From positions 1-56,231 of the forward strand of contig JAKLIH010000001.1 in assembly GCA_022709715.1 (NCBI GenBank): a DNA stretch of 56,231 bases, written 5' to 3'. Positions 1 through 56,231 of the stretch are shown here, piece by piece. Position 1 is the stretch's first letter. The number at the start of each line of letters is the position of its first letter. The notes under the pieces were generated by a model. That model searched no databases. It was given only the letters and a program-made list of their open reading frames with translations, and was not told the DNA's origin. The position numbers and the translations under genes were made by a program. Origin of the DNA: Patescibacteria group bacterium. Lineage in GTDB: Bacteria; Patescibacteriota; Minisyncoccia; UBA6257; JAKLIH01.

Positions 1-19
1 TTTTGTCCTCCATAAATAG

Positions 20-94
20 TCTAGGTGGAAGTACTCGAAACTTCATTGTGTCCTGGTCCCGGGCCAGGCGGGTTGCCTCTTACCCAACACCTAG
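20..94 (-). tRNA. tRNA-Pro (anticodon CGG)
   Basis: On the minus strand this folds as a cloverleaf with a perfect 7-bp acceptor stem (CTAGGTG/CACCTAG), a D-arm, an anticodon stem CCTGG/CCAGG and a T-arm with the loop TTCGAGT. The anticodon loop is CCCGGGA, giving anticodon CGG for proline. Position 33 is C where nearly all tRNAs have U. CCA is not encoded. It is the last gene of a four-tRNA minus-strand cluster. Confidence 0.85.
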
Positions 95-100
95 ATGAAA

Positions 101-176
101 CAGCTCGTAGGGGGTTCGAACCCCTCTATCTCCTGCGTGACAGGCAGGCGTTCTAACCAGGCTGAACTACATCCGC
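101..176 (-). tRNA. tRNA-Asp-like (GTC), acceptor stem does not pair
   Basis: The D-arm (GTTC/GAAC), the anticodon arm (CCTGC, loop CTGTCAC, GCAGG; anticodon GTC, Asp) and the T-arm (AGGGG, TTCGAAC, CCCCT) are all canonical. The 5' acceptor strand GCGGATG faces ACGAGCT on the 3' side and these do not pair. The gene lies 6 bp from tRNA-Pro. It may be a tRNA pseudogene, a recombinant with a foreign 3' end, or an assembly chimera. Confidence 0.65.
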
Positions 177-185
177 ATATTTTTG

Positions 186-256
186 TGCCGGTAATAGGAA
201 TCGAACCTATGTATGAGGTTTATGAGGCCTCCGCTCTACCACTGAGCTATACCGAC
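186..256 (-). tRNA. tRNA with CAT anticodon (Met, or Ile-2 if lysidine-modified)
   Basis: A full cloverleaf on the minus strand: acceptor GTCGGTA/TACCGGC with one G-U pair, D-arm GCTC/GAGC, anticodon loop CTCATAA (U33, anticodon CAT) and a T-arm with TTCGATT. The anticodon stem lacks the three G-C pairs of initiator tRNA, so this is an elongator Met tRNA or a CAT tRNA-Ile. CCA is not encoded. Confidence 0.85.
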
Positions 257-285
257 AAAGTCAGTGTTGGTTTCATGAAGTATGT

Positions 286-356
286 TGCGGGAGTTGGGGT
301 TGAACCAACAATCTCCAGGTTATGGGCCTGGCGAGATACCATTTCTCTATCCCGCA
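286..356 (-). tRNA. tRNA with CAT anticodon (second copy, C33)
   Basis: The acceptor stem TGCGGGA/TCCCGCA is perfect. The anticodon stem is CCAGG/CCTGG and the loop CCCATAA, giving CAT with C instead of U at position 33. The T-arm is GTTGG/CCAAC. It differs strongly from the neighbouring CAT tRNA, so one of the two is probably tRNA-Met and the other tRNA-Ile or an initiator; the anticodon stem does not have the initiator GGG/CCC signature. Confidence 0.8.
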
Positions 357-450
357 TTGTTATTATATCATATCTGTTGCCGAAAATCAAGTATTTGTAT
401 GTTAATTACGAGAATTTGTGAATAAATTAACATGGACAAATACTTGCATC

Positions 451-490
451 CCTGCCTACGGTAGGTAAACCTGCCTACCGGCAGGCAGGC
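451..490. repeat. CCTGCC/GGCAGG palindromic intergenic repeat
   Basis: Two overlapping inverted-repeat units built from CCTGCCTACCGGCAGGCAGG-like sequence. Similar palindromes occur at 34606-34626 and 55985-56005, always outside genes and next to a CCCACAC or GGTGTGG tract. GC-rich palindromes in an AT-rich genome suggest a dispersed repeat family, not a local feature. Confidence 0.75.
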
Positions 491-741
491 CCACACCAAG
501 AATTAACTCAAAACTCAAATGTCAAAAATCAAATCTATATCTCAAATGCCAAAAATTAATACAAAATACTAAATATTAAATTTGATGTGGTGGGTCTTAC
601 TATCGCCTTACTATTGTTTTACCATTGCTAGCCCCCACACCAACCTTCGGTTGGTTGTGGTGGGCTTTACTACTGTTTTACCATTGTATTACTTTTTGCC
701 AATTACCATTTACCATTTACTTTTTTGTATTAGTATTTGAC
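491..741. repeat. Repeat-rich spacer, no gene seen
   Basis: At 500-570 there are degenerate repeats of the type CAAAACTCAAATGTCAAAAA, whose complement recurs at 23170-23340. At 590-700 there are 11-nt units such as ACAATAGTAAG and ACAATGGTAAA (read on the minus strand), matching the tandem array at 34424-34478. A CCAACC-TTCG-GGTTGG hairpin lies near 640. No reading frame is convincing in either genetic code. Confidence 0.6.
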
Positions 742-770
742 TTGTTTTTTTAAAAAGTTTTTGTTATAGT
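742..770 (+). promoter_or_regulatory. Promoter before the ATPase operon
   Basis: A -35-like TTGTTT (742-747) and a -10-like TATAGT (765-770) are separated by 17 bp and lie 38 bp before the first ATG. The same 17-bp architecture recurs before many operons in this window, which supports the call. Confidence 0.5.
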
Positions 771-807
771 TTTATTGTATTATATAACTGAATTTTAAAT
801 TATTAGT

Positions 808-1230
808 ATGCCACATTTTGAAAAAAATATTCAATCCAACCGAGTTGGGCTAGAGCAAGTTAAAGTTTTATATGAAACCAAAAAAGATAATTATAAACAA
901 CATCATATTGAAACGAAAGGAGATAAAGAAATCATTAAAGATGTAATTAATGAAATTTTTGATAAAGAAATTAATCAAGTTGTGGCTAAGCCCGATATAA
1001 ATGTAAATAAATTTTCAGTATTTGGAGCTAACGACAATGATGATGACAACAATCAAGATGCCAATAGAACTCTGGAAGAATTAGTAAAAAAAGCTTTTGA
1101 TAATGGTGTGGCCAATGCTATAAATTTTAGTTTTAAAACTAGTAATGCTTATTTAATAGATAAGTTGCACGATTTACTGGTAGATAAATTTTATGAGGCG
1201 TTAGTAAATCAAAAAATTATTAAGAAATAA
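808..1230 (+). CDS. Hypothetical protein, 140 aa, first gene of the ATPase operon
   Basis: A charged protein without a signal peptide or membrane segment. The first half is Lys/Asp/Glu-rich. The second half (about residues 85-138) is predicted helical and contains LVKKAFDNGVANAINFSF. I do not recognise the family. It lies 10 bp before a conjugation-type ATPase and shares its promoter, so a role with that ATPase is plausible but unproven. The start ATG has no Shine-Dalgarno sequence, as is usual in this genome. It has no Trp codon of either kind. Confidence 0.7.
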   Translation: MPHFEKNIQSNRVGLEQVKVLYETKKDNYKQHHIETKGDKEIIKDVINEIFDKEINQVVAKPDINVNKFSVFGANDNDDDNNQDANRTLEELVKKAFDNGVANAINFSFKTSNAYLIDKLHDLLVDKFYEALVNQKIIKK

Positions 1231-1240
1231 ATATTTATTA

Positions 1241-3796
1241 ATGGAACAAATTTTTTATTTTTTTGAACGTTGATCTTGAATTATTCTGGTGTTAATCGGC
1301 GTGAGTTTTTGATTTATCAATAAAATAATTTATAAGCGAAAACTTAATTTGGTTATGAATTATAAATTGTTATCTATTAAAGTACCTAGAGATATTTCTC
1401 AAGATAAAAGTGAAAATAATAAAAAAATTAGTGAAATGATTGCTAGTTGCGATCAGATGATAAGTAACTTAAATAAATTTAAATATCCAATTGTTTTTGA
1501 AATAGCTTCACCAATTGATACGAGAGAAATTATGTTTTTTGTGGCGTGTCATCGCAAACACATTGATATGATTCAAAAAATGATTACAGCGTATTTCCCA
1601 TTTAGTGAAGTTATTGAAACTAGTGATTATACTGTATTTGGTTTGAAAAATTATAATGGTGGGGCAGTGGGCAAGCTTAATACTCATTTTGCTTTGCCAA
1701 TTAAAACTTATCAAAATTTTGAGAGTGATCCTTTTGCTAGTATTTTAAATGCCTTTTCAAAAATTGGCGATAATGAAGGCATGGCTTTACAATTAATTTT
1801 AAACAGTACAAGCAGTGAGAAAAAAGATATAAAGAAAATTTTAGAAAATTTAAAACGAGGTGAAAAAGAGAAAGATGTTTTTAATCGCAAATTTGTTGAC
1901 ATATCAATGGTGAAAGAAACGTTTAATCCATTCGCAAAATCCGATAAAGATAAAAAAGAAAATGAACCTAAAATTGTTGATGAAGCGTTAGTTAAAAATG
2001 TTGAAAATAAATTGCTTCAACCATTATTTGATGTTAATTTGAGATTAGTGGTTTCATCACCCGACAAGAGTCGAGTTGATGATTTAATCCAAGAAGTTAA
2101 AAATGGTTTTACGCAACTGTCTAGTCCAGTACTTAATTTAATTGAATTTAAGAAGCAACAAGGTTCAAAATTGAAAACCTTGATTTTTCAATATGTTTAT
2201 CGTTTGCTTGATAGCAAAACAACTATGGTTTTAAATTCTAGTGAAATTAATAGTTTTTGACATTTACCGCATATGATGCTAGAAATACCAAATATAAAAT
2301 GATTGAGCTTTCGAACGGCTCAACCACCAGTGGATTTACCCGAAGAAGGTTTAATTATAGGTAAAAATAATTATCGAGGTGAAGAAAGATTTATCAGACA
2401 ACAAGTTAAAGATAGAAGATTGCATACCTATGTTATTGGTCAAACTGGTACTGGTAAAACTCAGTTGCTTAAAAGCTGAATTACTCAAGACATTCAAAAT
2501 GGCAATGGGGTTTGTTTTATTGATCCTCATGGTGATGTAGCTAATGAACTTTTAGATTTTATACCTAAAGAACGTATAAAAGATGTTGTTTATATTAATC
2601 CAGCTGATCCTAAATACACGATGAGTTTTAATATTTTAGAATCAAGTCCAGAAAAACAAATGGATCAAACATTTATCATTAATGAAGTTCTAGAAATAAT
2701 GGATAAATTATATGATTTGAAAACAATGGGTGGTCCAATTTTTGAACAATATATGCGAAATGCTTTAGCTTTATTAATGTCTGATCCGGTTGAACAATTT
2801 ACTTTAGTAGAAGTGCCATCGGTTTTGACCAATGATAAATTTAGACAAAAATTATTAGCAAGAACTACTAATTTTATTGTGAAAGATTTTTGAGAAACAC
2901 AAGCTGAAAAAGCTGGAGGAGAAGTATCTTTAAATAATATGGCACCATATATAAACTCTAAACTTGCGCCATTTTTAACCAACAATTTAATGCGACCGAT
3001 TATTGGCCAAACTAAATCATCGTTAGATTTTAATGACATTATCAATTCCAAAAAGATTTTAATTATTAATTTAGCGAAAGGTCTTTTGGGGGAAAGTAAC
3101 AGTTATTTGATTGGTATGATTATGGTTGGAAAATTGACGTCAGCTGCTTTTGCTAGAGCCGCCATGCCGGAAGATCAAAGAAATGATTTTTATTTATATA
3201 TCGATGAATTTCAAAATATTACAACTCGATCAATTCCTCAAATTTTATCGGAGTTGAGAAAGTATCGTTTATCTTTAATTATTGCTCATCAATTTATTGC
3301 TCAAGTTCAAGATGAAATTCGGGATGCAATTTTTGGTAACGTTGGGTCAATGGTATCTTTTCGGGTTAGCAATCCGGATGGGGAAGTTTTAAAAAAATAT
3401 TTTGTGCCAGTTTTTAATGAAGTGGACTTAGTATCATTAGCTAATTGAAATGCTTACATACGTTTAATGACTAATGGCCAACCTAGTCGAGCCTTTAATA
3501 TTTCAACCATTTTAGCTAAACCATTGGAAATTTCTTATAAAGATCAGGCTATTGAAGCGTCAAATAAAGCCTATGCTAGATTGCGATCCGAAGTGGATCA
3601 AGAAATTATGGAAAGATTCAAACGCAATAATCAATCTATTGAAGAAATACTACCAAGCAATAGTGAAACTATTTTGTCAGATCAAGAAACAAATGAAGGT
3701 ATGGAAGAAGAAACTGAGTTTGACGAAGAATTTCTTAATGAAGTTTTGGCTTCAATGCGAAATGAAGAGAACGCAGATAAAAAAAGTAATGAATAA
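1241..3796 (+). CDS. Conjugation/type IV secretion ATPase (VirB4/TraG-like), membrane-anchored
   Basis: An 851-aa protein when UGA is read as Trp; the standard code breaks it into at least five pieces. One transmembrane segment lies near residues 8-26. After an N-terminal domain of about 370 residues comes an ATPase with Walker A GQTGTGKT (about residue 400), FIDPHGD, and Walker B YIDEFQNI (about residue 655). The sequence ANWNAYIRLMTNGQ after the ATPase is typical of the CPR type IV secretion DNA-binding family. UGA falls at the Trp of DFWETQ and of ANWNAY. The C-terminus is acidic. It probably translocates DNA or protein at the membrane; neighbouring conjugation genes are absent. The ATG at 1241 is chosen because it adds the membrane segment. 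Confidence 0.85.
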
Positions 3797-3802
3797 TAAA
3801 AT

Positions 3803-4249
3803 ATGATTAATAAAGGTTGGCAATTGTTAATGGATATAATTAATTATTTTTTTAAATTTGAATTTATTAGATTTGGTTTTATTGGTTTTTTGAATACAGT
3901 AATTGATTATGGTTTGATGAATATCTTGATGTGAATATTTAAAACCAATAATGGCAATGGTTTTTTACTGATTAAAATATTTTCGATTGCTATGTCTATT
4001 ATTTTTAGTTATTATGCTAATTTACAATGAACTTTTAAATCTAAAAATAATACAAATCATCAATTGTTGCAATTTATATGTTTAAGTGTTATAACTATTT
4101 GTGTAAATGTTTGAATCACAACTTATTTAGTAAATTCGGTGGATTTGAATATTAATGGTTATTTATGGGCTAATATTGCTTCATTTGCTGGGGCGATAGT
4201 AGCAATTACTACAAGATATTTTGGTTCCAGAATAATATTTAACAAATAA
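3803..4249 (+). CDS. GtrA-family membrane protein
   Basis: A 148-aa protein with four hydrophobic segments. It has the GtrA signature elements: RFGFIGFLNT near the N-terminus, SYYANLQWTF in the middle, where W is a UGA codon, and a C-terminal RYFGSRIIF. GtrA proteins are thought to move lipid-linked sugars across the membrane for cell-surface glycosylation. Four UGA codons would destroy the frame in the standard code. It starts 6 bp after the ATPase stop. Confidence 0.85.
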
Positions 4250-4267
4250 TAATATTAAACGGTAAAT

Positions 4268-4723
4268 ATGTTATATTTAGCTAGCGATCATCGCGGATTT
4301 GGCTTAAAAGAAAAAGTAAAAGAATTTTTAAATACGGTTAAAATTGAATATAAGGATTTTGGTAATTTAGTTTATGATAAAGATGATGATTTGCCAGATT
4401 TTGCATCAAAAGTAGCTAAAAAAATATCACAAAATTCTAAAAAAGATAAAGGTATTGTTATTTGTGGATCGGGAGTAGGTGGATCGATTATAAGTAATAA
4501 ATTTAAAAAAGTAAGAGCGGCTTTATGCTTGACGGTTAATGTGGCTAAGGAAAGCCGAGAGCACCATGATTCAAATGTTTTATGTTTAGCTGCTGATTTG
4601 ACTGATAGCTCAGTAGCTTGGATGATTATTAAAAAATGATTAACTACACCACCACCAAGTAAAGCTAGATATCAAAATAGATTAAAAATAATAGAGAAAA
4701 TTGAAAAAGAAAATTTTAAATAA
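4268..4723 (+). CDS. rpiB: Ribose-5-phosphate isomerase B
   Basis: A 151-aa RpiB/LacAB-family enzyme that interconverts ribose 5-phosphate and ribulose 5-phosphate. Visible motifs are ASDHRGFGLKEK at the N-terminus, VICGSGVGGSI with the catalytic Cys, the NKFKKVRAALC segment, and SREHHDSNVLCL. The C-terminal tail after residue 123 is only reached by reading UGA as Trp (KKWLTTPPPSKARYQ), which restores normal family length. It sits directly before rpe, so the two pentose-phosphate steps are coexpressed. Confidence 0.92.
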
Positions 4724-4732
4724 ACTATTAAT

Positions 4733-5395
4733 ATGCCAATGATTGTTCCGGTAGTAAATTCTAAAAATCTAAATGATTTAAAGAAAAAACTATTACAACT
4801 TAAAAACTACGATGGCATTATCCAGCTGGATTTATCAGATGGCGAGTTTACTCATTGGAAAAATTATACTAATTTATCAAAAATTAAAGATTTAAAAATA
4901 ACTTTGCCGTTTGAGATTCATTTTATGTTTGAAAAACCAGAAAAATATATTGAAGATTTGATTTTTCTTGAACCTAAACGTATTATTTTACATGTTGAAG
5001 CGATTAATAATTTTCAAAAATGTTATAAATTGTGTAGACAAAATAAAATTGAATTGGCTTTAGCCATTTGTCCAGAAACACCAATATCCAAACTATTTCC
5101 GTATTTAAAATATTTAAATATGGTTTTAATATTGGCAGTTATTCCTGGGCCATCTGGTCAAACTATGCAACACTATGTTTTAGAGAATATTCCGATTATT
5201 AAAAGAAAAAATAGAAGAATTAAAATTGAAATGGATGGTGGTATTAATGAACGCAACATGGATACGATTGTAACTTTTGGAGTTGATTATTTGGCAATGG
5301 GATCTTCTATTTTTGATTTTAAAAAACCCATGGAGAGAATTAAATTCTTACAAAAAGAATTGGAAACTATTAAAAAAATTAAAAGAATTAAATAA
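4733..5395 (+). CDS. rpe: Ribulose-phosphate 3-epimerase-like protein
   Basis: A 220-aa TIM-barrel protein of the Rpe family, which interconverts ribulose 5-phosphate and xylulose 5-phosphate. It keeps LDLSDGEF (family HxDxMDGHF), EIHFMF (family DVHLM), IPGPSGQ (family NPGFGGQ), EMDGGI with the second catalytic Asp, and GSSIF. The first metal-ligand His is Gln here (QLDLSDG), so metal binding may be altered. It lies 9 bp after rpiB and completes the link to the split transketolase at 33-34 kb. Confidence 0.85.
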   Translation: MPMIVPVVNSKNLNDLKKKLLQLKNYDGIIQLDLSDGEFTHWKNYTNLSKIKDLKITLPFEIHFMFEKPEKYIEDLIFLEPKRIILHVEAINNFQKCYKLCRQNKIELALAICPETPISKLFPYLKYLNMVLILAVIPGPSGQTMQHYVLENIPIIKRKNRRIKIEMDGGINERNMDTIVTFGVDYLAMGSSIFDFKKPMERIKFLQKELETIKKIKRIK

Positions 5396-5425
5396 ATTGG
5401 ATTCTATACCATTTTCGAAAATGTT

Positions 5426-5465
5426 AGTCAAATTGCTTGATTTGACTTCTTTTTTTTGCTATAAT
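5426..5465 (+). promoter_or_regulatory. Overlapping terminator and tpiA promoter
   Basis: The hairpin AGTCAAAT-TGCTTG-ATTTGACT (5426-5447) followed by a T-rich run forms a rho-independent terminator for the upstream genes. Its right half overlaps a -35 element TTGATT (5437-5442), which has 17 bp to a perfect TATAAT (5460-5465) with TG just upstream (extended -10). One 40-bp stretch ends one transcript and starts the next. Confidence 0.65.
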
Positions 5466-5503
5466 TTATGTTAGATAGATTTATAAATATAATTATTAAA
5501 ATT

Positions 5504-6301
5504 ATGTTTAAATTGATTGTATCAAATTGAAAGCAATTTCCCGATACCAAGGAACAGTCTGACAATTTTGTGGAAAAATTGAATAGTTTAATTAGCAAAC
5601 ACAAGCTAAATAAGCTTTTAAAAGACAGCCAAGTTGTCATTTTGCCACCCCATGTTTATATCGATAGATTGCGAAGTATTATAAATAAAGATATTGAAAT
5701 TGGTTCTCAAGATGTATCCAAGTTTAATCAAGGAGCTTTTACTGGTGAAGTATCAAGCAAAATGTTAAAATCGATGGGGGTAAAGTATGTGCTAGTAGGT
5801 CACTCAGAAAGACGTATAAATTTTAAAGAAAAAAATGAAGATATAAATGCAAAAGTTGTTAACTGTCTGCATTACAATTTGAAACCAATTTTATGTATTG
5901 GTGAAAATGCTAGAAGTAAAAGTGAAACAGCCAATAGTTTCAGAATTAAAAAAATTATTTTTTCTCAGCTCAACGAATGCTTAAAAGGAGTTAAAGAAGA
6001 AGAAATTAAAAATATTATAATTGTTTATGAACCAGTTTGAGCTATTAGTACAAGTCCGAACAGTCAAGTAGCAGAAATTAGCGATATTGAAACTATGATA
6101 ATAAATATACGATTTTGATTTGAAACTCGTTTTGGAAAAGAAAAAGCTTCAAATGTTAAAATATTATATGGCGGGTCGATAAATAAAAATAATATTTTAA
6201 ATTTTAAGTCGATCTTTATTGGTGATGGTTTGCTAATTGGTAAAGCTAGTACCAATTTAGATGAATACATTAGTATTTTAAAAACTTTAAAAAATTTTTA
6301 A
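5504..6301 (+). CDS. tpiA: Triosephosphate isomerase
   Basis: A 265-aa glycolytic enzyme that interconverts dihydroxyacetone phosphate and glyceraldehyde 3-phosphate. Catalytic motifs are NWK (residues 8-10), GHSERR with the active-site His, YEPVWA with the catalytic Glu, and LYGGS for phosphate binding. All three Trp codons, in NWK, EPVW and FWFE, are UGA; the first two are among the most conserved Trp residues in any protein and prove the recoding. The ATG at 5504 is the only start that includes NWK. pgk follows two genes later. Confidence 0.95.
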
Positions 6302-6310
6302 ATTTAAAAC

Positions 6311-7099
6311 ATGGATTTTACAAAAAAACCTTTTAAATGATTGATTGTAGCGATTGGTTTATCAGTCATTTTTGCTCTAGTAACTTTTGGATTTTATCAA
6401 ATGGTAAAATCAGATAATGAATCTTCGCAAGGCCGAACAACTACTTTGACCGCCGAAGGGAAGGTAACAGTTATTCCGGACATTGCCAAAATTAGTTTTT
6501 CAATTGCGCTTGAAAATGTATCAATTGAAAAGTTAACCAATGAAAATAATTTAAAAATGCAAACGGTGATTGATTATTTAAAATCAGTTGATATCAAAGA
6601 AAAAGATATTAAAACTACCAATTATAGTTTGTATCCAATTTATGAAGAAAAATGTTTTGATGATAATTCTGGCTTTCGAAAATGTAATAGTGAATTGACA
6701 AAATATAAGTTAGATCAAGTAATTGAAGTGACAATTCGTGATTTTGCTAAAATTGATACAATTGTTGGTAAAGTTTCAGAATTAGGTGTTAATAATGTTT
6801 CGAATTTAGCTTTTTCAGTGGAAGATATGGAAAAAGTCCAAAATGAAGCCAAAATTCAAGCTATTCAAAAAATTATGGAAAGAGCTAATGATATTTCTAA
6901 CGCTACTAAAGTTAGATTTGGCCGAATTATTAACATTGCTGAAAATTATAATAATTATAACTATATGAAGGGTGGGGTGGCTTATGATACAAGTAGCTAT
7001 CGTTTAGAAAGTAGTATTGCGCCTGTTGCTCAAGCTCCAATTGAAGCTGGTTCTAAAGACATTACTGCCACCGTTTCAATTACGTTTGAAATTAAATAA
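6311..7099 (+). CDS. SIMPL-domain (DUF541) secreted or membrane-anchored protein
   Basis: A 262-aa protein with one N-terminal membrane segment (about residues 11-28), then a SIMPL/DUF541 domain that begins near TLTAEGKVTVIPDIAKISFS and ends with ITATVSITFEIK. Starting at 6311 adds MDFTKKPFKW, with W encoded by UGA, before the membrane anchor. SIMPL proteins are periplasmic or extracellular; their biochemical role is poorly defined. It sits between tpiA and pgk with 9- and 10-bp gaps, so it is cotranscribed with glycolytic genes. Confidence 0.85.
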
Positions 7100-7109
7100 T
7101 ATAATATCT

Positions 7110-8282
7110 ATGGATTTGAAATTGCCTACAGCTAGTCAAATAAAAGGAAAAAGGGTTATTATCCGCTTGGATTTAAATTCCCAAGAAACTGATAAAATAC
7201 ATTATAGATTGCTGTCGACTCAAAAAACAATTTCTTTTCTACTTAAAAATAAGGCCAAAACAATTGTTGTTTTGGCCCATTTAGGTAGACCAGAATCAGA
7301 TAAACATAGTTTTAAAATTAATCAATTCGATTTATATAACGAAAAGTTGAGCTTAAAAATTTTCAAAGGTATTTTATCCAAACTGTTTAAAACTAAAGTA
7401 TTTTTCTTCAAATATAGTATATTTAGTGATAAGTTCGATAAATATTTTAATGCTAAAAAGTTACCGCGGATTATTTTATTAGAAAATATGCGTTTTTATT
7501 TGGGCGAAGACAATAACGATATTAATTTTGCTAAACGTCTATCTACAATTGGCGATGTATTTATTGATGAAGCTTTTTCGGTTTGTCATCGAAAGGTAGC
7601 TACTAACACAGCCATTACAAAATTATTACCTAGTTTTTTTGGGTTTAATTATTTATTGGAAGTAAAAAACTTAGATAAGGTATTGGAAAAATCAAAAAAC
7701 GATTTGATCGTAATTGTAGGAGGAGCCAAGATTAAAGACAAAACTGAAATAATAATGAAATTTATAAATAAAAGTAGCTATATATTGATTGGTGGTGGTA
7801 TAGCTAATTCCTTTATAAGGGCGGCTGGATTTGAAGTTGGCCGATCCTATTTTGATGAAATGCCAATACCTAATTTTAATAAATTAGATTTTAATAAAAT
7901 TATTTTGCCAATTGATTTTAAAGTTTTAGATTCAAATGGTTCAACAAAATATAAAATGAATTCGGATATCAGTACCACCGATCGAATTTTGGATTTAGGC
8001 AATCTAACCATCCAACAATTTATAAACTATGTTAAAAAGTCAAAATTTATTTTATGAAATGGGCCACTTGGTTATATTGAAGACGAACGATTTTCAATTG
8101 CTACAAAATCTTTACTCGAATTTATTAAAAATGATAAAAACCGAAAGTATGTTTTGGGTGGTGGTGAAACCTTGGATTCAATTGCCCAAATGGCACCGTC
8201 AATTTTTAAACAAAAAAATGTTTTTGTATCAACTGGTGGTGGGGCTATGCTTTGGTATTTAAGTAAAAAATTGAAAAATTAA
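7110..8282 (+). CDS. pgk: Phosphoglycerate kinase
   Basis: A 390-aa kinase that makes ATP from 1,3-bisphosphoglycerate. It contains RVIIRLDLN near the N-terminus, VLAHLGRP, the FIDEAF segment with FGFNYLLE, VGGAKIKDK, the nucleotide-binding IGGGIANSF, LWNGPLGYIE and a C-terminal VSTGGGAML. W in LWNGPLG is UGA; the standard code would end the protein there and lose about 75 residues. The start is the ATG at 7110, 10 bp after the SIMPL gene. Confidence 0.95.
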
Positions 8283-8284
8283 AG

Positions 8285-8893
8285 ATGGATAAAAAATATT
8301 TTGAAAGTTTTCAAGACAACGATAACGTATTAATTAAAAATGGCCCAAAAATGAAAGAACGAGATCTAGTGTTTTTAGATTTAGAAATGACTGGGCTTAA
8401 AATTGATCATGAAATAATTGAAATTGGTTGATTAAAAGTTGATCCAAAAACATTACAAGTTAAAGAAGAATTTAATATAAAAATTAAACCTAAACGGTTG
8501 GATTTAGCGGACAAAAAAGCTTTAGAGATTAGTGGTTATAACGAAGCGGATTGACAAAATGCAGTTTCAATTGAAGAAGCCATGAAAATGTTTATCGAAA
8601 AATGTTCAGGTTGTGTTTTATGTGGTTATAATTTCTTTTATGATTGATCATGACTATATAATATTTTTAATAGCTTGGGAGCTTTTAATCCACCGTTTTA
8701 TTATCATAAGCTGGATATTATGTCGATGGCCTATTTAGTGTTGAAAAATGATATAGCAATTGAAAATTTTGGTTTAACCAATGTATGTCAATATTTTGAT
8801 ATCAAAAGGGATAAATGTCACAATGCTTTTTATGATGCAAAATTTACTTTTGAAGTTTATAAAAAACTATGTGAACGATTAGCGAATTGTTAA
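8285..8893 (+). CDS. DEDDh-family 3'-5' exonuclease (DnaQ/oligoribonuclease-like)
   Basis: A 202-aa RNase H-fold exonuclease. The DEDDh residues are visible: Asp and Glu of FLDLEMTGL (about residues 36-44), Asp of GYNFFYDWSW, and His and Asp of HNAFYDAKFTFEVY. This set fits DnaQ-type proofreading domains, RNase T and oligoribonuclease; the exact substrate cannot be decided. Four UGA Trp codons occur. It begins two bases after pgk and is followed by an RNase H gene. Confidence 0.85.
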
Positions 8894-8920
8894 TATAAAA
8901 ACGAATAGAAAAATAATATT

Positions 8921-9340
8921 ATGGAAAAAATAATACGTGTCTTTACGGATGGTGGATCTAGAAATAATCCAGGGCAGGCGGCAGTTGGGGTAGTGATTAA
9001 CGAACATAAATTTAAAAAAACTATTGGCATTAGAACCAATAATGAAGCTGAATATGAAGCTGTCATTTTGGCGTTAGAAAAAATAAAAGAATTATTTTTG
9101 TTGAATGAAGACGATGAAGCCAAAATTGATTTTTATTTGGATTCAGAATTAGTGTGCAAGCAAATAAATCGAGAATATAAAATTAAAGATGAAAAATTAG
9201 CCAAACTTTTTTTGAAGGCATATAACTTGATGCAAAAATTACCGAAAATTAAATTTCATCATATATTAAGGGATAAAAACAAAGAAGCGGACCTATTAGT
9301 AAATGAGGCATTAGATGAGCTTGAAAAAAGACCAAAATAG
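8921..9340 (+). CDS. rnhA: Ribonuclease HI-like protein
   Basis: A 139-aa RNase H family member that should cleave RNA in RNA-DNA hybrids. The four catalytic acids are visible: Asp in FTDGGSRNNPG, Glu in NEAEYEAV, Asp in YLDSELV and Asp in NKEADLL. It is the short form without an N-terminal hybrid-binding domain. A terminator overlaps its end, so it closes the operon that started at tpiA. Confidence 0.9.
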   Translation: MEKIIRVFTDGGSRNNPGQAAVGVVINEHKFKKTIGIRTNNEAEYEAVILALEKIKELFLLNEDDEAKIDFYLDSELVCKQINREYKIKDEKLAKLFLKAYNLMQKLPKIKFHHILRDKNKEADLLVNEALDELEKRPK

Positions 9341-9350
9341 GTCTTTTTTT
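9324..9350 (+). terminator. Rho-independent terminator overlapping the rnhA stop
   Basis: AAAAAAGACC-AAAATA-GGTCTTTTTT forms a short stem followed by seven T residues. It starts inside the last codons of rnhA. The A-tract on the other side could let it work in both directions. Confidence 0.7.
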
Positions 9351-9363
9351 AACGTTTTTGATA

Positions 9364-9392
9364 TTGCAATTATTTTAAAATTTTGCTATAAT
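9364..9392 (+). promoter_or_regulatory. Promoter before the DUF5652 gene
   Basis: A -35-like TTGCAA (9364-9369), a 17-bp spacer ending in TTTTGC, and a perfect TATAAT (9387-9392). The TTTTGCTATAATTTAT block is almost identical to that of the tpiA promoter, which suggests a shared extended -10. Confidence 0.7.
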
Positions 9393-9426
9393 TTATAATG
9401 TTTAATAAAGAATTAAGCTTGTAAAT

Positions 9427-9747
9427 ATGAATGTTTTTCAATATTTATCTCAATCCAAATTTTTGGAAGATCCAAAGGTTTTATTACCAATGTTAATTTG
9501 GATTACAGTTTGAAAAGGGCTAGCTTTATGAAAAGCGGCTCAACGAAAAGAATCTTTATGATTTTGATTGATAATGATTATGAATACATTAGGAATTTTA
9601 GAAATTTGTTATATTTTTGTTTTTTCAAGATCCAATATCAATTTTAAAGATTTAGCTAAAAAATTTGTTAAAAAAACTAACAATCAATCTGTTAAAAACG
9701 AAGAAACTACAGTTGAGCCAATCAATGAAAGTCAAGACAACCAATAA
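9427..9747 (+). CDS. DUF5652 family membrane protein
   Basis: A 106-aa protein with two transmembrane segments and a polar C-terminal tail. The core reads WKGLALWKAAQRKESLWFWL and then NTLGILEICYIF, the pattern of DUF5652, a family common in CPR bacteria and archaea with no known function. Four Trp residues in this core are UGA codons, so the gene is invisible to standard-code gene finders. It has its own promoter and is followed by htrA. Confidence 0.8.
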
Positions 9748-9793
9748 TAAAATATTTTTGGTCGATATTTTAAGAAACATTAAACAATAGATT

Positions 9794-11122
9794 ATGAATA
9801 AACAATCTTTTAATTTTATATTAAAATCTCTGTTTTTTATTTTGACAATTAATATTTTTATCGCAGTATCAAATATTTATTTACCCAATGTAGCTAGTGC
9901 TAATAGTACAGACATAATTAAAAAATTATTTCTGTGACCATTGAATCAAATTCCAACAATAAAAATATTAGAAAAAACCGATGAAAATAAAAACAATAAT
10001 GTTTCTTTAAATAATTTGATACCTGATACAGAAACAAAAACTATTTATCAAGAAAAAATTGATTATGAACAACGAATTATCAATGTAGTTAAAAATGCCG
10101 ATCAGTCAGTGGTTAGTATTGTGGCTACTAAATATTTACCGGTGGCGGATGTTTATACATTAAATCCGTTTGATACATTTGGTAATGATTTGTTTAATCC
10201 ATTTGGTTTTAATTTTGATTTAAAAGATTACCAACAAACACCCAAAAATGATCAACAATATGAAAAACAAGAAATTGCCTCCGGCAGTGGTTTTATAATT
10301 ACTAGTGATGGTTATATTGTTACTAATAAACATGTGGTTTCGGACAGTAAAGCTGAATATGTGGTTTTTCTAAATGATGGTTCAAAATATAATGCAAAAA
10401 TTGTTGCTCAAGATCCAATGGAAGATTTTGCACTTATAAAAATTGAAACCACAAATTTAAAACCATTAGCATTGGGCGATTCAAGCAAATTGCAGTTGGG
10501 TCAAACGGTGATAGCGATTGGTAATGCTTTAGGCGAATTTCAAAATACTATTAGTGTTGGTGTTATATCGGGCTTAAATCGTAGCATTACAGCTAGCGGT
10601 GGTAATATACCAGCAGAAAAATTAAATGATTTATTACAAACTGATGCGGCTATTAATCGTGGAAATTCAGGTGGGCCATTACTAAGTCTGGATGGCAAAG
10701 TTATAGGTATGAACACAGCCATTGTGGCATCAGCTCAAAATATTGGGTTTGCTATGCCTATTAATAAAATTAGAAATACAATTGAACAGGCGATAAAAAC
10801 TGGTAAAATTACAGTTCCTTATATTGGTGTATATTATGTACAACTAGATAAAAACGAAGCTGAAGAAAGAAAATTAGATGTTGATTATGGGGCTCTAGTG
10901 GTATCCAGCGAAGGCGCAAAAGCGATTATTAAAGATTCACCAGCTGAAAAGGCTGGACTCAAAGAAGGCGATATTATTTTGTCGGTGAATAAAGTTAAAA
11001 TCACATCCAAAACGCCTTTAGCTACAGTAGTAAGAAATTATAAACCGGGAGATACTATTGGTCTTGAAATTAAACGTGGTCAAGAAATATTAAATATCAA
11101 TATCACGTTGGGAGAAAAATAA
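9794..11122 (+). CDS. HtrA/DegP-like serine protease with PDZ domain
   Basis: A 442-aa protease with an N-terminal membrane segment (about residues 8-28). The trypsin-like domain has the catalytic triad in VTNKHVVS (about residue 179), EDFALIKI (about 211) and INRGNSGGPL (about 292). A C-terminal PDZ domain (about residues 335-440) includes SPAEKAGLKEGDIIL. HtrA proteins degrade or refold damaged proteins outside the cytoplasm. The start at 9794 is preferred because it adds the membrane anchor; one UGA (LFLWPLNQ) separates it from the next ATG. It is followed by clpB, so two quality-control genes are adjacent. Confidence 0.92.
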
Positions 11123-11171
11123 ATAATTTAATTTATTAATTTATTTTAAAAAAGTAAATAAAACTATAACA

Positions 11172-13814
11172 ATGCGACCAAGATTTAACATGAAAGCTCA
11201 AGAAGCTTTAGAACGAGCTCAACAAATTATTAGCGATTATAATCACGGAGAACTAAAGGCTGTGCATTTGCTATTGTCATTATTATTGCAAAACGATAGT
11301 TTAGTGGAAGTGGTTTTAGATAAAATGAATATAAATATTGATAATATCATTAAAGAAGTTGAAAATAAATTAAATGCTATTCCTAGAATTGTAGTTCAGG
11401 ATCAAAACTTTGGTCAAGTTTTGTTATCGCAAGAAGTAATTAATGTGTTTGAAAAATCAGAACGATTGAGTCGTGAAGAAAAAGAAAATTATATTTCGTC
11501 TGAACATTTATTTTTAGGACTTATTGAAGTGCCAAGTGAAGCAAAAAATATTTTACAAGATTTTAATGTTTATCCTGACCAATTTAAAACTACTTTAATA
11601 GAAGCTCGAAAAAATATGCCAGTGGATGATGAAAAAGGTAGCGTGAGTTATAAAATATTAGAAAAGTATAGTCAAAATTTAACTGAAAAAGCTAGATTAG
11701 ATAAACTCGATCCGTTGATTGGACGAGAAGTGGAGCTAGAAAGAATAATGCAAATATTATCTAGACGAATGAAAAATAATCCAGTTTTACTGGGCGAACC
11801 GGGAGTTGGTAAAACCGCTATTGTTGAAGGTTTAGCTCAAAGGATAATAAAAAAAGAAGTCCCCGATAATTTAAAAAATAAAGAAATTCTTTCTTTGGAT
11901 ATTGGAGCTATGATTGCGGGCACAAAATTTAGAGGTGAGTTTGAAGAAAGATTGAAAAATGTTTTAAAAGAAATAAAACAAAACGAAGATAAATATATTA
12001 TTTTTATCGATGAATTACAAACAATTGTAGGAGCAGGGGCTTCGGAAGGATCAATTGATGCTTCCAATTTATTAAAACCAGCATTATCTCGAGGGGAAAT
12101 TCGTTTGATTGGTGCTACTACTTTTCGTGATTATCGTGATTCTATTGAAAGGGATCCAGCTTTAGAAAGACGTTTTCAACCGGTGACCGTTGAAGAACCA
12201 TCGATTGATGATGCTATTACTATTTTGCGAGGTTTGAAAAATAAATATGAAGTATACCATGGCGTGCGTATTTCCGATGATGCCATTAAAGCGGCGGTTA
12301 ATTTATCATCAAGGTATATTCCCGAAAGATTTTTACCAGATAAAGCCATTGATTTAATTGATGAAGCTGGTTCAAGTTTAAAGTTGCAGATGAATAGTAC
12401 TCCAACCGAAATAGCAAGTATTCAGAAAAAAATTAGAGTTTTAGAAATTGAATATGAAGCCATTAAAAAAGAAGAAGGCATATCTTTTGAAAATCGAGTC
12501 AAGGAAATTACCAAATTACTTAAAACTTTAAAACACGATGAGAAAAATTTATTAGAAAAATGAAATGTTGAGAAGAGCTCAGTGACGGATATACATGAAT
12601 TAAAAAAACAAATAAATAGTTTGGAGAAAGAAGCTGAAAATTTTGAAAATGAAGGCAACTTAGAAAAAGTTGCAGAAATTATGTATGGCAAAATTCCTCT
12701 GATTGAAAAAGAAATTAAAAAATTAGAAAAATTATCAAAACAAAAAGTCCAATCTCAATTTGTTAAAGAAGAGATTGATGCTTACGATATATCAAAAATT
12801 ATTTCTAAATGAACGGGCGTGCCAGCTGATAAAATGTTGGCAAATGAAAAAGAAAAAGTTAAAAATGTTAGAGAAATTTTAAAATCGCGAGTTATAGGTC
12901 AAGACGAAGCTATCGAATCAGTATCAAGATCGATTATCAGGTCCCGGGCTGGAATTGCTGATGAAGATAAACCCATTGGCTCTTTTATGTTTCTAGGACC
13001 AACGGGTGTTGGAAAAACAGAACTAGCCAAAACTTTAGCTGAATTTATGTTTAATGATGAAAAAGCTATTATTCGAATTGATATGTCCGAATATATGGAG
13101 CATCATAGCGTAGCTAGATTAATTGGCTCACCTCCTGGCTATATTGGTTACGATGAAGGTGGTCAATTGACCGAAACCATTAAACATAAACCCTATAGTT
13201 TGGTATTGTTTGATGAGATTGAAAAAGCCCATCCTGAAGTTTTTAATTTATTATTACAAGTATTGGATAATGGTAGATTAACAGATGGCAAAGGCCGAAC
13301 TGTAAATTTCAAAAATACAATTATTATTATGACTTCAAACATTGGCGGAGAATATATATCGCAAATGCAAAATATAGGCTTTAATAATAATGATCGTAGT
13401 AAAAAGACCGATCAAGAATATGAAGAAAAAAAGATATTTTTGAAAGAAAAAATTCAAAGTAATTTAAAATCATATTTTAAGCCCGAATTTTTAAATCGAG
13501 TTGACGAGATTGTAGTTTTTAACCCACTTCGATTAAAAGATATGCATAAAATTGTTGATATTCAAATGTCAAGAGTAGTTAAGCGATTAGAAAATAAAGG
13601 TATTAAATTGATTGTTGATAATTCTACAAAAAATTGATTAGCGGATAATGGTTATGATGCTGAATATGGAGCTAGACCTCTTAAACGACTAATTCAAAAA
13701 GAAATATTAGATCCAATGGCGGATAATATCTTAAATAATGATATTAATGAGGGAAGTATAATTACAGTTACGGTTAAAAATAATAAAATCGATTTTAAGA
13801 TTAAAAAACGTTAA
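11172..13814 (+). CDS. clpB: ATP-dependent disaggregase ClpB
   Basis: An 880-aa Hsp100 protein. In order: an N-domain (1-145), AAA+ module 1 with GEPGVGKT (about residue 210), a coiled-coil M-domain (about 405-545) that starts a helix at [10 protein letters not shown] and contains [14 protein letters not shown], then SKWTGVPADK and AAA+ module 2 with GPTGVGKT (about 612) and [20 protein letters not shown]. The long M-domain separates ClpB from ClpC. ClpB rescues aggregated proteins with DnaK. Three Trp (WNVEK, KWTGV, NWLADNG) are UGA. Confidence 0.93.
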
Positions 13815-13816
13815 TT

Positions 13817-14539
13817 ATGAACTATCAACCAATTTGAAAAAATCTGATTCATACCATTTTAACGGTTATTTTTGTGATACTTACGATGTTTATTTTGATG
13901 GCTAAACTCAATTGAATTTGAGGAAGTATTATTATATTGATGTTTTTATTATTATGAAAATTGATATCCGGGTTAGCTAATATTAATTATTTCATTTTAT
14001 ATTCTTTATTTATAAGCACATTGATTTTTTCTTGAAATTTTAAGATGGTACCGGTAATTTCGTTTTTAATTATTATGATCGTTTTGTTTTATTTTCGAGT
14101 GATTGATATTAAGCCAATCATTAAAGATAATCTTTCGGTTTTTTTAACATTTAAACAATGATTTTTGTTCTTGGTATTTTTTTATAATACTTTAGCTATT
14201 TATTGTTTATTTTATTTGAACCATATAAAGTTTTTCTATTGCTTTGTTTTGTATGCTCTGACTAGTTATGTTTGTTTCTCTTGATATAAAAAATTAAATA
14301 ATCTCAACTGGTCACTATATGAAAAAATAGTTATTTTCTTGATATTTTTGCAGATGAGCTGAATTGTTTTTCATTTTTCTAATGGTTTTTTTATTTTTCC
14401 AATTTTATTAGTGCTTTGATTTTATAATCTAACCGAAATTTATCGGCATATTTCTTTATGAAACGCTAATAAAACAATAAACCTGGTAATTATACCATTG
14501 ATTATTACGTTTTTAATGGCGTTTGTAATTAAATTGTAA
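13817..14539 (+). CDS. Multi-pass membrane protein, unknown family
   Basis: A 240-aa very hydrophobic protein with about seven predicted membrane segments, starting two bases after clpB. It contains 11 Trp, of which 10 are UGA and one UGG, so nothing longer than a few dozen codons survives in the standard code. I do not recognise the family. Its tight spacing to clpB suggests cotranscription. The high share of UGA makes it a good gauge of codon choice in resident genes. Confidence 0.75.
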
Positions 14540-14551
14540 ATCTGTTAAAAT
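14523..14551 (+). promoter_or_regulatory. Promoter before the amidohydrolase gene
   Basis: TTGTAA (14523-14528), a 17-bp spacer and TAAAAT (14546-14551). It overlaps the end of the preceding membrane-protein gene and lies 31 bp before the next ATG. Confidence 0.5.
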
Positions 14552-14582
14552 ATAAACAAGAATAAAATTATTAATTACTTTT

Positions 14583-16154
14583 ATGCAGTATGATATTTTA
14601 ATAAAAAATGCGACAATTTTTGATGGCACTGGAGCTAGAAGTTTTCGAGCTAATGTGGTTGTTAAAAATGGCAAGATTGTTAAAATTGGTGAAGCGGTGG
14701 AAGAACAAAATTGTGATAAAGTAATTAATGCTGACAAAAAATTTTTATGTCCAGGCTTTATAGACATCGATAATGTTTCTGACCACTATTTAACGTTATT
14801 ATCAAATCCTAAATGTGAAAATTTAATAAAGCAAGGTATAACTACAATTCTAATAGGTCAAGCTGGTTCATCATTAGCCCCACTGATTAAAAATAATTTA
14901 AATAGTTTTAGACCTTGGTCCAATACCGAAGATTTAAATGTCAATTGAAGAAGCTTTAAAACATTTTTACAATTTTTGGATTCAAAAACTTTAGGAGTAA
15001 ATGTGGCATCTTTAATTGGTTGAAATGTTATTCGAAATGGTTTGATTGGCGACCATTTTAAAAATTTATCTGATTTTGAATTGAAGCAATTATTAATTTT
15101 AGTTAAACAATCAATTAAAGAAGGAGCTTGAGGAGTATCATTTGGTTTTGGTTATCCAAGTGGGCGAGCTATTACTAAAAGAGAAGTGTCATCAATTTAT
15201 AATGAAATTAAAAAATTTAATCCACTATTTTCATTTAATCTAAGAGATGAATCTAGCGGTTTTACTATGGCGTTAAAAGAAATATTAGATATAATGAAAG
15301 ATTTTAATAATCAATCTTTGATAACTAGTTTTAAAGTTCAAAATTCTGATAATTTTGATCAGTTCGACGATGGTTTAAAATTGATTGATCGTACCAATAA
15401 AGAAAAGAATAATATTCATTTTTCCATTTATCCGTACGAATATACTTGCCAACCATTAATTACGTTTATGCCAGATTGATTGGCAATTGGTGGGGAAAAA
15501 ACATTGAAAGAAAATTTAAATCAAAAAGATATAGTTAAAAAATTAGTAAAAGAATTAAAGCAAAATAAAGGTTTTTATAAAAAATTGATTTTGATCGACA
15601 TTGATAATAAATATCGAGTTTTGAAAGGTAAATCTTTTGAACAGATTGCAAAAAATATGAATTTATCAATTGAAGAATCAATTATTAAAGTGCTAGCTAT
15701 GACTCAAAAGAAAATTATTGTTTTAAATCCAAATTTATCAGCTGTTAATATTGATAAAGGCATTAAACATAGTGCATCGGTACTGGCTTCAAACGGCATG
15801 TCGATTGATAATAAAAATATTATTAATGGTTTTATCGATCAGCGTTCAGTTGGATCGTTTATAAAATATTTATCGACTTATCGAAATATTTTATCATTTG
15901 AATCTTTAGTTTATAAAATTACTGGTAACGTTAGAAATATTATGGGACTGGAGAATAAAGGGCATATTAAAATTGGTATGGATGCGGATTTAGTAATACT
16001 AAACCCAAATAATTTAATGGATCAATCAACAATTCAAAACACGCTTATAGAACCAAAGGGAATTGAAACTGTGATTGTCAACGGATCGATAGTTTTAGAA
16101 AATGGTCAAATTACTAATAATTTTGCTGGTCGAGTAATTACTCGCAATCACTAA
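14583..16154 (+). CDS. D-aminoacylase-like amidohydrolase with lost metal ligands
   Basis: A 523-aa member of the amidohydrolase superfamily closest to N-acyl-D-amino-acid deacylases. Family elements are NATIFDGTGA, CPGFID, IKQGITTILIGQAG and the C-terminal GHIKIGMDADLVILNP. The metal-binding residues are not there: the HxH after PGFID reads D63-N-V65, the Cys of GxCG is Ala (GQAG), and the His before RDE is Asn (NLRDES). It is therefore probably not a zinc hydrolase of the usual type. Four UGA Trp codons lie in the body. It precedes dnaX. Confidence 0.75.
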
Positions 16155-16180
16155 TTTAATAATTAATTTAAACGACAAAT

Positions 16181-17275
16181 ATGGGAAATGTTGTGTTTTA
16201 TCGTAAATACCGACCACAAAATTTTGAAAGCGTTACTGGTCAAGGATCCATTGTGAAAACTTTAACCAATGCTATTGTAAATAACAAAATTGCTCATGCT
16301 TATTTATTTACCGGCCCACGAGGCACTGGCAAAACTTCCATGGCGCGTATTTTTGCGAAAGCTATTAACTGTCAAAATCGAAAAGATAAAGAATTTGAAC
16401 CATGTAATAAATGTCAATCTTGTTTAACCATCAACGACGGTTCGTCTCTGGATATTATTGAATTTGACGCTGCTACTAATACTGGGGTTGATGAAATAAG
16501 AGCCTTACAAGATAATGCTAAAATTAAACCGGTTAACAGCCAATATAAAATTTATATTATTGATGAAGCTCATCAACTTAGCAAAAGTGCTTATGGAGCT
16601 TTACTTAAAATTTTAGAGGAACCACCCGAATATATTATTTTTATATTAGCAACAACTAACCCGGAGAAAATGTTAAAGACAATTCTATCTAGAGTTCAAC
16701 GTTTTGATTTTAAAAAACTTTCAGTGGATGAAATTATTAAAAAATCCGAAGCTATATTAAAAAATGAAAAAATTGAATATGAACTGCCAGCTCTTAATTT
16801 AATTGCCAAAGAAGCTGATGGCGGGATGCGAGACGCCGAATCAATATTAGGACAAATAACCACCATGAGCAAAAAGGTGACATTGTCGGTGGTTGAAAAT
16901 ATTATTGGTGGTATTAGCCAAAATAAAATTGCTGAATTTGTTGATATTTTGATTGCCAAAGATAATAAAAAATTATTTCAATATATTAGTGATTTAGATA
17001 ACAATGGCTATAATTTAGAAGAATTTTATAAATCATTAATTGAATACGCACAAAATTTATTAACCATAAAAATATCATTTGATTTAGCGTCAATGTTTAA
17101 ACATGATTTAACTGAAGATTTTATTAATATTTTAAAAAATCAAGCTGAAAAAACTGATATAAAATTTATTAAAAAAATTATCAAACGTTTAGTCGAAAAT
17201 CAAACCTATTTTAATGTTGTCCAAAATCAAAGATTGCCTATAGAAATTTCGGTGCTAGAGATTACCGAAGATTAA
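16181..17275 (+). CDS. dnaX: DNA polymerase III gamma subunit (clamp loader ATPase)
   Basis: A 364-aa AAA+ clamp-loader subunit. It has GPRGTGKTS (Walker A, residues 45-53), a zinc module with CNKCQSC, YIIDEAHQLS (Walker B) and ATTNPEKMLKTILSRVQRFDF with the arginine-finger region. It ends soon after the collar domain, so only a gamma-like form is made; the long tau tail of model bacteria is missing, as often in reduced genomes. It has no Trp codon. tRNA-Gln follows 31 bp after the stop. Confidence 0.93.
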   Translation: MGNVVFYRKYRPQNFESVTGQGSIVKTLTNAIVNNKIAHAYLFTGPRGTGKTSMARIFAKAINCQNRKDKEFEPCNKCQSCLTINDGSSLDIIEFDAATNTGVDEIRALQDNAKIKPVNSQYKIYIIDEAHQLSKSAYGALLKILEEPPEYIIFILATTNPEKMLKTILSRVQRFDFKKLSVDEIIKKSEAILKNEKIEYELPALNLIAKEADGGMRDAESILGQITTMSKKVTLSVVENIIGGISQNKIAEFVDILIAKDNKKLFQYISDLDNNGYNLEEFYKSLIEYAQNLLTIKISFDLASMFKHDLTEDFINILKNQAEKTDIKFIKKIIKRLVENQTYFNVVQNQRLPIEISVLEITED

Positions 17276-17293
17276 AGGCTTTAAACTAATATA

Positions 17294-17389
17294 TTTCCTT
17301 AACAGTTGTGGAGTCGTCTAATGGTAGGACAGTGGACTCTGAATCCACTGATCTTGGTTCGAGTCCAAGCTCCACAACTGTTAAGGAAA
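17294..17389. repeat. 13-bp perfect inverted repeat flanking tRNA-Gln
   Basis: TTTCCTTAACAGT at 17294-17306 is the exact reverse complement of ACTGTTAAGGAAA at 17377-17389. With the 7-bp acceptor stem the precursor RNA could form a continuous helix of about 20 bp. This is unusual for a tRNA gene and could act in processing or termination. Confidence 0.85.
17307..17376 (+). tRNA. tRNA-Gln (anticodon CTG)
   Basis: A standard cloverleaf: acceptor TGTGGAG/CTCCACA, anticodon arm GTGGA, loop CTCTGAA, TCCAC (anticodon CTG), T-loop TTCGAGT. CCA is not encoded; the base after the acceptor is A and belongs to the flanking inverted repeat. It lies between dnaX and parB. Confidence 0.9.
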
Positions 17390-17443
17390 AGAACTGTTGA
17401 GGAAATGGAATGAACTGTTAGATAAATTATTTGTTGTAAATCA

Positions 17444-17472
17444 TTGTTTTTTTACTTAATTTTTGATAAAAT
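17444..17472 (+). promoter_or_regulatory. Promoter before parB
   Basis: TTGTTT (17444-17449), a 17-bp spacer ending in TTTTTGA and TAAAAT (17467-17472), 27 bp before the parB ATG. Confidence 0.5.
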
Positions 17473-17499
17473 ATTTTTATAAAAATAAATAAATTTAAA

Positions 17500-18792
17500 A
17501 TGGATTATCCTTATATAAATCAACCAGCGACTGATCCAAATTATCGCAATAAACTTGGGCAAACTATAAATGATGAAAATTTATTAACAGATGGCTCAAC
17601 TTCGGAGTTATTGCTTGATAATGAAAACAAACCAGAAGAATTGTCGTCGGGTATTGATTTATCAAAAATGATTAATTTTAATAATGCTAATCATGCTACC
17701 AAGACCATAAGTCCAGAATCGATTCCCACGCCTTTTACTTCACCCAATGGAATAAACAATATTGATCAAAATTTTACTGTTAATCAAATGTCAAATCAAA
17801 CATTTGAACCTACAGTTGTTCAAAGTAACGATGAGCCTAAAAACGATAATCTAAAAATTGATTCTATTAATGTGTCTGATAATGAAGAAAAAGAAAAATC
17901 ATTTTTAGAACAAACCGATGATAGCCGTATTTATCAAATAGAAATTAATAAGATTGTTCCAAATCCATATCAACCTCGTCGTGAATTTTCCGACGATGCA
18001 ATACAAGAATTAGCGAGTTCAATCAGAGAGTATGGAGTGCTCGAGCCATTGATTGTTAAAAGAATTGAAAAAGATCAGCCTGACGGTATTAATGTTGAAT
18101 ATCAATTAATTGCTGGTGAACGTCGTTTGCGAGCATCAAAAGTGGCGGGGCTAAAAACCGTTCCAGCTTTAATTAAAACTTTTAATGATAAATCTTTAGA
18201 ATTAGAAGTAGCTTTGGTAGAAAATGTTCAACGTGAAGATTTAAGCCCAATTATGAAAGCTAGAGCTTATGGTCAATTAGTAAATGAATTTGGTTATACT
18301 CAAGAAATGGTTGGCCGTCGAGTTGGTAAAAGCCGTGAAGCTATTGCTAATGCCTTAAGATTATTACAACTTCCTTTTGAAGCCCAAAAAGCTTTAGATG
18401 AAAATAAAATTAATGAATCTCACGCTCGAGCCTTATTACTTTTACCAAATATGGAAAAACAAAGAGCGTTACTAGGTGAAGTTTTATCTAAGCAGTTGAG
18501 CAGCCGTGAAGCTGAAATGATTGCCAGACAATTTTTAGAAAAACAAAATATTAAAACTGGCAGTCCTGGCAGAAAGCGATTAGGTGATTCTTTTTCACCA
18601 AAAGATTTGGAATTGCGTGAGAAATTGGAAAGTTTATTTGATGCCAAAGTTATGATTAAACGTAAAGGTGAAAAAGGTGAGATTAGTATTTATTTTTATT
18701 CAGAAGATGAGTTCAATGGTTTGGTAGATAGAATTGTTCATAACAGTGAAAGAAACATCAACCAAACGATTGATAAATTAAATAATTTATAA
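17500..18792 (+). CDS. parB: ParB/Spo0J-family chromosome partition protein
   Basis: A 430-aa DNA-binding CTP-dependent clamp. An N-terminal stretch of about 145 residues is polar and probably disordered. The ParB domain follows with PNPYQPRREFSDDAIQELA, LIAGERRLRASK (CTP site) and ALVENVQREDLSPIMKARAY, then a helix-turn-helix (YTQEMVGRRVGKSREAIANA) and a C-terminal dimer region. No parA is adjacent and I did not find a clear parS site. The unusually long N-terminal tail is the odd point. Five bases separate it from ftsW. Confidence 0.92.
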   Translation: MDYPYINQPATDPNYRNKLGQTINDENLLTDGSTSELLLDNENKPEELSSGIDLSKMINFNNANHATKTISPESIPTPFTSPNGINNIDQNFTVNQMSNQTFEPTVVQSNDEPKNDNLKIDSINVSDNEEKEKSFLEQTDDSRIYQIEINKIVPNPYQPRREFSDDAIQELASSIREYGVLEPLIVKRIEKDQPDGINVEYQLIAGERRLRASKVAGLKTVPALIKTFNDKSLELEVALVENVQREDLSPIMKARAYGQLVNEFGYTQEMVGRRVGKSREAIANALRLLQLPFEAQKALDENKINESHARALLLLPNMEKQRALLGEVLSKQLSSREAEMIARQFLEKQNIKTGSPGRKRLGDSFSPKDLELREKLESLFDAKVMIKRKGEKGEISIYFYSEDEFNGLVDRIVHNSERNINQTIDKLNNL

Positions 18793-18796
18793 AAGT

Positions 18797-19873
18797 ATGA
18801 AATTAAATATTAAAAATTTATTTGGAATAATTTTAATAGTTTTAATTATTGGTGGTTTGTGTTTTTTAGCTAGCGCCTCAACTATTATTGGTCGCGAGCA
18901 ACATCACGATTCATTATTTTTTGTGAAGGATCAATTGATTAAAGGTTTAGCTTTAGGACTAATAGCTTTTTTTATATTGTCAAAAATAAATTTAAAATTT
19001 TTAAGAAAATTTTCTTTTCTATTTTATATTTTTAATCTTTTTTTATTAGCACTGGTTTTTTTTAAACCTTTTATACCCAAAGGCGAAATGACGGCTCGTA
19101 GATGGGTGGATATATTCGGATTTTCTTTTCAGCCTTCAGAACTTCTTAAAATATCTTTAATTTTATTTGTAGCTGATTTTTTAAGTCGCAAATCATCCAG
19201 AGATTTAAGCAGTTGAACCAAAACAATTTTGCCACTAGTAGTTGTATTAGGTATACCAATGGCTTTAATTTATTTTCAACCCGCCACGTCTATCATTGCT
19301 TTATTTTTAGCCGCGGTGGGTGCGATGTGTTTTACTACCAAAATGTCTTTTAAAATAATTTCAGTATTAACATTGCTGGCTGTAGTATTAGTTAGTGTTA
19401 TGATTGCTTTTGGTGGCAACTATCGTAAAGATAGAATCACCAACGAAGATGATTATCAACGTCGTCAATCAATTATTGGTATTGTGCGGGGCGGGGTAAT
19501 GGGAGTTGGTTTTGGTCAATCAAGACAAAAATATAATTTCTTACCTCAAAGCTATACAGATTCTATTTATGCTGTTATCGCTGAAGAATTTGGTTTTATT
19601 GGCACAATTATTATATTAGTTATTTATTTTTCAATATTTTTTCTTGGTTTTTATGTGGCAGCTCGAATTTCCGATCCATTTTCATCGTTATTTATAGTTG
19701 GAACTACGACTTGGATTACAGTGCAAGCATTATATCATATAATGTGTATGAGCATTGAATACATGCCAATCACGGGGCTACCACTGCCATTAATCAGCCA
19801 TGGTGGCACAAGCTATGCAATTACTATGGCTAGTTTAGGAATATTTTATAATATTTTAAACAATAAAATGTAA
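18797..19873 (+). CDS. ftsW: FtsW/RodA-family peptidoglycan polymerase
   Basis: A 358-aa SEDS protein with about nine to ten membrane segments. Motifs include ARRWVDIFGFSFQPSE, YFQPATSIIALFL (family QPD...), VGFGQSRQKYNFLPQSYTDS with AVIAEEFGF, and the C-terminal GLPLPLISHGGTS. SEDS proteins polymerise glycan strands from lipid II. Adjacency to murG points to the divisome FtsW rather than RodA. Trp codons are mixed: RRW and TTW are UGG, SSW is UGA. Confidence 0.9.
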
Positions 19874-19874
19874 T

Positions 19875-21077
19875 ATGAAAATCATTAAACCAAACAAAGA
19901 TATAAAAATTTTGTTTACTGGTGGCGGATCTGGTGGTCATGTTTTTCCATTAATTTCAGTACTTAAAGAGATGCATAAATTTGCGCCGGATTTTCAAAAG
20001 CAAGGTTTAAATTTAAGTTTTTATTACATTGGTAGTAATGATTTTACATTAGATTTTATTAAAAAAGAAGATATTGAAATTTATCCTTTAAATATTAAAA
20101 AGCGAAGAAAGAGTTGAAAGGGAATAATAAATTTTTTTATTAATATTTGATCTTGAATTTTAGCTTATTTCAAGGTATTATGAATTATGCCCGATGCGAT
20201 ATTTGCAAAAGGTGGATTTGAATCAAGCTTTGTGATTGTAGTTGGTATTATTTTTAGAATTCCAATTTTTATTCATGAATCGGATTCAATCCCGGGATTT
20301 ACAAATCAACTGTTCGCGAGGTTTGCAAAAATTGTTTTTATATCATTTGAAGATAGCCGTTCTTATATAAAAAATAGTCGGATTGAATTGGTGGGTAATC
20401 CAGTCAATGATATATTGATAAAGATCGCTGAAGTGAATGATGATACTTTAGCTTTGAAACAAACCATGGGGTTAAATAAAGATTTAAAAACTTTATTAGT
20501 TTTAGGTGGTTCACAAGGGGCTCAGACTATCAATAATTTGATTTTAGATATGATGCCGGAGGCCTTGCAAAAATATGAAATTATTCATCAAGTTGGAACA
20601 AATAATCATGATGAAGTTAAAAGGGAAACTACAGTTATATTTAGAGAATTAATTAAAAATACTGAATACGAAAGACGCTATCATTTAATTCCAATTTTAA
20701 ATCATTCTGAACAAGTAGCCATTGATTCACTTGGCTACACCATGAAAGTTTCAGATTTAATTATTTCTCGAGCTGGTAGTGGTGGAATTTTTGAAACAGC
20801 CATATTTAAAAAACCATCCGTTATGATACCATTACCTTGGGCCAGCCGAGATCATCAAAGTTTAAATGCTCAAAATTTTAGTAAATATAAAGCTTGTGTG
20901 GTGCTTGAACAATCAAATTTAAAACCCAATTTATTGCTTGATACAATCGATGGTATTTTAAACAATCCAGAAAAAATTGAAACTATGCAGCAAGGTTGCG
21001 AAAAATTTGCCAAGAAAGATGCAGCTCTTAATATTGCTAGGTTGATGTTAAAAGAGTTGATAAAGAGATACAGATAA
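19875..21077 (+). CDS. murG: UDP-N-acetylglucosamine transferase MurG
   Basis: A 400-aa glycosyltransferase that adds GlcNAc to lipid I, making lipid II at the inner face of the membrane. Visible are TGGGSGGHVFP near the N-terminus, HESDSIPGFTNQ, LGGSQGAQTIN, and the donor site SRAGSGGIFETAIFKKPSVM with PLPWASRDHQ. Four Trp in RKSWKG and the following hydrophobic stretch are UGA. It starts one base after the ftsW stop. No other mur gene lies in the window. Confidence 0.92.
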
Positions 21078-21169
21078 ACAAAGTTCCAAGTTTCAAGATC
21101 AATGTTCAAGCAGAAAGACAAAAGAAAAACAATTGAAAGACGAAAAATAAAAATAAAAAGATAAATATT

Positions 21170-22846
21170 ATGAATGAAGAAGAAAAATTACAATACATTT
21201 CAAATTATATATTCAAAGATTTAAAATTATCTGAAGCTGATATTATAAATAAATATCCTAAAAGAGATTTAGCTGAAGGTGCTTGTGTTACTCGTTTTGC
21301 ACCAAGCCCAACTGGTTTTATTCATATTGGTGGTATTTATTCAGCGTTACTGGATGAAAGATTGGCTCATCAAACGGGCGGTATTTTTTATTTGAGAATT
21401 GAAGATACTGATAAAAAAAGAGAAGTTGAGGGAACTGTTGATATGATTGTAAAAGCTGTTAATCGTTTTGGTTTAAATATAGATGAAGGATTTGATATTA
21501 ATTGTGAACAAATTGGAAATTATGGACCGTATTTACAAAGTGAAAGAAAAGAAATTTATCAAGTGTTTGTAAAAAAATTATTATTAGCTAATAAAGCTTA
21601 TGTTTGTTTTGCGACTCAAGAGGAGTTAGAAAACATTGTTCAAATCCAAACTCAAAGAAAGGAATTAATCGGTTATAGAAAAGATTGAGCTATTTGAAGA
21701 AATAAAACATTGGATGAAGTGATTGAAAATTTAAATTTAAATAAATCTTTTGTAATTCGTTTTAAATCAGAAGGAGATTTTAATAATAAGATTAAATTTA
21801 TTGATCAAGTCAAAGGGGAAGTGGAGTTACCGGACAATGAACTAGATACTGTTATTATGAAAAGTGATGGTTTGCCAACCTATCATTTTGCCCACGCTGT
21901 TGATGATCATTTTATGCAAACAACGGACGTTATAAGAGGGGATGAATGATTACCATCTATACCAATTCATTTACAATTATTTAAGGCTCTTGAATTTAAT
22001 ATCCCAAGATTTTATCATGTATCCCCCATTGAAAAAATGGAAGATGGATCACGTCGTAAGCTTAGTAAACGAAAAGATCCGGAAGCAAGTGTTGAATTTT
22101 ATTATGAACAAGGATATCCAGTTAAAGCTATTATTGAATATTTAATGAATTTGGCAAGTTCGAATTATGAAGATTGAAAATTGCAAAATCCCGATAAAAA
22201 AATTGAAGAATTTCAAATTGATTTTACAAATTTGAAAAGTAGTGGATCTTTGTTTGATATTGAAAAATTAAATTTCTTTAGTAGAGAATATATTGCTGGT
22301 ATGTCATCGGATGGTGTATATAATCATGTTTTGGGATGAGCTAAAACTTATAACAATAAATTATTTGATTTATTATTTAACAATAAAGAATACAGTAATT
22401 TAATTTTTAATATTGAAAGAGAAGGGGTAATGAAAAAAAGAAAAGATATTTCAAAATGATCAGACGTTTTTAATGAGATAAATTATTTTTTTGATAATGA
22501 ATTTAATAATATAAAAATTGACATAAACAATATAAATCCAGTTTCGGTTGAAGATGTTAAAATGATCATAAATGAGTTTATAAACACCTATAATAATTTA
22601 GATGAACTAGATGTTTGATTTTCTAAAATTAAATTGATTGCTAAAAATCTTGGATTTGCGGAAAGTTTAAAGGAATATAAAAACAATGAAACAAATTATA
22701 AAGGTTATGTAGCGGATGTTGCTAAAATTTTAAGACTGGCCTTAACTGGTAAAACTCAGTCACCCGATTTATACCAAATTATGAAAGTTATGGGTAAAGA
22801 TCGAATAATTAATCGTTTAAATAATTTTATTAATTTGTTAAATTAA
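21170..22846 (+). CDS. gltX: Glutamyl-tRNA synthetase
   Basis: A 558-aa class I synthetase. An N-terminal extension of about 38 residues precedes RFAPSPTGFIHIGG (the HIGH motif). LPTYHFAHAVDDHFMQTTDVIRG is split by nothing, but W in RGDEW is UGA. The KMSKS motif reads RKLSKRKDP. The C-terminal anticodon-binding region ends with VADVAKILRLALTG. It charges tRNA-Glu, and possibly tRNA-Gln if a GatCAB pathway exists; tRNA-Gln lies 4 kb upstream. Confidence 0.93.
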
Positions 22847-22852
22847 ATTATT

Positions 22853-23050
22853 ATGTTTGATTTTAAACCAATGTGAGACAACGTGGCAAAAATATTTATG
22901 GAAACAGTGCTATCACTTTACAGCATTGTTGAAAAAATATTTAATGGTCAGATGTTTCAGAGTGTTGTAAATGTTATCAAAGGTTTGGGTATGATTATGG
23001 TGGCAATGGTAGAGGCGTTTTTAAAGATATTAAAGATGATAGTGAAGTAG
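22853..23050 (+). CDS. Small hydrophobic protein, 65 aa
   Basis: It follows gltX by 6 bp. The frame contains one UGA Trp (PMWDN) and ends in TAG. The last 30 residues are hydrophobic (NVIKGLGMIMVAMVEAF), so a single membrane segment is likely. No family is recognised. Its reality rests on spacing and composition only. Confidence 0.45.
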
Positions 23051-23690
23051 AAAGAGTAAATGGTAAGTAGTAAAAAGTAATGAAAAGAGTAAAACACAAT
23101 TGTAAAACAGTAGTAAAGCAATAGCAATAAATCAATATTCCAATAACCTAATAACCGATTAATTGTTTTTTATCTTTGATTTTTAATTTATAGATTTGAC
23201 TTTTGAGATTTGATTTTTAAGTTTATTTATATACCCCCTGCTTGGATCAAAAAAAGGGAAGCAAGAATATTGTTTATAGAATATATTTTAAATATTTAAA
23301 TTTTTGATTTGAACTTTTGACTTTTGATATTTGAGTTTTAAATTTATTATTCATATTTATATTGATATAGGAAGGGATGTTAAAAGTTTTTAAAATGTTG
23401 GAGAAGTAGTGTTTAAATAGTTAATAAACAAATACGATGTCGAGAAATATATCTTGTGCGACGTGGTATGTAAATACTGCCCTGGATTTAAAGGGCTTTT
23501 ATTTATTATATAGTATTTATTAGTATCTATAACCAATATTTGTTTATATATTAATAGACATTAATAATAGTGTTTTTACATGCCATTAAACACGTTTAAA
23601 TGCCTATTTTAGCCACTCTTCCCCAAAAATTGTATCTAAGAAGGTGAGCCAAAAATATGACCCAAAATAGGCCATATTTTAATGATTATA
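23051..23690. other. Non-coding spacer with dispersed repeats
   Basis: At 23060-23130 there are degenerate 11-nt units (CAGTAGTAAAG type). At 23170-23220 and 23300-23340 lie TTTGACTTTTGAGATTTG-like repeats, complementary to those at 500-570. A small hairpin, GCCCT-GGATTTA-AAGGGC, followed by TTTT sits near 23480. No gene is visible in either code. It marks the boundary between the plus-strand block and the minus-strand block. Confidence 0.55.
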
Positions 23691-23694
23691 ATGC

Positions 23695-23740
23695 AAAAAC
23701 CTCGTAATTATGAGATTTTTGCTTGTCATAAATACGAGGT
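23695..23740 (-). terminator. Terminator of the frameshifted small gene
   Basis: A long hairpin with CCTCGTAATTATGA on one side and TCATAAATACGAGG on the other (one mismatch in 14 bp). On the minus strand it is followed by TTTTTGC. It lies right after the stop at 23741. Confidence 0.7.
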
Positions 23741-24071
23741 TTATTGTGAATAGATTAGCAAACCAATTAAATCTACAAGGGCTTTTCTGAACTTTTCTTC
23801 TTCGCCGGGATGTTTTTTCTTTAAGAGGCTTAGGTATTCTGCAATATGAGGAGCTATTATTCCATTTATCTTTAAAATAAAATCTTGAATAAACCATGAC
23901 ACTTTAAGATCTTCAATGATTTCTTTTCCTACTTTTTTTTTCTTTTTTTGGCAATGTTGACAACCATTTGCCCATTTCTTCTTCTGTAAATCTGATTGAT
24001 TTTGGGTACATCATTGTTAATGATGCTTTGATGACCTCTTTGTCTAAATTGTGTAAGTTTGCTTTGTTCAT
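23741..24071 (-). pseudogene. Small helical protein gene split by a poly-A frameshift
   Basis: From ATG at 24071 the frame encodes MNKANLHNLDKEVIKASLTM and continues to a run of A7-G-A9, after which it would stop quickly. Shifting by one base at the run opens a second, clearly coding frame (VGKEIIEDLKVSWFIQDF onward) ending at TAA 23741. Joined, they give about 109 aa. This may be a sequencing error, a true mutation, or transcriptional slippage on the A9 run. Both Trp codons are TGG. A GGGGA sequence and a consensus promoter precede it. No family is recognised. Confidence 0.6.
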
Positions 24072-24110
24072 TTAATTTCCCCTTTCAATTTATATAAAAG
24101 ACCTATCGGT

Positions 24111-24138
24111 ATTATATCACAGAAAAATATATTGTCAA
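24111..24138 (-). promoter_or_regulatory. Consensus promoter of the frameshifted gene
   Basis: On the minus strand TTGACA (24138-24133), a 16-bp spacer and TATAAT (24116-24111). Both hexamers are perfect, unlike most resident promoters here, where the -35 is weak. Confidence 0.8.
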
Positions 24139-24150
24139 AAAATGCAAAAC

Positions 24151-24176
24151 CCCTAACAGGGTTTTGCCTGTTAGGG
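24151..24176 (-). terminator. Terminator of the 95-aa gene
   Basis: CCCTAACAGG-GTTTTG-CCTGTTAGGG, a perfect 10-bp stem followed on the minus strand by GGTTTTG. It lies 8 bp beyond the gene ending at 24184. Confidence 0.8.
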
Positions 24177-24183
24177 TGTTGGA

Positions 24184-24471
24184 TTACCCTTTTTGAAATG
24201 CAAAAATAGTTTTAACTAAAAGCGCAATGAATCTTACTTTGTAATAATCTTGTTGGCTTTTTGGTAATTTTTCTATAAGTTCTTCGATCTCACAAACAAG
24301 TGCTGTACTAGATGGTTTTGCATCAAGATCAATAGCTATGTCCATAATTATTTTCTGCATTTCGGGTGATAGTTGGCTGGTGGAATTGTTTATACCGGTA
24401 GAATTTTTTATGTAGTATATTGCCCCATCTTTAAACGTTAAGGGCTTTGTCCACTTCAATTCTTCTTCCAT
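24184..24471 (-). CDS. Hypothetical protein, 95 aa, likely imported
   Basis: A soluble, helical protein that begins MEEELKWTKPLTF and ends KTIFAFQKG. I do not recognise it. Its only Trp is TGG. It has a strong Shine-Dalgarno sequence (AAGGAG five bases before ATG), its own promoter and its own terminator. This signal set differs from resident genes and matches the neighbouring split gene and the GlcG-like pair at 36.5 kb, which suggests a common foreign origin. Confidence 0.75.
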   Translation of the reverse strand: MEEELKWTKPLTFKDGAIYYIKNSTGINNSTSQLSPEMQKIIMDIAIDLDAKPSSTALVCEIEELIEKLPKSQQDYYKVRFIALLVKTIFAFQKG

Positions 24472-24501
24472 TTTTCTCCTTTCTTAATTTATGCTGTATG
24501 T

Positions 24502-24529
24502 AGTTTATCATATATTTTATATTTGTCAA
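24502..24529 (-). promoter_or_regulatory. Promoter and Shine-Dalgarno site of the 95-aa gene
   Basis: TTGACA (24529-24524), a 16-bp spacer and TAAACT (24507-24502), then the leader with GAAAGGAGAAAAATG. The clear ribosome-binding site fixes the start codon at 24471. Confidence 0.65.
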
Positions 24530-24535
24530 AAAATA

Positions 24536-25915
24536 TTAATCCATGTTAACGCGTATATATTTTGCTAATAATGGATGTATTTTTTCAATTTCTTTAAAAC
24601 ATTCTTGGGCGATCATACGATAAAATCAATGACCGTTGATACCGCTTCTTAATGATATAAAATGATGTAGTTCTCTTAAATTTAAAGTTATTAACACTCT
24701 TTTTCGAAAAGCCAATGGTAATATGTACTGAGCTTCATAGGGATATTTTTGACTAATTTTTTGATAAGCCGATTTGGCTTTTTCTAAACAAATATTATAA
24801 TCATTTTCTAAACCAACTTTTTTGATTATATCTGGCGTTTCATAACCATGATCACAAGTTAAAAGTTGATTAGTTTGTGTGCACATGCGATGTCTTTGAA
24901 TGTCTCGGAAAGCGCCATAATCAATTAAAATATCAAATGTATAATAAATATGTTCAAGCTCTCTTATAGGTTGATCAAAGGGGCCACGATGTTTTAAAGC
25001 ATTGTTGATTAATTGTTCTTTTTCATAATCAGAAAAATTAATGGTCTTCTCTTTTATTTCTTGATAAGATAAGGTTGAGTATCTATAAAGTAATGTGGTA
25101 ACTAATTTTTCTTCAGCTTTTTTATCATAGTCAACTAAAGTAACATAATTTTGATTATAAGGGCTAGACGTTCCTAAAAGTTCTTTTACATTAGCTGTTA
25201 AAATTTCTTCGGTTTTAATAAGATAATCATTTTGATTGGCATATTTAATCAAAGTTGGTGTTTCGTCAAGCGCAACTTTTTTTATAACTTCCCCTATTTG
25301 TTTCATTTCATCCAATGGATGGCTTAACAATTTAGTTATGGTATGTTCTAAAGCTCGAGCATTGATTGTAATGCTAAGATTAGTTTGAGTGGCGGTAGTT
25401 AACAGATAACGACACACATCGCAGGTTTTACTTTTTATCATTGTGTTATATTGCAAATCACTGATACCCTCTTCTTTTGGAAATACTTGTCTAAAAAATT
25501 CAGATATTTTTTTGTGAAATATTTCATATTGGTTAAAAATATAATCGCTAGTTTCGGTGTATATTTGTAAAAGATTTGGATCAAGTTTTAATTTTTCTGG
25601 TATATAATAGGTATCTTTGTTAAATATTTGATAACGCGTTGATTTTTCTGTGAACGAAGCCAATCTATTATCTTCTATAACTTTGGTGGCAAGTATTGAT
25701 ACATTTTCTATGGCGATAGATAAAACAGCGTGTTCGGCAACTGAAGAATGACCATAGCCGACTACTCATTTTTCATGAAATTCTTGTGATTTAGTTTCAG
25801 TTAATTCCCTGGCGATATCTTTAAAAGAATCAGCGCAACGAGAACACTTAGCAAAAGTTACGGCTTTTACTTCAGGAGATAAATCTTTTAAAAGATATAT
25901 ATTTAATTCATTCAT
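24536..25915 (-). CDS. thyX: FAD-dependent thymidylate synthase, tandem two-domain form
   Basis: A 459-aa protein, about twice the usual ThyX length. Domain 1 holds GYGHSSVAEHAVLSIAIENV, NRLASFTEKSTRY and, after an insert, CRYLLTTATQTNL with NARALEH. Domain 2 holds RDIQRHRMCTQTNQL (the RHR motif with Cys-Thr at the usual x-Ser), ITLNLRELHHFISLRSG and GHWFYRMIAQE. ThyX makes dTMP from dUMP with FAD and methylene-tetrahydrofolate. Two UGA codons must be read as Trp to reach both ends. The two halves may form one composite active site or one may be degenerate. Confidence 0.85.
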
Positions 25916-25947
25916 ATATATTTTTTAATGATTATTAAAACTATGTC

Positions 25948-25976
25948 ATTCTAAATAAAAATTTAAAAATATACAA
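25948..25976 (-). promoter_or_regulatory. Promoter of thyX
   Basis: On the minus strand TTGTAT (25976-25971), a 17-bp spacer and TAGAAT (25953-25948), 32 bp before the thyX ATG. Confidence 0.55.
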
Positions 25977-26026
25977 GTTTTAAAATTAAAACAGGTTTTG
26001 ATAGTTTTGTCAAAAGATTTTTATAG

Positions 26027-26836
26027 TTAAATATATTTACCTAACAAAAAAGCTTCTTTGTCTGGACTCTTTCTACTTACTGCAAATAAAATAAAACCAT
26101 TTTGTTGAGAAATAACTTTTTGATTGCCATCATAACCAATAGTACTTCCCTTTTTTATGGGTTCAAAATCTTTAAAATATTTTATAAGTTTAAAATTGGT
26201 TTTAGTTTTATATATAAAATTAACTTTAGCTATTTTTTGTGATGGTTTTTGGATCATATTGAAACAAGATAAAAATGTATAAATAGCATCAATTGCATTT
26301 TGGTTAGATAAATCAGAAATGTGACTACCGCATTCAATACAAATGCTAATTTTTTTATTATTATACATATAATAATCAGTTCCACCTGGTTCCATTTTTA
26401 CAAAACCGGAAGAAATTATTTTTGTTGGCATTTTTTTAGCAATATCGAAAAATGGTTTTTCACAAATAGTAAATGGTATAGAATCTTTATTTGCAGATGA
26501 GTGAATATCTAAAAGAGCCATACTATCATTCAAATATGGTAATATTTCTCTAGACCTTTGATATTCATAAGTTTTTTTAATTTTATTATTAATGAATTTA
26601 TCTTCTTGAAATAATCTGTTTAAATTAACTTGATATTGCCTTTTGCCTAGCTTAATGGCTTTTAAATTGGCTAGAATAAAATATACTTTGCCTTTTTTTA
26701 ATTTTAAGTTTGGAATTACTGTTTTAAAAGCTTTGATACCACAAATCTCATTTCCATGAACTCCAGCCATAATAGTTATAGTTGGACCTGGTTTTTTACT
26801 ATTAATAATGGTAAGTCCAGAAATTGGTTTAATCAT
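26027..26836 (-). CDS. Succinylglutamate desuccinylase/aspartoacylase-like zinc hydrolase
   Basis: A 269-aa M14-fold protein of the AstE/AspA family. The zinc site is recognisable: AGVHGNEICGI supplies His and Glu, and LLDIHSSAN supplies the third ligand His; the substrate Arg/Asn lies in NLNRLF. A later Glu in ICIECGSH could be the catalytic acid-base. These enzymes remove acyl groups from N-acyl amino acids or related amides; the substrate here is unknown. It has no close operon partner. Confidence 0.8.
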   Translation of the reverse strand: MIKPISGLTIINSKKPGPTITIMAGVHGNEICGIKAFKTVIPNLKLKKGKVYFILANLKAIKLGKRQYQVNLNRLFQEDKFINNKIKKTYEYQRSREILPYLNDSMALLDIHSSANKDSIPFTICEKPFFDIAKKMPTKIISSGFVKMEPGGTDYYMYNNKKISICIECGSHISDLSNQNAIDAIYTFLSCFNMIQKPSQKIAKVNFIYKTKTNFKLIKYFKDFEPIKKGSTIGYDGNQKVISQQNGFILFAVSRKSPDKEAFLLGKYI

Positions 26837-26936
26837 GTTATTATTTTAATATTTATTAATAATGAATTTAAGTGCATAGTTTTGAGGTTTTACCCTCAAT
26901 GCCGGTTTTTATTATAATACATATTGTTTAGTTTAA

Positions 26937-26968
26937 TAAAAAACACCTTTTCAACAAAGGTGTTTTTA
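26937..26968. terminator. Bidirectional terminator
   Basis: AAAACACCTTT-TCAAC-AAAGGTGTTTTT, a 10-bp stem with A- and T-tracts on both sides. On the minus strand it lies between the winged-helix gene and the AstE-like gene. Confidence 0.75.
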
Positions 26969-26998
26969 TGAATATAATTGATTAATTTAACGTAAATT

Positions 26999-27082
26999 AA
27001 ATATATGAAAAACTCCCCTTGTTGTATAAAGTGGTTGGTGTAAGTGTCCGAAATTGTTAATATTTAAGTTTTTCATAAAATT
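26999..27082. other. Inverted repeat enclosing a possible small RNA
   Basis: TATGAAAAACT near 27004 and its exact complement AGTTTTTCATA near 27066 enclose about 50 bp that is GC-richer than its surroundings (TCCCCTTG, GGTTGGTG). A 29-codon frame exists on the minus strand but nothing supports translation. It could be a short structured RNA or a leader of the AstE-like gene. Confidence 0.35.
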
Positions 27083-27084
27083 AA

Positions 27085-27462
27085 TTATTTTTTATATCGA
27101 TTTAATATATAATAAACATCTTTGCCAGTATTACCGATTTGAATCACCTTCCCGGCTTGTTCTAAATCTTCAAGTAAACGATAGGCGGTACTATTAGAAA
27201 CTTTTAATAAACTTTCAGTTTGATTGTTGGTGATAGTTTCGTGTGTAGATAAAAATTCTAAGATTTTTATTTTTCTTCAATCTGATTCTTTTTGTTGAGC
27301 GATTTGAGTCGATGATAAATTATTAAAGTTATTACATTTTTGAGTTTCTAATTGTTTTAAGAGTTTAGAATTTTCTTTTTTTAGTTTTAGAATATCTTTT
27401 TGATATTTTAAAAACAGCAAAAAGCTAGCTAGAATTAAAATTCAAAAATAAATAGGTTGCAT
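27085..27462 (-). CDS. Membrane-tethered winged-helix protein
   Basis: A 125-aa protein in three parts: an N-terminal membrane segment (residues 2-18, with W as UGA), a coiled coil rich in Lys/Glu/Leu (about 20-42), and a C-terminal winged-helix domain (about 60-122) with FLSTHETITNNQTESLLKVS and TAYRLLEDLEQAGKVIQIGN. The layout suggests a DNA-binding domain held at the membrane, so it could be a membrane-bound regulator. No target is known. Two UGA codons break it in the standard code. The ATG at 27462 is preceded by no Shine-Dalgarno sequence. Confidence 0.75.
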
Positions 27463-27492
27463 AAAATTGCTTTAAGATTTAGAAAATAATAA

Positions 27493-27711
27493 TTATTTTT
27501 TATTGTTTGGACAAAATGGCAATAAAGCCATAACTCTAGCTCTTTTTATGGCTGTGCATAAAGCACGTTGGTGCTTAGCACAAGTATTGGTTTTACGACG
27601 AGGTAAAATTTTGTATTGGCTAGAAATAAATTTTTTAAGAGTATCAATATCTTTATAATCAAGATTGACAATTCCCTTTTGGCAGAAATAACATGGTTTA
27701 ATTAATTTCAT
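27493..27711 (-). CDS. rpsR: 30S ribosomal protein S18
   Basis: A 72-aa ribosomal protein that binds the 30S platform near S6. Diagnostic sequences are CYFCQKG at the N-terminus, [28 protein letters not shown] and the closing RVMALLPFC. Four Cys (two CxxC-like pairs in effect, C7/C10 and two later) make it a zinc-type S18. The usual partners rpsF and ssb are not next to it. Confidence 0.95.
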
Positions 27712-27758
27712 TGTATTAGTTTAATTTTATTTAATTGTTAAAAATATTTAATTAATTT

Positions 27759-29252
27759 TTATTGAGCTTTTTGGATGGCATCGATATCGGCTTGGTAACG
27801 TTTAGCAATAGCCATGACATTATCACCATAGAATCTAAAACGAGTATTGGTTGATCCGGAGAAATAAATCATAGCACTTCGTCATTCACCATCGTAAGCT
27901 TGGGATTTGGCGCCATAATCACCAACATATAAAGCACAAGCAACAAAAGCATCTTTTATATCTCATGGGTTAGCCGGATTGCGACCAGTAACACTACTAA
28001 CGCGATTGCGATAAGACATTCAGGTTCTAGGTATAAACTGAGCTGGTCCCATAGCTCCGCCCCAACCTACTTGTTTTCCTTGTTGATACATAGGACAAGA
28101 AATTGGTGTGGCTTCTGGATTCATGCCGAGTTCTTTTACAATTTGCAAGAAAGAGTCGTGATCTTTTGGATTCATTATCACTTTGTAACTTTTATTGGGT
28201 GGATCAGTTGGACGATTACAAGTGCCAACGTTTTGACCAAGGTTAGTTTCTTGAGTAAGAATGGCTAGGAGTAAAGCTGGTCTAACGCCAACTAATTTTC
28301 CGGCTCAGGTGGCAATATCGAGAGCTTCCCCAAAAGTTACTTTGGTTTGAACACCAACGAGGTTATAAATACGGCTACGTAATTCGGCGGCTTTTTTTCG
28401 TTGTTCACTGAGTATTTGTTGATAAGTAGCTTCTTTGTTTTTGGTGGCGGTTAATAAGCTATCTTTTTCTTTTTTGGTTCTGTCTAATTCATTTTGTTGA
28501 AGAAGCTGAATTTGTAACATATTCTGGGCATCACCTTTCTTGCCATTTAAATTTGTTTTTTGTTCATTTAATTCTTGGTTTAAGGTATGAAGCTCATCGA
28601 GTTTCTCATTTATTTTTAAATCAATTAGGTTTAAAGAGTTAACTTCATTAAAATATTCAGATAGTGTGTTGTTGGCTAATATAATTTCAGCATGGCTTTT
28701 AGTGGACAACTCATAAAATGATTGAAGAAGTGAACTTAATTCGGTTTTAGTGGTGTTAATATTATTTAGAGTTTGATCAATAGCAATTTCGGTATCTTTA
28801 ATTTTGCCAGTTAAAGTTGTAATTTGACCTTTAGTTGATTTTATTTGGAGAGATAGTTTATTAGCTTGAGTTTTTAAAGTATTGATGGCACTTTGCAAAG
28901 TAGTTTTTTCTTTAGTGGTAGTTTGAAGTTCTTTCTCATATTGAGCAATTTGAGCTTCAATCTCAGCTAATTCTTTTTCCATTTGTTTTCTCTCTTCTTC
29001 GCTAGTAGCTTTTACTTCGAAATAACCAATTGGGGCTTGAACTTTATCGGCGAAATGATTGTTGAAAAAGAATAAACTTAAAATAAAACCAACGACAAAA
29101 AGATTTTTAGAAAGATTAATAACGAATCGGATTTTTTTGTTTTTCAAAAAATTAAAATATTGTCAGTCAAAATATATTTTATTATTTTTAGAATGATCAA
29201 AAATAATATCAATATGTTTTTGTTTTTTAATTCTAAATTCTTTTCAAAACAT
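27759..29252 (-). CDS. Coiled-coil murein hydrolase with lytic transglycosylase domain
   Basis: A 497-aa protein. An N-terminal membrane segment (about residues 44-64) is followed by a long coiled coil (about 70-300) of the PcsB/CwlO/EnvC type (EKELAEIEAQIAQYEKELQT). The C-terminal domain is a soluble lytic transglycosylase fold: ALLLAILTQETNLGQN with the catalytic Glu, and GWGGAMGPAQFIPRTW. It should cut glycan strands, perhaps under control of its coiled coil. The ATG at 29252 gives an odd 40-residue cytoplasmic head; a start at an internal TTG (29147) is an alternative. Several UGA Trp codons lie in both ends. Confidence 0.85.
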
Positions 29253-29284
29253 TAAAAATTATTTAGGTAGTTTATTATTAATGG

Positions 29285-29932
29285 TTATTCAGATTTGGCC
29301 TCTTCAGTTTTAGGAGTAGCAGCAGTTTCAGTTGAAGATTCTTCAGTAGTAGCAGTGATAACTTCTTCTTCGATTTTTTCAGGTTCGTCAAACGATACTA
29401 CTGGCAAATCAAGTTCTTCTAGTATTTTTATATTTTTGTTTAAAGTGAGATCTTTAACATAAATGGTGTGGCCAAATTCAGTGAATATTGAACAATCAAT
29501 TTCAATTTGATGGATTAAATCAGATGGTAAAGCTTCGATTTCTATTTCATCTAGATTCAAAATTAAATTACCACCAAGTTTTTCAGCATTGGCAGTATTG
29601 ACTAAAACTACCGGTACTTTAACTTTAACTTTATCGGTTAAAGATATAGCTAATAGTTCAACATGATTGATTCGATCATGAGTCGGAGTGTATTGAACAT
29701 TTTGAATTAAAACTTTGTGTAAAGCTTTAGGTTCATCGACTTGTAAATCTATAACGGTTGTATCGCCAGCTTGTTTAAAAACCTTTTCAAAATCTTTAAT
29801 TGATAATGATATGTTTAAAGGTTTAATCGTTTTGCCATAAATAACAGCTGGGATCATATCCTGATCACGTAATTCAGACACTTTTTTTCCAGTAATTTCT
29901 CTGGTTTTTGCCTGTAAAGTTATTGTTTCCAT
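29285..29932 (-). CDS. rplY: 50S ribosomal protein L25/CTC
   Basis: A 215-aa L25 of the long TL5/CTC type, which binds 5S rRNA. The N-terminal domain runs from ITLQAKTREITGKKVSELR through PAVIYGK and HKVLIQNVQYTPTHDRINHV. The second domain has KVKVPVVLVNTANAEKLGG and LPSDLIHQIEIDCS. It ends in an acidic Glu/Thr-rich tail. It has no Trp. A promoter with TTGAAA-17-TAGAAT precedes it. Confidence 0.95.
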   Translation of the reverse strand: METITLQAKTREITGKKVSELRDQDMIPAVIYGKTIKPLNISLSIKDFEKVFKQAGDTTVIDLQVDEPKALHKVLIQNVQYTPTHDRINHVELLAISLTDKVKVKVPVVLVNTANAEKLGGNLILNLDEIEIEALPSDLIHQIEIDCSIFTEFGHTIYVKDLTLNKNIKILEELDLPVVSFDEPEKIEEEVITATTEESSTETAATPKTEEAKSE

Positions 29933-29972
29933 GGGTTTTTCTTAATGTTTATTTTTTAACATATTAGTAGGT

Positions 29973-30001
29973 ATTCTATCATAAAATATACGTTTTTTCA
30001 A
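29973..30001 (-). promoter_or_regulatory. Promoter of rplY
   Basis: On the minus strand TTGAAA (30001-29996), a 17-bp spacer and TAGAAT (29978-29973), 40 bp before the rplY ATG. Confidence 0.6.
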
Positions 30002-30021
30002 GTTTTTGGGTATATTCCCTT

Positions 30022-30765
30022 TTAATGGTTAAAAATGATTTTGTGGACACTACGTCCCAATTCAATGGCGTTGTCTTTTTGTCATAAATTTCGACCAATA
30101 ATAAAGCCATCTACTCCTTTTGTTAAGCAATCTTTTACTCAATTGATTAAGTTTGGATTGTCCGTTACTTCACCTCCCCTTATGGCAATTGGCAAATTTG
30201 GGATTAAAGCGTGTAATTTTGATATATCGAGTAAACCATTGGGGTTATTAATTTTTATCAAATCAGCTCCCAATTCATAGCTTTTACGAAAAGCTAAGGT
30301 TAAGTTTTCAACATTTTCGTCAATTTTTCAATTGGGAAGAACAACATAAGATCATAAAATGGCGGCCATATTTAAAGAATGAGCTTTTTCAACCAAATCA
30401 GCAAATATTTTTATTTGTTCATTTTCGTATTCGGATCCAAAATAAATTGTATAGCCGATAGCTTTGGCACCTAATTTTTTGGCATATTCTACTGAACAAG
30501 TTGTAATAGGTCGATTATCAAAAGTAGATTTTGTATCTAGCTTTACGATTAAAGGCGTTTTATAGTTATGTTGAAAGTAGATTTCAGCAATACCTTTATT
30601 TAAAACAATACCGGTTGCATCAATATTTTTAGCTAATTCAAAAATATAACTTGGATTGGATGATTGATATTTAAAAATGTCGGTAGTTTTGCTTGAACCA
30701 TGATCGTAAGCCAGGATAAAACATTTGTTATTTTTTAAAAAGGGTTGAATAAATTTATTTATCAT
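30022..30765 (-). CDS. Class I fructose-bisphosphate aldolase, archaeal (DhnA/DeoC) type
   Basis: A 247-aa TIM-barrel aldolase. It has FILAYDHGSSKT near the N-terminus, GADLIKINNPNG with the Schiff-base Lys, IAIRGGEV and the phosphate site GFIIGRNLWQ, all as in the archaeal-type fructose-bisphosphate aldolase family. It should cleave fructose 1,6-bisphosphate to the two triose phosphates used by TpiA and Pgk. Its ATG overlaps the stop of the PfkB kinase gene (ATGATAA), so both are translated together. Four Trp codons are UGA, including LPNW. Confidence 0.8.
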
Positions 30766-31772
30766 ATTTTTTCTTTTTTAATTTTAAGTTTGTTAAAATG
30801 TTTTTTCCACGTTCGATTATTAAAAATGGTCGGAGTTAAAAGATTGGTATTGCCACCAATTTTTTCAATACAATTGCTGGCATTGGCTAAGCCAAATTTT
30901 AAGCTGTATTCTATATCTTTGGTTTTTTGATACATTAGTATAAAACCACTAGCTAAAGCATCGCCAGCTCCAGTGGTATCAACCAATTTTATGTGGTGGT
31001 AGGTATCGCAATGATAAATAAATTTATTATCGGAAGCTATTAAACCTTTGGATCCTTTACTAACAATGCAAATGCCTTGAACGTATTTATCAATAAATTG
31101 AAAAATGGCTTTTTCTTGTGAGTAAGGCAGGCCACTTAAAATACTGGCCTCTTCTAAATTAAGCACAAAACAATCTATATGTTTTAAAATTGATAAATTA
31201 TTCTTTAGATACAGAAGGTCTTTTTTATTTGGATTGGAACATCATAAAACTTTAGGATGAGTTTTTTTGTAATTAATTAATGTATTTCAATTATCTTTTT
31301 TACCATAAAGTGAACCAGTAAAAATAATTTTTGTCTGATGATTTTTAATATCTTTTTGATTGACTTTTAAATTAGCACTGCAGCCTTTGGGATTTTTGAT
31401 AATTGTGCGTTCAGCATTATTGGAAAGAATAATACAAGAAAAACCAGTTATTTTGTGGTCATCGATTTTGGTAGTGATTTTTTTGATATTTTTTAATGAT
31501 TTTAAATAATTTTTAATAACCAATTTGTTGACGTCTTTACCGACAATAGTAATGGTATAAGTTTTGTAACCAAAATTTGAAAAAGTGGTAGCAACATTTA
31601 AACAACTTCCACCAGTAGTAGTTTCAAAAATATTGCCATCAATTTTTTGGCCCAATGGAAAAGCAATACCTTTTTTGTTGATAAAAGATTTTTCAACAAT
31701 AATTTTCGAATCAAAACTATTTACAAAAAAATCTAAAGTTGAAGAACCAATGACAATGGCATCAAATTTCAT
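30762..31772 (-). CDS. PfkB-family sugar kinase, likely phosphofructokinase
   Basis: A 336-aa ribokinase-fold kinase. PfkB signatures are TTTGGSCLNVATTFSNFGY in the N-terminal half and the C-terminal VDTTGAGDALASGF with the catalytic Asp. Overlap of 4 bp with a fructose-bisphosphate aldolase gene suggests that it phosphorylates fructose 6-phosphate or a similar sugar phosphate; the sequence alone does not fix the substrate. Two UGA codons (KKDNWNT, KVLWCSN) lie in the middle. Confidence 0.82.
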
Positions 31773-31781
31773 AAAAAATGT

Positions 31782-32486
31782 TTAAGGGGTTTTAGTATAT
31801 ATATAATAATTTGTCATCATTGTATCTTGTATAATAGCTCCTGGAGTTTGAGTAAAACCAGCAGCTAAAATAGTTGCGTTGTTATCTATAGTGCTTAAAA
31901 CTATACCTGTAGATGGAACACCTCCCCCTTCTCCACCGGTGGGTCAAGTTGATATACAAGATGCAGCTAAACACATTTGGCTGGTAGCAGTGATAGTATC
32001 AGTAGCAGAAATACTGCCAGTGACTTCGAGTTCGTTGGTAGTAGGTGCAGCACCAATACCAACTTTAGCGCCAGTGCCTGTGAAATAAGAATTAACACCA
32101 CTAATAGTAAGTGGGCCTAGGGCGGCGGTGGATCCTAATGTTAAAGATGGACCAGCCGCGGAACCTTGCACAGTGACTTCGCTAGCAGTTGAATTAACAT
32201 TAAACATACTAACGTCGGAAGCATTAGTAATTTTAAATGATGATGTTGAATTTGAAGCCGGATTAAAACTAGCCGAATTATTAACATCTAAAGCGCCGTT
32301 TAAAGTAAAGGCACCGGTTTTAGTTTGACTGGCCGAGCCAACATTGATGGGAGCTGATATGTTAGCATTGGGTGGTTCGGCAGTAGGTGCGGTTCAACCA
32401 TGAGTAATATAAGCAAACATCATGATAAGAGCTAGAGCTCAACCACTAACAGCTAATATATTAAGTGAATGTTTTCTTTGTTCCAT
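31782..32486 (-). CDS. Secreted adhesin- or tail-fibre-like low-complexity protein
   Basis: A 234-aa protein with an N-terminal membrane or signal segment (SLNILAVSGWALALIMMFAY, two or more Trp as UGA). The rest is rich in Ser, Thr, Ala, Gly and Asn and shows repeated short beta-type blocks: GAFTLNGALDVNN, SLTLGSTAALGPLTISG and KVGIGAAPTTNELEVTGSI. The last resembles the VGIGTTSP...LEVNG repeats of tail-spike and CPR surface proteins. It is probably an extracellular fibre. No pilin-type cleavage site is clear. It lies between carbon-metabolism genes without apparent link. Confidence 0.65.
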
Positions 32487-32524
32487 GTTATTAATTTATT
32501 AATCATTTATTAATTTTTTATTAT

Positions 32525-33520
32525 TTAATTATTTTTTCTTTTTAAAACTTTTCGTATAGAATTTTTGATAGTTTGATTGTCGAGGTGATGTTTTTTATAT
32601 AAATTTTCAGTAGTACCAGTTTCACCAAATAAATCGTTAACAGCAATAAATTCGATGGGTATAGCGTAAGTTTCGGAAAGTAACTGAGCAATAGAGCTAC
32701 CAAGTCCACCAATTTTTTGATGATCTTCAATAACTACAAAAGCTTTTGATTGTTTAGCAAAATGGATTAAAGTTTCACGATCAAGAGGTTTAATGGTGTG
32801 GTTATTGATAACCGAACAAAATATTTTTTCTTTTTCTAATTCGCTGGCAACTTCTAAAGCTGAATAAACAAGGTTGCCATAAGCAATAATAGTAACATCG
32901 GTATTGTCTTGTTGGTATAAAATATTGGCTTTACCAATTTCAAATGGAGTATCAGAAGTGGTAAGAGTTTTAGTTTGGCTACGCTGAAGTCGTAAATAGC
33001 AAGGTTTATTAATTTGACTGATAGCTAGAGTAGCTTTTTTCGCTTCGATATAATCGCAAGGAGCGATAACAATCATGTTGGGAAGAGTTTGCATGATGGC
33101 AATATCTTCTAAACATTGGTGAGTGGCACCGTCGGGTCCAGTATCTAGACCGCTATGACCACCAATGATTTTAACTGGAACATCATTGTAACAGATAGTG
33201 GTGCGAATTATTTCTCAATTTCTACCCGGAGAAAAAACTGAAAAAGATAAGATATAAGGAATTTTATTTTGACTGGCTAGACCACTTGCAATGCCAGCCA
33301 TATTTTGTTCGGCAATACCAACATCGAAAAAACGATTTGGGAATCGATTTTTAAATTTATCCGCGCGCAAACTTTCGGTTAGATCGGCGGATAATACACA
33401 AACGTTTTCGTTTTGTTCGCCTAAAATTAATAAACCTTCGCCAAAACCATCACGAGTGGATTTTAAATCACAATCGTTGGAAAATATTTTTTTATTTAAT
33501 TTTAGCGAAGAATTAATCAT
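32525..33520 (-). CDS. Transketolase, C-terminal subunit
   Basis: A 331-aa subunit with the pyrimidine-binding and C-terminal transketolase domains. Visible are VLSADLTES, RFFDVGIAEQNMAGIASGLA with the catalytic Glu, GGHSGLDTGPDGATHQ and the C-terminal FVVIEDHQKIGGLGSS. W in GRNWEIIR is UGA and marks the first break in the standard code. It starts 5 bp after the N-terminal subunit. Together they transfer two-carbon units between pentose, triose and hexose phosphates. Confidence 0.92.
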
Positions 33521-33525
33521 AAGTT

Positions 33526-34365
33526 TTATTTATTTTTTTCTAACTCTTTTAGCATTTTGTTATAAGTTTCTTTGGTAATAACTTTATTGTGTCATTCGGA
33601 TTTATTTTCAATAAACGGTATTCCCTTGCCGCTAGTGGTGTTGCAGATGATTAAAGTTGGTTCATCATTTATAAATTTAGCTTGATTGATAGCATTAATA
33701 ATTTCTTTTATACTATGACCATTAATATTAATAACTTTTCAATTGAAGCTCTCGTATTTGGCTTTTAAAGATTCAAGAGGCATGATGGTTTCAGTAGAAC
33801 CACCAATTTGAATATTATTTCGATCAATTAAACAAACTAGATTATCTAATTTATATTTTCCAGCAAACATAATGGCTTCTCAGATACTCCCCTCTTGTTG
33901 TTCACCATCACCCATTAAACAATATACTTGGCAAGGGTTTTTATCGAGTTTGGAAGATAAACACATGCCGATAGCTTGAGATAATCCTTCGCCAACTGGG
34001 CCAGAAGCAGTTTCAACGCCCGGTATTTTTCTATTGGGGTGACCTTGTAAAATCGATTCAAAATTTCTAAAAGTTTTTAATAATTCTTTATCAAAAAATC
34101 CAGCTTCAGCTAAAGTGATATATAATAGTGGTGCATAGTGACCATTGGAAATTACAACTTTGTCGCGTTTTTCTCACAAAGGATTTTTGGGATTATATTT
34201 TAAAATATCGCCAAAATACAAAGCTACGTATTGTTCAACAGCGCTTAATGGTCCAGCAATATGACCGGACTGAGCGTTATAAACTATGTCAATAATTTCT
34301 CTTCGAAAAGATTGACATAAATTTTGCATTTCCGGTAAACTCAATTTTTTTGATAAAAGTTTCAT
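33526..34365 (-). CDS. Transketolase, N-terminal (thiamine diphosphate) subunit
   Basis: A 279-aa subunit that binds thiamine diphosphate. It has AQSGHIAGPLSAVE, VVISNGHYAPLLY, GPVGEGLSQAIGMC, LMGDGEQQEGSIWEA with the magnesium-binding GDG...N motif continuing to IDRNNIQIGG, and GKGIPFIENKSEWHNK. Conserved Trp in PLWEKRD and SIWEA are UGA. Transketolase encoded as two half-genes is common in CPR bacteria and archaea. Confidence 0.92.
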
Positions 34366-34423
34366 TTACTGTGTATTTATTAGGTATATTATAAATAAAA
34401 AAGAATAAAAAGTCAACATAAAA

Positions 34424-34478
34424 AATAGTAAAACAATAGTAATACAATAGTAATGCAGTGGTAAAACAGTAGTAAAAA
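34424..34478. repeat. 11-nt tandem repeat array
   Basis: Five consecutive 11-nt units: AATAGTAAAAC, AATAGTAATAC, AATAGTAATGC, AGTGGTAAAAC and AGTAGTAAAAA. Related units occur at 590-700 and 23060-23130. The period equals about one turn of the DNA helix, so one face carries the same sequence. The spacer from 34479 to 34815 holds a palindromic repeat and an AACC-rich hairpin but no gene. Confidence 0.8.
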
Positions 34479-34605
34479 AAAGAAAAAAATTAATATGAAC
34501 AAATATTTGTATCCCCACACCAAATTTACTAATAGTTGAATATTTTAAATTATGGGTAACTATAGATATCAATTTAAAAATATTTAGCGTAAATTTGGTG
34601 TGGAG

Positions 34606-34626
34606 CCTGCCTGCCGGTAGGCAGGC
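34606..34626. repeat. CCTGCC/GGCAGG palindromic repeat
   Basis: CCTGCCTGCCGGTAGGCAGG-type palindrome, next to GGTGTGG. It belongs to the family also seen at 451-490 and 55985-56005. Further on, 34660-34700 has CCAACCAAAGGTTGG, a second small inverted repeat. Confidence 0.75.
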
Positions 34627-34815
34627 GAAGCGGGGTCAAACGTTTACACGACCCCAACAACCCCATCACAACCAACCAAAGGTTGGTGTGAGGGCTCGCC
34701 GAACTCATTCAAATGATCCGAAAAATAAATATGGAAGAAAAATATTAAAATAAATGAAATTGAGCTCTCGCAAATAATGCGAAAGCTCAAAATAAAATAG
34801 TAAAGAACAGTTTTT

Positions 34816-34896
34816 TGGCGGTAGCGGGAGAGTGCAGGCCTCTTCCAATTTTGCTTTTAAGAGCAACGTTTTTCCTAGCATTTAAACTACGCTACC
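34816..34896 (-). tRNA. tRNA-like gene, apparent UAA anticodon, aberrant T-arm
   Basis: The acceptor stem GGTAGCG/CGCTACC is perfect and followed by an encoded GCCA. The anticodon stem TTGCT/AGCAA encloses a six-base loop CTTAAA, which would place UAA (Leu) after U33. The T-loop position reads GCCTGCA in place of TTCRANY, and no GG is seen in a canonical D-loop. It may be a degenerate tRNA-Leu or a tRNA-like RNA. Encoded CCA distinguishes this cluster from the other tRNAs of the window. Confidence 0.5.
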
Positions 34897-34920
34897 ATAT
34901 AATAATAAAGAACAAATTTT

Positions 34921-34994
34921 TGGAGGTGATGGGCGGACTTAAACCGCCAACCTTCTATTTTTAAAAAATAGTGCTCTGATTGAGCTACATCACC
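34921..34994 (-). tRNA. tRNA-like gene with UUA anticodon
   Basis: Acceptor GGTGATG/CATCACC, discriminator T, encoded CCA. D-arm GCTC/GAGC with a five-base loop AATCA. Anticodon stem CTATT/AATAG with loop TTTTAAA, giving UUA, which pairs with the stop codon UAA. T-stem GGCGG/CCGCC with loop TTTAAGT. It shares much sequence with the Cys-like gene next to it, so the two are duplicates that diverged mainly in the anticodon. Function is unknown. Confidence 0.5.
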
Positions 34995-35024
34995 ATTTCT
35001 AAGTGATAATAAAGAACAAATTTT

Positions 35025-35099
35025 TGGAGATGACGGGCGGAGTTTTACCGCCAACATCTATTCTGCAGAATAGTGCTCTAAGCGTTGAGCTACGTCATC
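35025..35099 (-). tRNA. tRNA-Cys-like gene (GCA) with six-base anticodon loop
   Basis: Acceptor GATGACG/CGTCATC, discriminator T (as tRNA-Cys requires), encoded CCA. Anticodon stem CTATT/AATAG encloses CTGCAG, one base short, with GCA after U33. The T-loop is TAAAACT and the D-loop AACGCTTA, so the usual D-loop/T-loop contacts cannot form. The cysS gene lies at 42-43 kb. It could be a functional but divergent tRNA-Cys. Confidence 0.55.
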
Positions 35100-35121
35100 A
35101 TTTTAATAATAAATAACCAAA

Positions 35122-35247
35122 GTACAGAAATCAATATTGATTATTGTATTATCAAGCATCTGAGCCGAAGCTCGCAAGATATATACAGGTTTATGACCAT
35201 CTTAACCTTCAATTAAAGCTGTTTTTGACAGTGTATATTTTCTGTAC
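35122..35247 (-). ncRNA. Structured RNA candidate with closing helix
   Basis: GTACAGAAA (35122-35130) and TTTCTGTAC (35239-35247) are perfectly complementary and enclose 108 bases. Inside, GAGC-TTCG-GCTC is a stable UUCG-type hairpin and CTGTCAAAAACAG another. On the minus strand a TTGACA (35283-35278) lies about 30 bp upstream. No protein frame or known RNA family is recognised. The direction is tentative. Confidence 0.4.
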
Positions 35248-35300
35248 CTGGTTATACTTTAGCATATTAAAATATTTTGTCAATGTTAATACTTCTACTC

Positions 35301-35328
35301 AAAAAAGAGCGATAAATCGCTCTTTTTT
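35301..35328 (-). terminator. Terminator after rplL
   Basis: AAAAAAGAGCGA-TAAA-TCGCTCTTTTTT, a 12-bp perfect stem with a T-run on the minus strand. It closes the rplJ-rplL operon and could also act on plus-strand transcripts. Confidence 0.85.
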
Positions 35329-35404
35329 CGTTGTTTTTTTGATTAATTCTTTATTGTATTCTTTCGGGTCATTCGGGTTGTTCGGATTTTTTGGGTTGTG
35401 TTAA

Positions 35405-35791
35405 CTATTTAATTGTTACTCTAGCACCAGCTTCTTCTAATGTTTTCTTAATAGTATCAGCATCAGCTGAAGCAATATTTTCTTTTACAGCTTTTGGAGC
35501 ACCATCAACTAAATCTTTAGCTTCTTTTAAGCCAAGACCAGTGATATCTCTAATGGCTTTGATAACTTGAATTTTAGCTTCACCAGCTGATTCAAGAATA
35601 ACAGACACAGTTGATTTTTCTTCGGTTCCAGCATCAGCAGCACCGCTAGCAGCGCCAACCATAGGAGTAGCTGAAACGCCAAACTTATCTTCTAAAGTTT
35701 TGACTAATTCAACGATTTCAACAACTGATAATTCTTCAATCTTTTTAATTAATTCTTCAATTTTTGGATAAATTGTTTTTTCGTTTTCCAT
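35405..35791 (-). CDS. rplL: 50S ribosomal protein L7/L12
   Basis: A 128-aa stalk protein. The N-terminal dimer domain ([20 protein letters not shown]) is followed by a flexible Ala/Gly hinge and the C-terminal factor-binding domain with [20 protein letters not shown] and [11 protein letters not shown]. It recruits translational GTPases. It lies 31 bp after rplJ in the usual order and is followed by a strong terminator. Confidence 0.96.
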
Positions 35792-35822
35792 GATATTTAT
35801 TTATATATTATTTTAATTAATC

Positions 35823-36317
35823 TTAAGCCGATTTTTGACTAATTTGGCTTAAAGCTACGGCCAATTTGTTAATTGGGTATTTAAGAGATCAAACTAATCG
35901 AGTATACAAATCGTCTTTGGATTTGATGGATGTAAACATTGATAAAGTTTGTTTGTCAACGACTTCTTTATTTAAAATGGCTCCTAAAATATCAAAATTT
36001 TCTTTGTTTTGTTTTTTAAAAGTATTTAAGAAAGTAAGAGCGTTAAACAAATTTTCATCGGAAAATATTAAAGCGGCTTGACCATTAAATCCTTTTTTAA
36101 GATTAACGTTTTGGATATTTAATTCTTTAAAAGCAATATCAGCTAATGTTTTTTTGACTAAAGTCATTTTGGAATTAACACCAAAAAGATTATTTCTTAA
36201 TTTGGATACATCTTTGGTTTTTACTTTGGAAAAAGTAGTGTAAAAGATATAAGGCGAACCATTGATATTTTCTTTAATTTGATCAATCTTTTCTCTTTTT
36301 TGTTGTCTAGTTAACAT
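35823..36317 (-). CDS. rplJ: 50S ribosomal protein L10
   Basis: A 164-aa protein that anchors L7/L12 to the ribosome. It has YTTFSKVKTKDVSKLRNNL, KMTLVKKTLADIAF and a C-terminal helix (residues 143-164) that holds L12 dimers. W at residue 143 (RLVWSLKYP) is UGA; the standard code would cut off exactly the L12-binding helix. The upstream region carries an L10-type regulatory leader. Confidence 0.93.
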
Positions 36318-36340
36318 GATTTTTAGTTTATAAAATTAAA

Positions 36341-36430
36341 AAATCTGTCGTAAACTCCCAACAGATTTTAATATAAAAATTGTCGACCCCTTGTTAGGAC
36401 TTATTTTATGCCTAATTTCTTGGGAGTTTT
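36341..36430 (-). promoter_or_regulatory. L10-type autoregulatory leader
   Basis: On the minus strand the RNA contains AACTCCCAA (36428-36420 region) and, further down, a hairpin AAATCTGT-TGGGAGTTTACG-ACAGATTT whose loop carries the complement TTGGGAGTT. The loop can pair with the upstream segment, giving a pseudoknot or a switch between two folds. Location just before rplJ fits feedback control by L10, known in other bacteria. The precise fold is my inference. Confidence 0.6.
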
Positions 36431-36438
36431 GTAAGTTA

Positions 36439-36467
36439 ATATTAGCAAAAAAGATTATCTTTGTCAA
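36439..36467 (-). promoter_or_regulatory. Promoter of rplJ-rplL
   Basis: TTGACA (36467-36462), a 17-bp spacer with TTTTTTGC at its end, and TAATAT (36444-36439). It is divergent from the promoter of the GlcG-like gene that starts 2 bp away. Confidence 0.75.
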
Positions 36468-36468
36468 C

Positions 36469-36497
36469 TTGATAAATATATACATATATAGTAAGAT
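36469..36497 (+). promoter_or_regulatory. Promoter of the first GlcG-like gene
   Basis: TTGATA (36469-36474), a 17-bp spacer made of alternating AT and TAAGAT (36492-36497). It lies back to back with the rplJ promoter. Confidence 0.5.
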
Positions 36498-36549
36498 ATG
36501 GTTAGTTCTAGAAGAAAAAATAAAAAAAAGAAAGAAAGAGGCAATTATA

Positions 36550-37041
36550 ATGATAAGTTTTATGAGAGTGGATATTATTAGTTCAGAAGCAGCAGATCAA
36601 TTGACGGAACAGATATTATTATGTTCTCCACCGAGTACAGCAATAATGATTTTGACACTTTTTAATCTTTCGAACATACATCCGGCAACATATAGAGAAA
36701 AATTTTCTGATGTTGAGAACAAGAGCGCAGTGTCAACTCAGAAGTTTTTTAGAGCGTATAATAAAGCTTTGTCAGCTATGCTATTTGGAAAAAGTACAAA
36801 ACATTTATTGGAAGATAGCTGTTTTATAGCGCTTAATGATAAGCTGCATATAACTCCGGGAGGTATTTTAATACCCCCGAAAGATATTACTCATTTTGAT
36901 TGGGAAAGAAATTGTAATCATTCTTTTCCTTATTATTCTGGAGCGGTTGGAGTATGTCATGACGATGGCATACAAGATCATGAAATAGCCATGGAAGGAT
37001 TAAAAAAATGGGCAGAGAAAGTGTTTAAAAAACGTTGATAA
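36550..37041 (+). CDS. GlcG/HbpS-like protein, copy 1
   Basis: A 162- or 163-aa protein. Its C-terminal part, ITPGGILIPP and YYSGAVGVCHDDGIQDHEIA, follows the GlcG/HbpS pattern (GG.P....G.VGAIGVSG...D...A). HbpS proteins bind haem or act in redox sensing in other bacteria; the role here is unknown. Both internal Trp are TGG. The gene ends TGATAA: under the window's code it gains one Trp before TAA, under the standard code it stops at TGA. GAAAGAGG lies before the ATG. The start at 36550 follows this site. Confidence 0.65.
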
Positions 37042-37046
37042 ATAAT

Positions 37047-37090
37047 AAAAATCACTTTGAATTATGTAATAAAATCCAAAGTGACTTTTA
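37047..37090 (+). terminator. Terminator after GlcG-like copy 1
   Basis: ATCACTTTG (37051-37059) and CAAAGTGAC (37077-37085) pair around an AT-rich loop and are followed by TTTTAAAA. Confidence 0.7.
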
Positions 37091-37162
37091 AAATATTTTA
37101 GTTTATTTTTTTATAAGATTAGTTGAGCAATACAATGGTTAAATTTGTCAACTTGCGACCTA

Positions 37163-37191
37163 TTGACATATTAATATTAAAGTGGTATAAT
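37163..37191 (+). promoter_or_regulatory. Perfect consensus promoter of GlcG-like copy 2
   Basis: TTGACA (37163-37168), exactly 17 bp, TATAAT (37186-37191). No other promoter on this strand matches both hexamers fully. Confidence 0.9.
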
Positions 37192-37271
37192 ACTATTATA
37201 TTAAAAGATCAAGAAAAGTTAGCTTTTTAGGCTTTTTTTCATTCCTAAATATATTGCACATTATAAACATA

Positions 37272-37322
37272 TTTTCGCTAACAATAAGCAAATCACTTTG
37301 GTTTATTTATTGCTAGCGAAAA
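37272..37322 (+). promoter_or_regulatory. Leader hairpin before GlcG-like copy 2
   Basis: TTTTCGCTAACAATAA (37272-37287) pairs with TTATTGCTAGCGAAAA (37307-37322), 16 bp with one A-G mismatch, around a 19-base loop containing ATCACTTTGG. The stem ends 11 bases before the GGAGG ribosome-binding site (37334-37338). A structured leader of about 150 nt suggests RNA stabilisation or regulation. Confidence 0.6.
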
Positions 37323-37345
37323 ATAAAAAATTTGGAGGTTTGAAA

Positions 37346-37891
37346 ATGGATGTTTTAACAAGTATAGGATACGAGGAAGCAAAATATCTCTGCGATAAGG
37401 TCAGTGATTTAGATTTGCCTCACTATGATAGTTTTGGAGTGAGTGTTTTGAACCTGCGTGGAGATATAGTGTATGAATTAGGAAAATCGGCACAAAATAA
37501 AGCGCGAACTGCTCTGGCATTTCAATGTTCTACTGGGGTTCTCTCAGAAAGACTTGATGAAAAATTCGGAATGTCTCATTATGACTTTTGTAACGATGAC
37601 TGGGCACAACAGGCATTCAAGTTATTACCTGAGCTTTCTTTTCATCGGGGTGGACTTTTAATACCTGCCCTTGAAGAAGTTGAAAAGTTTTCGCTTGTTA
37701 ATATTAAAAATTCAAGCTCTGTCCCTGAACTGTGGGACTCAAATTATCACAATTTCGGAGTGAGTATCCAATATTACAAAACAAGCGGGTGCCATTTAGG
37801 CGCCATTGGAATACATTCAGGAAACGACTCTGATGAAGAGAAGCTAATTGAGGCCTTATGGTTCTGGTATCGTTCTTTATTAAACGTCTAA
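37346..37891 (+). CDS. GlcG/HbpS-like protein, copy 2
   Basis: A 181-aa paralogue of the gene at 36550. It shows the fuller family pattern: GVSVLNLRGDIVYELGKS, KARTALAFQCST, FHRGGLLIPA and HLGAIGIHSGNDSDEEKLIEAL. The start is fixed by TTTGGAGG eight bases before ATG. All four Trp are TGG, in contrast to resident genes. Two paralogues, each with own promoter and terminator, in the same strand suggest a duplicated or co-imported unit. Haem, cobalamin or another small ligand may bind; this is inference from the family. Confidence 0.72.
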   Translation: MDVLTSIGYEEAKYLCDKVSDLDLPHYDSFGVSVLNLRGDIVYELGKSAQNKARTALAFQCSTGVLSERLDEKFGMSHYDFCNDDWAQQAFKLLPELSFHRGGLLIPALEEVEKFSLVNIKNSSSVPELWDSNYHNFGVSIQYYKTSGCHLGAIGIHSGNDSDEEKLIEALWFWYRSLLNV

Positions 37892-37901
37892 TAAGACATT
37901 A

Positions 37902-37942
37902 AAAAAATGGCAGGGAGCAAAAAGCTCTCCTGTCATTTTTTA
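37902..37942 (+). terminator. Terminator between GlcG-like copy 2 and ackA
   Basis: ATGGCAGGGAGC-AAAAA-GCTCTCCTGTCAT with AAAAAAA before and TTTTTTAA after. It can serve the two convergent genes on both sides. Confidence 0.85.
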
Positions 37943-37943
37943 A

Positions 37944-39002
37944 TTAGATTATGGTTTTAAGCTGACGAGCAATATTTAATTCTTCATTAGTTTTGATGGG
38001 TAAAATTGGAATATTTTTTATTAAATCAAAATTTTTAATAATAGTTTTTCTGGTAATTTCAAATCCACTACCAATGGAACCTGTAAAACAAATAGCGTCA
38101 ACTTTATTTAAAATACCAAAATAACTAGCAATGGTTTTTTTGATTTGATAACAAAACATATTAAAAGCTAAAATACATTTTTCATCTTTGTTTTTAACAC
38201 CAGCCAGTAAATTTAAATAGTTCTTGGTATTAGAAATTCCTAAAATACCAGATTGATGATTCAAAATATTATTTAATTCATCAACAGTATAATTATATTT
38301 TTTCATCAAATAAATTAAAACTCCGGGGTCTATATCTCCAGAACGAGTTGACATCATAACGCCGCCTAAAGGTGTAAATCCTAATGAGATATCAATTGCT
38401 ATTCCCTTTGATATAGCACTAATTGAGCATCCTCCTCCTAAATGACAAATTATTAAATTACAATCTTTTTCTTTTTTCTTTAATATTTTTGAAGCTTCAC
38501 TTAAAATATATTGATGGGAAATACCATGAAAGCCATAACGTTTGACATTAGCATAAAAATATTTTAAAGGAATTGCAAAATGCTGGCTTTCAATATTAAT
38601 ATTTGCAAAAAATCCAGTATCAAAAACAGCAATGTTTTTAATTTGAGGTTGATGCTTTAAAGCAAGATTGATAAACGATAAATTATATGGATTGTGAAGT
38701 GGGGCTAAATCATTGTATTTTTCCAATTTTTTAATATTAGCTTTTGTGATTATTGTTGGTTTGATAAATTCATTTGCACCATGAACAACTCTATGACCAA
38801 ATGCTTTGATAGATCCAAAAGTATTAGCAGTTTCAATAATTTTATTGAATAAAGCTTCTTGAAGTATTTCACGTTCTTTTCCCTTTTCTTCAATATCAAA
38901 AGATTCAGAATTTATTAATTCTAATGTTTGATAGTCAAATATTTTATATTTTAATGATGTTGAGCCAGCGTTAAAAATTACTAACAAATTTTTGTTTGTC
39001 AT
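37944..39002 (-). CDS. ackA: Acetate kinase
   Basis: A 352-aa ASKHA-fold kinase that makes ATP and acetate from acetyl phosphate. Motifs are VIFNAGSTSLKYKIFD at the N-terminus, RVVHGANEF, YGFHGISHQYI, CHLGGGCSISAI, GVMMSTRSGDIDPGVLIYLM and FTGSIGSG. It is about 45 residues shorter than the common form. It points to substrate-level ATP formation. No pta gene is near. Confidence 0.94.
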   Translation of the reverse strand: MTNKNLLVIFNAGSTSLKYKIFDYQTLELINSESFDIEEKGKEREILQEALFNKIIETANTFGSIKAFGHRVVHGANEFIKPTIITKANIKKLEKYNDLAPLHNPYNLSFINLALKHQPQIKNIAVFDTGFFANINIESQHFAIPLKYFYANVKRYGFHGISHQYILSEASKILKKKEKDCNLIICHLGGGCSISAISKGIAIDISLGFTPLGGVMMSTRSGDIDPGVLIYLMKKYNYTVDELNNILNHQSGILGISNTKNYLNLLAGVKNKDEKCILAFNMFCYQIKKTIASYFGILNKVDAICFTGSIGSGFEITRKTIIKNFDLIKNIPILPIKTNEELNIARQLKTII

Positions 39003-39027
39003 TGTTTTAGTTTATATTTTTTGAAAA

Positions 39028-39495
39028 TTAATTGAGTAATACGATAGTCAAATTAATAATTGATGCAAAAGAAATTCAAGCAAGGTAAGGAATTAATAAT
39101 AAACCGGAGGTTTTATTAATTTTTGAAAAATTTTTGTAAGTCAAAAATACTAAAGCAATTAAAATTAAAATATCAATAAAAGCTAACAATGGATTATGAA
39201 CTGAGAAAAATAAGTAAGATCAAAGAAAATTAAAAAATAATTGGGTGCAGAATAACATTATGCCCTTTATATTTCTTTTAGAATTTATTAATATCAAATA
39301 TAAAGATACGGCCATTAAGAAAAATAATAAAGTTCAAACCGGTGCAAAAATTCAACTAGGTGGATTAAAAAATGGTTTGTTAAGTGATTGATACCAATTA
39401 TCGATGGATGGAGTGGTAACACTTGATCCAAGAAAAGCCGTAAAAAAACATACAAATAATGATAGCATAAACCAAGCGGTTTTGTTTTTATTCAT
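39028..39495 (-). CDS. tspO: TspO/MBR-family membrane protein
   Basis: A 155-aa Trp-rich protein with five membrane helices. Family hallmarks are TTPSIDNWYQSLNKPFFNPP, FAPVWTLLFFLMAV, NFLWSYLFF and PYLAWISFASIIN. TspO binds porphyrins or cholesterol in other organisms and is often linked to tetrapyrrole stress. Trp are read from both UGG and UGA, so the standard code fragments it completely. The nearby GlcG/HbpS-like genes are also of a family with haem-binding members, a possible functional hint. Confidence 0.85.
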
Positions 39496-39521
39496 ATTGT
39501 ATTTTAAATATTTTGATTAAT

Positions 39522-42329
39522 TTAATTATCGGAAAATTCAATTTCAATATCGGCATCGTTTTCTTCGGCGGTTTCAACCGTGGCCACATATTCACTGTTG
39601 GTATCGGGTGGAGTGAAAGAACTGTAATCAAGATTTTCATCTGGTTCAGCATTGTTATAAGCATTGGTATTGGCTAAATTGCGAAAACTAGCTTGTTTGT
39701 CTTCAAAATAAAGTTTGATACTACCGGTAGCACCATTACGATGTTTAGCAATAATCACTTCGGCGATATTGGTATTTTCAGTGGTTTTACGATAACGATC
39801 TTCGCGGTAAAGTAGCATGACTACGTCCGAATCTTGCTCAATTGAATTATGAATAATAATATCATTGGCTAAAAAGTTATGCGTGTCTTGTATTGTAGCG
39901 TCATAAACATCTTCATTTCCTAATTTATTGATATTAACAATTTCATCTCAATATATATCAGAATTGATTAGATTATTAATTTCGTGATTATTAAGATATG
40001 TAAGCCGACTTAATCTTTCTCTACTCAGGCCAGATTTAAAAAGAGTACTTCCACAATAAGCGGTATTCATTGATCTTGAAATATCTCTTCATGATATTCC
40101 TGCATATTCTTTGGCTGGAGTAATAATATAACTTCATATTTCTCTTGGAATGATATCGAGGTTTGGATTTGATTTTAAATTATTTAAGATCGTAAGTGCT
40201 CTAGGTATAATACTGCCTCGTTTTCCATAACAACCAATGTTTGTCAAAAAATTAATTTGATTATTTTTGCCTTGTATTACTAAATGATAACAGATTCGAT
40301 AATTATTTTTTTTATTTTCTCGTATTTGAGTTTGAATACCAAAACGTAGCATTAAATGTTGCAATTGTTCTATTAATATATAACTAGTAGAAGCGTAATA
40401 TATTGATATGTTGTTTTTTGATATAGAGATATTACCATCGGTAGCAAAGAGATGTTTAATAAATAATGATATTTGATCATTGGATAATGAGAAAATTATT
40501 TCCGGAATTATTTTATCATAAGAATGCACTGGTTGTATATTTAATTCCTTAAATCAATTAGTAATAGGATGTTTTTTGTTGTGAGTTAAATGATAAGGTG
40601 ATGGTAAATAAGCGTGGAATCAATTTTTTTGTTGGACAATTCTCGGCTCAATATCAAATAATTTTTTAGTGCATTGGTTTACAATGTTAATATTTTCTGT
40701 ATCGGCACTGGTATAATGAATTGGTTGATTGGGCAAAACACAGCCATCGCCTAATAAATGAGCCAGTAATATTAATTCTTCTTTTTTTATAGTATTTATA
40801 TAATTAGTTGTTATTTGTCTAGGAATTGCTATTTTGTCACCAACTTTTAATTTATCAAGTGCGTATCAATCATCCAATTTTTTAAAAGGGTGATTGCTTG
40901 AAGCTTTTATTTTTCTGCCACTTCTAAGGACTAATTCGTATATTTGCTTTTTTCCACTATAAAAAGCTTTTATCAAAGGTTTTTTAGTAATATTATAATT
41001 ATCATCCATGGTATATACCATAATTGGATCTTGTTTCTCTCTTTCAGCTAATGTTTTTATAGTTGTAAACTTGCCACTATTTATATCAAATATTTTTGTA
41101 TCTCCAGTTACACATCCAGTTTCACGTAAATCAGAAAGTTTGGGCACTGGTGGAATTCGTTGTTCAACGCTTCGAGATAATTGAGATAAAGCTAGAACTG
41201 GTACGTTTAATTCTCTAGCGATGATTTTTATAGCTTTTGAAATTTCGGTATATTGTTGGACTGGATTATTAAAATTAGAAGTAGAGCCAATTAATTGTAA
41301 ATAATCAATAATAATTAAATCTAATCCATGTTCAGCCATTAACCTTCTGGCTTTGGTGCGGATTTGAAGAGCCGTAAGACCAGGAGTATCATCGATATAT
41401 ATTTTAGCTTCGGATAATCTGGCTAAAGCGTCATGAAGCAAGGCATAATCATTTAATTCACCATGAGATGATAACATACCGGTGCGAATTTTTCAGAGAT
41501 CAACATTGGCTTCAGCCGCAATAAAACGATCAACTAATTGATCGGCGGACATTTCCAAGCTAAAAATAGCTACTTTATTGCCATTTAAAGCAGTTTGGCG
41601 GGCAATATCCAAAGCTAAAGATGATTTACCAATGGATGGTCTAGCACCCAAAACAATCATATCGGATTTTTGTAACCCACCTAATAAATTATCAAGTTGA
41701 GTAAAGCCAGTAGTAATACCACGAAGGCGTCCACCATTTTTTTGAAGCATATCAATTCTTTCAAAAGCATCAACTAAACCAGTTTTAATATCTACAAAAT
41801 TTTTTTCAATTTTCTTTTTAGCAATTTGAAAAATTAATTGTTCAGCTTGGTCAAGCACAACATCAACATCATCAGTTTCATTCAGACCTAAACGACCAAT
41901 TTCATAAGAAGCAGCGATTAGGTCACGCAAAATTCTTTTGCGATGAACAATTTGAGCATACTCTTCACAATTGTAACTAGCGGGAGCTTTATTAATGAGT
42001 GTAGCTAAGTAACTGGCTCCACCAATTTCATTTATTTGATCTTTTTCTTTAAGACGATTGCTGATAGTCATGACATCGATAGGTTTACCCTTTTCAAATT
42101 GTTCGATGATTGTGCTATAAATAATTTTATTTTCATGACGATAAAAATCATCAGCTAATAAAATATCAGCGACGCGAGTGATAGCGTTTTTATCAAGCAA
42201 AAGTGTTCCTAATAATGTTTCTTCTAATTCAAGATTTTGAGGTGGTAACTTCCCTTCATTTTCTAAAGTTTTGAATAAACCACTGTAGTCAGTTTCGTTT
42301 TTTGATTTGCGATTATATTTATCGGCCAT
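39522..42329 (-). CDS. dnaB: Replicative DNA helicase DnaB with an intein
   Basis: A 935-aa precursor; without the intein 512 aa, normal for DnaB. The N-terminal domain has QNLELEETLLGTLLLDK. The RecA domain has GARPSIGKSSLALDIARQ (Walker A), FSLEMSADQLVDR, DLIIIDYLQLI (Walker B), LSQLSRSVEQR, and after the intein SIEQDSDVVMLLYRED and IIAKHRNGATG. It unwinds DNA at the fork. An acidic, Asn-rich tail of about 70 residues closes it. Several Trp are UGA. Confidence 0.95.
39846..41114 (-). other. Intein with LAGLIDADG homing endonuclease in DnaB
   Basis: 423 residues inserted between LSDLRETG and SIEQDSDVV. It starts with Cys (CVTGDTKIF, block A), has ASSNHPFKKL (block B with His), the two endonuclease motifs LLAHLLGDGCV and LFIKHLFATDGNI, and ends VYDATIQDTHNFLAND...IHN before Ser (blocks F and G). 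All splicing residues (Cys1, block B His, penultimate His, terminal Asn, Ser+1) are present. It contains UGA Trp codons, for example in DDWYAL and REIWSY. The site equals that of the Synechocystis DnaB intein. Confidence 0.93.
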
Positions 42330-42337
42330 AAAAATTT

Positions 42338-43783
42338 TTAAATTTTACTGATTGTATAAAAAGTTTGATAATCATTGATTTGGTAACCTGAATTTGTAAT
42401 TTGTTCGCGAATTTTATCGGCTAATTCAAATTTCTTTTGTTTTTTAAGTATAAAACGTTTTTTAGCTAATAATTTAATTTTTCAAGGAATTTTATCAGTT
42501 TTGTGTTTTACAATGTCTAAAGATAAAACCGAATCAAATTCATTTAAAGTTTTAAGAACGGAAACTGGATTGAATGAATAAAGATTTTTATTAATTTCGT
42601 TAGTCATATTTCAAAGTATTTCTATAGCTTTGGGAGTATTTAAATCATCGTTTAAAGCATTAATAAAACTTTCATAATAATTGTAAAGGACTTTGTCGTT
42701 TAATTTGGTGTTGGTAAATTTTATTTTTCTTAAAAGTTTTAATCATTTTAAGGCTTTAATTTTTTCAGAAAATGCATATAAATTGTTTAAAGCGTTATTA
42801 GAAGATTGAATGGCTTCAATTGAAAAATCAGCAGTTTTACGATAATAAGTATTTAAAACAAATAATCTATAAGCTAAAGGATTGATTTTGAGATTGATTA
42901 AATCAATAACTCTGACAAAACCACCACTGGATTTTGACATTTTCTCATTGTTTTTTAGAAGAAAGCCAAAATGAACTCAATATTTTGATAATGGTCTTCC
43001 AGTGATGGCTTCGGCTTGAGCAATTTCATTGGGATGATGAACAGGAATATGATCGACACCGCCACAATGAATATCAAAATAATTGCCAAGATATTTAAAA
43101 GCCATAGCTACACATTCAGTATGTCAGCCGGGAAAACCAATACCCCAAGGCGATTTTCATTCCATTTGTCTTTTCTCGTCTTTAGGTGAAAATTTTCATA
43201 AAGCAAAATCAGTTGAATTTTTCTTTTCAAATGCATTTTCAATACGTTCATCACTTTTTAAATCTTCTTTGTTTTGATTAAAGATTGTTTTGTAATTTTC
43301 AATTTTTGCGGTATCAAAATAAATACCATCACTGGTTTTATAAGTATAGCCCTTAGTTTCTAATTTTTTAATTACATTGATTTGTTCTTTTATGTGTAAA
43401 GAAGCTGGCGCTAAAATATTAGGTTTATTAATATTTAATTGTTTTAAATTTCAAAGAAAATCTTTAGTATAAAAATTAGCAATTTGATAAACGCTTTTAT
43501 TTTCTCTTTTGGCTTGACGTTCCATTTTGTCTTCACCAGTGTCACTGTCGGAAGTAAGTTGACCAATATCGGTAGTGTTCATTACGTGCTCAACTAAAAA
43601 TTCATTTTTGATTAAAACTTTTTTAAAAACATCTTCAAATACATAAGTACGTAAATGGCCAAGATGAGTAAAACTGTAGACAGTTGGTCCGCAGGTATAC
43701 ATGCCGATTAAATAGGGTTTATTTACAGGTTTAAAATCCTCGATATTATTACTAAACGAGTTGTATATTTTAATTTGATCCAT
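42338..43783 (-). CDS. cysS: Cysteinyl-tRNA synthetase
   Basis: A 481-aa class I synthetase. It has [20 protein letters not shown] (zinc Cys and HIGH motif), [45 protein letters not shown] with zinc ligands, and EKMSKSSG (KMSKS). In the stretch [16 protein letters not shown] the first and last Trp are UGA and the middle one UGG, which shows that both codons mean Trp. A tRNA-Cys-like gene lies at 35.0 kb. Confidence 0.95.
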
Positions 43784-43785
43784 GA

Positions 43786-44715
43786 TTAAATTAACTTATT
43801 CTTTCTTAAATATCAGTAAATTAAAGTTGAGGGTAATATGGCCACACAAAATACAATATAGGAGTCAAAAGGTCGATTAATAAGTGGTAAAGATATGGTA
43901 TTGGTTTGGTATCAACCCATGATTAATAGTGTTGGCCAGGCAATTAAAGAAATAATGGTATAGATTTTAGTTAAATTGCCAATGTTATGGTTTATTAAAG
44001 CATAAAGAGTGTCTTCCAATGAACATAGTAAATTATTGTGATGCTCAATATTATTTCAAACTTTATGGCTATCATTAATTAAATCTAGTAAATAGGGTTT
44101 AGCGTTACTGCCCCAAAATTCTTCACCTTTATAGTCAAGGCCGATTAATGAATTTTGTAAGGTTAAAAAAATTCGACGGAAACCAAGTAAATCACGTTTA
44201 ATGGTTAAAGTTCTATAAATTAATTTCTGATTGTTTTTTAATGGATCCATTTTAAATACTTCATTTTCTATGGAAACAATTTTTTCTTCAATATGTTTGA
44301 GCTGACGTTGAGAAAATTCAAGAAGGCATTGAACAATATGATAAAAAGTTTCATAAGTGGTAATGCCTAATAGATTTTCACGTTCAGTTTTATTACAAGT
44401 TTCGCATAGCTCGATAAATTCGTTTAAGGGTGTAAAAGTTTTAGAATATCTAATAGTAATAATATAATTTTTGAAGACAATAATATTTAATTCAATTGGT
44501 TTGGAAGTTTTTTCAATTTCATCCCAAATGGGAAAATACAAAACGGCGTAGAAGAAATCTTTGTAAAATTCCATTTTGTTGCGATTGGCAGTGATGCGAA
44601 TTTGATTGACGACTTTTTCAGGAATTTTTAATTCATTTTTTAAAGCGTCAAGCTCGCCATCACTTGGCGAGATTAAATCAATCCAGGCAACTTTATTGCT
44701 AATTAATTCTTTCAT
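43786..44715 (-). CDS. CorA-like membrane protein without the GMN motif
   Basis: A 309-aa protein with the CorA layout: an alpha/beta cytoplasmic domain (VAWIDLISPSDGELDALKN), long helices (about 140-240; LEFSQRQLKHIEEKIVSIE, RDLLGFRRIFLTLQNSL) and two C-terminal membrane helices. The magnesium-selectivity motif GMN that should follow the first helix reads GWY (LLIMGWYQTN). It may carry another divalent ion or have a different role. Two of the last Trp are UGA. It follows the DnaB-cysS block with a 2-bp gap to cysS. Confidence 0.78.
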
Positions 44716-44810
44716 ATTTTGCTTTTAAGATTAATAGTTAAATTTTAGCAATTTTTTATATTTTTGTCAAAATAAATTATGAGCTGGTTATTAACAATAT
44801 GTTCACAATT

Positions 44811-44839
44811 AAAAAAACGGTCAAATTTGACCGTTTTTT
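44811..44839 (-). terminator. Terminator after rplU
   Basis: AAAAAACGGTCAA-ATT-TGACCGTTTTTT, a strong perfect stem with T-run, 3 bp beyond the rplU stop. Confidence 0.85.
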
Positions 44840-44841
44840 GA

Positions 44842-45153
44842 TTAAGCAATGGCAGTAATTTTGACTTTAGTTTGAATTTGACGATGACCAATAGCTTTTC
44901 GATAGCGAACTTTGTTTTTAAACTTATGGATAGTTACTTTTTTCCCCTTTTTGATTTCTAAAACTTTGCCTTTAACTTGAGCGTTAGCGACAACCGGAGT
45001 GCCAACATTAACGTCACCATTATTGTAAGTTAATAAAACTTGATCAAAAGAAATTTCATCATTAACATTAACGTCTTTGATTTTTTCAATTGAAATAGTA
45101 TCCCCTTCACTGATTATATATTGTTTGCCACCAGTTTTTATAATAGCTTTCAT
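44842..45153 (-). CDS. rplU: 50S ribosomal protein L21
   Basis: A 103-aa ribosomal protein that contacts 23S rRNA. It runs MKAIIKTGGKQYIISEGD at the N-terminus and has VKGKVLEIKKGKKVTIHKFK and YRKAIGHRQIQTKVKI at the C-terminus. The usual partner rpmA is not adjacent. It is a single gene with its own terminator. Confidence 0.96.
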   Translation of the reverse strand: MKAIIKTGGKQYIISEGDTISIEKIKDVNVNDEISFDQVLLTYNNGDVNVGTPVVANAQVKGKVLEIKKGKKVTIHKFKNKVRYRKAIGHRQIQTKVKITAIA

Positions 45154-45220
45154 GATATAACTTTTATTTGTTTAACGGTTTATAGGTTAACATATTTAAT
45201 GCTTTTTTGCAAGAGTTGAG

Positions 45221-47449
45221 CTATCTTTGACGTTCAAGATCACTCTTGGCGGTTTTTTCGACACAAGCAATTGGATACTGAAAATTACAAGGAATCGATC
45301 CTTGATTTTGATCATATTTAACACTAGGCGGGTTAGTAGAGTTGTTAATACTAACTGCTGCCCCTGGTGAAAATATACGATTAGCTCCTTCTTTGCTGCT
45401 GGCGGAAGAAAAATTATCACAATTGGCTAAAGATAAAAGTTTGTCGCTGCCAGGAAAAGAGAACCATTGGCTGTATCAAAAAGATTCATAATAATTATTT
45501 TCAATATTGCTGATATCGCGAGCATTTTGTTTTAAACTATCATATCATTGATTAGACACACCGCTTATTTTTATGTTAGGTAAAGCGCAAAACTGAGATG
45601 CCTTAGCTTGGCCAGCTACCGAGTAAGACGAAGCAAAAAATCGTCAATGAGCACCATCGCAAAAAAAGCCTTTATAACTTAAACCAAGAGTTTTGGTAGT
45701 GTTATCGGCCACAGAATTATCAGTGTAAATTTTTGGTAAACGATAAATATATCCTCCATTGCCTAAATCGTCAAGTTTTAATAAAGCTTCGAATTCACCA
45801 TTATAACCCAGTTTTTTGGCATGAGTATCGCAAATTTTATTAGGACCAAGGCGTTGAAAATCGCCCTTATACAATTGATCGGTTAAAAAAATGATTTTAT
45901 ATTTTGGATTATCTTCAACGGTAACGATGCAATCATAATGAAAATTTATTTGTTGGGTGTTTGTATTTTTTGTATAAATATTACTATATTGATATTTCCC
46001 TGCTTTATTGAAAGCAAAAAACTTTTGACCTCACAATCCATAGGGCTGCTCGTTGGGGGCGTTGGTTGTTATAAAATCATAATTATGTTCTCAAAGCAAA
46101 TTTTTATAATAATCATTAAACTCAAAAGCGCTAATATCTTCTTGGCTTTGTTCACTACTTAATTTTCAATTTTTATTATTGTAGTTAAAAATGATCGATG
46201 GTGCTCAAAATATACTTTCTTTTTGACGATTATAGGCTGAGGTAATAAAAACTGGTTCATTGGTAAAGGGAGCGTGAGGATACACTAAACAAGGAACATT
46301 TATATTAACAACTTCAATTGGTTTGGTTTGGGTAGCACAATAAGTTAAACATTCGCTTTCGTTATCAAACAATTTATGATTATTTTCTTGATAAGTAGTG
46401 GAAATTGAATTTTTAGAGTCATAAATATAAATATTATTTATTTTGCTACTCGTAGTTTTTTTATCAGAGCTCGAGTAACTGTAATTAAACGAAATGTTAT
46501 TCACATAATGCAATGCGCTATTTGAACTATTAGTTAATTGAAAACAGGCTGGTTGGTTATAAATACGACGATCAATAAAGAAGTTTTGTCAGCAAATGTA
46601 TTTGTTAGTTGTTTTTGATTGGGGGATAGAAATGTTAGTAATAGAAAAACCAAATTCCTTTAAAACATCTTTATAGGAAGCATCGGCCTGAAATAATGTG
46701 AGTGGCGGAGGTGGATTAGCATAAATATTATCAAAGGGCTGGATGTATAGATTTGAAAAATTGACATTTTTTGAATTCAAAAAACTAGCTAAACAAAGAT
46801 AATCTGATTTTTTACAATTAATATTTCATAAATCTTTTTTATAACCCAATGAATTAGTTAATTGATAAGTTTGAAGTCCAGAAATATTAACAGGATTATT
46901 TTGTGGAGTGTCATTGTTATTTTTTGTGGTTGTTAAGTCAATATCGTTTGAGCTATCATGAGCAGATATATTTGTGTTTTGAATAGTAGTATCATAACAA
47001 CCATTTAATTCGTTTATTTTATTTAAAGTTAATTCGCCAACATAACCAGTTGGTTTTAATAAGCCAATGGGTTCTAAAATTTTATTCTTATATTTTAATT
47101 GAAATCTCATTACTGCTTGTTTAGTCAAATTTCCGAAATAGCCAGTTACTAATTTTTCGGGATAAATATTTGAAAGTGAAGATAAAAATTCCTGAAGTTT
47201 TTTTACTTCATTGTTTTTGTTACCAAATTCTAAATATGCTGAGAAACAATTCTCGCTTTTTATTAAATCGTTATTATCATAATTGTCAACAACTATATTG
47301 TTGGTTGGTGCGATTGTATCTGATTGATAAATATCTTGGTTATTTAATCGTCTATCAATAGTTTCTAATAAATCATCAAAAAAACTGGCTAATGTGATAG
47401 CTGGTAAAATAATAAATAATATAGAAAAGAATATAATTTTTTTTGTCAT
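45221..47449 (-). CDS. Secreted protein: peptidoglycan-binding domain plus DUF1554-like domain
   Basis: A 742-aa protein, surface protein A of the cluster. A signal peptide (KIIFFSILFIILPAITLA) precedes FFDDLLETIDRRLN. One peptidoglycan-binding type 1 domain (about 68-150) contains NIYPEKLVTGYFGNLTKQAV. The middle has a four-Cys element (SECLTYC). The C-terminal 230 residues (FLTDQLYKGDFQRLGPNKICDTHAKKLG... with KEGANRIFSP and IPCNFQYPIACVE) resemble the lectin-like DUF1554. About ten UGA Trp codons occur. The N-terminal third is a clear paralogue of the protein encoded at 52195-53475. It probably sits on the cell wall. Confidence 0.72.
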
Positions 47450-47483
47450 ATAATAGTTTAATTGTTCTTAATAAAAAATCAAA

Positions 47484-48830
47484 TTATGGATTAATTTGAT
47501 TTGAAGAATAGCGACATTGATAATCTTCTATAATTTCGGAATCTAATCATGGAGCACAGTTTTGTTTGCAGATTTCAAAAGAATCTTCAAGAGTTGTGGC
47601 TTGAAATTCGGCATTGGTTTTAGTTAAAACACATCTACCTTCTTTATAATTACAATTTCAACCACTATAGTTTTGGTATGTTTCTAATGGACTTTGATAG
47701 CAAGCTTCAAAACAATTACTATAATTTTCGAATTCTCCAGTTGGGCTTGCATAACATTCTTTTGGTTCGATAACAACAGGTTTGTCATTAACATAAACTA
47801 TAAAATTTAGACCAGCTAAATATCCAGATCAATATCCATTTCACGATCCGTAATTAGGAAACAAATCATAATCAGTACTAGTCTTTTTTTGACAAGAATA
47901 GCGTATTTTGGTGTTTGTTGGATCTGATATTCCAGCTTTAGAACCACATTTTATTCAAGACAAATAATATTCATTCTTATCATTCTCATTAACGGCATAT
48001 TGTTCGGCAATTCCTTTTTCTATTTGAGCTCAATCAATAACTTTATTAATTAAATCTTCTTTATAGGCTTTTTGTTTTAAATATTGGTTTATGGCTTCAG
48101 TGTTGATTTTAAACATGCCATTTTGAGGATCAATGATTAAAAGATTTGATGGTATATTTACTTTTATTTGTTCAATATTATTCATTTGCTCCTCTGAAAT
48201 ATTATTGCTACTCATTCATCCTTCTTTTACATGTTTTGTATAAGCTGCTTTATTCCATTTTTGTTTTGGATCGGCCCATAAGCATTCTTTAGAATCTGCT
48301 TTAAAAGTATAAGTATCAGAAATTGGTCGGCATTTTTGACTGCATTCTTCAATAGTCATATTATAAATACCATTAATTCCAGTATTGGAGTCGCCATTTT
48401 GATAACGGCCTAATATTAATTTGTGATTTATTTGTGGTTCACAAACGCCATATAATAGATTACAAGAATATAAAACTTTTTTATAACAATCTTTTCAACA
48501 AGCATCATTGCTGTTGTAAGTTCCCCGCGAATCTCTTACACATTGGCCAGCGGCACTATTACAATATCACTTGAATCTTAAATCGGGGCAAACTTTTAAG
48601 CAATCTTTTTCACTTGTATATTCGGCGTTAGTTTTATCAACGATACATAATCCTGAATAACGATCGCAGGCGTATCCTATCGGCGAGTTATTAATATCAG
48701 CAGAGAGGTCGTTTAAAAAAATATTATTTTTATTTGAAAAACTCTTAACAATTAAAAATATAATTGCTATTGAAAATATTATATAAATAATTTTTCTACA
48801 ATTCTTCGTCTTCATTAGCTTGTTGTTCAT
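47484..48830 (-). CDS. Membrane-anchored Cys-rich surface protein
   Basis: A 448-aa protein with an N-terminal membrane anchor (KIIYIIFSIAIIFLIVKSF) and no peptidoglycan-binding domain. It carries several copies of a four-cysteine element, for example ACDRYSGLCIVDKTNAEYTS ending in DCLKVC, CNSAAGQCVRDSRGTYNSND ending in CWKDC, and CNYKEGRCVLTKTNAEFQ ending in ICKQNC. The spacing C-x6-C-x(10-14)-C-x3-C suggests small disulfide-bonded modules. Its start overlaps the preceding gene by 35 bp, implying translational coupling. The family is unknown to me. Confidence 0.68.
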
Positions 48831-51800
48831 CACAATTAAATTTAAATATTAAGGAATTGTTGCTTTCATTTGATTCTTCAATATTATCTTCGGGATCAAC
48901 AATACAACCGATATAAGTATCAGAATGAATTTTTGGAAGTGTTCTTCCAGTTTCATCTAAAATATCAGTTTTGCGACAATCGAATTCGGATGTTAAAGTA
49001 ACTGTTTCACCAGCGTCTAGTTTTATAAATATTGGATCGTATGGCCAAACGAAGTGATCAAAATTACCTATTCTTTCTCCAACCGGTAAATGTGGGTAAT
49101 TGTTGGGAGTTTTTAGCATTTCTTGTATTTGGCGGCTAGAAAAACTTTTTGTTAATTCATCATCAATACGATTACAAACTACTCTTATTGTGTCACCATT
49201 GTCAGTAAACCTTTGTTTTCTTACGTTTTCGCCGCCAATATTTCTGACTTCAATTGAAACTTGACGCTTTTTTGATTGAGTATAATATTTAATATTGCCT
49301 AATTTAAAATTGCTAATGGTTAAATCAGGATAAAATTCTTTTTTACGTTTGTTGGAAATGGTTGGCTCTGGTTTGATTGGTTCTTCAATACAAAGAGTAC
49401 GACTAAATTGACTAACACTTAATCTTACCCCATCGCCGCTAAATATATTACCAATTTTATAATCTTGGCTTCTTCAACCCGATGATCACGGTGAATTGTT
49501 GGGTTGATGATCTTGATAACCGAAAACAACTTGTACAGCGGTATCATAATTACTACATTGGGTTTTGTCTATGTTAGGATTGGCTCAAGCTACCAAATAA
49601 TTACTGCAACCAAAAGGTTGATAATACTCGCTGCCAAGATCTAATCCCTCACGTCTGGTAACTGGTTTATTGATAGTTAAATAATCTTTATTATCTAAAT
49701 CACTGATTGGTGATGTGATTAATTTATCATATTTTTTGTTAGCAATTATCGGCACGCTGAGAAACCGTTCTCAAGATGGTGGTTTGGAATCAGGTTGTAT
49801 ACCATTGCGCCACAAATCCCCACCTACTTGATTATTTTTAACAAATAGATGATATCAATCAAAAGAAATAAATCCACCATCTAAATCACGATAAGGATAA
49901 ATAGATAATTGAGGAACAACGTTTTTAAATATTGTAGCTTGGGAAGTAAAATATTTTAATTCCTTCGTAGATGGTTCGACTAAATAAAAATTTTTAGGAC
50001 AATTAATTTTTGATTTGGTAGGAGTGTCATAAGTTAAAAACATTCGCATGTATTGACCAGGTGTTGGGAAATCAACTACTTTAATATTACAGGTAGCCTT
50101 ACCTATTAAATGAGATACATTGGTTTGCTCGTTAGTAGCATAAAGATTATAATCAAAACTATAGTTGCCAGCTTTTTCAAAAGATGTATATTTTAAATAT
50201 TCAGATTTGCTAGTTGGTAGATAAAAATCTTGGGGGATATCATAATAATTATTTTTAGGTTTTACACTTACGTCGGAATCGTTAACAATACTTTGTGATT
50301 TTGAACAATCTTTACGACAATACATAAAGCTTCGAGTATCGCTTTCTTTGGTGCTACATTTGCCATCACCACAATAGATTGGAGGAATAAATTTAAGAAC
50401 ATCGAGATATCTGTTTATTTTTGCTTCCCCATAAAGAACATAGCAAGCTGATTGAGTTTCAGTACTATAGGGTTTATTGTTTTTGTCCAATAGATTATAA
50501 TAATTATCATACTTACCATAAGAAAAATCTTTATTAGACCAAGAAGTTGATCAAGAACTGCTTAGTTTAAACCCAGGCGTAATGTTGGCTAATCGATTTT
50601 CATTATTATCAAATTGGTATCTAACTCACCATGGCATATTGACAATCGTTATTTTGACGGGATCATTTCTAACAATTTCAAATGGCAGTATTTCACAATC
50701 AAGCTGTAAAGGATTTTTAATTAAAGCATCAACTTCGGATTGAGAGATTTTGTTGAGTGATTCAGTCGAACTAGCAATCAATGGTTTAGAAGCAGATTTA
50801 CAGGCTTCAGCGCATTGGTTTTGAGTGGTATAAACATTTTTGTTGGTTAAACGATTATAAACAGAAGCGTCAACTTCGCCGGATTCTAAGTAAGAACATT
50901 GTTTTTGGCTGGTTAAACCACAAACTCAACCAGCTTTACTGTTGATCGATTGTTTATAGGCAATTTTATTAGTATCGCCATCTTTGGCATCACAAAAATT
51001 ACTACATTCTTCTTTTGTATCATAAATCATAGTATAATCCTGCAAACTATAAGTAGTTTTATTTTTTGTGTATTCATTACCGTCGTTTCAGATATAAATT
51101 AATTTATTTTCTATATCTTTACTTTTTGTAATATATTGACACCAGGATGGAAGTGATGGATGGGTTTCACAAAGCCAACCATTTTGTCAATTTTTCTTAG
51201 TATATAAATATTTGTCATAAACGGATGTGGTTTTAATAGTTACTTGATTTTCGGTTAATTCAATGTCGTTTTCATTATCAAACGAAAAATTATCTCAATC
51301 GACAGTATTATCATTACTCGCGGACTGACCACCAATATTTACTTTACAATTGGAAGTTGAAATTAAACCTTTGTTATCGATCACTTTTAAATTGACAGTA
51401 TAAATGCCAGTTTTAGAAAATTTAACTTGAAAAGTTTTACTATTGTTATCGCTATCGTTATTTCAGATATATTTATAGGGTGAAGATCCACCTAGTATTT
51501 GAGAAATGAATAAAACATTTTGATTGGTATTGGCTTGTGACGGCACAGCTAAACAAAGAGTTTGAAATATAGAAGTGGTATTGGTGGAAGCACTGGCGAC
51601 CGTTGGGACGTCGCTGTTTTTTAGATTAGCAAAAAAATTGCAAAAAGCTTCTTGGGTTTCGGCATCAGTTTGACCGGTTTGGGAGATATTTAAAGATTTT
51701 TGTAAACGTTTTACCGCGTTTTCAGTTTTAGCACCAAAATAGCCAGTTACCAATTTTTCGGGATAAACGCTAGGTATTAATCTTAGAAAAGATTGTAGCA

Positions 51801-52164
51801 ATTTAATATCAAGGGCTGGTGATTCGTCACCTTTTTTAAGAAAAGATTGAAATGGACATCAAGCATATTGATCACAAATTAACTTGGTAGTTTCAGTATC
51901 AACAATACCATCGGGTTTCAAGCCATTAATTTCTTTAAAGCGATTGATAGCGGTTTTGGTTAAATTACCATAGTAACCAGTAATCGGACCAGTGTAAAGA
52001 TTATTAATATATAAAATGGATTGAAGGCGGATGATATTGGCTTTATCGTTGTTAGTTTGAGAACTAATTGATAAATTTTTAAAATTTAAAGGACATTCAG
52101 CTTTAGCGATAGCCGGCACAATACAAATACTAATTAAAATGAAAAGTTTGATTATTTTGTTCAT
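48796..52164 (-). CDS. Large secreted protein: two peptidoglycan-binding domains, PKD-like and CARDB-like parts
   Basis: A 1122-aa protein, the largest of the window. Signal peptide MNKIIKLFILISICIVPAIA, then a first peptidoglycan-binding domain (YTGPITGYYGNLTKTAINRF), a second (YPEKLVTGYFGAKTENAVKR), a PKD-like segment (TGIYTVNLKVIDNKG), Cys-rich four-Cys elements (ECSNFC, QCAEAC), a CGDGKC region and, near the C-terminus, a CARDB-like beta domain (YPDLTISNFKLG, NIEESNESNNSLIF). Many UGA Trp codons split it in the standard code. It is a paralogue of the protein encoded at 53507-55582. Likely role: wall-bound surface structure. Confidence 0.75.
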
Positions 52165-52194
52165 TAAACTTTTTAATTTTTAATAAATAATGGT

Positions 52195-53475
52195 TTAAAA
52201 AGTATTTTCAGGAACAACTAATGGGCAATAAATTCAAAAATAATTACTAGCCGTAGGCGGATTATAAATGTAATTTTGGAATCTTTCATCATTCATATCG
52301 GGTAAATCTCAAACACTAGCTTTTACTTGAGTTTCATTGTATTTTGATTCGGTATAACCATAGCATTTAGCTATATAACCAGATCAATAAGGAGTATTTT
52401 GACCACTGCTTCAGAATATTTCTGAATATGGCTCTCACTTTATATGTTCTGGCTTTAAATCTTTATGAAAAATTGTATATTGAAACACACCAAGTTTAGG
52501 AATTTCTGGTTTGCATTGATAGCATAGGGTTCGTATTTTTTTGGTAAAGGATTTTTGTTCATCGTTTTGCGATCAATAAACTATAACATCAACTTCCCTT
52601 TCATTGGTTTGGCATTGATAATCAAAAGCAATACTTTTTACATTTTTTCTATAATCTTCATCTTGACAAGCGTTGATATCACCAACGTTTACTGTTTGAC
52701 CGTTGATATTGATGGTAATATTGGTGGCATCTTCGTAGCTTGAGTTTACAAAGCTAAATATCATTTTTCTAATATCAGTTTTTTCTGGGGTTGAATCCAT
52801 TGAAGCTGAATTAATTCATAATGAACTAACGTTTGAACAATGAGTTTTGATTTTAACAGTCGGCAAGGTTGAATCAGTAGTTGGTGGATTGTTATCGATA
52901 AGATTATCGGAATTGTCATCAGGTGTTGGCGTTGGTTCTAAAATTTCATCTTCAGTTTGAGCATCAATATTTATTTCTAGATCGGAATTAGAATCATCAA
53001 TTATATTATTATTTTGATCAGTATCAAGACATTCATTTAAACTATTTAATTTATTTAAAGTATACTTGCCAACATAGCCAGTGCCATATTTTAATCCAGC
53101 TGGGGCTAACACTTCACTTTTAAATTTATTTTGGAAACGAATAACCGCTTGTTTGGTTAAGTTTCCAAAATAGCCAGTCACCAATTTTTCAGGATAAATA
53201 TCGGAGAATTGTGATAATAATTTTTGGAGTTCGGATACATCATTGTTACGATCACCAAATTCGAGTTCATTTATAAAACAAAACCCAGATGGATTAAAAG
53301 TGGCATTAACAGTTTGGTCGGTGTTATCAATTTCGTTAGTGGGGTTATTGTTTAGATTGGTATTGTTAATAAGATTTCTAATTCGTGATAATAAATCATC
53401 AAAAAAACTTGCCATAGCGATACGCGGGGCTATTAATAAAATAATTAATAAAATAAATAATATTTTTTTAGGCAT
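52195..53475 (-). CDS. Secreted peptidoglycan-binding protein
   Basis: A 426-aa protein: signal peptide (KKILFILLIILLIAPRIAMA), FFDDLLSRIRNLIN, one peptidoglycan-binding domain (SDIYPEKLVTGYFGNLTKQA), an acidic Pro/Thr/Asp-rich linker (about 160-205) and a C-terminal beta domain of about 200 residues with paired Cys (CYQC). The N-terminal 150 residues closely match the protein encoded at 45221-47449; the C-terminal domain does not. It lies 31 bp after the preceding surface gene, in the same direction. Confidence 0.75.
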
Positions 53476-53506
53476 AGTTTAAATGATTATTTTTTAGTCA
53501 AGATAA

Positions 53507-55582
53507 TTAATAATCGCTTTTACCACATTGAGATTTGCAATCGTCGGCTGAATCATATCAACAAGTTTGATCGGTTTTAACTTGGGCATTAGTGCAAGGT
53601 ATGCATTGAGATCCAAAAGCACATTTATATTTGCCAGATAAAGCGTTATCATGTAGTTCCTGAGCTTTCTTTAAAATTGGAGCTAAAGGATTAAATGGAG
53701 TTTGAGGAGTTGATTCTTGAGGTTCAAAATCTTGGGGTGTATCGGATTTTTCAGTTTTTCTTTGGATCTCTGGTTTGGCTTGTTCAGCTCAACAATAATC
53801 TAAACAATTTCAATAGCTATCAAATTGGCATCATTCTTTTGGATCGCAAGGTACACAACCTTCGGTGTTTGAACATTTATGACGAGTATAAGTATATATT
53901 ATATTGTTGGAGGATGATTGTTGAGTGGTTGTTTTGTTTTGATTGCTAGATGTGTCTGTGTTGTTTGAAGCATTGGTATTATTTTGGTTTTGCAATTGTT
54001 CAGCATAATTTAATTTACTTTGATATTCGGTTGGTGAGTATTTTATATATTTAATGTTACCATCGGGCATTAATTTTAAATTTCTCATTGTAGCTGGTTC
54101 ACTCGAAAGTGATTTAGGACTAAAATTACCAAGTAATGTTTGTTTTGAATAATAAGGATGACAGGATTTAAAATCATCTCAAGTTAAATCAAAATTGATA
54201 TAATCGGAATCGCTAAGCTTTTGTTTTCGATATTTTCATTCGGCATCTATATAAATGCGGTTAGGGTCAAAATAACTGCCAATATGGTTGCAATCAGGGT
54301 AATAAAAAGGTCCTTGGTAGTAATAACAGGGTTGATTGTTAGAATCTTTAAGAATATAACTGCCATGAACACATTGGCCAGTATACATATTATAATAGTG
54401 AGTTTTATAATAATTATAAGTATTGGAATCGGGATGGAACCCTTTTTGAGCGTAAGTTTTATATTTTGATTGATCGTCTTTGGCTATTGTCATGGCTTCG
54501 TCATAGGAAAAACAAGAATAGTCGCCAATTAATTTAGCTGTAAGGTTTATGGTTAATGGGTATTTTTGAGCATTTAAACTGGTAAAGTTATTCCAATTTT
54601 TGCTAATATATTTTTCAACATCAGTTGGTTCTTGGTAAGTGGAATTTTGATCAGTTGAATCATCTTGATCATTTTCACCGGGGTCAACATCAATTGGTAA
54701 ATCAATATCGTCGTCAGAATCATCAATGTCATCAGTACTACTTCCTATTTTAACGCTGCAATTAGTTGTAAGTATTTCACCTTTTGAATCGATAACTTTT
54801 AAATTAACAGTTTTAGCCCCAGAACTCGTAAAAGAAATTTCAAAAGTTTTTTGATTGTTGGTAGCTTTATTATTTCAAATATATTTAAATGGTGAGTTTT
54901 GATTACCAATAATTTGAGATATAAAAGTAACAGTTTCGTTTATATCGGCTTGTTTGGTAGATGCCACACAAACAACTTTGGATATGGGCGAAGTGTTGTC
55001 TTGATTATCTTTGGAGTCAGTATCGGTGATACCAAAATTAGCAAAAAAATTACAAAAAGTTTCTCGGGTAGATTCATCGATTTTACCAGTTTGAGAAATG
55101 TTTAAAGATTTTTGTAAACGTTTGACGGCATTTTCAGTTTTAGTTCCAAAATAGCCAGTTACTAATTTTTCTGGATAAATGTTGGGTATTAATTTTAAAA
55201 AGTATTGAATAAATTTAATTTCTTTTTTGGGCGATTCACTACCATTTTGGAGAAAAGATTGAAATGGACAAAGCGTATAATTATCACATAAAATATTAAC
55301 GGTACTGTTGTCAACTACCCCGTTAGCTGATAAATTGTAACTTTTTTTGAATTTATTGATGGCGGTTTTGGTTAAGTTGCCATAGTAGCCAGTGATAGGA
55401 CCATCATAAAGATTATTAATATATAAAATGGATTGAAGACGAATAATGTTGGGAATGTCATCAGGTATTTGAGTATCAATTGAAAGATTATCGATAGATT
55501 CTAAAGGACAAGCCGCTTGTAAGTAACCGGCCGATAGAAATAAAGATAAAATTGTAAAAATAATGATTTTTTTAATAAACAT
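53507..55582 (-). CDS. Secreted protein: two peptidoglycan-binding domains, PKD-like domain, Cys-rich tail
   Basis: A 691-aa protein. Signal peptide KKIIIFTILSLFLSAGYLQA, two peptidoglycan-binding domains (YDGPITGYYGNLTKTAINKF and YPEKLVTGYFGTKTENAVKR), a PKD-like segment (SGAKTVNLKVIDSKGEIL), an acidic linker, a Tyr-rich middle and a tail with four-Cys elements (CSNTEGCVPC ... NCLDYC; CAFGSQCIPC ... DCKSQC). The first 300 residues are strongly similar to those of the 1122-aa protein. Trp are largely UGA. It follows a small membrane-protein gene by one base. Confidence 0.75.
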
Positions 55583-55583
55583 T

Positions 55584-55910
55584 TTAAATATTATTTAAAA
55601 AGATTTGTAATGATCAGACAAAACAAAATCCAGAAATAATAAAATTAGCAATTAATACGAAATTGTATAATGACTCAAAATTAATTTTCAATTGTTTAGC
55701 AAAATAAATATTAAGTCCAAAAATGAATCATATCACAGCCAAAATATATAAAAGATTATATTTATTACCAACAAAATCGCCAAAATTGTAAATGAAATGC
55801 AAAATTAAAGGTGTTAAATGACTATTTTGGAAAAATAAAAACAATAATAAAAAAGTAGTGATAAAATTTATAACGATGGATAATTTTGTAAATATGGAAT
55901 AATTTTTCAT
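55584..55910 (-). CDS. Small membrane protein, first gene of the surface cluster
   Basis: A 108-aa protein with three predicted membrane helices (VINFITTFLLLFLFF; LLYILAVIWFIFGLNIYF; YNFVLIANFIISGFCFVW). Two Trp are UGA. No family is recognised. It lies one base before the 691-aa secreted protein and probably leads the operon of six genes. Confidence 0.65.
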
Positions 55911-55984
55911 TGAATTTGTCTAGATGATATTGAATCTATTTTACATAATATTTTGAAAAATATCAAGTTTTTCAGGAACTAGCC

Positions 55985-56005
55985 CCTGCCTACCGGCAGG
56001 CAGGC
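55985..56005. repeat. CCTGCC/GGCAGG palindromic repeat
   Basis: CCTGCCTACCGGCAGGCAGG, third copy of the family, here directly followed by CCCACAC and the first unit of the 150-bp direct repeat. Confidence 0.75.
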
Positions 56006-56231
56006 CCACACTCAGAAAAGTTTCTGAGCGGCCATCAATCTTTTAAGGATAAACATTCTATTCAAAGCACAAGTTGTAAAATAAACTTCATCGTTCCTCA
56101 GTTAAAAATAGAATTTTTAACCTTAAACTTTCTGGATAAAGTGGAGGCTTGGCCCCCACACTCAGAAAAGTTTCTGAGCGGCCATCAATCTTTTAAGGAT
56201 AAACATTCTATTCAAAGCACAAGTTGTAAAA
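56005..56231. repeat. 77-bp direct repeat, 150-bp period, with hairpin
   Basis: Bases 56005-56081 and 56155-56231 are identical (77 of 77). Each starts CCCACACTCAGAAAAGTTTC; CTCAGAAA-AG-TTTCTGAG forms an 8-bp hairpin. Between them lie 73 bp with a second hairpin GTTAAAAAT-AGA-ATTTTTAAC-like. The second copy runs into the window end, so the array may continue. No coding frame is seen. Confidence 0.9.

Follow-up and report, generated by a model that had tools for sequence, protein, structure and literature searches.

The window analyzed here, the whole 56,231-nucleotide stretch taken from contig JAKLIH010000001.1, belongs to a Patescibacteria genome (G000) and was compared with two genomes of the same genus (G001 and G002) and one from a sister genus of the same family (G003). 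With TGA read as sense, the minus strand between 45221 and 55910 carries six ORFs of 108, 691, 426, 1122, ~447, and 742 aa, and the five larger of these, referred to in gene order as A2, B1, C2, D, and E1, have the sizes, order, and positions proposed in the first-pass annotation. The run is opened by a small protein of 108 aa (55584..55910) that appears from its sequence to be a multi-pass membrane protein and has no match in a Pfam search; in both G001 and G002 a relative of this gene adjoins the two-domain gene, and next to the peptidoglycan-binding gene of G003 there is a similar small membrane protein gene. The gene packing is operon-like, with a single base between the membrane protein gene and A2, 31 between A2 and B1, 30 between B1 and C2, and 34 between D and E1, and with the start of D overlapping the end of C2. 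Another 67 bases lead to a ribosomal protein L21 gene (44842..45153, minus strand; identified from sequence), a downstream border that is kept in four of four family members. Scans of the locus for promoter-like and terminator-like sequences gave counts near the shuffled expectation. We also note a tandemly repeated stretch (CACACTCAGAAAAGTTTCTGAGCGGCCATC...) just upstream of the module, extending from 55990-56231 onward into L049 (1-456).

Four of the five larger genes code for PG_binding_1 domains (PF01471), with two copies in A2 and C2 and one in B1 and E1 (Pfam E values of 1e-22 to 9e-9; 78.9, 35.8, 80.5, and 36.6 bits for A2, B1, C2, and E1, against a cut-off of 23), and in all four the sequence, read by eye, starts with a hydrophobic leader that closes in an A-x-A-like motif or something similar. 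In A2 (53507..55582, minus strand) the leader and the two PG_binding_1 domains (55289-55453 and 55061-55219, spanning 55061..55453) are followed by a PKD-like region and a tail of its own ending in two four-cysteine repeats, the C-terminal one at 53522..53629. The gene coding for B1 (52195..53475, minus strand) is simpler, with a leader, one PG_binding_1 domain (53119-53250), and its own tail. C2 (48796..52164, minus strand) has a leader, two PG_binding_1 domains (51880-52041 and 51646-51810, spanning 51646..52041), a PKD domain at residues 211-270 (51355..51534; Pfam E value of 6e-5 and 23.5 bits, at the cut-off), a Cys region, and a long tail whose end includes a weak CARDB-like stretch below cut-off. 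A2 aligns to C2 across the PKD region and lacks a Pfam PKD match of its own. E1 (45221..47449, minus strand) has a leader, a single PG_binding_1 domain (47090-47215), and a long tail that it has in common with a paralogue on contig C20.

D (47484..48833, minus strand; 449 aa from a GTG start or 447 aa from the ATG at 48827) differs in kind, with an N-terminal hydrophobic helix, 24 Cys residues, no PG_binding_1 domain found by Pfam, and no significant Pfam match of any other sort. It is built from four to five copies of a four-cysteine repeat with the pattern C-x(4-6)-[G]-x-C ... C-x3-C, including two neighboring copies at 48585-48674 and 48483-48566 (spanning 48483..48674) and a C-terminal one at 47553..47657. 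Pieces related to this repeat are present in C2 and E1 in addition to the copies at the A2 end, and copies are also found in G003 and five other members of the order; a comparison with the PDB gave no meaningful match. Cys makes up 3.0% of the five gene products together and 1.0% of the remainder of the window. The description of the entire group as Cys-rich is apt for D (5.4%) and less so for the two-domain pair (3.3% in A2 and 2.7% in C2), and the one-domain pair B1 and E1 has 2.1 to 2.2%. About 6 kb upstream of the module, another gene encodes an 871-aa protein that looks secreted and contains Cys repeats like those of D (L049 5778-8393, minus strand; about 61.8 to 64.4 kb on G000 contig C1), and this has a relative on a G002 contig (C9) and no Pfam match.

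Genetic code of the locus

The locus genes contain 45 in-frame TGA codons, and ORF calling with code 11 yields pieces no longer than 235 aa in the region. In the neighboring CysS gene, TGA sits at conserved Trp positions, within FALWK, PGWH, and YWVH, which we take to be the conserved Trp motifs of this enzyme. In orthologue alignments of the compared genes, TGA lies opposite TGG 20 times and opposite Gly codons twice. A tRNA with a UCA anticodon and a tRNA-Trp-like body is present (labeled tRNA-SeC by ARAGORN), and a search for RF2 gave nothing above cut-off, the best match being at a prfA-like gene on contig C20. Because of the CysS Trp sites, the TGG alignments, the UCA tRNA, and the lack of an RF2 above cut-off, we conclude that TGA codes for Trp and not Gly; the first three of these also rule out code 25, in which UGA is Gly. 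All five genes are under purifying selection, with pN well below pS in comparisons with orthologues, for which synonymous sites are near saturation; together with the in-frame TGA codons, this marks the ORFs as real coding sequence.

Reading of UGA as Trp was reported in 2026 for a Patescibacteriota family, JAKLIH01 in the order UBA6257, on the basis of four genomes with a UCA tRNA and no RF2 (PMC13092985), and the family compared here likewise comprises four genomes. From its code, phylum, and number of family members, the window probably belongs to JAKLIH01. Default code 11 annotation fragments the genes of this lineage, and the first-pass statement that standard-code pipelines would miss the genes holds for code 11 calling, but the family is published and its genes are callable with code 4 (PMC13092985). 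Elsewhere in the window, three tRNA-like genes with encoded CCA lie in a row (34819-35099, minus strand); the anticodon of one (34921-34994, minus strand) is UUA, which would pair with UAA, a stop codon, and the anticodon loop of a second is odd.

Paralogy and duplication history

The two-domain proteins A2 and C2 share 53% identity over 332 aa (E value of 1e-100) and the one-domain proteins B1 and E1 share 45% over 212 aa (E value of 1e-40). Among the ten PG-binding proteins of G000 compared, A2 and C2 are reciprocal best matches (323 bits compared with 129 to 151 for the next), and the best match of B1 is E1 (143 bits compared with 95 for the C20 copy). E1 itself scores almost equally to B1 (134 bits) and to the C20 copy (138 bits), and a tree of the one-domain group has no clear branching. 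This third one-domain paralogue (L054 10558-12576, plus strand, on G000 contig C20) is a 672-aa protein with an E1-like tail encoded between prfA-like and rpsB-like genes, and a further two-domain paralogue is at a separate locus on contig C12.

These dispersed paralogues bear on whether a module was copied at all, as the two-domain and one-domain pairs could have duplicated separately, their alternating order being incidental. The near-equal scores of E1 to B1 and to the C20 copy, the separate C20 and C12 loci, and the lack of a D-like gene after A2 are all compatible with such events, but A2 and C2 score 323 bits to each other against 129 to 151 for the next paralogue, B1 scores 143 to E1 against 95 to the C20 copy, and both pairs have the same order and strand and are colinear in G002. 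We consider separate duplications unlikely.

In G002 the locus is split over three contigs as A2, B1-C2-D, and D'-E1, in the same order as in G000, and with the same borders, a small membrane gene before and L21, CorA, CysS, and DnaB after E1. D occurs in G002 in two versions, together with the beginning of a second one-domain gene, and these are 81% identical in DNA (the second copy is at L057 3-158, minus strand, and L065 3-1130). Close to the end of contig C24, the copy there is interrupted by an in-frame stop, which would indicate a pseudogene, a sequencing error, or a strain variant. The second D could represent one more tandem duplication or a difference between strains, as the contig ends fit either, and the split locus may reflect two strains mixed in the assembly. 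G001 has a single continuous contig with the small membrane gene, a C2-type gene, D, and L21; A2, B1, and E1 are absent from the G001 locus, which has just one module. G003 has a single PG-binding gene at this place, for a PKD-like protein of 427 aa with two domains, which together with a small membrane gene is close to L21-CorA-CysS-DnaB. A search for the module in related genomes, as had been suggested, thus recovered it colinear in G002 and in a single-module version in G001, and neither unrelated N termini nor scattered, non-colinear homologues in relatives, either of which would contradict the first-pass proposal of a duplicated module, were seen.

The C-terminal parts are as different as first described, with no match between the tails of the paralogues within the locus. 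Orthologous tails of G000 and G002 are 61% (A2), 60% (B1), 50 to 55% (C2), and 60% (E1) identical, and the tails of E1 and the C20 protein are homologous (30% identity over 404 aa). The C2 tail is in none of 383 other genomes sampled from the class, G000 being the sole match in that sample, and a comparison with 100 relatives placed the E1 tail in the genus only, whereas the PG-binding domains are widespread. Between G000 and G002, pN is 0.18 to 0.35 for the locus genes and 0.05 to 0.13 for CorA and CysS. Structure prediction of the tails, proposed at the outset, gave AlphaFold2 models of the E1 and C2 tails that are too poor to use (three-sequence alignments; mean pLDDT of 40 and 37), because there are too few homologues; only the first ~135 residues of the E1 tail model are Ig-like in look. 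Two candidate relationships were considered. For the C2 and E1 tails, the sole sign of common origin is a faint, local similarity of Ig-like character (hhalign probability of 4%, P value of 0.01; BLAST E value of 0.001 to 0.01 in a small set). Domains of the DUF1554 type are lectin-like, and a DUF1554 tail is not supported, with no Pfam match up to an E value of 10 and no support from a PDB sequence search; the suspected part has a pLDDT of about 20 to 35, and a PDB fold search gave nothing below an E value of 0.26.

Because A2 groups with A2 (100/99) and C2 with C2 (83/83) across G000 and G002 in the N-terminal tree, the duplication predates the split of these two species, and a tandem event with tail change is well supported. 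The first-pass proposal of a tandem module duplication with swapped C termini is supported, as regards duplication with changed C termini, by the same-order paralogue pairs, the colinearity of G002, the single module of G001, and the unmatched tails, but this is not a clean module repeat, as D follows the second copy only. A one-domain paralogue sharing the E1 tail is also on C20. G001 has the C2 tail as well, and the C20 copy has that of E1, for which reason the downstream set (C2 and E1) looks ancestral. The upstream copies, A2 and B1, probably carry changed tails, and B1 is most likely the changed member of its pair, since the C20 paralogue shares its tail with E1.

The G001 two-domain gene, with a C2 tail and a D neighbor, is a mosaic in that its diagnostic N-terminal sites match A2 at 14 of 15 positions within residues 80-183 and mostly C2 in the flanks (block test, P = 0.0009, for a block chosen after seeing the pattern; runs test, P = 0.04), and in the N-terminal tree it joins A2 (94/94). 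Given this post hoc choice of the block, we take the mosaic as no more than suggestive; it could reflect recombination between paralogues in an ancestor of G001 with both copies, or rate differences between regions. This matters for the possibility, which we take seriously while rating it below probable, that G001 shows the unduplicated ancestral state and that the G000/G002 lineage alone gained the second module, the other course being an older duplication followed by loss and gene conversion in G001. Its contig is unbroken from the small membrane gene via C2 and D to L21, and G003 also has a single PG-binding gene there; against this, the A2-like block suggests that both copies were once present, and the tree placement with A2 agrees, an effect that rate differences could mimic.

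Possible roles of the encoded proteins

This is a real duplicated locus. Its products are probably surface proteins anchored on the wall, which belong to a generally known kind but have tails specific to the lineage. We are moderately confident in viewing it as a closely packed run of modular proteins in which a stem-plus-tail unit was tandemly duplicated before the G000/G002 split, the upstream tails then changing, and in which the tails serve for contact, either to a different cell or to the outer layer of the cell that bears them. A Sec leader would export each PG_binding_1 protein, and the combination of leader and PG_binding_1 suggests anchoring on the cell's own wall, the N-terminal domain or domains presumably holding the protein on peptidoglycan, with PKD/Ig-like spacers and partly Cys-rich tails predicted to point outward. 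D, a membrane-anchored protein of four-cysteine repeats, could act as a companion. Gene order and orthology show the timing of the tandem event, and the upstream tails, for which no match was seen, would have been replaced or have diverged past recognition, with the direction of change presumed from the shared downstream tails. These fast, lineage-restricted tails most likely contact another cell or the outer layer of their own, and a role in contacting host or prey is plausible by analogy. Growth of such a row by duplication is a normal route to surface variety. The picture may need qualifying for the presence of D in the second copy only, the third one-domain copy elsewhere, and the possible loss and mosaic gene in G001.

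PG_binding_1 also occurs in enzymes whose target is the wall and which do not display anything, and the proteins could instead give the cell's own envelope its shape or maintain it (as wall-bound scaffold, in outer-layer linkage, or in wall remodeling), unrelated to other cells, with duplication raising dose and variety. The domain is common in both wall enzymes and structural wall proteins, G000 has about ten such proteins, the PG-binding stem profile matches in 67 of 101 order-level genomes, and the locus adjoins the housekeeping genes L21, CorA, CysS, and DnaB. However, none of the five proteins has a catalytic domain in Pfam or one above cut-off in NCBIfam, although the tails have no recognized fold. 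The tails are also confined to the genus and change more quickly than CorA or CysS, behavior seldom seen in core components of the envelope; we consider an envelope role a less likely alternative. The same point separates the locus from many named PF01471 proteins, which it resembles in having the domain well above the Pfam cut-off in four of five genes, but which carry wall hydrolase domains of a kind not found here.

Surface proteins described in other Patescibacteria offer an analogy for a contact role. Genes for proteins with PGBD, Ig-like, or PKD domains rank near the top in expression among those of unknown function in methanogen-attached Paceibacteria ("Candidatus Yanofskyibacterium," "Candidatus Microsyncoccus," and "Candidatus Minisyncoccus"), where they are extracellular and proposed for host attachment (PMC10936435). 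The likeness is one of description, and in the available portion of that report they are individual highly expressed genes, with a duplicated locus with four-cysteine repeats not described. Vampirococcus lugosii, a predatory member of the phylum, has large surface proteins with PKD and adhesion-type domains that are proposed for attachment, although these are giant and membrane-located, and the organism is of another class in which UGA codes for glycine (PMC8080830).

Patescibacteria generally depend on other cells, yet few of the proteins by which partners are chosen have been identified; constant anchors with tails that change between related species are concrete candidates to test. Going further, constant wall-gripping stems, exchangeable tails, and recombining tandem paralogues might together form a diversity generator by which related epibiont species come to differ in their partner cells. 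Swapping of segments between paralogues enters this idea because the G001 mosaic suggests recombination, and we think the idea as a whole improbable.

Among the bordering housekeeping genes, DnaB (39522-42329, minus strand) contains an intein, in which Pfam matches both a LAGLIDADG domain and splicing domains. The long DnaB of G001 (941 aa) aligns with it over the full length, and the 515-aa form in G002 and the 615-aa form in G003 skip most of the intein-bearing segment.
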